From Acanthamoeba sp. SK_2022b (lineage: Eukaryota > Discosea > Longamoebia > Acanthamoebidae), in assembly GCA_027943245.1 (NCBI GenBank), contig JANDJZ010000183.1, forward strand, positions 1 through 64,000: 64,000 nucleotides of DNA. Direction: 5' to 3'. A program made the translations under genes and the position numbers. Below, in pieces: positions 1 through 64,000 of the stretch. Numbering within the stretch: the first letter of the stretch is position 1; every line of letters begins with the position of its first letter. The notes below the pieces were generated by a model. The model saw only the letters and a list, made by a program, of their open reading frames with translations, made no database searches and was not told where the DNA came from.

Positions 1-2
1 CT

Positions 3-1667
3 TTTGAGACCGAGCCACGGCTGAGCCCGCTGTCGGTCATCCCGCAGACGCCCGACAGCGAGCTGTGGGAACGCCAGAAGAAAAGAGAGAAGAAGGCGAA
101 AGCGAAAGAGAAAGAGAAAGCGAAGCAAACAACGAAAGCGAAGACGGCGCGAGATGATGCCAACGTCGAAGGGCGGTGTGTTCGAAAGGCGCTCGATAAT
201 CAAGGCGCAGAGAGCGAGACGAAGGCGACGAGGCCACCGATCGAGGAGGACAGCATCGATATAATCCCCGAAACGCCGGATGAGCAGTGCCGACCACTAC
301 CGATAGCGAAGAAGACTGAGAGACTCGTTTCGATGGAAAAGTTGGACGAGCGAGTCGAGGTTGTTGCGGAGACGCAGATGACCGCCACGATGCCTCACTT
401 CACGGCCGTGTCGCTCGGCAGCCACGCCTCCGTGCCCGTCACCTGCGCGCAGTCGTTGTCGCACGCCCACCTGTCGACAGAAACAGAAACAGAAGACGAG
501 GACAGCCCCGACGACGAGCCGGGGGCCAAGGCGGGCGTGGCGAAGAAAGAAGAGGTGCGGCCGTGCGAAGACGAGGAACCCTCGCAGTCCCTCCACTTCT
601 CCCTCTCGCTGTGGTCGCCGGCGGCCTCCATGGTCGCACCGTCGCAGCCCTTTGCCGTAGCCAGGCCCGACGACGCTGAAGCAGTTGGACCACGCGCTGA
701 TCATCATCATCATCATAATCACAATCATCGTCGTAGTCATCACCAGCAAAATCCTCAGCCGTTGCAGCGCGATGGGTCGGAGGCGGCCGCCCCGGAGCTA
801 CGTCGGCCGGCGTCGGCGTCATCGTCCGAGCTCTCTCTGCCGCTGCTGTCCGCCGAGTCGCCCACCAAGGACGTCCCCGTGCCGCCTGGCCGGGTGTGGC
901 CACAGGCTCACGCCGAGCCCAAGGACGCCAAGGACCAGCTCGGGAGCAATGTCAATGACAATGAACGAAGAGGCGATGACGAAAAGAACGAAAAGCGACA
1001 GTCGCCGCAGGGCGAGGAACACGAGGTGTCGGAGGAGCTGATGGCCGGCACCGCCCTTCCCGGAGTGTCGACCGTCGAGGACGAACCGGAGGAGCAAAGA
1101 AAAGAAGAAAAAGAAAAAGAAAAAGATCAAGAAAAGAACGAAGACGAAGCGATCACCGACGGCGTCGACAGGGAGAAGGAGCAGGAGCAGGTGCGGCTCA
1201 TTCGTGAGCGGATGATGCAGAAGAAGCTGCAGAAGAAGAAGCTGGAGACAGCTCTGCATCAGCCCAGCGCCGACCTGCTCTCCTGCACGCCCTACCCCGC
1301 GTCGTCGGCCCGTTCGGCGCAGGACGGCGAGGACACGACCAGCCAGATCGTGTCGCTGCAGCTGTCAACGGAGACGCCATCGAGTGAGGCCGGAGAGGCG
1401 GCGTTGATGGCTGGAGAGGACCGGCCAGTCTCCCTGCTGCGCGACGGCGAGCCAGATGACGTCGCGTCCAAGCCCGATCCACCCAAGTCGCACGACAGCG
1501 GGTTCTCGAGGCCCGTCTCACTCTCGCTTGGCCCTGCCTCGCGGGCGCCACTCGAGGCGATGACGGCGGTGGGTCCCGGCCTCTACCGCTGGGCGCAGGT
1601 ACACGTCTCACTCCATTGTCCAACTCCGCTTGACACGTTTCTCACTAAACCTCTGTTATGTGTTGTG

Positions 1668-1728
<61 letters not shown>

Positions 1729-2314
1729 GTGTGTGTGCTTAGCCTCCCCCCACGAAGCAAGAGGTGAAGCAGGCCCTGGCGAGCAACGGCGCCGACGTCC
1801 TGCCCTTTGCCTACCACCCGCCCTACTTCTCCGACGCCAAAGACGCTCCGCGGCAGGCCAAGGTATCGCTGCATCGACGGCCGTCGTAGTTGTGTGTTGA
1901 TGTCGCGTTTGGCTCACGGCCTCGTTCGCGGCTCCGCGATGTTCGACCAGAACATCGGCGGCGTGGTGTTGAAGCTCTCCGTGGGCGAGCTGGCCGACAT
2001 CAAGGAGTTTGACACGGCTGGCCTTGCCGAGCTGTGGGCACGTCCACCTTTCCTTGCCGCTGTCGTCGTCGTCGCTGTAGCTGTCATGTAGAAGGCTCAG
2101 TGGCGCGATCGACGTGTGAACGGCAGGACGTGGCGAGCGGACCGCTGGCCGCGCGGAAGGACTGGCCCTTGGGGCTGGCCCACTACGCCCGCCTGAAGGC
2201 CGAGCAGGCCAGACGCGCGCCCATCCGCATTCGCGAGTCCCCGACCACGCCCAGCAACGCTGCCGGTCGGTCGACGAGCCACGCTGCATCTCGCCCCTTG
2301 AAAAGGTGCGTGCA

Positions 2315-2393
<79 letters not shown>

Positions 2394-4488
2394 TGACGAT
2401 TCTCGGCCCTGAAGGAGGAAGCGTGGCCAGTTCTACACGCCGGCAAAGGCCCCGCCGACCCGGGCCGAGGTGCAGCGGCTGCTCGATATCGAGAGGCTGC
2501 GCGAGGCCAACGGCAAGCACGACCCGCTCGCCGAGGCTCTGCTGGCGCGCAAGCGAAAGGCCGGCGATGCCCAGAACCAACCGAATCAGTTGAAGATGGC
2601 CGAGGACGTCGGGGGAGCAGCGGTCGTGGCCACTACCGAGGGCGCGGGGCCTGCGGGGGAGGCCCAAGACGACGAGCCAAACAGAAAGCGCGTGCGTTTC
2701 GACGAAATTGCACGAAACGGCCGAATGGCAGGTATACTCGAGCACAATGCCCCCCCAACGCCAAGACTTTCCACCGAATCGGTTGGTGGCCAATGGCTAT
2801 GGCTGATGGGTTTGTCTCACTCCAGCCCCGGCAGTGGCGGCGGTCCGCCAAGCGCGCTCGACGGAGGAGCGATCGCAGATCGAGCGGGTGACACCGGCGC
2901 CGGGCGACACTTGCGGCTTCGCCGTCAGCGGGAACGGCTTTCGGCGCGACAAGGAGTAAACCCTCCCCTTTCCAATACAACGCTCTATGCTATGCACTTT
3001 TTTGTTAACAAAGTGTTGTTTGTCCCTTGGCTAACATAGCGCCTCAAGGCCCAGCCAGTACGTGGAGCAGCAGTACGTCACGTTGATGAGCATCGAAGTG
3101 CACGGTACCAACCATGACCTGTTGCACATGATCTGTTGCACTGCAACTACCTCGTTTTGCGCGTGTGTGATGTTGGTTACAACAAACGTTCTATTGTCTG
3201 TTCGCAGTCAACACGCGAATGGAGCTTCGGCCGAACCCTGGGCTGGACGCCGTGACGGCCATCTTCTACTGCATCCGCGACGACGACCCCGAGGACAGCT
3301 CGTACCGCCGCATCTTTGTGCTTGCGCTTTTGGCATTCCACCGATTTGCTGTCGTGCGCAACTGTACAGGGAGATGCTTGGCATTCTTGTCACCGCCCAA
3401 GACAAGGCGCTCTTTACCACGCATGGCCTCGGTACTCCTCCCCTCTCGAGTTGTATCGTGTGTTGTGTGTTGTATGTTGTGTGTTGTGTGTTGTGTGTTG
3501 TGTGTGATTGGCTAACAACAAAAATGTGACAGACTGTCGCATTGATGTGTTCCACGATGAGAGGGCCATGCTGCTCGCCTTTGCGCAGCTCGTGTCGCAG
3601 ATCGATCCGGATATCCTGGTGGGCTACGAAGTGCAGATGGCCTCCCTTGGCTACATCATCGAACGCGGCTACGCTCTCAGTACGCAACCCTCCCCCAAAA
3701 GCCTGTCATGTTCGTCACACTTCCTGCACCCTTGGCTCATCCATCAATCGACTCGCACGCGCGTGTGCCAACACAGAGATCAACCTGTGCGAAGAGCTAT
3801 CGCGCATGAACGTCGCGGGAGTGGGCAACAGCCACTTTGACAAGAAGCAAGATATGTGGGGTTACTCGCACGCCTCTGGTATGCGCCCATGACGTGCGTG
3901 CTCAAAGAGGCAAAGATGAGCGAACTGACCGACCGTTGGTGGACACGTTGGACAGGTGTGCACATCACGGGCAGGATGGTCCTCAACGTGTGGCGCATCC
4001 TTCGCTCCGAGCTGCGCTTGCCCTCCTACTCCTACCAGAACACCGCCTACCACGTGCTCCACAAGAGGTATGCGACATAGATGCGCGTGCATTCGAAATG
4101 TGTTACATTCCGATCATTCCTGCTGTGCGCATTCCAGGATTCCGTTCTACTCCTACGCCACCATGACCGGCTGGTACACCCACCACAACGGCGCACAGCG
4201 GTGGCGCGTGCTGCAGCACTACACCGAGCGAGTGCAGCACTACCTGGACATGCTCATGAACATGGACGTCATCGGCCGGACTAGGTATGTGGAGGAGACG
4301 TGTACGAACATGTGCGATCTCAGCTGCTAATGCAGTGGGCTGGCCAGCGAGATGGCGCGTGTCTATGGAATCGACTTCTTTTCTGTGCTCTCGCGCGGCT
4401 CGCAGTACCGCGTCGAGTCGATGATGATCCGCCTCACCAAGCTCCACAACTTTGTGCTCATCTCTCCGTCGCGCCAGCAGGTAACGGC

Positions 4489-4560
<72 letters not shown>

Positions 4561-6217
4561 TTCTGGCATTCTCATGGTGGTCGTTTTCTTTGCGGTGTTG
4601 CAGGTGGCGGCCCAGGCCGCAATCGAGTGCATTCCGCTGGTGATGGAGCCTCTCTCGCGCTTCTACACGGATCCGGTCATCGTGCTCGACTTCCAATCGC
4701 TCTACCCTTCCATCGTCATCGCCTACAACTACTGGTGCGTGACCCCCCTCTTTCCTCTGGCTCTGCTCCCTTCGTTTTGCTGATCTCGTCGATTGACGGG
4801 AGGGTGGGAGCAGTTACTCCACCTGCATGGGGAGCCTACGCAACCACTCGGCACCGACCAAGCCCCTCGGCACGTCGTCTCTCACGCTGCCCAAGGGACT
4901 GATGGCCCACCTCCAGGACAACATATTTGGTTAACCCCCCCTCCTCTCTTCCACTCCCACTCCTCATCCCAGCCCAAGCTGTCCTCACGCTTGTTTTTTG
5001 TCGACGCAGTGACGCCCAACGAGGCCATGTTCGTGACGAAGGAGGTGCGGGAGGGCGTCCTTCCGCGCCTGTTGCGTGAGATCTTGGAGACCCGCATCAT
5101 GGTCAAGGCGGCCATGAAGCTCGCCAGGGACGACAAAGTACGCACGCGCGCATAAAGGGGCACACGCACGCGCGCATAAAGGGGCACACACACGCGCGCA
5201 TACTGGACATTCCAAACGATCTGACGTCGCGTTGCGTCGATTTGTGCTCAACAGTCGCTCTGGAAGAAGCTCAACGCGCAGCAATTAGGCCTGAAGATGA
5301 TCGCCAACGTGACCTACGGCTACACCTCGGCCAACTTCTCTGGTCGCATGCCTTGCGTCGAGGTGTCCTTCATCTCCTTGGCCCCCCCGCGGTTGTGTTG
5401 CACTGCCGTAACGGAATTGGAATTCGCGCAATGCTATCATACAGATCGCGGATTCGATCGTGCAGACGGGTCGCGAGACTCTGGAGAACGCCATCCGCAT
5501 GGTCAACAACACTCACAAGTGGGGCGCGAACGTGATCTACGGCGACACGGACAGGTGCCCACAATCTTCTGGCCGTTTGTGTTTTGTTGTTGTGTTGTGT
5601 TGTGTTGTGTTGTGTTGTGTTGTGTTGTGTTGTGTTGTGTTGTGTTGTGTTGTGTTGTGTTGTGTTGTGTTGTGTTGTGTTTCGTATTCTCATCTCAAGT
5701 GTCTCACGTTTGTTTGCTCCCCCCCCCCTTTCTCAAGTTTGTTCGTGTGCGTGCCGGGAGCGACCCGGGAGCAGGCGTTCAAGGTGGGCAGGGAGATCGC
5801 CGAAGCCGTCACCAAGGCCAATCCCTGGTTAAAACCCAACCAACCAATTAAACCATGCCCGCTGGCCTGTGCGAGTGTCCGCTGACATTGCGTGTGTACA
5901 CACACAGGCCGGTCACGCTGCAGTTCGAGAAGGTCTACCACCCGTGCATCCTGCTGGCCAAGAAGGTAAGCGTGGGAGAGAGAGGGGCTTGGCCAATCGC
6001 GCAGCAGTCAGCTCAGCCCCCTCCGCCAATCAAATACTGAATGCTTGGCATTCTCCTGTTCCGGGACAGCGGTATGTGGGCTACAAGTACGAGAGCGCGG
6101 ATCAGAAGGAGCCCGCGTTCGACGCCAAGGGCATCGAGACCGTGCGGCGCGACACCTGTCCTGCCGTCAGCAAGATCCTCGAGAAGTCACTTCGGTGCGG
6201 CCCCATTACCGCCTACG

Positions 6218-6294
<77 letters not shown>

Positions 6295-7697
6295 GACACC
6301 ACATTCATACACTAATGGGTGTAGTGGCTCCCTTACAGGCTGCTGTTCGAGCAGGGCGATCTCTCGACGATCAAGGCCTTTGTACAGCGACAGTGGGCCA
6401 AGCTCGCCGCGGGACGGGTCTCGCTCAAGGACTTCATCTTCGCCAAGGAGGTCAAGCTGGGCACCTACAGCGCCAAGGTCCCCGCCCCTCCGGCCGCGCT
6501 CGTGTGCCAGAAGGAGATGGCCAGCGATCCGCGCGCCGAGCCGCGCTACGGCGAGCGCGTGCCGTATGTGGTCGTGTGCGGCGGTCCGCAGGCCAGGCTC
6601 ATGGACCTCGTCGTCTCGCCCCAAACTCTCATCGTCAACCCGTACGCCCGCCATACGCTTCACAGTGCATCAACCGCACACGACATATGCACATGCTAAT
6701 ATCACACATTAACCACTGCAGGAGTCTGAAGTTGAACGCGCGCTACTACATCGACAAGCAGATCGTGCCGGCCCTGGCCCGGGTGTTTTCGCTCATCGGG
6801 GTCGATGTGAAGAATTGGTGCTCGTCACTTGCCCCCCCCCTAACCCTTCCCTCCTCCGGCGAGTTCACAGCGTTGCAACCAGCACATGGCCCGGGACATG
6901 TCCGGTGACATGTTCGTTGACTCGATGACTGATTGGTTGAATGGAATGTGCGGCATGGAATGCGTCAGGTATGCGGAGATGCCACGGTCACTTTTGGTCA
7001 GCAAGGCGCATCAGCTCGAGTCGTGGGTGCCGCCGCCGCCAGCCGGTCGGGCCCCGCCAGCGCATGCGTCGACATCGGCTGGGAGCGGCATCACCGCGGG
7101 CGGCATCATGCCCTACGAGCGCGCCAACCCCAACAGGTCCCCACCATCGCTTCACTTTTATATTCGGGCGATCGTTCGCTCACTCCATGGGCTCCTTCCA
7201 CCATGACCTACAGGGTGACAATCGACCAGTACTACTTGAGCAAGAAGTGCGCCCTGTGCGAGAACCTCACCAAGAAAGGTGCTGCGCCCGCTTGGTGGTC
7301 ACGCTACATTTGTCGACAACTAATCACTGCCATCGGGGCTGTGGCGTCGTGGCCCGCTCCTTCCTATGGCTGGCGCGATCGACAGCCCTGTGCAGCGCGT
7401 GCATGAAGAACAAGCAGGGGTCGTACTACCTCCTGATGACCCGCTTGCGAGTCCTCGAGAAGGAGACCACCCACTTGGAGGAGATCTGCATGAGCTGCTG
7501 CGGCGCTCGCAAGAAGGGCGAGGACGGCATCAAGTGTGCCTCCCTCGATTGCGAGGTACAGCGCTCACTCGCACACGCACTCAAATGTCATCCCCGCTCA
7601 ATCGCCCGACACACAACAGGTGTTCTTCGAGCGGACAAAGGTCAACCGCGCCATGCACAGCTATCGCCACTTGTGCCAAAGCGTTCTCGAGTGGTGA
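3..7697 (+). CDS. REV3: DNA polymerase zeta catalytic subunit REV3, 5' end outside window, many exons
   Basis: B-family translesion polymerase that extends from mismatched or damaged primer ends in the nucleus. The frame is already open at position 3, so the N-terminus lies upstream. The first exon (to 1598) is a low-complexity linker; from 1743 the sequence resembles the conserved REV3 core. The inactive exonuclease-like region is at about 3060-4100 (DPDILVGYE at about 3607). Polymerase motif A is DFQSLYPSIVIAYN at 4688, motif B is NVTYGYTSANFSGR at 5306, and motif C YGDTDS at 5538-5555 is split by an intron and continues LFV at about 5740. The C-terminus has a CysA zinc module (C-x2-C at 7248, C-x2-C at 7396) and a CysB iron-sulfur module (CMSC at 7486, later C-x4-C), ending SVLEW-stop. 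All catalytic aspartates are present, so the gene looks functional. Confidence 0.95.
1669..1727. repeat. (TG)n microsatellite in a REV3 intron
   Basis: The tract fills most of the intron 1599-1742, between a GTACAC donor and a CTTAG acceptor. Confidence 0.95.
2319..2392. repeat. (TG)n microsatellite in a REV3 intron
   Basis: It begins about 14 bp after the donor GTGCGT that follows the LEK codons. Confidence 0.95.
3458..3507. repeat. imperfect TGTGT/TGTTG repeat in a REV3 intron
   Basis: Mixed TGTGTGT and TGTTG units lie just before the exon that encodes DCRIDVFHDERA. Confidence 0.85.
4491..4558. repeat. (CA)n microsatellite in a REV3 intron
   Basis: Intron 4481-4603. This tract has CA on the coding strand, opposite to the other long dinucleotide tracts of this gene. 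Confidence 0.95.
5588..5689. repeat. (GTGTT)n pentamer microsatellite splitting REV3 motif C
   Basis: About twenty pentamer units occupy the intron that interrupts the catalytic YGDTD-S codons. Confidence 0.95.
6219..6293. repeat. (TG)n microsatellite in a REV3 intron
   Basis: Lies between the exon ending KILEKSLR and the exon starting LLFEQGDL. Confidence 0.95.
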
Positions 7698-7954
7698 TAT
7701 CACGGGAGTGGCTTGTGTTGCGCCACAGGCAATTTATTTCGGCCCCACCAACCGCTTTTTTTCGTTTTTGCGGCGCGATCACCGAGCGGACCGACATCTC
7801 ATCACCACACCGGCCACCGTGTGGGGGAGTCCGGAGTCATCGTCATTGGCTGTTGTCCACGGCCAACGAGCTGCTGGCTCGGCGTAGCCAGGCCGGAGCG
7901 GGGCGGGTCCTGTTCATTGTTATCTCTCGCGTCAACACGAACACCTTTTAACAC

Positions 7955-9459
7955 ATGGCTCGGTCCAACTTCCCCATCAGGGCTGTTGTTGTGCTGCTGG
8001 TAGCCTTTCACGCGAGCCTTTCTCTCGGGGCCTACCAATACGTCTTGAAAAATGTACAAACCATTTTTTATCAGTTTGGCAACATGTGCCTTATCTAGCT
8101 CTATTAAGTGTGTTGAGACAACGCGGTTTTTTTCTTCCCTCAGGACTGTCCGGAGCAGTTCAAGTTCTTGGAGCAGACCATCAAGAAGTCCAACTGCGAC
8201 ATTCCGTTTCCCGCCGAAGGCCTCACCTACACCATCCCTACCGATGGCGACGGCGACCGCTCGGCCGCCCTCACCACGGTTCGTCTACCCCATTACAGCA
8301 ACAAGGGAGTTACTCACCAGACTGTGGAGAGCAGTCGGGAGAGTGCCAGGCCGTTTCCTTGTTCGAGGGCGGCTTGGGCGGCGACACCCTTTTCCTAGAC
8401 ATCAGCAACATCGACGGCTTCACTGCTGGCCTCGACGTTACCGGTACCCCCTCTTGTTATTATAGTGTAATTACATTCATGTATTTACCACCAATCAAAA
8501 CGCAGCCTACTACTCCAACGGGACGGACAACTGGACGAGGAACATTCATTGCTGTTCGGGCTGTACGAACACCACGGAATCGCCCAACTGTCACGGCCAG
8601 GGCATCTACTGGTACCCTACCGAGGTCGCGGGCTACGGCACTGTCGGTTGGCCGTCGGCCCAGCTCCAGCAGCTCGTGGTTACCTTTTCGTGCCTAGACG
8701 AGGACGACCTCCATGCATGTGACGGGGTTGTGTGCCTCAATGACGGCGTGTGCATGGGCGGCATGCTCGGCCAGTGTCTGTGCCAGCCGGGCTGGGGCAC
8801 GGCCAACTGCAGCGTCAAGCTCGACTACACGCCGTGCTTCGGCGTTGACTGCGGATACTACGGCATCTGCGACACTGCCTCGGCCGAGGCCGGCGGCCCC
8901 AAGTGCAAGTGTCTCCAGGGCTACTCGGGCTCCGTATGCACGGAGCCGCCCAAGGACTCCCCCTGTAGCGGCGTGGACTGCGGCAGCCACGGTATCTGCA
9001 AGGGCGGCCTGTGTGAGTGCAGTGGGGGCTTTACGGGCTGCTCGTGCGACGTGGCGCCCAATTGCAGCTTCGTGGCCAACGCGGACTACCAGGGCTACGA
9101 CCTGCCAGCCAGCGGCGGCGGAGGCGGCGTGACGGCCAAGACCCAGGAGGAGTGCTGCGCCAAGTGCCAGCAGGCCCCCCTCTGCATGGGCTTCACCTAC
9201 ACCGGCAACACGTGCTACCTCAAGTCTTCTGTCAGCCAGGGCTACATCTCCTCTCCCGGGCAGACCGCAGGCTCGCTCCCTGCGAATGTGACCCTTGTCC
9301 CCGAGAGCTGCCGTGGTACCGCATCATTCTTTGTGCTTTGATCATTTTTTGTTGGTCGTTTGCTGATGAAGCGGCACAGGCACGTACGGCGGCGCAGCCG
9401 GCTTGACCTCTCCGCTTGCCCACCTCTTCTCGCTGCTTCAGGCCCACCTCGACTTCTGA
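7955..9459 (+). CDS. secreted protein with three EGF-like modules and a PAN/apple-like domain
   Basis: The first exon (7955-8053) encodes a signal peptide: MARSNFPIR followed by a Val/Leu-rich core and LSLGAYQ. Two or three more exons give a Cys-rich region (CCSGCTNTT), then from about 8690 three EGF-like repeats with C-x4-C-x5-G-x-C spacing (CLNDGVC, CGYYGIC, CGSHGIC). A PAN/apple-like module follows (ECCAKCQQAPLC, GFTYTGNTCYLK, about 9060-9260). The uninterrupted frame stops at 9341, but a GTACCG donor at 9316 and a CACAG acceptor ending at 9379 would add a 25-residue tail ending at 9459; the longer form is preferred, less surely. Likely extracellular, binding carbohydrate or protein. No known gene name is supported. 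Confidence 0.75.
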
Positions 9460-9884
9460 TCAATCTGTAGGCCGATGACGAAATCCGGAGGCCGAACGGC
9501 CTTGGTCGATGAGCTGGTGGGCACATCGACAAGGCTTATGGCTGATGTTGCTCCACACCACTACCGGCTCCTCTCATCCTGCTGGACTGTAACACCTAAT
9601 CATGGAGTCATGCTTCATCTACAATACAACCATACTTCTCCTGCACTCCCCAACCCATATCACAGTGTGCAAGAGAAGGAGCAAAAAGCACGTGGATTTC
9701 TGGCACAGCAACAACCACAAAGGTGATACCTCCTGCTGGCCTTGTATGCATAGATATGCTGTGAGCAAATAAAAGGAGAAAGAGCAGATAAGGAGCAAGG
9801 GAGAAAGAGGATATAGCAGGGAAGGAAAAGCACCCAGCAGCATTGCTAAAGCCAAAAGGTTATCACACCGAGAAGAGGAGCAAA

Positions 9885-9901
9885 AGGATATGGCCGTATC
9901 C
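9885..9901 (-). pseudogene. 5S rRNA deletion scar
   Basis: The last six bases of an antisense 5S gene (AGGATA) are joined to its first eleven (TGGCCGTATCC). The upstream GAGGAGCAAA is like the 3' flank of the 5S gene at 62640. The interior of the gene is missing; a short ATA match at the joint would fit microhomology deletion. Confidence 0.6.
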
Positions 9902-9970
9902 GAAAGCAGATTGTGGATTTTTTGGCATGTTGGGGCATCAACCAAGAACAACACAGGAGTTAAATAGTGT

Positions 9971-9991
9971 GGATACAGCCATACTGCGCAG
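9971..9991 (+). pseudogene. orphan 5S rRNA fragment, nt 1-21
   Basis: Twenty of twenty-one bases match the first 21 nt of the intact 5S genes (CGG became CAG), and the match stops abruptly at GCGCAG. That is the point at which the LINE copies at 28.6-31.7 kb enter 5S genes. Confidence 0.8.
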
Positions 9992-10291
9992 CTTCATTGA
10001 AGACAGTCTTCAAGCCATACTGCATCCTCACCAAGCACTCCACAGACTTGTAGGCACCAAAGTCTTTTGCCAGTTATTGCCCTGATTGGGTTGGATGGAC
10101 TGTGTACACATAAGCCAGTCATTGTGGAGGTTGATCTTGGTGCCAATGAGCAGCTTGGTAATAACAGAGTAGTGGGTGTGATCTCAGCATTCTACTTGCT
10201 GTGGGCAGTCTTACAGGACAAAAGCAATGCATGATTTGCAGGACTCAGGAGTTGGATACTGCACAGGGATAACCAGTACAAGGGAGTGTTG

Positions 10292-10566
10292 TATTGCAGA
10301 GCAAGAGTGTGGCTGTGTGGGAGACCTATGTGGTCCAAGATGGCTATGTGTGAAGGTGTACAGTTTATTGTGTAACACGCTAAAGAGTGAACAAAGAAAC
10401 AAAGAATGAACGTCTGTTCCTTAAAAGGAACAGACGTGAGAGTGGATTGGAGGGAGGTTGTTGACAATGTTGACTCTGGGAGTCTGGCTCCCAGAATGTC
10501 TGGAGGAGTCATGTCATGCCACCTGTCACGACCTTTGGCTCTCTGGACTCTGGACTTTGTCCAACA
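10292..10566 (-). repeat. 3' LTR of copia element
   Basis: Begins TGTTGGAC on the minus strand, as copia LTRs usually do. Contains a perfect inverted repeat with 13 bp arms at 10410-10437 (arm ACGTCTGTTCCTT). Confidence 0.93.
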
Positions 10567-10572
10567 CGCCCC

Positions 10573-11879
10573 TCACTCAAGCGTAGGGGCGTTCATCATG
10601 CTGAGGAGGCCGATGAGATGTTGAAGCTTCTCATGTGGGAGTGGCTTTGTCAGGAGGTTGGCTGGCATGTTGTTTGTTGGACAGTAGCTGGTCGTGATGA
10701 AGCTCTGGGCCTTAGAGTCATGAAGATGAGCAAGCTTGATGTTGTAGTGCTTCATGTGGCCTTGGTAAGCTGCATGGTCACCGTTGATCAGAGTGAGAGC
10801 GCTCTGATTGTCGTTATAGAGGTTGATCAGCATGTTGACTGGCCCAGTGAAGGTCGGCATCAGGTGGCGAAGGTAGAGCGCCTGCTTGGCACCTTCAGAG
10901 AGGGCGTTGAGCTCAGCTTCAGTGCTGGAGAGAGTGACGCACTTCTGCATCTGCGTGGTCCAGGTAACTGGACCACCACTGAGGGTGAAGATGACGCCAG
11001 TCATTGATTGCCTTGAGGGATCATTGCCCCAATTGGCATCTGGGTAGCTGATTGGCAGGAGAGAGGAGGCGTAGTTTGGGTTGGTGCAGGACTTGTTGTA
11101 GCAGATTGACAGGTTGTGTGTACCAATGAGGTACTGCATGACCCTCTTGATTGCCACAATGTGGACTGGGCTGTAGGCAGTAGAGTGCTGGCTGAGCCTC
11201 ATCACTGTGTAGAGAATGTCCAGTTGAGAGGTCCACGTGAGGTAGAGAAGCATGCCAATGGCGCGGTGGAAGGGAAAACTGGCAGCCTCTGGATCAACCT
11301 TCTCAAGCTTGGGAAGGTCAATGTTGAGTGACATTGGCGTGTCAACGGCCTTGGCGGAGGACATATTGAAGTCTACAAGTATCTTGTCAATCTTGCCATG
11401 CTGGAGGGTGTAGAGAAGGCCGTGTTCATGGTCTTGGATAATTTCAAGGCTGAGGATCAACTTGGCTGGGCTGAGGTCCTTGATAGAAAAGGCCCTGGCC
11501 AGTGCACATTTGATTGGATTGATCTTGTGTGTGTTGGCAAGGATTGTGCAATCATCAACATAGACACCGATGAAGGAGCAGCAACCCATCAAATTGGAGT
11601 AGTACAGGCATGGATCAATGGTGGTAGGAGTGAAGCCAGATGCATGTAGATGTCTGTCAAGCATCTGGTTCCACTTGTACAGCAACTGCTTGAGGCTGTA
11701 AAGGCACTTCTGCAGTCTGCAGACCCAGTCCAGGTGTTGTGGATTGACATAGCCTTCAGGCTGCTCAATGTAGCTCTCATGATTGATGTTGGACTGGAGG
11801 AACACGCCCATGACATCAACAATGTGTAGGTCATTGTTGAGGATGACAGTCCACACAAGAAGAATGTGGAGGTTGTCAA
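10573..11879 (-). pseudogene. copia reverse transcriptase-RNase H segment
   Basis: An open frame of 427 codons (ATG at 11856) starts in the RT domain: IVDVMGVFLQSN and YIEQPEGY correspond to the copia DVK-AFLxG and YMxQPxGF motifs. The catalytic box is VYVDDCTIL. RNase H follows with SYPDANWGND, STEAELNAL and YNDNQSAL, so the acidic residues are kept. The RT N-terminus and integrase are absent, so this is a remnant although the frame is intact. Confidence 0.9.
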
Positions 11880-11902
11880 AGGGAGGATGGGTGTGAAGAT
11901 GA

Positions 11903-13070
11903 TGTTGTAGTCGATGCCATGGCGCTAATGATGCAGGAGTTGTTGCCGAGCGTCACATGGTGGTCATCGAGTGGGATGTAGTTGGAGAAGAGGTCACACT
12001 TGGCCATCATGTGCAACATCGCCCCTGAATTGAGGTACCAGATGGAGGTACTGTTGTTCATGGCGGTATAGGCAGCACCATCATCATCAACAGTCTGCAG
12101 AATGGGCTTCTCATCTGATTCTGAAGAATGGTCAGATGCGCAGTTGGTGTTGTCTCCACACTTCTTCTTCTTGGGGCAGTTGTTGATGAGATGTCCCTTC
12201 TCACAACAGTACTGGCAGTAGGTAGAGCCAGTTGGATGAGCTGTGGGCTTAGGAGCTGAGCTCCCTTCAGCCCAATGGGGCTCAGATCAACGTTGCTGCT
12301 TGGGACGGCGCTTGTGATCATGTGCAGTGAGCGCCTTGTCAGCAGTGGGTAGAAGACCTTGCTCTTTGAGAGAGATTTTGTCTTCTCATTCTTGAAGCTT
12401 GGCCCTGGCCTGGTGGATGTTGATGGTTGGCCAATTGGAAATGATGGCCTTGGTGATGTCATACTCAGGAGGAAGTCCAGTGAGTGTGATCACAAGGACC
12501 ATCTTCTGGACAATGCATTGGATGATGCCCTGGATGATCTTGCAGTTGTCTTCATCCAGCTCAAGTTCGTCGTTGTCCTCTGTGTGCTGAGCATTGAGGA
12601 GGGAGAGGGCGTCATTGAGCTCACAGTTGATGTTGGGGAAGGCCACCTTGGTGCGCTTGTTGAGTTCACCAAGGTAGGCAGCCACTGACTGACCAGGCTT
12701 CTTCATGGTAGAGAAGAGCTTGGTCATGCCAGTGAGAAAGTGACTGATGCCACTGGTCTTGAGCTCCTTGGTGAGAGTGTTGAGGGCAGCCTTAGGGGTT
12801 GAGACGTGCTTGAAAAGAGGAAGGAGGCTGGGATGGACCAGCGTCTTGATGATGCCAAGCGCCTGCTTGCTCTGGAGGTCAAACTCCAGCTTGTGGGCCT
12901 CAATGGAGTGGTTCAGTGTCAGCGAGCTTGTCAGTGGGATGAACATTGACACTGGTGGCGTAGCCTCCAAGTCCCTTTGACTGAAGGAGACTGAGAACCT
13001 GGGCTTTCCAAATACAGAATTCTCCAGATGATTGGAGAAGAGGAATCTGTGACTTATTCATGACAAGCAT
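11903..13070 (-). pseudogene. copia gag, CCHC knuckle and protease remnant
   Basis: Gag starts at 13070 (MLVMNKSQIPLL, then CIWKAQVLSLLQSKGL), with a frame break near 12,971 into a copia-type gag helical region running to about 12,386. A second frame carries a CCHC knuckle (CQYCCEKGHLINNC, about 12,200) after a stop. The protease box is WYLNSGAMLHM near 12,030, where the family has D-S-G; the catalytic Asp is replaced by Asn. It ends where the internal deletion begins. Confidence 0.85.
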
Positions 13071-13186
13071 GATGGGATGTTCTGGGAGTGCTGAGGATGT
13101 TGCTGGGTAGTGTTATGTGGCAGGTTCAAACAATTAGTCAGTGAGAGAGTGAGAAGTGGTAGCGTTGTTCAGGCTGTATGGGCAGG

Positions 13187-13199
13187 TGGGCCCATAACC
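13187..13199 (-). promoter_or_regulatory. primer-binding site, half-tRNA initiator-Met type
   Basis: The plus strand reads TGGGCCCATAACC immediately inside the 5' LTR. This equals the anticodon stem-loop sequence of eukaryotic initiator tRNA-Met, which primes Drosophila copia as a half tRNA. The position next to the LTR supports this role. Confidence 0.75.
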
Positions 13200-13474
13200 T
13201 ATTGCAGAGCAAGAGTGTGGCTGTGTGGGAGACCTATGTGGTCCAAGATGGCTATGTGTGAAGGTGTACAGTTTATTGTGTAACACGCTAAAGAGTGAAC
13301 AAAGAAACAAAGAATGAATGTCTGTTCCTTAAAAGGAACAGACACAAGAGTGGATTGGAGGGAGGTCATTGACAATGTTGACTCTAGGAGTCTGGCTCCC
13401 AGAATGTCTGGAGGAGTCATGTTGTGCTGCCTGTCACGACCTTTGGCTCTCTGGACTCTGGACTTCGTCCAACA
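13200..13474 (-). repeat. 5' LTR of copia element
   Basis: Aligned without gaps to 10292-10566; about 95.6 percent identical by hand count. The outer bases of the inverted repeat seen in the other LTR have changed here (ACG to ATG, and CGTG to CACA). Confidence 0.93.
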
Positions 13475-13627
13475 TGTTGTTGGTGCTGTGAAGAGGTGTA
13501 GTGATGTGGACGACCAGTATTGACCTCCTCAAATGGGCCACCAGTTTGTGTTGTGTGGAGATGTTTGTGTGAGTGGGTAGAAAGAAGAAAATTGAGAAGC
13601 CAAAGCAAGGCGATGGGTAACACTGTT

Positions 13628-13666
13628 GGATACGGCCATAGTGGCAGCTTAACTTTGCTGTTTGGG
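13628..13666. pseudogene. chimeric 5S rRNA remnant, sense start joined to antisense middle
   Basis: 5S nt 1-13 in sense is followed by GTGG and then CAGCTTAACTTTGCTGTTTGG, which is the complement of about nt 37-58. Lies 84 bp upstream of the intact gene at 13712. Confidence 0.75.
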
Positions 13667-13711
13667 TGGAGATGGAAAGAGGCAAAACAACGGAGATGGA
13701 TTAATGCTGTT

Positions 13712-13831
13712 GGATACGGCCATACTGCGCAGAAAGCACCGCTTCCCATCCGAACAGCGAAGTTAAGCTGCGCCAGGCGGTGTTAGTACTGGGGTGGGCG
13801 ACCACCCGGGAATCCACCGTGCCCGTATCCT
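13712..13831 (+). rRNA. 5S ribosomal RNA gene
   Basis: Full-length 120 nt. The 5' GGATACGGC pairs with the 3' end, but the 3' strand reads GCCCGTATCC with one extra C compared with the 119 nt copy at 62640. A TCCTTTTG run follows as the RNA polymerase III stop. Dispersed, not in a tandem array. Confidence 0.93.
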
Positions 13832-13838
13832 CCTTTTG

Positions 13839-14613
13839 ATCTCGACGATGGCGAGCACTATCTGTGGGAGAGCTACGACGACGGTACCGTCGGTACCCTC
13901 ATCTGCGATGCAACTAGGGGAGCCTCCGCTCGATTGAGCGATCTGTTGTTGACCGACGGCGACATAGGGGAGATCAACGTCGCACTCTACGACGCGCACC
14001 ACTTTGGGCTGTTGGTGAGGGAAATCGAGTGCCTGTGCCTGCCGCGCCAGTACGTGTGAGAAGCGCTTTGAGTTTGACCTGGACTTGGACATCCTGCGGC
14101 CCATGGTGCCCTCCCCTCCTTCTCGGTATCCTCGCCGGTTGACCCAATCGTTTCACACAGGTCAGTTGGATCACTCGTCTGCGTGTCCATGGCACAGACG
14201 CGAATGGAGCCCCTACAAGGCCAAGAGATGCATATTCCACGCCATCAGGTGCGGCGAGCCTGTGCACAGCTGGTGCGTGACATGCGCATCTCTGCTCACC
14301 GCGTGGCGGGAGGCGTGGCCACCAGGTACCGTCTTTGCCCTGCAGGTTGCGGACTACTCGGCGGCCAATCTACCTCAAGGAGATCATCGACCAGTGGGAG
14401 GACCTCAAGGCCGCCTTCCAGAAGCCTTCTTCAAGCTGCGCGACGAGTTCTTTGGCAAGGCGCGCTACCACGAGCTCTACTCGCTGCATGGACGTCGAGG
14501 CTGAGGTGCACGTCCACCTCTTCAATCCTCGGGACAAGGCCTTCCTCGCCTCCGATATCACCAAGCTGGACCAGCTCGCCCGCAACACGCCTGGCGCGGC
14601 CGACGCGTCAGAC
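13839..14613 (+). pseudogene. unrecognised gene fragment between 5S 3'-end repeats
   Basis: CpG-rich, codon-like sequence unlike its surroundings. One frame at 13840-14050 reads LDLDDGEHYLW then TLICDATRGASARL; a GTACGT donor follows at 14050 with a possible acceptor at 14160. Later frames give YLKEIIDQWEDLKAAFQ and AEVHVHLFNPRDKAFL. No start or stop is convincing and the frames do not join cleanly, so this is probably a captured piece of a host gene. Function not recognised. Confidence 0.45.
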
Positions 14614-14616
14614 GCG

Positions 14617-14640
14617 CCACCGTGCCGTATCCTCCTTTTG
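14617..14640 (+). pseudogene. 5S rRNA 3'-end remnant with terminator
   Basis: CCACCGTGCCGTATCCT plus CCTTTTG repeats the end of the gene at 13712 (13814-13838), but lacks its extra C. Confidence 0.8.
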
Positions 14641-14924
14641 CATGTTCTTTTGCACCTAACAACACCATAACCAAGACGACTTATCTTTTGCTACTCTCTC
14701 TGTTGGAACTGATAGGAGTTGAGTTTATTGAGTGAAACTTTGTTTCTCTATGGCCTCCTATCACTACACACTCAAAGCCTTTGGGGCCAGCGCTTGTTAG
14801 TCTTAAGCAGACAACACGTAGCGGGTGAAGACCCACGCATCAAGCAAGCTCTCCTCCGTGTCCCATCGTTTCACCTTTTCCACGGGCTCGCTCGGCAGCT
14901 GCAATGGACACAAAGCATGTAAAC
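14641..14924. other. spacer, nothing recognised
   Basis: No coding exon seen. It probably includes the 3' untranslated region of the minus-strand gene ending at 14925. Confidence 0.5.
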
Positions 14925-15263
14925 TCAGCCGTCGACCATCGCGCTGGAGCAGATCGGAACGGATGGTGGACGAACCTCGAGCACACGCGTGACACAGCCC
15001 AGAGGCTTGGCCATCACGTCATGGAGGACCGAGTCGGGAAGGACCGTGGCTTGGCCGCCTTGAGCAGCCGCGAGGATGTGCGGGTTCTTGCGAATGGCGT
15101 CGATGACGAGCGAGTAGAGCGGGTGGGGGTCCTTGGCCCCCTTGGAGTCGACGGGGGCGTCGACACCAGCCGTCACCCTCCCACACTTGACCATGAGCTC
15201 GTAGATCGGCTGGTAGTGATCTTCCAGCATCCACCGCTTCAGCTCGAACCGACACGAACGGTC

Positions 15264-15342
<79 letters not shown>

Positions 15343-16301
15343 GTGTGAGTGAGTTTTGTGTTGTCACAATGTGCCAGCCAATGAACGGCGAGGATGACGC
15401 ACGAGATCTGGGCGTCGCTGATTACGGAGTCGAAGAGAAGGAACTGGTGAGCGCTCTGGAAGAACGGCTTGCCCTCCAGCTGCAGGTAGTCGGCTGCCGA
15501 CCAGGTGATGAAAGCGAACCACTCGAACTCCTCCGCAGCCTCCTTCCACTTGATGTCGTCACGTCTCGTGGTCGGGTCCACTTCGTCCTCGTCTTCGTCT
15601 TCATCCTCGTCTTCGTCCTCTTCCTCGTCCTTCTCCTCGTCCTTCTCCTCGTCCTTCTCCTCTTCCTTCACCTCTTCCTTCTCCTCTTCCTTCTGCTGCT
15701 CATCGCTGCCTTCGGTCTCCTGCTTCTGGTCCTCATCACCCTTATCACCATCATCCTCACCTTCATCTTTGTCTTCATTATCTTCTACAAACTCCTTCTC
15801 GATACCCTCCGTCATCCCAAGTACCATCATTTGCTTGCGCGCGTTGCAGGCTTGGATGTGCTTGACCACTTCATCCACCTGCGCGCCCCAAAGCAAGGCA
15901 TGTCCGCATGGTGAGTCAAGCACGTAGCGGCAACACAGTGGTGGGTGGAGGCCACCTTGGCTTGGTACGTCAAGCAGCCGGCAAGGTCGGGCGAGAGGAT
16001 GAGGCCGAGGCCAAACACCCCGAAGCCGCCCATGCCGTAGGTGCCCAAGTAAGTCGAGGCGATGAACAGCTGTCGGCCCACCACCCGGTTCAATGGACAC
16101 CCCAGCTCCCTGCGGCCATTGGTTAATAAAAAAATAAAATAAAATAAAATACAGAAATAGAGGAAAGTACCTGTAGCTTGGTGGGCGGTCCCGCACTTCA
16201 GAGGGGTTCCAGCTCCATTTGGAGGACTCCTCCGGGTAGAAGGCAGCCTCGCGAAACTCGAGGATCAGTTTGGTCGGCGTGTCCGGGTCGGTGTCCGTCA
16301 T
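14925..16301 (-). CDS. uncharacterised protein with long Glu/Asp/Lys tract
   Basis: Starts MTDTDPDTPTKLILEF at 16301. Intron 1 has a GTACTT donor near 16,170 and an acceptor just before ELGCPLNRVV near 16,107. The next exon encodes a Gly-rich hydrophobic stretch (YGMGGFGVFGLGLILS), and a short intron ends before VDEVVKHIQACNARKQ near 15,892. Then comes an acidic Glu/Lys/Asp tract (about 15,580-15,790) and DIKWKEAAEEFEWFAF. The last intron contains a (CA)n tract on the coding strand (15266-15347). The final exon ends VPICSSAMVDG-stop. No family was recognised. The hydrophobic stretch could be membrane-associated, but that is a guess. Confidence 0.65.
15266..15347. repeat. (TG)n microsatellite with a short (CG) island
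   Basis: Sits in the last intron of the acidic-protein gene. TGTGCGCGCGCGTGTG interrupts the run. Confidence 0.95.
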
Positions 16302-16888
16302 ACACAGCTTTCAAGCTCAGCGCTGTCTTCGCGTTTTCTGCTGGCATGTTTTTCCCGCACAATTTTGAGGCAGCTCGGTGAAGGCTCGATGCCGACTGAA
16401 GTGAAGCTTTGCGGTCTGTTGTTTTTCCAATGGGCGTGTGGCACAACCATGTTGGTGCGCTGGGTGGAGGCATACTTGCACAAGCCAGCCATGACTTAAA
16501 AGGGGTTGGGGTGGGTTCAGCAATGCCCAACTATGCTGTGCAAGCAGCCATATATACTGTGCAAGATGGTCATCTACATGACCACTTTGGTTTCCTTGGC
16601 TGGCTGTCATGCTTACCAGTCCAGAAGCTGAGGGCTACCAGCACCATTTCCCACTGCCCTCCCACACATCTTCTCTGACACTAGAATGCAGACTGCAAGT
16701 GCTGAGATCACACACCACTGCTCTGCCATTCCAAAGCTGCTCCTTTCCAAGATCAGCCTCCCCCTTGACACCAACACCATTGCCTGCCTGGCTGATGAGT
16801 GCATGCAGCCCACCCAACCCAATCAGGGCAAGAAAACTGCACTTTGGTCTGTGGAAAGTCTGTGGAGTGCTTGGTGAGGAACAAGAGG
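16302..16888. other. CpG-poor spacer with dispersed repeat
   Basis: No gene recognised. Bases 16800-16885 match, in inverted orientation, part of 9992-10180. Confidence 0.5.
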
Positions 16889-16916
16889 GGATATAGTGGC
16901 AGCTTAACTTTGCTGT
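16889..16916. pseudogene. chimeric 5S remnant
   Basis: GGATA followed by TAGTGGCAGCTTAACTTTGC, the same sense/antisense fusion as at 13628 and again 84 bp upstream of an intact 5S gene. Confidence 0.7.
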
Positions 16917-16972
16917 CATTGGATGGTGGTGATGATGATGACAACAAAGGAGATGGACAGCGTAGAGATGTT

Positions 16973-17092
16973 GGATACGGCCATACTGCGCAGAAAGCAC
17001 CGCTTCCCATCCGAACAGCGAAGTTAAGCTGCGCCAGGCGGTGTTAGTACTGGGGTGGGCGACCACCCGGGAATCCACCGTGCCCGTATCCT
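16973..17092 (+). rRNA. 5S ribosomal RNA gene
   Basis: 120 nt, the same as the gene at 13712 including the extra C near the 3' end. Preceded by GATGTT and followed by CCTCTTTTGG. Confidence 0.93.
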
Positions 17093-17288
17093 CCTCTTTT
17101 GGCTCTTGCAATGCTGCTTGGTGCTACGTGGCACCTCCTTCCTTGCCTGCACGCAGCCTATCTCATGGTCTCTGATATGGGTGGTTGTTTATCTTTTGTT
17201 TATCTTTGCTCTCCCACATCCTCCCTTAGGCGTGAGGAGAATATGTTGTTAGGTCCCAGTCAAAAGTTAAAAAATGTAACACGTTGCG

Positions 17289-18242
17289 CTACTGCTGTTT
17301 GCCAAAGTTGAGGCGGGGCTGGGTCAGTTCACGCTTCCTCTTGCCCGTTCCGGCAGGGTCCTTGGCTTTCTTGCTGGCCGCGGTGCCCTTCTTGCTCGAT
17401 GAAGCTGATGAGGCCATCTTGGCCGCCGCTGTCCTACTGCCCGCGTTCTCCTTGCCTCGAAGCGGCGGCTGGTCCACGACAGGAGGAGTCGATTCTCGAG
17501 GTCGGCCAGCCAGACGCACCGACACCGCTCCGCTCTCCGATCGCACCGACGTGAAGCTGAACGCCGACGCCGGCGCCGCCATCGTCGCTCCGGCGGGCTC
17601 CTCCCTTCGTTCCAGCGTCGATGTAGGCTTGGCCTTGCCTGCCTTCTTGGCGCTGGTCGCGGCTTCGGTCGATGGCCGAGCGCGGGCCCTCTTCTTCGCG
17701 GGCTGGGGCGACGTGTTGTCGACCTCCTCCTCCTCCTCCTCGACCGCCTCGTCCTCCTCTTCAGCCCGAGCCGGCCGCAGGTTGAGCGTGAACCGGTGTT
17801 GCTCCTCGTCCGGCTGGTCTTGCTGCTGTGTCTGGTCGTCGGGCTTCTCGATGGCCGCGAGTTGCTTGCGCTCCTCCTCGAACGATTCCTGGCGTTCTTC
17901 GAGCAGGTCCAGCAGCTTGTCGACAAGCTTCAGGCTGCGCTGCATCTCCGCCATCTTCACCGCGATGTTGAGCGACCTGCAGGGAGAGACAGACACTCGA
18001 CATGTCAACGTCGCGCGCTTGTGGATTGTTGAGGGAGGAGGGGGGGGGGTTAACGAAGCGGTACTTGGGGAAGTAGAGCAGGGTGGCGTAGTCCCACGCT
18101 CGAGCGGCCTCGCCCCTCTTCAAGGCGATGCGCATCATCTTCAGCAGGTGCGCGTCGGCCAACAGCAGGTCGTCCACCACGTCGTTCTGTCGTGGGTGAG
18201 GAAACGCGAGGTAGTGATCGGAGTCAGACAGAAGCGTGAAGG

Positions 18243-18322
<80 letters not shown>

Positions 18323-20324
18323 GTGCCTTGTTGTCAAAGGGCATGTTGTAGCCCTGCTGATTGGCCCACTTTTTGTGCTGCACGACGGCCTGGTGGCGCA
18401 GGTACACCTCCTCCACGTACGCCTCATCGCCATCCGATTTGTCCTGTTGATGCCTTCAGTCAGCGCACACGCACACGCACACAGACACGCACACGCACAC
18501 GCACACGCACACGCACACACACATGATGTGACAGGGTTTACCTGGAGGGCGTCCAGCTGGGGGTTGAAGGCGACGGGGATTGGATGCTTCATGAGGCCGA
18601 ACGTGGCTGGCTGGCCATCGGCCCCGCGGATGGGCACGCCGCGCACCTCCTCGTAGTCAACCGACGTGATCCACCAGTCGCTGGCGCCGTGCTCCTTGGC
18701 CGCGTTCTTAAAGTCGAGCACGGTGGTCCACTGCCAGCCAAACTGGCGGGTGAGCCCGCGGAGCACGTTGTTCGAGTCCTTCGCCAACACCATGCCTCGC
18801 CACGAGAAGCCCAACCACGCCAGCGTCGTTGCCGCACCGAGACCTATTAATTCAAATCAATTCTATAAATTAGGACCTTAAAATGCATAACATAAATAAA
18901 AATAAAAATGAATGAATGCTTAGAGATGGTGCAACTAGTGTACCGAGGGAAATGGTGGCCTCGCATTCCTCGGTGTCGATGTTGTAGAGGCGCAGCTCGA
19001 GATTCTGGCGATCGAACACGGCCGGCGTGCGGTGGTAGACGACGGCCAGATGGTGCTTGTAGCCGGCCATGGTGACCACAGGCCCGGGCAGGGCCACCAC
19101 CGCTCGCTGCACCGCGCGCTCCGAGTAGACGCGCAGGTACTGCTTGCTCGTCGCCGCCGCGGCCCAGTTCGCTCCGATCGCCACGGCCTGTCGAGATGAC
19201 GTGAGATCGCACGCACGCACACACGCACATACACACGCGCGATTGGCGCATGTGTGTACCGTAATGTCTTCGTCGCTGGGCATGTTGACCACCCAGTGGG
19301 GAAGGGAGTCGTTGGGGTCGTGCATCAGCTTGTCGCACGGCCGAAAGAAGAGGCTCGACAGCGACACGGGTTGCGCCGGATTCCGCTTCGAGCCAAACAC
19401 CGCCTTACCGCCGGTGATGGCCTGCGGGCGGATCGCCAACGCATGTTTGGGGGGGGGGCACGCAGAGGTCAGGCCACTCTGTCTCCAACTGCGCGCGCGT
19501 GCGCGTGTGGTGGGTCCGTACGGCCATGGTGAAGTTGAGCGTGTTGGGGAACTTGAAGCCGGCAAAGTCGCCCCGGTTGTAGAACTCGACGTGGACCTCG
19601 GCTTCCTGCCACTCGAGCACGTAGACCAGGCCCTCGTGCGTCCACGCTGTCCGCCGTTTGTCGCTTCTGTCAGTGGAAGCTCCGCATAGGGGGGGGGGAG
19701 AGAGAGAGAGAAAGATCATGCCCCGTTACAACTGGAGGGCCGTACCGAGCCAATGCCAGGACTGGGAGACGTCGCCGCTGTTGGGCTGGAAGGCCGGCTG
19801 GGTCGCCGCGTAGCTGTCCTCGTCCCACTCGACCCGGTCGGCCTTCTGCAGCTGGGCCTCCGCCGCGTCCATGTCCCCGGCGGCTTTCGTTGTCGACGCT
19901 GGCACCACGGCGCTCGTCGTCGTCGTCGTTGTAGTGGTGAGCGACGGCACCACTGCCTTGGCCAGCGCCGCCGAGCTCGTCGCGTCCCACGAGCAAAACT
20001 TGCCCTCCTCGGACAGCTGTCCAATGACCATTTGCGTGTGTCAGTGCAGTGAGGGAGGGGAAGGAGGAGCGCGGAGAGCCTACCAGGGCAATCTGTGTGC
20101 CGGCGGGACTCCACGACATGGAGGTGATGGCCGTGTGGTGGCTCAGGCTGTTGACGATCGCGCGGGCGACCATGTCCCAAATGAGGACCGCGCGCTCGCC
20201 CTTGCCGCCCGCAGCTGCAGCGTGCTTGCCGTCGGGTGACCAGCGGAACGAGCGTGCCGGATACTGGTGGCGGCCGATTCGGTGGCGACATCAAGTAAGC
20301 CAAGGGCCACTTCGCAATTGCGGC

Positions 20325-20389
<65 letters not shown>

Positions 20390-21476
20390 TGTGTGTGACT
20401 GCACGCACGTTTGCCAGGAGCGGCTTGGCGGCGGTCCACACGTTGCGGTCGACGAGGAGCAGGTCGGTCTCGGTGGTCACGGCCAGCTGTGTGCCTTTGG
20501 ATGGGCCATTTCATAAGGAAACACAACGTGAGCTTACCCCGCGTTTTCAAACCTGTTTCGAAATTGATTTCGTGAGTGGGTACCGGTAGGGCTCCACTCG
20601 ATAAAGGTGGCCCGCGGAGCGACGTGCAGGAGGATCGAGTTGCCCTGGGCGAGGTTCCACAGGCGCGCGGTGCCGTCAGCCCCGACCGAGGCCTGGAACA
20701 CAGCACAGCACATACATCAGCTGTTCTGCACCAACGACTACGCGTGCATGTGGCTGGTGCCATGATGGGCAGCGCTTACGAGAAACTCTCCCTTGGGATC
20801 GTAGGACAGGCACACTACGGCGCCGGTGTGGCCAGTCAGGCAGCTCACGTCCAACGGGTCGGCGAGACCAGCTACGGAGATCATGCCCGACCTACGCAAC
20901 GAGGCGATGCCCCACGCTGGCGGTCAGCACTCACACATTCCAATGTGCTGAACACACAAGCGGAACACGTACTCGGTGGCGGCAGCGATGCGTTGGCCGT
21001 CGGGACTGCGCGCGAGGCAGAGCACGGGCGAGCCCAGCTCCATCATGGCGGGCGCGGCGCTGGCGGGAGACGTGGCGGCGTGCACTTCCAAAGCGCCCAC
21101 CATGCCCGTCTGCGTGCCGAACATCACTCGCTTGTTGCTTGTGGCGGCACCTGCCGCCTGCTGGGAATCATCGCCCAGGAGCTGCAGGCACGTCACATTA
21201 CCCTGGCTCTCGCCGCCAGGGCTCAAGGCGACAGGATGCGAATTCAATGGGAACCATCTCTGAATCGTAGAGGCACCGCCGCACGTGACCACGCAACTAT
21301 ACGGCGATGTGAAAACGCATTGACGATTTTAGAGATTACGTAAAGAGATGAATTGGATGAATTTGGGGCGGGTACTCGGGGTCAATGTAGAGGACGCTGG
21401 AGGGCTGGGGCGAATGAGGAGCCCTACGCCATAAAAGGGAAGAAGATGGCGGTGGTCCAGGCTTGGAGGCCTCCAT
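17289..21476 (-). CDS. WDHD1: WDHD1/CTF4/AND-1 replisome adaptor
   Basis: Links the CMG helicase to DNA polymerase alpha at replication forks. ATG at 21476 (MEASKPGPPPSSS). The first intron joins YIDP to VTCGGASTIQRW, which aligns with the first WD40 repeat of the family. WD repeats continue to about 19,700. The central CTF4 domain is clear: AVVALPGPVVTMAGYKHHLA near 19,080, LAWLGFSWRGMVLAKDS near 18,790 and SDWWITSVDYEEVRGVP near 18,650. A helical region follows (LLLADAHLLKMMRIAL, then MAEMQRSLKLVDKLLDLLEE), then a charged Lys/Ala/Ser tail with basic clusters that could be nuclear localisation signals, ending LNFGKQQ-stop. It shares its upstream region with the divergent gene at 21622. Confidence 0.88.
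18244..18320. repeat. (TG)n microsatellite in a WDHD1 intron
   Basis: Read as (CA)n on the coding strand, between the exon ending MPFDNKA and the exon starting NDVVDDLLL. Confidence 0.95.
18465..18523. repeat. (ACGCAC)n repeat in a WDHD1 intron
   Basis: A hexamer-like CA/CG mix in the next upstream intron, before the DKSDGDEAYVEEVY exon. Confidence 0.9.
20326..20398. repeat. (TG)n microsatellite in a WDHD1 intron
   Basis: Lies in the WD40-coding part, upstream of a possible ANVWTAAKPLL-coding exon. Confidence 0.95.
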
Positions 21477-21517
21477 CTTGTGTTATGTTATCTTCTGTCG
21501 TTCGTTACTAATGGCTC

Positions 21518-21530
21518 TTTCGCGCCAAAA
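21518..21530. promoter_or_regulatory. E2F-type site in the WDHD1/F-box gene divergent promoter
   Basis: TTTCGCGCCAAAA matches the palindromic E2F/DP consensus. It lies 42 bp upstream of the WDHD1 start codon and 92 bp upstream of the divergent gene's ATG. WDHD1 is a typical S-phase gene, so the site is plausible; binding is inferred. Confidence 0.6.
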
Positions 21531-21621
21531 CGTCAATTGGCTGCTTTGCATTCTCTCTAGCGACACGGAAACTATTCCAATCATGTATATGGCTGAGGTT
21601 GTGTGAACAAGCTCGGGCGGA

Positions 21622-22570
21622 ATGGAGGAGGTGTGGGTATTGCGGGCTGTCTTTTCGATGCTCGACCTGCCAGCCCTTGCCACCGTGGCTCAAGGTTTTC
21701 TTGGCTGTCCTCACCCCCCCCCCCGCTCTTCTTTCTCCTTGCCTTACCCCGCGCAGTGTGCCGGCAGTGGCGTGCGGCCCTGGAGGACGACGAAGGCGAG
21801 GGCGCTGCGGTGGGTTCCCTGCAGGCGGGCGACGTGTGGCGAGCCGTGGCACTGCGCCACCTGCCCTGCTGGTACGCCGCGCAGGCAGGCCCGGAGGGCG
21901 ACGAGCAGCCAACTGCAGCGGACGAGGCAGCCGCCCACGTCGATGACCAGCGAACCATCGAGGAGCGGAAGCGGCAACTGTGGGGCCGCCCGGTGGTCGT
22001 CGCGCCCGACACTCCACGCCACCGATGGAAGCAAACGCTGCGCTGTACCTCACCCCTTGTCCGCTTGCCATGTGCATCAAAAGGCTGACGAGCGGCGCAG
22101 GCGTGGTGGAGGTGTTTCGATGCGCGGCCGCGTTGCTCGAGAGCGGCTTCACCCTCGACGCCTGGCACGACATGAAAGGCTGCGACAGGTGCCCCCCCCT
22201 CTCTGCCTTTACCCTTCCTGAATGGAGTAGCGTAGGCCCTACCTCACAGTAAGCCGACTTCATTTGGGGGGGTCAGGGGCTGGGACTACGACGTGTGGCA
22301 CTATGCTCTCCATATGCTGCAGCAGCACGACATCATCGTCAAGAAGGTGGCCGTCGCACACAGCACCTGCGCACAGGCGCCGACTGACTCTCGGCGGTAT
22401 CGCTCCCCCCGGGGCGTAACAGGGCCGAGAGGTGCACAGCTACGGGGTGACGGAGGCCGGCCGGGTGTGTATGCGCGAGGGGAGCCCCGAAATGGTCGTC
22501 TACGAGCGAGTGCCGCCCGAGGGCATGTACATGGTCGACCTCAAGGTTCCCATTGCTCTCTCCCCTTTCC

Positions 22571-22643
<73 letters not shown>

Positions 22644-23001
22644 GTTTGTGATGTTTGTGTGCCTCATCACGTCGACGCATTCTTTGTCTCAGGAGTGGGC
22701 GGCGGACAGGGACGTGAAGGGCATCAATCAAGCGCTCGCCCTGGGCTGGATCGTCATCCTCGACGACGCTGTGCGTGCACCTTTTCCCCCAATGCCCTTG
22801 ACCGAGAACTAGATAGAGAGAGACGCTCTGAAGCTTACGCCAACTGAACGTTGTGTGCGTTCGCAGGCCGACGTCGAGAAACGTGAACGCGCGGCGGCGG
22901 ATCCTCTGGTGCTGGCCAAACGCAAGAGCCTTGCGCGCGTCGTACGCAACGTACTGGCGCTACTACCATCACTGCAGGATGTTCGTTGCCCATGTGTGAC
23001 C

Positions 23002-23084
<83 letters not shown>

Positions 23085-23547
23085 TTCAGGCGGAGTCGCC
23101 TGTGGACGAGGTGCGAGGTCAATTGACCCTAATCGACCGCCACGCCCACGAGGATAACCGCAGCCTGCTCCACAAGGTCACTTCCCACCACTTGCACCTC
23201 CTGCGTCACCAACACCCACTTGTGTGTGTGGCGAACGTTGTGGGAGTATAGGAAGTCTACGCCAGCTTGAAGCGACGCAAGCTCATCTTCAACAAGATCG
23301 AGCGCACGTATCGCATGTCGCGCGGAATTCAGTTCGTGTCGAGCGTGCATGAAATGCTATGCATTCTTGCTGCAGCACAGGACCAGCGCGAGGGCCAGCC
23401 CGACCAAGCAATCTCGCCTCGGCGTGCCGATGCAGCTGAGTCGGCCGGCGGGACAGTCGGCGACACCACTGCCTCCGACAACCATGAAAAAGAGACCATC
23501 TTCTCGCACAAGACCAAGTACTTCCAAATGCACAAGGTGCCCTTGCC

Positions 23548-23616
<69 letters not shown>

Positions 23617-24274
23617 ACGCACACATCCGTGCACGCAAACCAACAAGTGGATGAGTGCAGGGCTTCTTTAGGGAGGATAGAGACGTGGGCACGAGCGTGG
23701 AGGACATGCTGGCGGCAATCGCCAAGATAGAGAACTACACGGCCAACGTCCGAGACCTCCAGCAATGGCTCCGCCCTGGTACGCACATGCACATACGCAC
23801 TCGCACACACGCACACACGCACACGCATACGCGGGTCTGGCGCTACTGACGTGTCCGAATGAACGAAAGAGTCGGAGATGGTGGTGGACGCGGTCTTCCA
23901 CAACATGGTGCTACTGGGTGAGGCGGGCGGCATCACCATGAACGAACTCCTGCGGCGCGAGAAGGAGAACGACCGCCCCATCCCACGGTACCCCCCCCCA
24001 CCTTAAGGTGCACCTGTTGTGACACGAATTGAAACATTTGTAATTGTTTGGATGTGTTTGGCGCAGTCCGGCGGGGATTGATTGGGAGGAGCTGGTGGTG
24101 ATGCGGAACAACATCATCCACAAGTATTTCATCTTCCACGACGACATCACCCGCCGCACGCGCATGAAGCAGGCCTGGGATCTCGCTCGTAAGCTCATCG
24201 CCCACGGCCGCCCAGCTCTCCGCGCGCTCCTCCTCGCTCTCCAGAACCCTCCCGTCTCGGTCTCCTCGCACTGA
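21622..24274 (+). CDS. F-box-like protein with a phenylalanyl-tRNA synthetase alpha N-terminus-like region
   Basis: ATG at 21622 (MEEVWVLRAVFSMLDL), then VCRQWRAALEDD after an intron, an F-box-like start. From about 22,290 the sequence resembles the N-terminal winged-helix region of cytosolic PheRS alpha: YGVTEAGRVCMREGSPEM and VYERVPPEG, then GINQALALGWIVIL, and after several introns LKRRKLIFNKIERTYRMSRG, matching the family's RKRKL and TYxVSKG elements. The aminoacylation core is absent; the C-terminal half (DMLAAIAKIENYTANVRDL, then GITMNELLRREKENDRPIPR) is unknown. It ends NPPVSVSSH-stop at 24274. It is unlikely to charge tRNA. It could be a substrate adaptor or an RNA/DNA-binding protein. 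The F-box call is weaker than the PheRS-like call. Confidence 0.6.
22572..22642. repeat. (TG)n microsatellite in an intron of the F-box/PheRS-like gene
   Basis: Follows the exon ending MYMVDLK. Confidence 0.95.
23005..23082. repeat. (TG)n microsatellite abutting a splice acceptor
   Basis: The tract runs directly into TATTTCAG at the AESPVDEV exon. Confidence 0.95.
23551..23615. repeat. (CA)n microsatellite in an intron of the F-box/PheRS-like gene
   Basis: CA on the coding strand, between the exons ending KYFQMHK and starting GFFREDRD. Confidence 0.95.
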
Positions 24275-24367
24275 GCAGGCCACCTCACGGATCTGCCGAA
24301 TGTCATGTGTTTACTAATTTTTTTCCTACGGCTTAGCGGGACATCGGAGGCGGTGATGTGTGATGTT

Positions 24368-24487
24368 GGATACGGCCATACTGCGCAGAAAGCACCGCTT
24401 CCCATCCGAACAGCGAAGTTAAGCTGCGCCAGGCGGTGTTAGTACTGGGGTGGGCGACCACCCGGGAATCCACCGTGCCCGTATCCT
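24368..24487 (+). rRNA. 5S ribosomal RNA gene
   Basis: 120 nt copy with the extra C and a CTTTTTG stop. About 36 bp upstream (AGCGGGACATCGG to GATGTT) matches the upstream of the gene at 52661, so flanking DNA moved with the 5S unit. Confidence 0.93.
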
Positions 24488-24512
24488 CTTTTTGCTTCTC
24501 AAACAAAAAAAA

Positions 24513-24543
24513 CAAAATGATGGCAGTCACTGCCATCATTTTG
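24513..24543. repeat. perfect 31 bp palindrome
   Basis: Arms CAAAATGATGGCAGT and ACTGCCATCATTTTG around a single C, 25 bp after the 5S gene. It could be a hairpin or fused terminal repeats of a small element. Confidence 0.85.
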
Positions 24544-26829
24544 AAAATTGTAGAAGGTTTTCATGTTTTGAGGAGTGAAGAAAACAGTATCAATGTCTTA
24601 ATAAAAACCTGGTTGTTGTTGCAAACAAAAGGAGGGTGTGTGCAGCAAAAGTCAACAGAATCTGATGGATGGGCTTGACAAGAATTTTCCCTGCATTCTC
24701 AGTGGCCTTGAAGGCTGCAAAATTGCTGATCTTGGAGATCTGCTTTACTCTCAGCCAACAGATGAGGAGCTTAGTTGCGTTCCAAAGGAAAATCTTCTCA
24801 GTCATTACAGCAAACTCCTTGCAAAGCATGTCCAGTTGAATGCAGAACTGATCAACATTGGGTGCATGATCAAAAAAAAGCTGGGTCCCTTCGTCCTGTT
24901 ACAGCACAGGGACAGCAAGTGCTGATCAAGTCCTTCAATGAAATGGAGGTTCTAACCATGGACAAGCTCTTGGTGCAGCCACTTTGCAAGGAGGAATGCA
25001 TGCTCAATGATGGAAAGCCCAAGTATATGGTCATCAATGGCAACCATTGTGTGCCTGCACAGCATATCCTGGCCAGAAATTTTCCTGGTTATGTGACATT
25101 GCTGATGTATGCGCCTGCTTGTCTTGTTACCCACGGTATTAGGATATCATACTTTTTTTCAAAGGAGGGACTGTGTGACAGTCCAAAATCATCTTCATGA
25201 CAACAAATAGTGTCAAGGATGCCTTGGCCAAAAAGGTATACTGGGTAATGTGGGGTGGCTGCAAGCAGATCCTCTGGGACAAATTTCTGAACTCCAGAGT
25301 ATGCATCCCCTCCATTGCTTCAGTGTCTGGACATACAGCAACCCTGAGGCCAGGGGCAAAGTTGAAGTTTTTTACAGTTGGTGCAGTTCTGCCCTGCACA
25401 AGGCGCCAATGAGTTTGTAGTTGGGTGAGTGAGCTGTCCTGAGGCTCAGCAAGTTGAGGGTGGGGACAGTCCATCTTTGATGGCAGTATCACACAGGGCC
25501 TGAAGACAACAGGCTTGCTTCATGCAGCTCAAAGAGATCAGCCCATTCTCCAAGCTCAGCTGTGAACAGAGGTTCCCAGCAGTTGTCATGTACGTCTTGA
25601 ATTACAACACTGAGTTACAGTCCACATCCCTGAGGAAGTGTGTTGGAATTGTAGGCGAAAGAGTTCAGTCAAGCATTTAATTACAGAGTTCCATTCCAAC
25701 GCACATCAGATCTGATTGTGAGATCTTTGTAACATGGCATGGGACTTTCTGAAATTCAAATTTGATATTAGCCATGCCTTGGATAATGCATTCTAACCAA
25801 CCCATTCCCTCTCCCTACAGAACTTCGGGTTCCAGTGGCAGTCCCTCACTTTTGCAGTCTGCAAGACCATCCAACTGCTACAAGCCCAGCTCTGCAGAAG
25901 GATGCCAAGCTGGCTCTGGATGATCCTCAGGTAACCAGTGCCAACATGCCAGCTGCAGACCTGCAACTCAAGTGGTGCCACAAGGGCTCTGGCACAAGGT
26001 TGACCTTCACAATGCAATGCTGTTTGGTACCTATCTGGCTTCGTCTCTGTTCTCAGCTGCTGCCTCCCTGACTGTGTTACTGCCTTACACAGGCCCATCA
26101 ACATCAACGGCCTTCAACACCTCATTGGCATCTACCACACCCATCCCTCCATTTGGCTCCTCAACCCTGATGAGCGTGCTGCTCCAGACAATGCTCAAGA
26201 GTTTGGTATGCCTTTGCCTTCCAAGTATGGTTTATTGTTTTCTCACCATTGTTTTGTTCTGGCATTCCTTGCATCTCTGCAGAGGCCGTTGACTGCAATC
26301 ATTGTGTGCTTGTCTGGAGCATGCTGGGAGAATATACATGAAAGCCTTTCAAAGTGCTACAACCTCAACCCCGCAATGAGCGCTCTTGAAGACAACCAGG
26401 CACACTATGAGCACTACACCAGTCCAATGTGGCCACAAAGAAGGAAGCCAACTTCAGCACCTACTGCAAGTATGTGGTATGTCAATATCTTCATCACCTT
26501 TATTATTGAGGCACTTGTTGTTGCATTTGTTCTCAACATCTGCCTTCAACAACAGGGAGCGCTGCAAAAGGCTTACACATGTACCCAGAAGTCCAAAGTA
26601 TTGTCACACATCTCTATGTCCTGCTTATTATTGTGTGGTTCTGATGCACATCAGGCACAAATCCAATGTGCGTTGGATGTGGCAAAATGAAAAAAGGCAA
26701 GAAGATCAATGCGTTGAGCAAAAGCAGGATGCAAATCTGATGTGCATCAGAAGACTTTGCCCTCTCCTTGCTGCACCACCACCTTACTCACCACCTTGCA
26801 AGCCCAGCAGCAGGCATATGGCCTACAAC
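24544..26829. other. CpG-poor decayed region, no intact gene
   Basis: Short open stretches such as SLMDGLDKNFPCILSGLEG (about 24,660) and YMVINGNHCVPAQHIL (about 25,030) look like broken coding sequence but change frame. No family recognised. The base composition (TG/CA rich, few CG) matches the transposon remnants. Confidence 0.5.
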
Positions 26830-27665
26830 CTTATACCTGATAATTGCAGCCATGAGAACAAGAACAAGTACATACTGGCTGGGCATGAAGTACAATCCTT
26901 GTGTGTTTCTGTGGATGTTAACTGTGGATGACTTTGTGCAAGGGCTCAACCTTGGTACTCCAACGATATTCACAAGCCAGAGCCCCTTTTCCTGCAGGAA
27001 TGTTGGTCATTTAAGACCTGGCTGGACCCTTATATCCAAAGTGTGAAGGGCACCTCACGCCCACATATCTTCTGCTTTACTCATGGTGATGATGGAAGGG
27101 TGCAGCTGAGACCAAGGACTACCACTCCAGTTCCTCAGCTTGGATGGGCCCCTACCATTTCCTTGAGTCATGTCCCACTGATGGCCCTATCCCCCTGGTT
27201 CCTGCTCAGCTTGATCCAACCACTCTCAAGGATACCATCTCACTACTGATAAGCCTGATGATGGTGCTAATAGTAGTGTAAAAGGCAGTGTTTGGCTTGG
27301 CTTGGTGAAGGGCACGAATCTTCCTCAACTGGTTTGAGGAGTCTTTCCACCTGGTGCCTGATGGTTGGCTTGTTGCCATTACCTGCCACGCAATGATGTC
27401 TCACTTGACCTTAACAACCACATGAGACCTGCACTATGAAAGTGACTTTTGGACATGTGAGAGTTGGCCTGAAAATTCATCGCACAGGCCAGCAGGGTAC
27501 TTGGCCAATGATGAAATCAATGGGGACCACATATGCATAAAAAATCAAATTTTAACAAATTAAAATATGTTTGATTGCTCTTGACATGCCTTTAACCTCC
27601 CTAAATTATTGCAATCTTGAAATTGCAATTGCTGTGTGTGATTAATTTGATTAATTCCCCTGATA
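26830..27665 (+). mobile_element. decayed transposon-like repeat, copy A
   Basis: Closely similar to 54165-55015 plus 56790-56905. Shared coding traces include KPEPLFL, ECWSFKTWLDP, HIFCFTHGDD and YHSSSSAWMG, broken by stops and frame shifts. This copy lacks the VGHTHED segment present in copy B but keeps both halves contiguous. Confidence 0.65.
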
Positions 27666-28464
27666 CATTCCAAGGAATGATCACACAGAAAACGCCAGTC
27701 ATTTTCGACCTCTCATTTGATAATAGAGGAGGATAGAGGCTCTCTGCCCTTACCACACTGCAGATAGTTTTCCAATTGTACTCAGTGTTATTGCTCACTT
27801 TTTACAGGAGCTTTTCCAGGCACTGGGCGTTTCTGAACAGGAGTTAGTGGAGGAAGAAGAGGCTGAGGAGACCATAAGCCAGGATCTTCTTGCCTCTCAA
27901 CCTCCAGCTAGTGCAGCTGCTGCACCATCTGCAGTTGCTCCAGGTTTGTGCTTGGTTGTTTCTTTTTTGTCAGTGTTCTTACTCACCCACACTGTCCTTC
28001 TCATTCTTTCACGTACTGCAGAGTCTCAGGCTACCCCTTCTGGGACTCCCAGCACGAAGCCAAAGCCTGCTCCAGAAGAGAAGGCGCTTCTTAAGGCAAG
28101 TATAAGAGAAAGAGATAGCCCGTTCTGACCGCTTCCTTCTTGCTTTCATGGACCTCATCAGTTGCATGGTTTCAACATGCCTGGAAATTGAGAAACAACT
28201 GGTACAACTTCTCAAGGTTTCCAGATGGTCTCACAAGGGCAGCTGGAGTGGCTGTAGAGAAGAACAAAGAAGCCACTAATGTGAGGAGCAGGACAAGCAT
28301 CAAAAGAGAGTGTGAGAATGTGGGGTTGAAAGTGGGAGACATGGATCTTCTCCCTCAGGTCCCTGACCTTCTCCCTCAGGTCCCTGCCAGCACAAGCTGA
28401 AAAAAGGTCTGTTTTGTTCTAATACAACAAAGTTCAGCAGGAGATTGTTGATGCAAGAGCCAAA
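27666..28464. other. CpG-poor spacer with a possible exon remnant
   Basis: An open stretch near 27,805-27,945 reads LFQALGVSEQELVEEEEAEE, followed by an Ala/Pro-rich segment. Not assigned. A block at 27,705-27,730 (CTCATTTGATAATAGAGG) recurs in inverted orientation near 63,300. Confidence 0.4.
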
Positions 28465-28556
28465 AGGATACAGGCATGGTGGATTCCCAGGTGGTCACCC
28501 ACCCCAGTACGCCTGGCGCAGCTTAACTTTGCTGTTTGGATGGGAAGTGGTGCTTT
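28465..28556 (-). pseudogene. 5S rRNA gene truncated by LINE insertion (keeps nt 22-120)
   Basis: Antisense 5S starting exactly at AAAGCACC, with a 7 nt internal deletion (28510/28511) and several C-to-T type changes. Nucleotides 1-21 are replaced by the 3' end of the minus-strand LINE. Confidence 0.88.
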
Positions 28557-30195
28557 CAAGTTCGTGTATAGGTAATTAAAGTGGTAACCAAGGCCTGTGG
28601 TGATGTAGGTTGGTCGCTTTGTCTTCTTGATGGGGCTTGTGGATCAGTCACCATCCCTCCTGGGTGGGAGGGGAATGTTGTTGTTGTTGTGGGGTGGTGA
28701 CACATTTGGCAGGGCGCCTCATTAAAAACCCCTCTCAGCTTGAGAGGAAAAGTGCGCCTGTGGAGGGGAGGTGTTGGGTTGGGTCTGGGTGTTGGGCTGT
28801 CAGCTTGTTGCCTGGCTGGTGGCTGTTGGTCCTGGGTTGTGCATTGGTGTTCTGTTTTTGGTTTATTGGGTGTGTATCATCTGGTGTGGTCCTGGTCATG
28901 TCCATGGGTCTTGTGCTCCTATGAGTGCGCTAGCCCCCACCCCCCAGTTGCTGCTGGGTGGAGGGGCTGTCTTGTGCTGTGTGGAGCAGGTGAGGCCCAT
29001 GGCATTCAAATACAAGCACCTATTGATCCACATGTGGTGCTTGCAGTGAGCAGGGTTGCTTGGATAGTGTGGAAGGCCTTGAAGTGTAAGTTGGTGTGTC
29101 CTTGTGGTAATATGATTGATTTGTCTGGGCTGATTTGTAGTTTGTGGTAGTCACAGAAGGATTGGAAGAGTGCAAGCAAGTTTGCCAGGTGTACCCTGGA
29201 ACTGCTGAGGATTGTTAGGTCATCTGCAAATGCTGTGTTTCTGATTTTGTCTGTGATGTGGTATGTGCAGAGTGTGAGTTCAAGAGTTGTTCAACCACCA
29301 GGTTCACAAATAGATTCCACAGGAGGGGGACAGGGGGGCTGTGTCACCATATCTTGTGCATACCATAGTGTTGGCGTTTTTGTAGAATTTGCTGATGAGT
29401 TGCTGCAGTGTGGGATGCACCATAGTATCATAGGGTTTGGGTCATGGTTCTGTGTGGTAGGGAGTCATATGCCTTCTCAAGGTCCATGAAGAGCACAAAC
29501 AGTGGGCAGTTGAGCAGGAGGGCCTCCTCAATGAGGTTCCAGAAAGTTATTATGTGTAATGGTGTGGAGTGTCCTTTGCCAAAAGCTGCCTGTGCTTTTG
29601 ATAAGATCCCTCATTTTTCTATTGCTTTGTATTGTTTAGGTTGGCTCTGTCGTTTCTCTTATGGATTGTCCAGATCTTTGTGTTGTTTAGGTTGTCCAGG
29701 GAGTGGTCATTGAGTGCTGAGTTTAGGAAGGAGAGGAGGTCTGCCCTGTTGTGATCATCTAGGGCTTTCAGCATTGCATTGTTTATTTCATCTGGTCCTG
29801 GTGCTGAGTTTGTTTTGATGTGGGCGAGGGTGTGGTTGAGTTCCTGTGTTGTGATGGGTCTTGTGATCTGTTCATTGATGGTGAGGCGGGGCCTTCTGCT
29901 GGTGTAGCACGATGGGCTGTGGGGTATGGTTGCGCCAGAAGGTGTGGGTAAATTCCTTTATTTTGTTTGGGTCTGTGATGAGTTAGTCATTGTCATTTAG
30001 AACATTCAATGGGAGTGAGTTTGTTTGGGTTCAGGGCGGAACTTAGTCTTTTGAAGTGTTTGTGGTTGATGAGGTTTGTGTCTCTGCGTTGCTTGGCAAC
30101 ATTTATGTTTATTTTTGCTTTGTTTAGGTGGTGGAGGGCTTTGTGCTTGTAGTGTTTTTGCTTCAAGTAACCATTCCTTGTTGGTGTTGGCTCTG
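28557..30195 (-). mobile_element. 5'-truncated non-LTR retrotransposon in a 5S gene, minus copy
   Basis: On the minus strand it contains a linker and an RT in broken frames: KTNSAPGPDEINNAML, VLFMDLEKAYDSLPH, then NTAFADDLTILSSS with the FADD catalytic box. The RNase H region is deleted and the element continues into a 3' tail homologous to 31,130-31,720. The 3' terminus is ACACGAACTTG, directly against 5S nt 22, without a poly(A) tail. It is strongly CpG-depleted relative to the plus copy, hence probably older. Confidence 0.88.
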
Positions 30196-31363
30196 ATCTT
30201 TGAAAAATAGAGCAGCGGGTAGTGGTGTGGTCTTCCACTCCCACCCAAAACCAGTCATACTAACCCACAGAACCCCTAGGGAACAATCAAATAATAATGC
30301 CGAGCTACACAGTATAGAAATTGCCCTGAAACACATGCCACGCGGCACCCCAGAAATCAGGATCTTTACAGACAGCCAATACGCCATAAAAACGGTACAA
30401 AACTGCCTAAAAGACTCCCCAGACATACACCACCTCACCCCAAATAGAGAGACCATCCTCAACATACGCAACCTAGCTAGCAAACACAACAAAATCACCC
30501 TCCACCACATCTACAGCCACGTCACCAAGAAGCTCCACACCGATCCCAACAAATGGCAACCTAAGATTGAGGCACAAAAAACAAACCTCCCCCTACACTA
30601 CCCCACCGCCTGCAAACTTAACGACCTAGCTGATGAGGCGGCAAGAAAAGGCGCAGACCTCCCACCACCCCCCTTAGCCTACGCCCGAGAAAGGGTGATT
30701 GTCCAAGACAACTTCTCCTCCTCCCCAATCCCCAGACAGATCCTCCTACGCAAATGGAAGGACCAATGGGACAGACCCCCCCCAGGAACCCCCAAGCGAA
30801 AAGCCCTAGCCAGCCACCCTGACATGGCCCTATACGGTTTCTTACTTAGAGCCACCAAAAACCTCCTCCCCCTTCAAGCCAACCTTCACCAAACCTCCTC
30901 TAACCCAGTGCACGCAACCCCCACCTGCATCTGGTGTGAACACAACAACCAGGGACACAAACTGGAAGACCTGGACCACGTCCTAGCCTCCTGCCCAGCA
31001 CACGAGACTGCACGACGTGAAGCGCAGTCATCTCTAAGCACCATCGCGAAAAAACTAGACACTATCCCCCTTATCCCCACCGCCTCAGCCACAGACTGGC
31101 TGGGCATACAACAAACTCCAAAAGGACACTCCAACAGCCACTACAAGACCTTCCGCGCCATCCAGGCCACACTCCTCGCCACAAGCCACCGCATCTGGAT
31201 CGATCAGTGCCTCTACCTGAATGCCTTGGGCCTCACATGCTCTGCGCAGTGCAAGACAGCCCCTCCCACCCCAGCAACAGCTGGGGTCGGAAAGGCTAGT
31301 GCATCGACAGGTGCAGGGACCCATGACGCCGTCCAGGACCACCGCCGACCGAACCCAGCCTGA
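30196..31363 (+). pseudogene. LINE RNase H and C-terminal zinc finger
   Basis: A 387-codon open frame (from ATG 30200), truncated just before the first RNase H aspartate: it starts in AAGSGVVF. It keeps NNNAELHSIEIAL (Glu), IFTDSQYAI (Asp), HHIYSHV (His) and LNDLADEAARKG (final Asp). A zf-RVT-like finger follows: C-x2-C at CIWC, then H-x5-C (HVLASC). No RT is present on this copy, so it is not autonomous, though the frame is undamaged and so relatively young. Confidence 0.88.
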
Positions 31364-31720
31364 CCAACTGATGACGTGACACTGGATGACTGACCACGAC
31401 AAGCCAACACAGCCAACACACCAACCCCGACCTCCACCGAAACAGCGGACCCGACCGACCAACCCGACCACCCTCCCTGGGTGCACTCTTTTCCCCTCTC
31501 AAGCTGAGAGGGGTTTTTAACGAGGCGCCCCACCGACACAGACGCCGCACAAGCAAAGACAAAAACTTTCCCCTCCTTCAGGAGGGATGGTGACCAGCTC
31601 CCAGCCGAATCCAAGGACCAGAGTGAGAGACTGCCATCACCACAGTGGGGGCTACCGGGCTAACGCCAGAGGCCACACAGGCACACGGTTAACCACTTTA
31701 ACGACCATTACATGAACATG
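30196..31720 (+). mobile_element. 5'-truncated non-LTR retrotransposon in a 5S gene, plus copy
   Basis: Begins head-to-head against the minus copy and ends TACATGAACATG directly against 5S nt 22. Contains the RNase H and zinc-finger coding frame and a 3' untranslated region with two perfect hairpins: arms CCCCTCTC/GAGAGGGG at 31493-31513 and CCCTCCT/AGGAGGG at 31571-31586. Confidence 0.9.
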
Positions 31721-31819
31721 AAAGCACCGCTTCCCATCCGAACAGCGAAGTTAAGCTGCGCCAGGCGGTGTTAGTACTGGGGTGGGCGACCACCCGGGAA
31801 TCCACCGTGCCCGTATCCT
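31721..31819 (+). pseudogene. 5S rRNA gene truncated by LINE insertion (keeps nt 22-120)
   Basis: 99 nt otherwise identical to the intact 120 nt genes, including the extra C and CCTTTTG stop. The first 21 nt are replaced by LINE sequence. Confidence 0.92.
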
Positions 31820-31984
31820 CCTTTTGCTTCTCCTCTCTCCCTCTCGCCCCTGCATCTGCGTTCCCTCCTGTTCTTTATGTGATCCTTTGTAAGTCTTGTG
31901 GGAGCCTATGAGTTTTTGCATTCCCATCCCCAATGACAAACGCGTTCAACCGCTGCCTCTTCAGCCCGCTCGGTCCGTTGGGCT

Positions 31985-32157
31985 TCATTGTTCGGTCCCT
32001 TCTGCATGCGGAATGGGCACGTCGAACACGATGGGTGGGTTGTTGGGATGGTAGCGGTAGGTGCATGTCGACGCGTTGATGAAGGTAGTCACCCCGTTTG
32101 TGGTCACGCCGTAGCCCTCGTGGATGTGCCCTGGCACATGTGTTGAGTGTTGAATAC

Positions 32158-32229
<72 letters not shown>

Positions 32230-32414
32230 ACACAAAGACCATAAAATAGGTGAGCAAACACACTCTGGGGTAGTAGGCGGCTGCAAGGATACCAAAGATG
32301 TGGTAGCGCGGCTTGATTCGGGACTCCACTTCGTCGAGCAAATCCACACACCCTGCTCGCCCGCCATGCTGGCACATATCCCCGTGCCCTTGAACACGCG
32401 TTTGCATGTGAGCC

Positions 32415-32495
<81 letters not shown>

Positions 32496-32614
32496 GAAGA
32501 GAGGCGGGTAGTACCGAGCGGCGGGCCATGCGTGATGAGGACGTCGACGTCAGATGGGATCAGCTTCCACTTCTGCAGACAGGCTTCTCCCCTGTGCACG
32601 CGCATGTGTACGTG

Positions 32615-32675
<61 letters not shown>

Positions 32676-33672
32676 GAGTGAGTGAACGAGCGAGGGACAG
32701 GGAGAAGCGAAGAGCAAGAGCAGCGACTCGCACCGAGGCAGGTTGAAGGCCCAATCGCAAAAGACCGGCTGCCAAGGCGACCCGTAGATGCGGATGCCCT
32801 CCACCTCGACCAGCTGGTCCTCAAGGTAGGTGCAGTTGGACAGCGACGCCTTCACCTGTGCGCAGTCGTGCTTCTCGTTGTGCCCGAACCGGCGCCACGT
32901 CTCGCCGTACGACGCCGGGTCGAACGTCAGGTCGTGGTTGCCTGGTGTCCCATCAAAAAGAGGGGGGGGGGCCATCGCCGCGCCGGCAAGTCTCAGACGT
33001 CTGTCGACATCACGTGAACGGGGAGGGAGAGGGAGGGAGAGGGGGAAGGTCACCGGCGATGACGATCTTGTGGCGATAGGGCAGGCCGCCGAGCCACTCG
33101 CTGAGCTCGACGATGTCCTGGGGCAGTCCCACGTTTGAGAAGTCGCCGGCGTGGATCAACACCTGCCCCCCCCCCAAACCACATACACAAGATAGAGGGT
33201 AAGGCTCAAGCGTTAGAGAAAAGAGGGGGGGGGGCTTGGGGAGTGAACATACATCGCCGGCGGGCATCTCCTTGATGAAGGCGTGCCTGGCATGGGTGTC
33301 GGAGATGCACACGAAGCGCAGATGGCCTTCTACATAGCGCGGTGGTGAGGGCTCGTAGGGACGCAAGGGAGTAGAGGAGGTTGCATACCGGGGGTGGGGT
33401 GGGACGCCGGGTCGCTCACGACAGGATGCTTGGGCGAGGCGAGCTTCTGTTCCTCGATCGTGGCGCGGCGTAGGGACCTGCCGCAACCAACACCAGGTCA
33501 GCTCCCCGCCCTGCGGGGCCAGAAAGGTCAAAAGGGAGTGGGAGGGGGGAGCAGCACTTCACCATTGCACGTTGGGGTCAGAATCACCGCCGCTGCCGCT
33601 GTCGGCATTGTCGGGGCTGACCGCTGGCGATACCTTGCTGGAGGCTTTCTTCTTGCCAAACCACGACCACAT
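31985..33672 (-). CDS. MPPED1/MPPED2-like metallophosphoesterase
   Basis: Calcineurin-type metal-dependent phosphodiesterase. ATG at 33672 (MWSWFGKKKASSK). After short introns come the metal-binding motifs in order: RFVCISDTHARHAF (near 33,310), VLIHAGDFSNVGLP (near 33,150), KIVIAG joined by an intron to NHDLTFDP (near 32,940), IRIYGSPWQPVF (near 32,790), ITHGPPLG (near 32,530), CVDLLDEVESRIKPRYHIFG (near 32,340) and GHIHEGYGVTTNG (near 32,110), ending HAEGTEQ-stop. All metal ligands expected for the family are present. Likely cytosolic and cyclic-nucleotide-directed, as reported for animal homologues. Confidence 0.93.
32159..32228. repeat. (CA)n microsatellite in the last MPPED intron
   Basis: GT-rich on the coding strand, directly before the GHIHEGYG exon. 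Confidence 0.95.
32416..32494. repeat. (CA)n microsatellite in an MPPED intron
   Basis: Between the exon ending THGPPLG and the CQHGGRAGCVDLL exon. Confidence 0.95.
32616..32674. repeat. (TG)n microsatellite in an MPPED intron
   Basis: Between AFNLPR and GEACLQKWKLIP; opposite orientation to the two downstream tracts of the same gene. Confidence 0.95.
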
Positions 33673-34209
33673 GATGTATACACAACCTCCTCTCCTTTCT
33701 TTGTTTAGTTTGCTTGTTGTTGTTTGTGAAAAATATCAGTTTGAGGATTTAGGCGAAAATTTGACTCTGGTTTAGAACTGGGAAACTAGTTGCATAGCAC
33801 AGCAATACTCCAAGTGTCTATGTGATTGGCCGCGCAGGTGACCTGGCGCCGTAGGTCAGACGACCAGAGAACAGACGGAAAAGGAGCTTCACCAGCGTAA
33901 ATGGCAGCTTCAACAACAGCATTAGGAAGACAATGCGACGAATGAGCCAGCTTGTCAAGAAGGTCCACGACCGCGGGAGGCGACTGCAGTCAAGGGGGTC
34001 CCACTCACCCCTGACATCCTGAGAGTCAACAACACCTCGACAGGGCGGTCACACCCTCACAGTGCTCGACGAAGACACAGAAGTCAAGTACACCAAACAC
34101 AATGTGATGGTAAATCCGGATATGTAGTCATGGCAATCCCTGTGGAACAAAAGAGAGACCAAGAGATGCTGTTTCTTCAAGCAATGTCAGACATCAACGC
34201 GATATTGAC
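33673..34209. other. spacer with no recognised gene
   Basis: A plus-strand reading near 34,060 gives VLDEDTEVKYTKHNVMVNPD between stops, possibly a retroelement relic. Nothing else supportable. Confidence 0.4.
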
Positions 34210-35043
34210 CTAGTTGATGGAGGGCTTCTGGTAAGCTGTTTGGTCATAGGTGTATGAAGTGTAGGGCATCTGCTGCTGCACTGGCAGGCCCTGATGGAGC
34301 TGAGGTGGAGCAAAGCCAGCAGGGTTGGGGTGGTACACAGGCTGCGCCATCACCGCTGCCTGCTGATGGCCAATTGGGTACTCATCTGCACACATGACAA
34401 CAAGTCACATGTGAGCTGAACGATGCCCAAGCAGCAGGCTAGGAAAGAGTGAGGTTGCCTGAAGGAGCACTGTGGGTGCTGGATAAGCTGATGACCAGGT
34501 GCCAGCGGCGGTAGCTCCTCTCCAGACAGAAGTGGAGTCCCTGCGAGCTGTATTGCAGATTGGTCTGCGCAAGGTAGGTATCCACCTTCTTCCTCAACTG
34601 TGCCCCAAAACGCCCTTAAGTAAGGGAGGCCCAAACAGCAATGGGTAAGAGAAAGGTACATTGGCATTAGAGGCAACGGAGAAGATGACCGTCATGAGGC
34701 CAAAGAAGACCATCAAACCTTGGACGGCCAACGTGAGGGTCAAGTTGCGACTGAACTGCCACGATACTGCGCTCCAGACGAAGACACCCACAGCCACCCA
34801 GAACGCTACAAGATTGAGCCACATGAAGGTTCGATACACGGACGTAGACTGGAGGGTCTGGTTGAGGCCATGGATTATCGCGCTGTACTGCTCGTCCGTC
34901 ACACGACCGCGGAGCAGCAACGGCGTAGACTCGTCGAAAGATCCGCTGAGCATGCTGCGCCTCATGTCCAGGCGCACCTGGGTGTGGGCCACGCCGTGCA
35001 CTGGAACGTGCGCCGAGTGGATTATCAAGGTATGGTGCTCCAT
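34210..35043 (-). CDS. small two-pass membrane protein with Gln/Pro/Tyr-rich tail
   Basis: ATG at 35043 (MEHHTLIIHSAHVP); an in-frame ATG at 35088 is an alternative. The N-terminal half is polar. Two hydrophobic helices follow: MWLNLVAFWVAVGVFVW and LAVQGLMVFFGLMTVIF. An intron with a GTACCT donor after SVASNAN leads to LRKKVDTYLAQTNLQYSSQG, and a further intron to EYPIGHQQAAVMAQPVYHP with a Gln/Pro/Tyr-rich end (AYQKPSIN-stop). The domain order suggests a cytosolic tail on a membrane hairpin. No family recognised; the last splice is uncertain. Confidence 0.6.
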
Positions 35044-35407
35044 GTCTCCTTGTTCTTCTTCTTCTTGGGTGAAGGGTTGTACGACCAAACGGTCTGTTCC
35101 TTTTTAAATCAATTATTTTTTATATAATTCTTTTGTGGTGGGAAAGGGCGGCCACATTTTCCTGGTCGTTATGTGAAGGCCCCAACAGAGAGAACCACAA
35201 TGGTGAACTTCTTGTGTGGATCGTTATGTGCACCGCCCTGTTACAGGTGAGAATGAAGGATGGAGTGGGGCTGATTAGGTTAGTTTATCTCACACCAACG
35301 CATGTAGCATTGCATACAAAAGTTTCGCGTTTTATGGTTTGGTTGTTTGTGACACGTCGCTCCACGCAGACGTGCTTGTGTCGTTTCCAACGCGCAAGCC
35401 TCCTTAC
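35044..35407. other. spacer between the membrane protein and CSE1
   Basis: No gene recognised; expected to hold the promoter of the membrane-protein gene and the 3' end of CSE1. Confidence 0.5.
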
Positions 35408-35788
35408 TCAGGCGAGGTAGGGCTGGCTGAGTCCAGCGGCGACAAAGTAGGTCTGCAGGGCGGCCAGCGCCTCGGGCGCCAAGCTCTGCTGCACGAGCGC
35501 ACCAAACTGGACGCATCGTCGTCGTCGTTGTCACGCGCGTGTGGGTTAGACTCTGAAATCGGCCAAGGCCAGAGGGGCGGCGTGATGGTTTGATTAGGGG
35601 TACCTTGCCGGGGTGAGCCTGCGAGAGGCGCTGGAGGGAGAAGGCGAGGAGCTTCTTGGGGTCCACGTCCTTGAAGGGGTCCACGTCCTTCTTGCGGGCG
35701 TGCATCAGCGTCTCGAACGAAGCGTGCGAGGCCTGCGCAATGTCCACGTCCACCTCCTCATCGGCAGCGTCCGTCGGCACTGCATTAC

Positions 35789-35877
<89 letters not shown>

Positions 35878-38394
35878 CGCACGCGTGTTGTGAGGGGTGT
35901 GTGCGGCGTACCAGACTCGTCCTGGGGCAGCTCGAGGACGGCCATGAGGGCGGCGAGGACCTTGCTCCAGAGGGGGAAGTAGGTCTCGCCGAGCATGGCC
36001 GGGCAGTCGGTGAGGAGCTTGATCATGGCGATGGCGCAGGCCTTGCGCTCGGTGAGACCGCTGACCTTCTGGATGTGGGTCAGCCAGAGCGAGTCCATGA
36101 CCATCATGAACAGCTTGGGCTGCACGGTGTCGATGGCCTGGAGGACGGTGCTGGCGCCGTGCTTGCCGATGAAGAAGGCCAGGAAGACGATGAACGAGCG
36201 GATGATCTTGAGCGTCTTGGAGCTCTGGATGCGCGCAAAGATCAGCGTGAAGATGTTGCCGACGAACGGCTGGACCTGGTCGAAGGGCAGCGAAAGGAAG
36301 ATCGACTCGAGCAGGAAGAACGCGAGGTGATCGCTCTGCGACGACGACAGCAGCTTCTGGAACACGCCCAGGATGGGCTGCAGGTGGCCCTGCGCCAGGA
36401 TGAGCTGCACACATCATCATCAGAGAGAGCACCAGTGAGAACAGAGAGCACGGAATGCCAAGTATGTGTTTGGAGGGGGGGAGGCTCGGGGTACCTGAGG
36501 GGCGTTGTTGAGGTAGGCCTGCAGGAGGCGGACGAGGGGCGGCTGGTAGCCGGCGCGCTGCCAGAGGACGGGCATGAGGAGGCTGGGGAGCAGGGCCACG
36601 TAGGCCTGCTGCGCGCCGGTACCGCGGAGCTCCAGCATGTAGGCCAGGACCTGGAAGACGTACGGGCCCAGCTCTGTCGCGGAGATCGTGTGAGTCGCCA
36701 AGTGCCTTTGGGAGTGGGAGTGGGAGTGGGAGTGGGAGTGGGAGTGGGAGTGGGAGTGGGAGTGGGAGTGGGAGTGGGAGTGGGAGTGGGAGTGGGAGTG
36801 GGAGTGGGAGTGGGAGTTACCGGTGACGTCCTCGGCAAGGATGGCCTGGAAGGCGGGGAAGAGCATGCCCTCAAAGGCGCCGATGGCGGCGGCGTTGCCC
36901 GGGCACACGGCGGTGATGAGGGCGGCGATGGCCTCGAAGAGCCAGTGGGCAAAGTTGACGTTGCCCACGTTCTTGTAGATGCCGCCGAGCGTGTTGACGA
37001 GCTGCCTGAGCACGGCCTCGGCGATGGGGGCCACCTCCTCGCCGCTGGTGGCGATGACGCGGACCAGGCTCTTCATGATGTACGAGTTCTCCTTGGACTC
37101 GACCTCGCTGAGCACCTTGAAGATGTTGGTCACGAGCGGCTGCAGGAAGGCCTTGAGCTGGGCGCGGCCGAGGACCGGCGTCTTGTCGGCGCCCTTGAGG
37201 AGCAGCAGTCGCTCGATGGTGATCGAGGCGTAGGTCTGCACCACGTAGGACTCGGACTCGAGCGACGCGACAGCGAGACCAAACACGCCCTGGCGCAGCA
37301 CGGGACAGCAACGACAAAGACAACGACAACGAGTGGTGAGCGTCGGCGAGTCCATGAGCGAGTCAGCGGTGGACAGGCGCCAGAGGCCGTGGATACCTCG
37401 ATGGTCTCGCGGGGGAGCTGGTTCCTGAAGGTGGTCACGAACTTGAACGCGTCGGCCTTGAGGATGTCGTGGGCGACCTCGGCGCTCTGCAGCTCGGGGA
37501 GCACGTGCGCGTTGAAGAAGGCCACGATGTCGACAAACTGGTTCGTCTTGGTGGCACCGCCGGCGGCAGTGGACGCGCTCACCTGTCACAGGACACAGCG
37601 CAGCAAAAGCCAGGCGCCACAGTGAGCCCACCGCGGGGATAGAGCGGCGGCGACGGGGCCTGCGAGACGAGGGAGGGCATCGGTGTACCGTGAGGGCGGT
37701 GACGAGGTAGAGGGTGGCGTCCTTGGCCTGCCAGTTGGCCTCGGGGTTGCTCTTGTACTGCTCGAGCATAGTGTTGATGTAGGACGTGAAGAGCTGGGTC
37801 AGGGGCAGCTCGAACTGCTTGCGCAGGCCCTTGATGAGCTCAGAGGCCGTGCGCCGCCTGGTGTCGGTGTCGGAGCCCTCGATGTCGCGGCGGATGTACT
37901 CCTGCGGGTTCATCTCGAACATCTCCTCGTCGTCCTCGCGCAGCTTGATGTTGGGGATGACGATCTTCTCGACGATGCTCTGCACGGCGCCCTGCTCGTT
38001 GAACAGGGCGTGGTGCACCGAGGTGGCCACCGAGGTCAGGAAGCCCATGCCGCTGCAGACGAGCTGTCACGGAGAGAAGCGTACGTGAGTCGCTCGTCGC
38101 TCGTCGACAAAGAGTCAAAGAGGAAGAGGGGAGGGGGGGAGGGAGTGCGGTACCGTGTCGTTCTTCATCTGCGGTCCGACCTTGACGAGCAGGCTCCAGA
38201 CCGACCCGACAAAGACGGGCAGGAAGCCGGCAAACTCCTCCTCGTACTTGGTGGTGTAGAGGTTGATGTTCTCGCAGATGGCGGCCTGCACCTTCTGCAG
38301 CACGCCCTCCTCCTCATCGTTCTGCACCGAGACAAGAGGCAAACGCAATGAGCAACAATCGTTTGTAGAAACTCTCTCTCTCTCTCCGTGTGTG

Positions 38395-38467
<73 letters not shown>

Positions 38468-39835
38468 GCCCAAAGTGCAAAGAACGGACAAGGGAGTCGC
38501 ACCTTTGACACGAGCTCCGGGTACTGGGGCTCGAAGGAGAGGTATCGGTTGAATCCCTCCATCCACTCCTTCATGTGATCCTCAAAATATTCGGGCAGAT
38601 CGACGAAGCTGAGCGAGTGGAAGAGACCCAAGATGACGTGGAGGATCTCGAAGAGGCTCTGGAGCACCTGCGGGTTGCTCTTGTTCTGTTCGATCAACTG
38701 GTTCACCGACTGCAACGACATACGAGAAGTGAGAGACAAGGCGAGCACACGGTAGTTCGCCAATACTATTTTTAATTTGATTTTTTTAATTTGTTTTTTA
38801 AAATTAAAACAAATAAAATGTTTGTTAAAAAAGAGGCAGTAGGTACCAGGAACAGCTTGAGGAGGGGCTCCTGGAAGAGGTCCAAGATGTACTTCAGCTC
38901 CGCAAGAATCGTATCGGTCTTGAACTGGTGCTGATAGCTGCGGAGAACAGAGCGAGAAGGCAGAGTGAGAAGGTTTTACAAAAGGAGAAAGCGCGGGAAG
39001 GCATGGGTCGTACCGTTTGAAGATGGAGTTGGCGGTTTCGAGGACTCCGTAGAGAATCTTGGGGTCCTGGGTGTTGAGCTTGCTGATCAAAGCCTGTGGG
39101 CGCGAAGAGAGATTAGTTGTTCACGATTTGTGTGATTATTTGTATAATCACAGAATGAAGGACACACCGGCAGCAGATTCTGCCACTTGCTGGGGAAATC
39201 GCTCTGGCTGATAATGCTGAGGGCCTCTGAGAGCTGCCTCTGAACTGCGGGCGGCACGGCAACCATGAGGTCGACGAGGGCATTCTTAATCTGCTCACGC
39301 TCAGCCTCACTAATCGCAACAACGTTGGTGCTGCCCTCCGTTGGCTAAATCCACACAGAATTAGTAAAAAAGAAGATAAATGCACAAAATATTCGCTTGT
39401 GGCGCAGGTGCGCGTACTCGCCAGTTGTTCCTCACGAAGTTCTTGAAGTGGATGGCAGCAATCTGGTGCACGTTAGGGTCAAGTCCTGTCGCGGTCAGCA
39501 ACTTCATGACTACCGCGGCAAAACCTGGCTGCTCCTGGATGCTCTTCATGAACTCCTCGCCTGCAGATGGGTGAGCGATTAATCGTCACTGTCAACAATC
39601 GTAAAGCAGAGCGGCACGAACCAGCCTTGCGCTGGGTAGGATCGGGCAGCAGCGTCTTCTCATACGCCATCACAAGCTGGCGAAGTGTATCATCTGAAGC
39701 CTGAGGACACAGAACGAAGCATTTAATTCCATCAATATTAGGTCGTGAATCGTAGTGCTGCGAGAGGGACTGCCGCAATCGCGCCTCTTTCACAACGAAA
39801 AGAAAAGGCAAGCAGTGTGCTATTATTACCTGCAT
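35408..39835 (-). CDS. CSE1L: exportin-2 / CSE1 (CAS) importin-alpha export receptor
   Basis: HEAT-repeat karyopherin that returns importin-alpha to the cytosol with Ran-GTP. Exon 1 is only MQ (ATG at 39835), spliced to [18 protein letters not shown]. The importin-beta N-terminal domain follows ([17 protein letters not shown] near 39,430; [20 protein letters not shown] near 39,200), then CSE1 hallmarks [20 protein letters not shown] (near 37,890), [19 protein letters not shown] (near 37,440), [20 protein letters not shown] (near 37,140) and [16 protein letters not shown] (near 36,250). The last exon begins [17 protein letters not shown] and ends SQPYLA-stop at 35408. Around 950 residues by rough count, as in the family. 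At least eleven introns. Confidence 0.92.
35792..35876. repeat. (TG)n-(AG)n compound microsatellite in a CSE1 intron
   Basis: TG to 35853, then GA to 35876. Confidence 0.95.
36710..36818. repeat. (GGGAGT)n hexamer array in a CSE1 intron
   Basis: About eighteen near-perfect units. The GGG runs on the plus strand lie on the template side of the gene and could form G-quadruplexes. Confidence 0.95.
38388..38466. repeat. (TG)n microsatellite in a CSE1 intron
   Basis: Between the exon ending YPELVSK and the [10 protein letters not shown] exon. Confidence 0.95.
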
Positions 39836-39929
39836 CTTGATGTGTAAGGGATGTGTGTGTGTTGTTTGGCCGTGAATGCGGAAAAAACTAGCGCTGGTGT
39901 GGCGTGGGGTGTTCGCGGCCGAAAACTGA

Positions 39930-39952
39930 GCGCCAAAAAAAAGGCGCGAAAA
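39930..39952. promoter_or_regulatory. paired E2F-type sites in the CSE1/FAAP24-like divergent promoter
   Basis: GCGCCAAAA (39930-39938) and GGCGCGAAAA (39943-39952) each match E2F half-consensus TTTSGCGC in one orientation. They sit about 95-117 bp upstream of the CSE1 start and about 285 bp upstream of the FAAP24-like start. Confidence 0.55.
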
Positions 39953-40235
39953 TTCAAAAACGCCCACATTTTTCGTTCTCGAAGGTTCGCGAAGAATGCA
40001 CACAAAATTGGTTTTGTATCACAAACTAAACATACGGTCCGGATGAACGTCCGGTTAGGATACCCAAACTTGTACCTCGGCGAGCGCCTTATAGACAGCC
40101 CCCTGCAGGCCCAACTCAAGCAACGTGCGTGGTTTTTTGGTTTCGTGACTTGGCCGCAGTGTACACAACAGCTAAATAAAACCACGGTGCAAAGTGGGCG
40201 TGCGGGTGGTGGTGCGACCAACGCAGGAGGTTGAT

Positions 40236-41047
40236 ATGTGCATGAGCGATGAGTCCGCAGGTATGGTCTTCCTCTCCGAGTCAGAGCTTAGCATGGGCAA
40301 GGCAGAGCTCGAGCGGCTTCTCGCACCACTGCGCAAGGTGTTCCCCTCGGAACTTACCCAAGGTCGTGCCCGTCGCTAACCCCGCCACCGCCTCTTTGTA
40401 ACCGCGCAGTATGCGCAGAGCCTGGTGCTGGCGCAGAAGACGGAGCGCGCCTCGCCTGCCTTTGACAAGCAACAGATCAGGCTCGCTACGCGCGGTCAGC
40501 CCACCTCCTTCATTAACTTCACGCACTGATCAACACTGAACGGGAGCGTGTGATGGACGAGCAGGCCACACAGTCATGCCGGTGGTCGGTGAGGCCGAGG
40601 CAGCCAAAGTGCTATCCAAAATGGTGCGCCGCCGGTTCAAGACAAGTGAAGCGGACGACGGTGAACATGTGAGCTGAGATGCGGCTTGGGACCGCAGGTG
40701 AACGGAAGACTCAGGGCAAAGCCTTTGACGGGCGCCATCGGCAAGCGAACACGGCCAGAGCCGCTCGATCCGGTGAAGGTGATGACGACCATCCCCGGCG
40801 TAGGCGAACAAAAGGCCAAGGCCCTCATCGCCCAGTTCAAGAGTACGCCCTCATCCTCAACATCTCGCCTTCTTCAACGTGCCTGATAACGCTTATGCAC
40901 TCTACACGCACTGCCTTAGCACTGCGAGCCATGGCGAACGCTGGGCCGGATGAACTGGGCAAGGTGCCGTCGATAGGTCCAACACTGGGCCAAAGCATCT
41001 ACGACTTTTTCCACGACTCCTTTGGTGGCTATCTTCCATTCGAATAA
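40236..41047 (+). CDS. FAAP24-like protein with tandem helix-hairpin-helix
   Basis: Probably a DNA-binding partner in the Fanconi/XPF family. Start ATG 40236 (MCMSDESAGMVFLSES). Exon 2 begins YAQSLVLAQKTERASPAF, followed by MPVVGEAEAAKVLSKMVRR, which resembles the nuclease-like fold of FAAP24 without a catalytic GDXnERKxxxD motif. The C-terminus has the two HhH motifs: VMTTIPGVGEQKAKALIAQF and, after an intron, LGKVPSIGPTLGQSIYDFF, ending YLPFE-stop at 41047. Four or five exons. The divergent neighbour is CSE1. The family could instead be another short ERCC4-like protein. Confidence 0.65.
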
Positions 41048-41545
41048 CACTTCGCCTCTAGTTCGAGTTTGTTCTTCATTATCTCATTTTCTTTTGTTGG
41101 TGGAAGTGTACCACGCTCGCAGAGGGCGTCGGGCCACGGGAGAGGCCGTTCACCTGCGGGCCTGGGGTAGCTCTATTAAGGGGAAACTCGGGAGTACCGA
41201 TAGGTGTCAGCGTCCCGCCTTGTCTTAAAGTAATAGGAAAAAGTTTAGGAAACATAGCAATCTAACGCTATGAATCGAAAAACTTCATGGTTGTTCTCGT
41301 CGGCCCACCACCTTCTTGTAGGTCGGCGCCCGGCCGGCAATTATGGGTTTTGCTTCTCCGTCGGGAAATAAATCAGACTCCGACACTTTGGCCTGTCCCA
41401 CAACCCGGCCTACCACGAGGAACAGTTCAACGCACGGTGGGCTAAGATGATGATCAACACGGAGCAAAGGCAATTGGTATATATTTTGTATTTGTGTTTT
41501 TTCCTATTGCCGTTTTCTTTCTTCTTCCAGGGCTGGATGGCCTTT
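41048..41545. other. spacer between convergent genes
   Basis: A plus-strand stretch at 41,399-41,470 reads HNPAYHEEQFNARWAKMM and looks exon-like, but has no extension on either side. Otherwise nothing recognised. Confidence 0.4.
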
Positions 41546-44813
<3,268 letters not shown>

Positions 44814-45061
44814 TTGAGGTTTTTCTAAACTGCACTTGATTCGAGACAGAAGAAGCTGGCTTGCCGGCGGCGGTAGATCGAAAGACCAACAGTCAACAAT
44901 AGTGACAACAACACCGGCGAAGTCGGCGACTAAACGCAACCAGCCCCGACCTTAAGAAGGCGCTGCCGATGAGTCGGGATCGGGAGTTCCCGGGGTAGTG
45001 CTTTATTGCGTTGCGACGATCATTTGCATGGCCATGGCGAGACTGTCTGGTGTAAGCGTTG
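44814..45061. other. spacer upstream of malic enzyme
   Basis: No gene recognised. Presumed to hold the malic enzyme promoter and the 3' end of the F-box/GTPase gene. Confidence 0.5.
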
Positions 45062-47320
45062 CTACAGGGTGAGGCTCTGTTCCCAGGCCGAGGTCGAGCT
45101 CTTGCGCGGGCCGGAGAGCATGCCTCGCCCCACCAACGCATTCGCGACTTGTGCGCATACAAGACGACGCAAAGAGCCAAGGGTGAGTGAGGGAGTCGCA
45201 GCAAAAGAGATTGGAGGGCAGTACCGCCGCTACAAAGGGTGAAGCTGGCCGACGGCGCGAAGGCGGTTCGGCTGAAGCACACAGGCTGGTCCAGGCGCAG
45301 GATCGCCTTCACAAAGGCGTGCGAGCGCACGAACCGCGGCAAAGCTTTCGTTCGCTTCAGCGTCTCCCTGTCGAACTCGCCCAGCAGTTTCTAGGCCAGC
45401 AGCGCAGACGTAAGTCGGAGGCCATGCACGAGGTGTTTGTATGCGAGGAATGCGAGGGGCAGCGTACTTCGACGGTGCACTCGGTCGTGGAGGACCAGCC
45501 GAGGAAGATGCACCGGAAGCCCGCGGCCAAGATCGGTGCGTGCGTGGGGAGCTCGTCCACGGCCAGTGACGCCACGACCTCGCTGGCGTAGATGAACTGA
45601 TCGCTGCACTCGGGTTCGAGCAGGAGCTCGGCCGAGGCCAACGCCTCGCTCTCGGCGGCGAGCCGGCGCGCTTCGTCTTCGTCGTCACGGGCCGAGACGT
45701 CCATCGCCATGGCTTGCTCGGGTTCTCCGCAGAAGACGAACGAAAGTTCAATGAACTCGCCCGGTCTCGCGTTGCCCACGTCGACAAGCGCGCCGTACTG
45801 GAACGTTCGCATCGACTCCACACGGCAGCGCAGCTGTATGCCACATCACGCAGAGGGAGACAACAAATTCGAGGAATGTGAGAACGAGCGCTGTTCCCCC
45901 TTGTAATCCTGACCAATAAAAACGATGGCCTCACCTTTGAGGGGAGCAGGAGGAGCTCCTGGCCCACGTGGATCGCCCCGGCAATCAGGCGCACGTGGAG
46001 TCTACGGTGGCCACCGGGCCGTGGCGAGCGCGAGTCGTCCGCCGGGCCGTCTCCGCTGCCGCGGCGGGCCAGGTGATCGGCCACGGGCCGCACCACGCGG
46101 GCGAGGAGCGGGTGGGTTGCCGGACGAAGACAGGGAAGCCACTGGCCCTCCTGCAGGGCTTCCAGCAGGGTAGGGCCCGAGTACCAGCTGCACACGTCTT
46201 TCGGGACAGGCTAACCACACGTTACCGATTAAACGATCAGCGTAACAAATATGCGCGTGTGTGTGTGTGTGGGATTGCGTGCCTCGGACAGGTTGAGCTG
46301 CGCCCGGGCGGAGATGGGCACGAAGGTCATGCGCAGCGGAAAGGGACTGCATCTGCGCCTGATCGACTCCACTACGCGCGCCACTATTTCGTTGTACCGT
46401 GCGTCAGCCCAGCACACCTCCGGGTGGTCCATCTTGTTCACCGCCACAACCACCTTGTAGCCACCACACACACGCATGCAGGAGGGCGGTCAGCGCGGCT
46501 AGACCTGTCCATACTTTCGCAAAGCGAGCCGCTTTGGCAGGAGGGCAGTACCGGCCGCTCGCCGTGCGCGAGGTTCGTGATGACGTCATCCATGTCTCGC
46601 AGTATGTGAAAATCGTGCGCCGACGACAAGACCTGGCCAAGAGTCAGCAAGTCATCGAAGACCGACGACACGCGCGACGTCGTAGCGCAGGCAAACGTGT
46701 GACAATACCCAGAGCGTGATGTCGAAGAGGCCAGGGCACCGGCTAAGGCCCGACGTGGTATGTTGGAGGAGGCAGAAGACGGTGTCGGGCGTTTCGATGC
46801 AGTTGACGGCGAGGTTTAGCGACTCGCCACCAAAGAGGGAGCGCCAGTAGGTCGACGGCCACTCATGTCTCGCCTGCTGCACCCTTCGCCACTCGTCGCG
46901 GCCGTCGGGGGGAAAGGCAGGCATCGCCTGCACGGCGGCAGCCATCGTGGACCACCGCGACGATGGCCTTTCGGGATCGTCGGCGTTCAGTCTGGCCTCG
47001 ATGTCGAGCAATGCCGCCAACAGGGTCGTCCTGCCTACATCCACACGACCCACCAGCTGCACCACGACCTGTCGCTTCCGCTGCACATTCCACATCACGC
47101 GATCGCAACACGTGAGGCCACGACTGAGTCATTAAAGTGTGTGTACGAGAGGGGCGGCTACGCGTATGGCAAAGGTCTTGTCGTTGGCCAGCCGGTGACA
47201 CAAATGGCAGGTCAGGCCCACCGCGGCGACGTCGCGCGGACGCCGCAGCCATGAGAGAACTCGCAACAACAACTCTTCGGGCAGGGCCAACAGACCCTCC
47301 GCTGACGGTGCCACTTCCAT
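45062..47320 (-). CDS. F-box protein fused to a degenerate EF1A/HBS1-type GTPase
   Basis: ATG at 47320; an F-box follows at once (LLALPEELLLRVLSWLRRP, then HLCHRLANDKTF). After an intron comes an EF-Tu-like G domain: P-loop LVGRVDVGRTTLL (near 47,030) with Arg in place of the catalytic Lys, the DxPGH position replaced by CIETPDTVFCLL (near 46,790), and an intact G4 box VVVAVNKMDHPE (near 46,450). Domain 2 is at about 46,190-45,770. Domain 3 includes GFRCIFLGWSSTTECTVE (near 45,510) and LRLDQPVCFSRTAFA (near 45,290). A last intron gives a tail ending SAWEQSLTL-stop at 45062. Loss of the Lys and His suggests little or no GTP hydrolysis. It may target ribosome-rescue or translation factors for ubiquitination; that is inference. 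Confidence 0.7.
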
Positions 47321-47472
47321 CCACGAAAATAAGTTAGTAAAGGTAAGGTTGCATGGACCAAAAAGATCAATTAAACAAAATTCCTTGCTTTTCTTCTTTT
47401 CTGCGACTTTTATCTGTTTTTTAAATGATTTTCCATATCTTTATTTTAAAACAAGTATCTGCAAGACGACGC

Positions 47473-48942
47473 ATGAAGTGGGTGGCAGCGGTGAGGTGGG
47501 GCGTGGTGGCGCTGGTGATGGCGGCTGCCGTGGCATTCCTGGCCGCGGGCGGGTGGCGGGTGTTCGCGGGGGTCGGACCCAACTACTGCGCCATGACCTA
47601 CATGCTGCCCCGCTACTTCCCTGTCCCCGTTCCCGGCTCGCCCCACGCGGCCAAGTACTCCCTCTCCCTCTACCGCGAGGGCGACCAGCAGACTGTCCTC
47701 GTACTCCCTCCTCTCCTGCTCGCACTCTACACTTTTCATCTTCTCCTCATCCCTGACGCGCTACACAACGCTACGCGGTTTGTGGTGGGTGGCCTGCCAG
47801 GAAGGGCAGCCCGTGCTGTTCATTCCGGGCAACGCGGGGTCGTCCTCGCAGGTGCGCTCGCTCGGGGCCGAGGTCGGCAGCCTCGTCCTCTTCAAGGTTC
47901 ATCTCTCTCTCTCTCTCTGGGAGAGCCTCTGCCCTCACGCCCTGCCTGCGCTCCAGGGCTTCAAGGGCGCCGACCTCTTCGCGGCCCACTTCAACGAGGA
48001 GCTGTCGGCCTTTAACGGCGACCTTCTCGCCGATCACGCCGAGCACGTCGTGCACTGCATCGACGCCATCCTCCAGGCCTACCGAGGTGAGCCCCACCTC
48101 CCACTCTGCTCTCTCTCTCTCTCTCGCTCTCCCCGACCACGGCGTGTTGACTCGAGCGCCGCCGCACATCGGACCGGGCGCGGTGGTGCGCCAGAGGGGG
48201 AGTTCAGCGGCGGCGGGTCCCGGCCCACGTCCGTCGTGCTCGTGGGCCATTCCATGGGCGGCTTCGTGGCCCGCGCGCTCTTCACCCATCCGGCGTTCCG
48301 GCCCAGCACTGTCGACACCATCATCACGCTCAACACGCCGCATCGGTACTACGACGACTACTACGACTTCGATTACAGCTGACTACTACTACCATTGTGT
48401 CTGATCATGACCGCACACGCACACGCACACGCACACGCACACGCACACGCACACGCACACGCACACGCGTGTTGCTGCAGGCTCATGCCGTTGCTGCTGC
48501 ATCACTCGGTGGCGGACATCTACCGCAAGGTAAACGGCTTCTGGCGGCAGCAGTTCAACTTGACCCACCCCCGCGCCGGCGAGGCCTCTCCCACGAGCCC
48601 CTCCAGTACTCCTCGTTTCCTCGGCGCATTCCATTCCACATACCAATCATTCCTCCTGTCCCCCCTCGAATATCTCCCACATCGAGCCACTCACGAGGTC
48701 TCTCCCCTCTCTCTCGGCCACGCAGGCCTGGCCAACGTCATGGTGCTCTCCATCGCGGGCAGCTTCAGGGACACTCTGGTGCGGTCGGACCTGGCCAGCT
48801 TGGAGACGCTGGTGCCCGTCTCGCACGGGATCTCCCTGCTGACCACCTCCGTGCCCGGCGTACGGCTCGAGGCCGACCATCTGGTGCGCACCATCGCTCG
48901 CCTCCAGTGCTCCGCGAGTGTCGACAACAAAGAAGCCTCTGG

Positions 48943-49019
<77 letters not shown>

Positions 49020-50183
49020 TGCAGAGCATCCTGTGGTGCAACCAGCTGGTCCTGGCCTTGGCCAAATCGCTGGTCGAGCTGGCCGATCTGCAGGTCGCTC
49101 GCCCCAGCGTCCCCGTCGACGTGAGAATGCGCCTCTTCGGCCGCCGTTTCCTCAGGTGCCCTCCCGCCAAGCCGCCCCTCCCCTCTTGGCGCCACGCTCA
49201 CCCGATTGGGCGCCCAGTCCTCTCCCCTATTGGTTCGGGTTTTCACTGCCATACGAGAGGTGGTCCACCCCGCCTCTCCTTGCTCCGGTCACGCGGTAGG
49301 CGCCTCCCTCTGCTCTCGCCCCCCTCCCCCACAGATGAGTGTCGCGTGCGATCACGCTGACGGGTGGCCGCTGGGTGGCCTACGGCTGGCGATGACCGCA
49401 GGCTGAAGCCCATGGCGGAGCTCGCGCCGGAGGACATGCACCCGCTCCCCTCGCTTCGACTGCGAACAAACGACGGGCTCGTGCGTGTCTTCAACGTCTC
49501 GCACTGGTACGCATACACCAGTGTGACCGCGCAGAGTGCCCCCCCCCCCCCTCTCGCAATGACTCACTGGATGCTGGCGCGGCCAGGCGCGACAATTCCT
49601 TGGATTCCTTTGTGATGGTTTCGCAGAGGAGTCCAGACGACTTACGAGTGACCCTCTACCCCGTCGGCGAGGTACACCTCCGCGCGTCAATGCGCGACCG
49701 TGTCCAGCAAAAACGATGGCTCAATGACAGGCCTGCGTGTGTGTGGTGGCGTAAAGGGCCCAGCGGTGTCGGCAGCCAATCTGTCGTTCGTGGCCCGACA
49801 GTACGGCGACGAAGACATCTTCGTGCGAGGCAAGCGCTGGCGCGTAAGCGAGCGAGGACCGAGGACCGACCTCGCCCTCCTCTACCTCTCGCCCGAAAGG
49901 CTCCGCGGTTTGTCGACACCACATTCCACACGCATTCTCTCTCTCTCTCCCCCCCCCCAATCCACGCGTGCGCTGACGGCCGCGCGCCGCGATAGATGTC
50001 GCGTACATTGCGGTCGAGTCTACCGGCCTTCCCCGGGACGAGTCTGCCGACACCAAGCCCGTCTTTGGCCAACTCCTGAGGCGAGAGGCGGTCCCGCTTC
50101 CGCTCCCACGCTACGGCTTCACCAGTACGGACCGCCTCTCCGCGCGTGACCACACGATGTCTGACCACACACACACACACACA

Positions 50184-50256
<73 letters not shown>

Positions 50257-51193
50257 CAGCAAAGATGCACCTGCCCCAGGGCCACGCGGCGTTGGTCAAC
50301 GTGACCGTGAAGGGCGTGGACCACCGCATCCCGCTGCTGCTCACTCTGCGGGCCGTAGGCGGGGGTCGTGCCGAGTGGGCGCCGGCCATGTTCGGCCTCA
50401 TGCCCCACATGAGCGAGGAGCTCATGGTCACCACCGACCTCTCGCGGGTTCTGCCCTCCCCCCTCTCTCCCCAAGCCTCGCGTGCTCGCCGCTGATGACG
50501 TCAGCAAATCGCAGGTGCCGATCAAGTTCCACGGCGCGATGGAGCGGCAGCCCCTCCACTTGCTCTTCTTCATCGACCCCGAATGCAGTTATCAGGTGCG
50601 CCCTTATATTACATTATATTTATAATATAATGTAAAAGAATATAATATAAAAATAAATGTAATATAAAATTTTGTTATCTTTTTAGATTTTGTTAACCAT
50701 GGACGCAGATCGAGGTCGGCTACGACTACATGGGGATCATGGAGCAGATGCTCAAGTACCACCTCCTCTCCGGCGTCGCGGCCTACTTCTTCGTGTTTTT
50801 GCTGGTCTTGGCCGCCCTGGCCCAGCGCTACTCGGCCGGCCGTACGCCCCGCGACCGCCTCGCCCACGGCCACCGGTGCATTCCACGCATTGCTGAGCAC
50901 CACTCTTCCCTGTCGACTGTGACTGCAGGCTCGATGGACGTGGTCGAGGTCTGGCGCGACCACACGTTCCGCATGAGCTGCCTCCTCCTCGCGTGCCTGC
51001 CCCTGTTCGAGTGGATCTGGGTCTCGATCACCGCCGACGTCCATTTCCAGGTATAGTATACCGACCGCAGCCATCGAGACACCCGCGTGCCTCAACTGTC
51101 GCTCACTCTTTTTCGTGTGTTTGCCCGGCCCATGCTCGCCGACTCGCCAGCGGCTATACTCGTTCTTCGGTACTGGCCAACACAACACAACAC

Positions 51194-51246
<53 letters not shown>

Positions 51247-52460
51247 GACACGCATGTCTAAGATGACGATATGGCAACGCGTAAAGGCGATGCGTTTGCG
51301 CGGCTGCCGGGCCCGCTGGGCGACCACTCGTTCGTTGACTTGGACGTCGCGGCGCCCCCGCTCTCGCTCTACCCGTTCATCTACGCCTTTGGGAGCCTCC
51401 TCTTCCTCGCCTACCTGGTGCTGGTCCGCGTCGCGCTGGCCCTCATCTCCACGGCCTTCCGCCTCCTCCTGAGGCTCGGCCGCGTGGCATCGTGTCGACG
51501 AAAAACACAGCGGCCACCGCGCCACGGCGACGGTCGCGGCCAATCGCGCGAGTCATCGCAGGGGCAGCGTCGCGATGACGAGGCCCAGCAGCGGCGGCGC
51601 CTGTCGGCGCTCGGCGTGGTGTATCTGCTGCTGCTGGCCATCAGCGCGGGTCTCACCCTCGCCCTGCACTCCTTCCTGGGCCTCCTCAGCGCCACGCTGG
51701 TGCTCGGCGTCTCCACGGCCTGGCAGGCCGCGCGGGCCAAGGTATGCCTACATCGAGCGCGTGTCCTCTTCCAAACAACGTGTACAGATTATTTGTCGAC
51801 TCGCTGACACGCGACACTGGCCGCAGAGCGATGCGTCGCGGCCGATGACGACAGCGCAGGCCTACGAGCGGGAGGCCCTCTTCTCGTACCAGACCATGAT
51901 CCTCGTGGCCTGCGTCGCCACCCTGAGCGCCATGGCCCCGCTCTTCGTGAGCTGGTATGTGCGCCACACACACACGCGCGCGCGAGCCATTCCGTGCATT
52001 CCGTTCATTCCACTCGATCGAACGGAAACAGGGTCAAGTCGCTGCCGTCGCCGGTGGCGGGCGACAGCTACGAGCTCCTGTGCCTGATACTCATCGTGAT
52101 CACCGCCTTTGCCAGCCATCCATTCCAACGGGGCTACGCGAGCTCCCTCCTCTCGTACGTTGCCGCCAGTTGACCATTGCTGCTGTCCAAGCGAAACGTC
52201 GCTCCGATCGCCTTTGATCGACCGCTGCCCACCACTCACACGCCTCTCGCACACACTGCAATGAACGTAGGCTGGTGGCGTACGGCGCAGCGGTCGTGGT
52301 GGTGTGCTACTGCCTGGTGCCGTTGTATCGACTGCAGGACGTGGCGCTCGTCTACTCCCTCTTGGTCTTCCTCCACCTGCAGAAACAGCCATTACCACTT
52401 GTGGTGATGCCGATGGCCAGAGTGGCGCAGAACATTCTGTATTGTTTACGGGTCCAGTAG
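47473..52460 (+). CDS. PGAP1: PGAP1-like GPI inositol-deacylase
   Basis: ER membrane lipase that removes the inositol acyl chain from GPI anchors. ATG at 47473 (MKWVAAVRWG) starts a signal anchor rich in Ala/Val. The lumenal part has NYCAMTYMLPRYFPVP, then VLFIPGNAGSSSQVRSLGAE (near 47,815), LFAAHFNEELSAFNGDLL (near 47,975) and the lipase nucleophile elbow VLVGHSMGGF (near 48,240). HGISLLTTSVPGV and SILWCNQLVLALAK (near 49,025) are also PGAP1-like. From about 50,730 several hydrophobic segments follow (LLSGVAAYFFVFLLVLAAL; LVYLLLLAISAGLTLALHS), as expected for the multi-pass C-terminus. The stop is at 52458-52460. The divergent neighbour starts 153 bp away. Confidence 0.88.
48413..48468. repeat. 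(CACACG)n repeat in a PGAP1 intron
   Basis: Directly before a GTTGCTGCAG acceptor and the LMPLLLHHSV exon. Confidence 0.95.
48945..49018. repeat. (TG)n microsatellite in a PGAP1 intron
   Basis: Ends 5 bp from the acceptor of the SILWCNQL exon. Confidence 0.95.
50165..50255. repeat. (CA)n microsatellite in a PGAP1 intron
   Basis: About 90 bp with one CATA interruption, next to the KMHLPQGHAALVNV exon. Confidence 0.95.
51196..51244. repeat. (CA)n microsatellite in a PGAP1 intron
   Basis: Preceded by CAACACAACACAAAA, upstream of the exon encoding PLSLYPFIYAFG. Confidence 0.95.
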
Positions 52461-52660
52461 CCTACTGTTGTTTTTAGGAAAGATGTGGCCTCGCCTCCAA
52501 GAGGCAAACACTTGTGGGCTCATGTGGTGTAAGGCATCATCAACGTCGGGGAATGTGCAAAAAACTGAGAGGGTGAGTAAGGCCTTGTTGGTTGTCCCCA
52601 CAAGACATGTAGGAGAGAAGGATCCCCTCCCCTGTGCAGAGGTCCAAAGAGCATTCAAAA

Positions 52661-52779
52661 AGGATACGACACGGTGGATTCCCGGGTGGTCGCCCACCCC
52701 AGTACTAACACCGCCTGGCGCAGCCCAACTTCGCTGTTCGGATGGGAAGCGGTGCTTTCTGCGCAGTATGGCCGTATCC
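52661..52779 (-). rRNA. 5S ribosomal RNA gene, variant
   Basis: 119 nt. Differs from the other copies by AA to GG in GTTAAGCTGCG (here GTTGGGCTGCG), inside the internal promoter region, and by GTGTCGTATCC near the 3' end. The change breaks a stem I pair and may make this a pseudogene. Confidence 0.8.
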
Positions 52780-52784
52780 AACAT

Positions 52785-53479
52785 CTCTCATCATCGCCTG
52801 CCGTGTCCCGCTGTGTTTCTGTTGTCCCCTGTCTTGGAGTTGCCCTTGCACTGCTTGATGGTCATCATGAATTTGTTGTTGTGAAATGCTGTTTTTGTTG
52901 TTCAGAGATGTGTGAGTGGGAGGAAAACGAACATGGAGAATGATCTACTTACTTCACCAAGCAACAGGGTAATTTTATTGAGTGGGCTCTTGTTGAGGTA
53001 GAGTGCTTGTTTTATGTTTTACTCCCTCAGAGCGACATGTACTCTGCCTCTGTAGAGGAGAGAAACTGAGTGTTCACTTGTCTGGGGAGGTGCCCTAAAT
53101 GTCTACAGCTGCATGCTAATTTGACTGTTGAAAACTGTAGACACTTTATGAAGGGGCAGTGTCTCATTTTCCTGAACACTCTGTTGAGAGCCTATCATCA
53201 CCTGAAGGGGAGCTGAGCAATGTGAAACTTGCATTCTGTCCAAGCACAGTTGCCACAAGGTTGGCCTGTTTATAAATCTACATGCATAAGGGAAGCCATA
53301 CATAGTGATGTATGTGGGCCTATTGACCTAGGAACTAATAGTCAACAGTGATTATGTTGACAATTTGAGTATCAAAAAGTTGTGTCAACCTGTCCACTTT
53401 CTTGCAAACAGGCCAACACCACAACAGAATTGTTTCATTTTGTTGATGGCTGATTATGAAGAGCAGCTTCACTCAACAG
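52785..53479. other. CpG-poor spacer, nothing recognised
   Basis: AT-richer sequence without a credible exon. The 53,390-53,470 part precedes a copia remnant and may belong to it. Confidence 0.5.
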
Positions 53480-53800
53480 GAGACAAGGCAATGTAGTTGA
53501 TTACAATGAAAATGGCATATGGTACCTAGACTCAGCAGTATACTTCACCCACACTACTCCTTTACCCTGGAACAAGTATTATATGTGCCTGGTTTAGCCC
53601 AAAACTTTGTCTCAGCAGACAAGTTCTCCTGCCCAGGCTATATTGTTCTTCATGCTGGAGGTGTCTCCATACGTAAGACAGATACCCTAGTCTTCAACAC
53701 TACTCCTACCTATACCAGTGGCAGTTGTCATTGCCCCTCACTCCTTGCTGTGCAACTGTGCAGAAGATTTGAGGCACTGGCAGTCCTTGGTCCAGTGTAC
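53480..53800 (+). pseudogene. copia protease / pre-integrase remnant
   Basis: GIWYLDSAVYFTHTT near 53,510 matches the copia protease box WYLDSGASxHxT with Gly to Ala. FTLEQVLYVPGLAQNFVSAD near 53,565 matches the family's VLYVPGLxxNLLS segment. No LTR seen; frames break soon after. Confidence 0.6.
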
Positions 53801-54164
53801 CTTTGCCTGCAGAACTTGCAATATGGGCGATCAACCATGCCTTGCCACCATGTGCATCTCGAACTGCACTGTATTTTCAAGGGCAAGTTGAACATTGCAG
53901 TCAGAGTCCTCAGACAGGGCTCTTCTTTGTTGAAGAGATCCTCCTCCTCCATATCTTGGTGCTTGTAGGAAGAAGAGGAAGAGGAAGACGAATGGTGCTT
54001 TTGGGACTTGCTTCCCCTATTCCCCTAGCATCCTTGTCGCTTGATGGGGAAGGAGATCTCTCCTTCTTCTGGCTGTACCAGTGCTTCTTGTGCTTTTTGG
54101 GAGAATGTTTGGAGCTTGAATGGGAAAGCTTGTGCATAGGTTCCACGGTGCAAAGAGTGTAGGC

Positions 54165-55015
54165 CTGCAACCTTATACCTGCCTGACTGGTGCATAACCA
54201 AGTCTTCTGTAATATCACCATTACTTTTCTGCCAGTGGGGCACACCCATGAGGACAGTGATCAGATGTTCTCCACCTTTTGTGGGCATGAAGTACAATCC
54301 TCCTGTGTTTACTGTGGAGGACTTTGTACAAGGGCTCAACACTTGGTACTCCAGGATATTCATAAGCCAGAGCCTCTTTTCCTGCTTGAATGTTGGTCAT
54401 TCAAAAGACCTGGCTGGACCCTTCTATCCAAAGTAAAGGGCACCGCATGCCCACATATCTTCTGCTTTACTCATGGTGATAATGAAAAGGTGCAGCTGAA
54501 AACCAAGGACTACCACTCCAGTTCCTCAGCTTGGATGGGCCTATCCCCCTTGTTCCTGCTTGGCTTGATCCAACCACTCTCAAGGATACCCTGCATGCCC
54601 TCACAGACCTCAACAACTGTGCTAAGCTCCAGCCTCTTATGAGTGCATGGTACCTCTCTTCAATAATCCTCCTCATTAGTGCCTACTTGTGAATGCATTG
54701 GAGGGTTTACAACTATGCTGCTTCTCAAGCCCATGATACTATTCCTGCTGAGCCTCTTGACCCACCTTACTGTGCTGCCCTCGCCCTAACAGGCAAGGCC
54801 ACCTGTGATCTCACCAGCCTGATGATGGTGCAATAATAGCAGTCTGGTGAAATGTTTGGCTTGGCTTGGTGAAGCGCACTACAAGGGCACATATCTTCCT
54901 CAACTGGTTAGAGGAAGATAATGATCTCATACCTGCACTACAAAAGCAACTCATACCTGCACTACAAAAGCAACTTTTTGACATGTGTGAGAGTTGGCCT
55001 GAAAATTCATAGCAC
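54165..55015 (+). mobile_element. decayed transposon-like repeat, copy B, with VGHTHED motif
   Basis: FLPVGHTHEDSDQMFSTF at 54,228-54,283 resembles the VGHTHED signature of uncharacterised transposon-associated proteins in protists and fungi. It is followed by frames shared with copy A (26830). Several stops and shifts. The end of the family (27530-27665 in copy A) resumes only at 56,790 here. Confidence 0.6.
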
Positions 55016-55326
55016 ATGCTAACAATCATTACTGAAGGATCGTAGTGTTGACCTGGTGCAGGGCATGGTTGACTACCTGCACATACTTGCTGCAGTCTCC
55101 ATGCACAAGGAGCTGAGAACGCAGAGCACTGTTGCTCCAGCCATAGTGGTATTCCTTGGCCTGACCTGCGCTTCCCCAATCACATCCATGGTTTTTGAGT
55201 TATATCAGATATGCTGCCAGCGCCACTGGACGTTGAGATGGTGTGGCTGGCTTACATGATCCGCACCAAGGACTACCAAGAGGTTGTAACTTGTCGTCTT
55301 ATGCCTCTTAACTAGAGAGTTTTCTC

Positions 55327-55425
<99 letters not shown>

Positions 55426-56789
55426 CTAATAACTACACCTGCACGCAATCTACTCCACTAGGTGTGCGACCTTAACTTTGGCCAGCTTGTAGACCACATC
55501 CTGCCTTCAACGGTCAGCCTGCTGTGCCGCAGCGCCAGTGCATCCGATTCCGCGTCGGGAGAAACCTGGCTGGCGAACCATTGGAGTGGAGCTGGCGCTG
55601 TGTGATGCCAGCTCGAAGGACGGAATGGGCGTGGACTTGGCGCCAAGCACTGTCATTAAGGACCAGACATGGTTTGCTCAGTTTGTAGCCGAAGCTGCCC
55701 AAGCGCAAGAATGGTGGGCGCGTGCAAATACCACTGAGTCAGTGGAGGGAGGGAAGCTGACTGCTCACGAACTGACGGCGAAGACAGTGGAGTGGTTCTG
55801 CGACCGTCTCGCCGACCAGATCCTCATCGGTGCGTTTCCCAGTGTGCTGGTGTAGGAGCTAACAAACTGAGTGGGTCATCTGCACCCTTGTACACGAATG
55901 GCGTGCGCCATGGCAGGCTATGAAAGGATGATCTATCTACTGGCGCGCAAACCTCACAGGTTTGTGGCGCTGACCACTTTTGCAAGCGCATGGTCTTTTG
56001 ATCTGCATTTCCAGGATGAAAGAGTTTGTGCCTCCATTCTTGCTGGACCTGGTGTGGCATGTTCACCAGGTGCACCCTGTGGCCTACCGACGTGACATGC
56101 GCAGGTTCGTCCCAAGCATATGACCCAATCATAATTGTGATTAGAGAGGTTGACCTTGCTGGCTAAGGGTGGCTGACACAGTGATTGAGCATCAGCTGTG
56201 GCCATCAACCAGCGAGTCCCTTGGCCAGCCACAAAGTGCTCTTGCCCTGTGGACTGAAGAATTCTGCAAGGCTTCCTACCTGGGATGTGAACTCAAGCAC
56301 ATTGTCCGGACCTAAGGCCTATTAACCAATCGGTTATCCTCACTGACCAACCATCTAGTTGTTCGCATAAAATGGTATGAGCCCATGGGGACTTGAACCC
56401 CGATGCAGGGTACTTGCAATGTTTGTAAGGGATGTACACAATCCAAATAAAACAATTTCTTGATCTGATTTTCATCTTGCCCAATACCAACAACATTTTG
56501 CCGCAGATGCTTGCCCATCATGTGTTGTAGTGTGCACACCATTGCCACAGGGCTGGGACAAGTGCTTCACATTAGGCTCTCACTGTTGCACACATACACA
56601 AAACGAGGGTGACTTCATGCTAATCTGAGGTTGCACCACAACCCCAAACCACCATCTCATCTCAACTAAACAACAACCAGCACACCACCTGGTTTTGTTA
56701 GCCCATCAGTTAATTTGACTTCCTTTTGCTACACCAAAAATTAAGACCAATATATTCAACTTTCTAAAATGGATTTTGAATAAACAAAA
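55016..56789. other. 1.8 kb segment nested inside repeat copy B
   Basis: Absent from copy A. It contains a (CAA)n tract, an open frame at 55,538-55,855 (ELALCDASSKDGMGVDLAP, then TVEWFCDRLADQI) not assigned to a family, and a second open stretch at 55,871-56,095. CpG content is higher than the surrounding remnant, so it may be a later insertion. Confidence 0.45.
55327..55425. repeat. (CAA)n microsatellite
   Basis: About 33 perfect trinucleotide units, the only long CAA array in the window and outside any recognised gene. Confidence 0.95.
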
Positions 56790-56905
56790 ACTGAAATTTT
56801 ACCCAATTAAGATCTGTTTTATTGCTCTTGACAAGCCTTTACCCCTCCCTTATGGTAATCTTGAAATTACAATCACTGTGATTAATTTGATTAATTCCCC
56901 TGATA
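56790..56905 (+). mobile_element. 3' part of repeat copy B
   Basis: Matches 27530-27665 (shared TTTGATTAATTCCCCTGATA), separated from its other half by the nested segment. Confidence 0.6.
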
Positions 56906-57264
56906 GTGCCTGGATTTGCATCAGAAGGCCATGTATGTTGGCCAGGGCCATTCACTTGGTAGCTCTCCAGTCTTGGTCCTTACTATTTACTCAGTGACCA
57001 GTGTCTTGGTCCTACTATTTACTCAGCAGCTGGTCTCCCACCTCCTGCAGCTGCAAGCTCTCCAGGCCTTTTGCCTCTGAAGTAATACAACGCCCCCTCT
57101 CTTTCAGCCAACCAAGTTGCAGCCCAGACCAATGGCCATGACGAGCTCTGTCTCTCCTGCTGCTTCGCCCGCCTCTAACATTGTGTTTCTCTATCTGAAG
57201 CAATCTGTTCCACAAGAAGGCTCATGTTCAATGACGGCGCAAGAAAACGATTCACATTGCCGCC
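56906..57264. other. spacer, nothing recognised
   Basis: No credible exon. Ends at the stop codon of the minus-strand ankyrin gene. Confidence 0.5.
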
Positions 57265-58170
57265 TTACTCATCGCCTTCATCATCATCACCACCACCATC
57301 ATCATCATTGTTGATGTAGTCGTCGCCGCTGTCGTCGTTGTTGTCGCTATTGTCATCGTCGTCGTCACTGGCGTCATCCTCCTTCTCGTCATCGGCACCT
57401 GGCGGCGAAGTTGAGGCCATGGTCAGGCGGAGGCCTCTGGCGAACATAGACTTGTCGCTGAGAAAGAAACCGGCACACTTGCTGTTGATAAAGCGGTTGA
57501 GACTCGTGGCCGACTCGGGTATCCTCCACCGCGGGGCCCGGTACTGCTTGAACATGTTCTCACCCAGCGCCACCGCGCCGCGCACCTTCCAGGTGACGTT
57601 GTTTATGTGCTGTGCTGTGACGAATTGCCCGACGTCCGGAGAAGGAGACTCGTCCGTGGGTGCAACGTCGTGCCCAAACGAGGTTTCGGGGTGCCAGTCG
57701 GGCGAGAGCATCTGACAGGCGAGCTCCACGAAACGCGCGGCGTTGGCCGTTGGCGCAAGGTCGCGCCTCATCTGCTTGGCCTTCCGCTCGGCCTCGAGCA
57801 CGGGTTCCTCCCTTTCGGTCAGGCGCTTCTTCGAGTGCTCGCGTGCGGCAGCCAACGAGGCAACGCACGACCGAGGCTCCTGCAGGGTGGGCGGACCGCC
57901 CTCGCCCAGGAGCCAGCGCACCGCTTCAATGTGGCCACCCTGGCACGTGGCCGCGAGACATCGACCCGTGCAAGGGCACCCGTTGTCGTGGGCCCAGCGC
58001 AGGGCAGCGACGTCGCCCGCCGCTCCCAGGAGATGGCAGATCTCATCGCCTTCGCCCCTCGAGCACCCGTTTTGCTGTGCCAGAGTGAGTATCGGGAGGT
58101 CGCCCTTCTTGGCCGCCTCAACGCAGGCGCTGGCATCGCATGGGCATCCTTGGGCGCACAGCCACTCGAA
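57265..58170 (-). CDS. ankyrin-repeat protein, 5' end uncertain
   Basis: Read on the minus strand, ankyrin units with the C-P-C/W spacing common in Acanthamoeba and its large DNA viruses: VFEWLCAQGCPCDASACVEA, then LGAAGDVAALRWAHDNGCPC and CQGGHIEAVRWLLGEGG. A charged region (ERKAKQMRRDL) follows, then a globular-looking stretch (HINNVTWKVRGAVALG, NRFINSKCAGFFLSD) not assigned, and a Ser/Asp/Asn-rich acidic end (DDDEGDE-stop at 57265). The open frame runs to an ATG at 58248, but that start lies in a pasted CSE1 fragment, so the true 5' exons may be elsewhere, perhaps at 61.5-61.9 kb. Confidence 0.7.
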   Translation of the reverse strand, partial: FEWLCAQGCPCDASACVEAAKKGDLPILTLAQQNGCSRGEGDEICHLLGAAGDVAALRWAHDNGCPCTGRCLAATCQGGHIEAVRWLLGEGGPPTLQEPRSCVASLAAAREHSKKRLTEREEPVLEAERKAKQMRRDLAPTANAARFVELACQMLSPDWHPETSFGHDVAPTDESPSPDVGQFVTAQHINNVTWKVRGAVALGENMFKQYRAPRWRIPESATSLNRFINSKCAGFFLSDKSMFARGLRLTMASTSPPGADDEKEDDASDDDDDNSDNNDDSGDDYINNDDDGGGDDDEGDE

Positions 58171-58173
58171 CAC

Positions 58174-58239
58174 GCGTTGAATAAGGCCACGATGTCGACA
58201 AACTGGTTTGTCTTGGTGGCACCGCCGGCGGCAGTGGAC
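58174..58239 (-). repeat. copied CSE1 exon fragment
   Basis: 66 bp nearly identical to 37509-37574 (two mismatches seen over 64 bp), encoding [17 protein letters not shown] in the CSE1 frame. It joins the ankyrin frame out of register. Confidence 0.9.
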
Positions 58240-58244
58240 ATCTA

Positions 58245-61200
58245 CCACATCACCATCACAACACCATCACCATACCATCACAACATCACAACACCATCAC
58301 CACCACAACACCATCACAACACCACCACATCACCACATCACCATCACAACACCACCACACCACCACATCACCATCACAACACCACCACATCACCACACCA
58401 TCACAACACCACACCATCAACACCACCACATCACCACATCACCACATCACCATCACAACACAACCACATCACCACATCGCCATCACAACACCATCTCAAC
58501 ACCATCACAACACCATCTCAACACCATCTCAACACCATCACAACACCATCTCAACACCATCAACACCATCTCAACACCATCACAACATCACCACATCACC
58601 ATCACAACACCATGACCACACCATCACAACACCATCACCATCACCACACCATCACAACACCATCACCACATCACCACAACACCATCACAACACCATCACC
58701 AAATCACCACAACACCATCACAACATCATCACCACCAGCACAACATCACCATAACTCCAGCACAACACCAGCACACCATCACCACAACATCACCCAACAA
58801 CTCCACAACCTCACCACAACACCATGATCACACCATTATCACACCACCACCACACATCACCATCTCAACTCCATCACAACACCACAACATCACCATCACA
58901 ACACCACAACATCACCACCAGCACAACACCATAACATCACCATTACATCACCATCACAACATCACCTTAACAACACCATCACAACACCACAACATCACCA
59001 TCACAACACCACAACATCACCACCAGCACAACACCATAACATCACCATTACATCACCATCACAACATCACCACAACTCCATCGCAACACCAGAACAACAC
59101 CATCACCACACCACCACATCACCACAACACCACCACATCACCAGCACATCACCACAACACCACCACCACATCACCACCAACACCACCACCACATCACCAC
59201 AACACCACAACACCACATCACCACATCACCACATCACCACAACATCACCACAACACCATGATCACACCATGATCACACCACCACCACACATCACAACCAC
59301 ACCAGCACAACGTCACCACAACTCCATGACAACACCATCACAACATCACAGCACCACCACAACACCACCACATCACCACCACATCACCACAACATCCACA
59401 ACCATAACACCACCACAACACCACCACAACGTCACCACATCACCACCATCACAACACATCACCACATCACCACACCTAACCACAACCATAACACCACCAC
59501 AACGTCACCACATCACCACCATCTCCACAACACCACCACAACATCACCACACCAAACCACAACACCACAACATCACCTCATCACCACACCACCCTATCAC
59601 CACCACCACTACCACAATGGTACTACAAGATCACCACAAGATCACCACAACATCACACCACAACACAACCACAACACCACCACAATATCACCACAACACC
59701 ACCACCACCACCAACACCACCACCACAACACCACAACATCACCACAACACCACCACAACATTACCACAGCATCACAGCATCACACCACCACCACAGCAAT
59801 AGCACACCAACATCACCACACCCCCACCACAACACAACAACAACACCATATCACCACAACAATACCACACAGCACCACATTACCTGACCACCATCACTAA
59901 TACCACACCAGCACCACCACCAAAACGTCACCACCACATCACCACAACAACACCACAACATTATGGTAACACCACCACACCCCCACCCAACATCACCACA
60001 ACAACACCACAACACCATCACACCATCAACACAACACCACAACATCACATAACACCTATACAGCACCATACCAATATCACCACTTCACTACAACATCACC
60101 TAACACCACCACAACACCACCATTCCACGACAACAACATCACCACAACACCACCACACCACACCACAACAACACCACCACACCACCACAACAACACCATC
60201 ACCAGGCCATACCATCACCACAACACCACCACAACATCACCACAACACCATACCATCACCACACCACCACAACAACTTCACACCACACCACATCACCACA
60301 ACACCACATCACCACATCACCACAACACCACATCACCACATCACCACAACACCACATCACCACATCACCACAACACCACAACATCATCACCACATCACCA
60401 CTACAACACCACCACACCATCACCACAACACCACCACACCACCACCACAACAACACCACACCACCACAACAACACCATCACCACACCATAACACCACCAC
60501 ACCACCACAACAACACCATCACCACACCACCACAACACCACCGCAACATCACCACAACACCACCACACCATCTCCACAACACCACCACAACAACAACACC
60601 ACCACAATACCACCCCACCACCCCCTCCTCAACACTGCAACATCACAGTAACACCAAAACACTACAATAACACCACAACCCCACCACACCAACACTACAA
60701 CACCACAACACCACCACATACCACCCCATACAAATCAAAACACCACCACAACAACTCCACAACATTACCCTAGCCGCACCATAACATCACCACAACCACA
60801 CCACAAGATTACCACAACATCACCACACCACCACACAACATCACCACCACAACACAACATCACCACAACACCACCACACCACCACAAAATCACTACAACA
60901 ACCACAACAACATCACAACACCACAAACTCACCACACCAACATCACAACATCACTACAACAACACCACAACACCTCCACTGCACCACCCCACCACAACAC
61001 CACCCCCAAACACTTCAACACCATTACCACAACATTACCACCACAAAACCACAACATCACCACACCACCACAACACCACACCACACAATACCACCACACA
61101 ACCACCACCACCATAACCACAACATCTGAACACTACACCACCACAACACCACACCACCACTCCATCACCACAACATCACCACACCACCACACAACAACAC

Positions 61201-61512
61201 ACCACAACATCACCACATCACAACACACCGCAACATCATCACACCACCACTCCATCACCACACCACCACACCACCACCACACCACAACACACCACCACCT
61301 CAACAACAACACCACCACACCAACACCACACAATTACCACCACCACACCACCACACCAACACCACACAATTACCACCACCACACCACAACAGCATCACCA
61401 CCACACCATCACAACACCATCACAACACCACAACAGCATCATCACAACACATCACCACAACATCACACCATACCATCACACCACCACCACACCACCACCA
61501 CACCACCACCAC
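58245..61512. repeat. 3.3 kb CAC/ACA-rich low-complexity block
   Basis: Irregular ACCACAACA/CATCACCA units with almost no other sequence. It contains a tandem duplication of about 100 bp (58,878-58,970 and 58,986-59,075). Long plus-strand frames here (His/Thr/Asn) are repeat translations, not genes. Confidence 0.95.
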
Positions 61513-61910
61513 ATTGGCCTTTCCAGCCCACATGGCTAGCACGCATGCACACAAATCCCAAGGACACCCAAGACTGTGGAGTAGCTTGATCACATCATGC
61601 CACCCAGCTGCAGCCGCCTTAGCACATAGCCGCTCGTTGCAGGGACAGCCACTTTCAACTGCCCACTTGACCATGTCCCACCAGCCACAGACCGCCACTT
61701 CCAGACACAGTTTGGTGTTCATGGCACTGTGACCATTCTCCATGACCCACCACAGCATGGGCAGTGCGCGACCACAGTGGAGCATAGGTCAGACATATAG
61801 CCAGACAAGGGCCCCTCAGCGAGGAGGGCTTTGAGGCTGGTGGTTTTTCCTTTCCAGACAGCCATCATGCCCTTGTGGTTGCGCCAGGATTCGTCTGCAG
61901 CTGCACACAT
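61513..61910 (-). pseudogene. ankyrin-repeat segment, possibly 5' exons of the gene at 57265
   Basis: MMAVWKGKTTSLKALLAEG, then after a frame change ALPMLWWVMENGHSAMNTK, VKWAVESGCPCNERLCAKA and LLHSLGCPWDLCACVLAMWA. The last unit stops at GKAN, where the CAC block begins; the next expected residues would be of the VFEWL type found at 58,165. The frame change near 61,785 could be an intron or damage. Confidence 0.55.
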
Positions 61911-62639
61911 TGTCAGGGCTTGAGGGGGTGCTCATGCTTTGTGTTCCTTTAGATCTTAGAACAACATCTTTTGTAAGAAAATTTTGCTGTGGGAAAAAAA
62001 TTGGGTGTGGACAACACACACTGGAACAAGCTATATTAATGTTTTGGCAGGTTGTTCCAGTCCATCTCATTCATCCCTAGGTCTTTTAGCCAACATCACC
62101 ATAACTCCACCACAATATCACCCCAACATTACCACAACAACAGCACCATCACAACAACATGACCACCACAACACCACCACAACACCATCACCACAACACC
62201 ACCATAACAACATCACAACAACAACACCACAACATCACTATAATGCTGCAACCTCACCACACCACCACACATGTACATGAAAAGTACCTTCAACCTTGGG
62301 GCCATGTAGTTTTTAGGTTCATTTATTGCAACACTTTGCCAAGACATGCTTTTGCTTGGAGCTCTTCCATCCTCAAGGGCTGGACTTGCTGCTTCTGGCT
62401 TGTCAGCCTCCACTGGCCACTTGCACCTTCTCATCCACTCTCTTTGCAGCCACTGCTCTTGCCTTGCCTCCTCTACAGGCAAACAGGTTGTCCTTCCATC
62501 TTCTAGGGGAAAAATCGTTTAAAAGGCACAAGGATGTGTAAAGCAAGATGGAGGGGATACATCTATCAAGAGCAACCACAGTGGGAGGAAGAGCACCAAG
62601 TGGTGCAAGAGCCTAAAGGGGAAAAGGAGGAGGAGCAAA
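61911..62639. other. spacer with short CAC-rich block
   Basis: CAC/ACA repeats recur at 62,090-62,270. No gene recognised in the rest. Confidence 0.6.
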
Positions 62640-62758
62640 AGGATACGGCACGGTGGATTCCCGGGTGGTCGCCCACCCCAGTACTAACACCGCCTGGCGC
62701 AGCTTAACTTCGCTGTTCGGATGGGAAGCGGTGCTTTCTGCGCAGTATGGCCGTATCC
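62640..62758 (-). rRNA. 5S ribosomal RNA gene
   Basis: 119 nt. The ends GGATACGGC and GCCGTATCC pair perfectly, so this copy is probably closest to the canonical gene. Upstream GATGTT as in other copies; downstream CCTTTTGC stop. Confidence 0.93.
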
Positions 62759-63600
62759 AACATCGTTCATCATGTTGTCATTAATCCTGCAGTACGGCCA
62801 TACTTCCTGTTAGCCCATTGTCTCATGGCAAGAAGCACATTTTCTCAAAACAATAATTGTGTGCTTGTTACATGTACCCAGCTCCCTACACTTGCATGAA
62901 TCAATTAGCCACAAGATTTTTCAGCATCAATCTATCAAAGCACTCTCTCACATGGCATCTCCAGATCTGCACCTCATTCTCAACTCCCACTCTACCTCCT
63001 CCACACTTTCCTCAATTCTTCCCTACAACTCAAACAAGCAGCTTCAAGAGCAGGAACCAAGGGCAATCACTTTCTTGTTCAATTCCCAACATGCTGGACA
63101 TTTTTTTGTGTTTTCTTTTCTGATTGAGGTAAATATTCCTCTTGAGACATGCCAACATCCCATCCAAGCTAAGCCGTTCATGCCATGCACATGCTCCCAT
63201 GTGTTAAGCAAGCATGTGGGCAAAACCTTGGTGCAATCCTAGCAATGTAAAGTAGCAGAGCAGGCACATGCATGACAGTGCAGCATCAAGTCATAACCAC
63301 CTCTATTATCAAATGGGAGGTCCAGTCATTTTAAAATTGATTTTGATCTCTAGGTTTAGCCTCAAAATAGGTTTGAACTCCCAATCTCCCATTTTGCAAG
63401 GATTAATTTCCTTTTTTGTCAAAAATGTTCATATTTCACCAAATCAATATTTATCGCATATTAAAAGATGTCAACTTATATATCCAGCATAACCCATTAT
63501 ACAATGCAATTGTGGCCACCTGTGTAACATGGCTCTGCACTTTCTTCATCTCCTTCACCTCTTCACCGGAATGCTGCAGTGTCCTGCATGTGCAGGTGAG
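62759..63600. other. CpG-poor spacer, nothing recognised
   Basis: AT-richer, no credible exon. 63,296-63,325 shares a block with 27,705-27,735 in inverted orientation. Confidence 0.5.
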
Positions 63601-63609
63601 AGCTGCTTC

Positions 63610-64000
63610 ATTGATGGCATTGCAAGGTTTGCCAGTGCACCTCCTTCATCACACATGCTTGCTTGAAACTATTGTGTCCACATGTGCAATGTTCATGCTC
63701 CTCTTTGCCACACGTGCATCTTCACTACAAAAATGCCTACCATCTGGTCATGTATGAGTATGTGTGGGATGTTGATGGTCTTCTTGGCAACTCTCTCTGC
63801 TCTACCATTGCATACACATATGCATTGCTCATGCACCTCCCTTCACCATTAAAGCCTGCAATTTGGTCATGTGTGGGCATGTGATGTTGGAGGTCTTCAT
63901 TACATTTATGCTTGCTAAACCATTGCATACATGTACACAATGCTCCTGCACCTTCTTTCCTGCCCTTGAACTAGTCATGTTTGGGCATGTGTTGTGGGTG
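63610..64000. repeat. diverged tandem repeat, unit about 110-120 bp, continuing past the window
   Basis: GGTCATG followed by a GTATGTG/GGCATGTG-like run recurs at about 63,746, 63,865 and 63,973, with CCATTGCATACA and GCTCNTGCACCTYC between. Confidence 0.65.

What the first reader, a model, noticed from the sequence alone, without database searches (positions are those of the whole stretch)
28465..31819. Non-LTR retrotransposon that targets one point inside 5S rRNA genes
Two LINE copies in opposite orientation both end, without poly(A), directly against 5S nt 22 (AAAGCACC...). The downstream 5S halves (nt 22-120) are present at both outer edges, and nt 1-21 are missing from both. Two independent 3' ends at the same base of the same gene indicate sequence-specific target-primed insertion. 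5S-specific LINEs are known in animals (Mutsu, Tx1 clade); an RNase H-bearing one in a protist would be a separate and possibly undescribed case.
Basis: partly seen in the sequence, partly recalled or inferred. Interest (0 to 1): 0.92.

Follow-up and report, generated by a model that had tools for sequence, protein, structure and literature searches.

The report
LINE retrotransposon specific for 5S genes
A copy-and-paste mobile element in this protist genome inserts itself at one fixed point inside the 5S ribosomal RNA genes, a habit known from some animals but seen here in a differently built element that looks like a separate lineage.

Summary
In the 45-Mb assembly holding the window, 9 of 9 full-length matches to the element's 3' end (window copy included) abut 5S nt 22 (AAAGCACC), without poly(A). 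A tenth copy has a deletion across the junction but still ends in 5S. The old window copy A (68-71% nt identity) uses the same base. All 9 readable 5' ends follow a 5S 5' part (to nt 34-36). The longest copies are about 6.06 kb. A 13-14 bp target duplication (nt 22-34/35) follows from the junctions, and an empty paralogous 5S gene supports it. ORF2 carries AP-type endonuclease, reverse transcriptase and RNase H; dN/dS is 0.16-0.27. This is a site-specific LINE using target-primed reverse transcription. Its RT forms its own small clade, whose deep position is unresolved. One copy carries a second, variant 5S nt 1-36 before the element, suggesting an RNA template that began at a donor gene's 5S start. 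'nt 1-21 missing' is peculiar to this locus. Mutsu in fish is the precedent. An earlier Repbase description could not be excluded.

The parts
28465..28556 (-). 5S rRNA gene remnant, nt 22-120, 3' of copy A; decayed
   Evidence: blastn 86% to the intact 5S; Rfam RF00001 41.6 bits
28557..30196 (-). Copy A: old, diverged, internally deleted LINE copy with its 3' end at 5S nt 22
   Evidence: 68-71% nt identity to full-length copy L069 over three blocks; RVT_1 piece E 1e-06, 29.0 bits, just under the 29.6 cut-off; 69-80% aa identity to the 11 other copies matched by another piece
28710..28760 (-). 3' UTR stem-loop of copy A
   Evidence: RNA fold, inner hairpin CCTCTCAAGCTGAGAGG
30197..31720 (+). 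Copy B: young LINE copy, lacking everything 5' of the RNase H region, 3' end at 5S nt 22
   Evidence: 95% identical to L069 4807-6331
30197..31363 (+). Open frame of copy B: RNase H plus C-terminal CCHC-like region (C-terminal part of ORF2)
   Evidence: PF00075 E 3.8e-11; zf-RVT E 0.1, below cut-off
31479..31530 (+). 3' UTR stem-loop of copy B with the motif GGGGTTTTTAACGAGGC
   Evidence: RNA fold; similar architecture with other stem letters in the related C932 element
31721..31819 (+). 5S rRNA gene, nt 22-120, 3' of copy B
   Evidence: 100% identity to the intact 5S
24368..24487 (+). Complete 5S gene used as the reference for target numbering
   Evidence: Rfam RF00001, 108.2 bits, model 1-120

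Best explanation
This is an autonomous, sequence-specific non-LTR retrotransposon (LINE) of about 6.06 kb whose only observed target is one point in the 5S rRNA gene. Shown: 3' ends at nt 22, 5' ends after a 5S 5' part to nt 34-36, hence a 13-14 bp target-site duplication, an empty-site paralogue, and AP-endonuclease, RT and RNase H domains. Inferred: the endonuclease nicks the antisense strand at 5'-GGTGCTTT^CTGCGC-3'. The exposed TTT-OH primes reverse transcription from the 3' end of the element RNA, perhaps recognised through its 3' UTR stem-loop. The sense strand is cut 13-14 bp downstream and filled in as the duplication. Less certain: the RNA template starts at the donor gene's 5S start and carries nt 1-35 as a 5' leader, which then aligns with the same sequence in the new target and favours 5'-complete insertions.
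For: 9 of 9 full-length 3' matches abut 5S nt 22, and a tenth, deleted copy is joined to 5S nt 54. Of 10 matches to the element's 5' end, 9 follow a 5S 5' part to nt 34-36 and the tenth begins at a contig edge. The 10 downstream flanks differ, the only similarities being C660/C924 at 78% over 102 bp and C647/C924 over 22 bp. Filled/empty pair on contig C660: the filled site and the intact 5S gene at C660:7459 share 84 bp before nt 1, nt 1-34, nt 22-120 and about 64 bp behind the gene. Domains: Exo_endo_phos 6e-10, RVT_1 3e-34, RNase_H 2e-13. dN/dS 0.16-0.27 in 3 of 3 pairs, on 612-830 codons. Donor 5S start: C913 has nt 1-35, A, then a variant nt 1-36, then the element; C647 and C385 carry 6-7 extra bases resembling nt 30-35.
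Against: No biochemistry and no transcript data. C80 and C924 share their 5' flank exactly, so not all 5' ends are independent. The empty-site paralogue shares only 84 bp upstream, of which 39 are themselves an inverted 5S piece, and differs beyond that. The extra leader bases at three 5' ends could be repair or template-jump products. A Pol III transcript of 6 kb is doubtful: the element has five runs of four or more T and no depletion of such runs. The resemblance of the element's 3' end to 5S nt 5-20 is weak.
Confidence: 0.93

Rival explanations
1. Copies spread mainly by duplication or gene conversion of 5S loci that already held one insertion, not by repeated targeted retrotransposition.
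For: C80 and C924 share a 100-bp 5' flank exactly, so at least one exchange or duplication has happened. Small similarities exist between three 3' flanks.
Against: 10 distinct 3' flanks, 8 distinct 5' flanks among 9, and variable 5' junction letters. The filled/empty pair shows at least one real insertion event with a target duplication.
Confidence: 0.04
2. It is a distant member of the Tx1 clade (the clade of Mutsu) that reached a protist and kept the 5S target.
For: Same target gene as Mutsu (PMC3706591, PMC11202950, passages read). Grouping with the L1 group is not rejected (AU p 0.166).
Against: The best tree puts it in a separate clade with C932, P0001 and P0002 (100/98), outside the L1 group (99/99). 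It has an RNase H domain, and the list of RNase H-bearing clades in PMC4640811 (passage) does not name Tx1. No Tx1 or Mutsu sequence was available to compare.
Confidence: 0.12
3. Targeting is done mainly by tethering to the Pol III machinery on 5S genes, with little sequence specificity of the endonuclease.
For: The target is a Pol III gene, and tethering is known for LTR elements such as yeast Ty1 and Ty3 (recalled).
Against: The junction is fixed to the base inside the transcribed sequence, not spread over a window upstream. One search finds no copy with an intact 3' end outside 5S.
Confidence: 0.06

Closest known systems
Mutsu
   Same: Non-LTR retrotransposon with two ORFs, about 5.5 kb, inserted in 5S rRNA genes (PMC11202950, passages; PMC3706591, passage).
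   Different: Here RNase H is present, the host is a protist and the RT is not placed in the L1 group. Mutsu's exact target base could not be read here.
Utopia, including NeSL-1_ACa of Acanthamoeba castellanii (U2 snRNA genes)
   Same: Target-specific LINE in a multicopy small RNA gene, reported from an amoeba (PMC4640811, introduction and passages incl. part of the abstract).
   Different: Utopia has a restriction-like endonuclease and targets U2; this one has an AP-type endonuclease and targets 5S.
R1 and R2 of animal 28S genes
   Same: Fixed insertion point in an rRNA gene with precise 3' ends; an rRNA leader on the RNA helping the 5' junction is a parallel to R2 (recalled).
   Different: Different target; different endonuclease (R2); different RT group from R1's I group, by proxy rows only.
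Jockey-like LINEs in 5S arrays of Tribolium freemani
   Same: LINE interrupting 5S-containing arrays (PMC11202950, passages).
   Different: No base-exact target is given in the passages read, and copies outside the 5S arrays exist there.
Dada-5S DNA transposons of fish
   Same: 5S gene as target (PMC8869645, passages).
   Different: DNA transposon, an unrelated mechanism.

Membership tests
Sequence-specific non-LTR retrotransposon (general kind) | RT of LINE type with AP or restriction-like endonuclease, no LTRs | tested here: met
   Exo_endo_phos 6e-10, RVT_1 3e-34; best solved relatives are R2 and LINE-1 ORF2 proteins
Sequence-specific non-LTR retrotransposon (general kind) | 3' ends of independent copies at one base of the target | tested here: met
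   9 of 9 full-length 3' matches at nt 22, copy A too
Sequence-specific non-LTR retrotransposon (general kind) | Target-site alteration typical of TPRT (duplication) | tested here: met
   nt 22-34/35 present on both sides in copies with both ends; filled/empty pair
Sequence-specific non-LTR retrotransposon (general kind) | Endonuclease nicks the target in vitro | not testable with these tools
   needs protein
Tx1 clade / Mutsu | 5S rRNA gene target | tested here: met
Tx1 clade / Mutsu | RT groups with L1/Tx1 | tested here: inconclusive
   own clade in the best tree; AU p 0.166 for joining the L1 group; no Tx1 reference on hand
Tx1 clade / Mutsu | No RNase H domain (inferred from Tx1 not being listed in PMC4640811, passage) | tested here: not met
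   RNase_H 2e-13
I group incl. R1 | AP endonuclease plus RT plus RNase H | tested here: met
I group incl. R1 | RT groups with the I group | tested here: inconclusive
   AU p 0.0003 against joining P0113, P0074, P0101, P0112, P0118, proxies chosen by domain content after seeing a first tree; joining the whole 15-row group that holds them is not rejected, p 0.14
Restriction-like-endonuclease LINEs (R2, NeSL/Utopia) | Restriction-like endonuclease | tested here: inconclusive
   AP endonuclease found; no dedicated search for a restriction-like endonuclease; RT sisterhood not rejected, AU p 0.384
Dualen/RandI | Both endonuclease types plus RNase H | not tested
   AP endonuclease and RNase H present; second endonuclease not specifically searched, no Dualen reference

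The most novel reading that the evidence does not exclude
An amoebozoan AP-endonuclease/RNase H LINE lineage became 5S-specific independently of the animal Tx1 elements and of R1. It also lives off the target's own start site: its RNA begins at 5S nt 1 under the gene's upstream promoter and carries a 5S leader that guides 5'-complete integration into the next 5S gene.
Probability: 0.4. Interest if true: 0.72.

Novelty: new variant of a known kind. Interest (0 to 1): 0.62.

Why it matters
[quoted passage not shown] A 5S-specific element with AP endonuclease and RNase H outside those groups would be one more origin of target specificity, on the same gene that Mutsu uses in fish. In this genome the 5S genes are spread over many contigs and many have their own flanks, so single insertions can be mapped, dated and matched to empty sites. 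The C913 copy makes a question testable: whether a site-specific LINE in a Pol III gene is expressed from its host gene's own start.

Tried and rejected
Rejected: (1) One inverted duplication making the window pair (A 68-71%, B 95% identical to L069). (2) The element's 3' tail as a rebuilt 5S 5' half: Rfam aligns it as a full 5S, but against shuffles p = 0.015 for B and 0.20 for A, and 6.8% and 46% of element windows score as well. (3) Pol III transcription shown by depleted T runs: not depleted. (4) More 5S-targeting families among lone 5S halves: of 23 listed 3' halves without a listed 5' half, 9 are B, 1 is A, and the other 13 keep 5S-like letters before nt 22; 16 of the 116 sites (and 16 of 116) were not listed and not looked at. 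(5) The related element at C932 (about 35-40% aa identity) as a second 5S-specific family: no 5S found in the fetched stretch, 1.5 kb beyond its coding match; its exact 3' end was not located. (6) Ribozyme or other known RNA in the full-length copy: nothing above its family cut-off besides 5S.

Led nowhere: protein searches with the RNase H/C-terminal region and with the endonuclease region found no homologue at E <= 0.001 among the candidates scored; relatives of P0001 in genome contigs and of ORF2 in viral contigs: none confirmed. Old relatives at C471 and C408 are too decayed to read a 3' end. The old relative at C427 could not be fetched.

Full report
WHAT THE WINDOW SHOWS. Copy A (minus strand, 28557-30196) and copy B (plus strand, 30197-31720) stand head to head. 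Each 3' end runs directly into 5S nt 22 (AAAGCACC) without poly(A). The five other 5S genes of the window are complete. B carries an open frame with RNase H (3.8e-11) and A a decayed RT piece (1e-06, just under the cut-off). A matches the full-length copy L069 at 68-71% and is internally deleted; B matches it at 95%. They are two insertions of different age, not one duplicated insertion. How both lost their 5' parts is not known; a deletion or recombination at 30196/30197 is inferred.

GENOME-WIDE TEST. The window is C351 of a 45-Mb, 1129-contig assembly. Its 5S sequence looks like that of Acanthamoeba; this is recalled and was not tested against a named record. The last 221 bases of B have 11 matches (a lower bound, as the tool says). 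Nine are full length, window copy included, and all nine abut AAAGCACC. One, on C924, lacks the last part and is joined to 5S nt 54. One is copy A. The downstream flanks of the ten B-type copies differ, apart from 78% over 102 bp (C660/C924) and 22 bp (C647/C924). A search with the 5' end of the element gives 10 matches; nine follow a 5S 5' part and one, C419, starts at a contig edge (junctions). Eight of the nine 5' flanks are distinct; C80 and C924 share theirs exactly over 100 bp. Two 5' ends without a partner (C385, C721) lie on contigs that stop inside the element and may belong to copies cut off on C351 or C419.

TARGET-SITE DUPLICATION AND EMPTY SITE. 5' junctions lie after nt 34 (C660); after nt 35, directly followed by element letters (C80, C924, C721, C539); after nt 35 plus extra bases (C647 GTTTCC, C385 GGCTTCC, C878 ATCC, the last also readable as nt 1-42 lacking one C); and after a second leader in C913. 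Since 3' junctions are at nt 22, nt 22-34/35 stands on both sides. On contig C660 an intact 5S gene (L077, nt 22 at 7459) shares with the filled site (about 11930-16385) 84 bp before nt 1 (3 mismatches; 39 of these bp are an inverted 5S piece, 45 are not 5S-like, and beyond them the loci differ), nt 1-34, and on the other side 162 of 162 bp from nt 22 to the end of the fetched stretch, about 64 of them behind the gene. This is the empty-site control.

THE ELEMENT. The copy on C647 spans L069:273-6331, 6059 bases; by their end coordinates C913 is similar and C80 about 6.0 kb, while C878, C539 and C660 are shorter. ORF1 has no Pfam match at E <= 0.1. In C913 the ORF2 frame opens before the ORF1 stop, in another frame, so a frameshift or reinitiation is likely (inferred). 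ORF2 has an AP-type endonuclease (6e-10), RT (3e-34) and RNase H (2e-13), then a CCHC-like motif read by eye (zf-RVT only E 0.1). dN/dS between three copies is 0.16-0.27 on 612-830 codons, so the protein was under selection while copies were made. Some copies have stops in their frames.

3' UTR STRUCTURE. A stem-loop with the motif GGGGTTTTTAACGAGGC lies about 210 bases from the 3' end in B; A has it with one change, about 170 bases from its end. The related C932 element has the exact motif and a similar architecture with other outer-stem and hairpin letters (four sequences folded one by one, no formal covariation count). The whole 242-base 3' end folds with z = -2.55. It is a candidate recognition signal for the RT (inferred).

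WHERE THE RNA STARTS. C913 has 5S nt 1-35, one A, then a second, slightly different 5S nt 1-36, then the element. The two leaders differ at nt 12 and nt 23, so the second probably came with the cDNA from a donor gene, starting exactly at 5S nt 1. C647 and C385 carry shorter pieces resembling nt 30-35. In 29 complete 5S genes among the fetched loci (some are paralogous duplicates) the upstream region has conserved stretches at -28 to -25 (GACA, 65-75% per base) and -6 to -1 (GCTGTT-like, G at -6 93%, T at -2 96%), so a start at nt 1 may not need the internal promoter alone. PMC3369914 (passages) says most eukaryotes have both external and internal 5S promoter elements and cites Peng and Bateman 2004 on the A. 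castellanii 5S promoter, which I did not see. This part of the model is inference with one strong and two weak cases.

RELATIONSHIPS. The RT search scored 7986 candidates and listed 120 of 732 hits. The best is P0001 (42%, filed under a bacterial MAG, probably eukaryotic contamination) and the next P0002 (34%). In a quick 64-row tree the element, C932, P0001 and P0002 already form a clade (SH-aLRT 96). In a 39-row tree, a part of those rows chosen after seeing the first, the clade has 100/98, apart from the L1 group of 6 rows (99/99), the R2/NeSL group of 11 (100/99) and a group of 15 rows, 14 of which have a listed AP-endonuclease domain (100/99). Joining it to the L1 group (p 0.166), to R2/NeSL (0.384) or to the 15 rows (0.14) is not rejected; joining it to five I-like rows is (0.0003). 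Labels other than human LINE-1 and R2Tg are inferred from domains and a few record names. The deep position is therefore open.

LITERATURE. A search for Acanthamoeba with non-LTR retrotransposon and 5S rRNA gave two papers, neither on this subject by title and listing. Broader searches gave no listed paper on a 5S LINE in a protist (listings only: 25 of 105, 25 of 632, 1 of 1, 10 of 10, 1 of 1, 8 of 8, 3 of 3). PMC4640811 (introduction and passages) reports a U2-specific LINE in A. castellanii and cites the unread Repbase report of 2009. Mutsu is known to me here from passages only. The library lacks most subscription journals and Repbase, so 'not in print' is not claimed.

VERDICT. As far as could be checked it is a new variant of site-specific LINEs: same target gene as Mutsu, different protein architecture and, on present evidence, a different lineage.

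Noticed in passing
window 9971-9991 (+): A stray 5S fragment of nt 1-21 (95%) that ends exactly at the insertion point, followed by unrelated sequence; perhaps the scar of an old insertion or break.
   Followed up: partly
window 13628-13669 and 16899-16916: Short direct and inverted 5S pieces just upstream of complete 5S genes, hinting at past 5S rearrangements.
   Followed up: no
L065 (C471:6992-10186) and L068 (C408:36664-39774): Decayed relatives of this LINE; the last protein match lies about 410-430 bp upstream of a complete 5S gene in both, in similar blocks. An older 5S association is possible but their 3' ends are unreadable.
   Followed up: partly
5S upstream flanks in the fetched loci: 29 complete 5S genes share upstream stretches near -28 (GACA) and -6 to -1 (GCTGTT-like), a likely external promoter.
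   Followed up: partly
L022 (C346) and L075 (C436): Two 5S copies keep only about nt 15-120, with the first bases replaced by other sequence.
   Followed up: no
C932 element (L057) and further RT matches: 22 of the 40 RT matches in this genome belong to other LINE families (27-50% identity, open frames up to 2573 aa); their targets were not examined, apart from a look downstream of C932.
   Followed up: no
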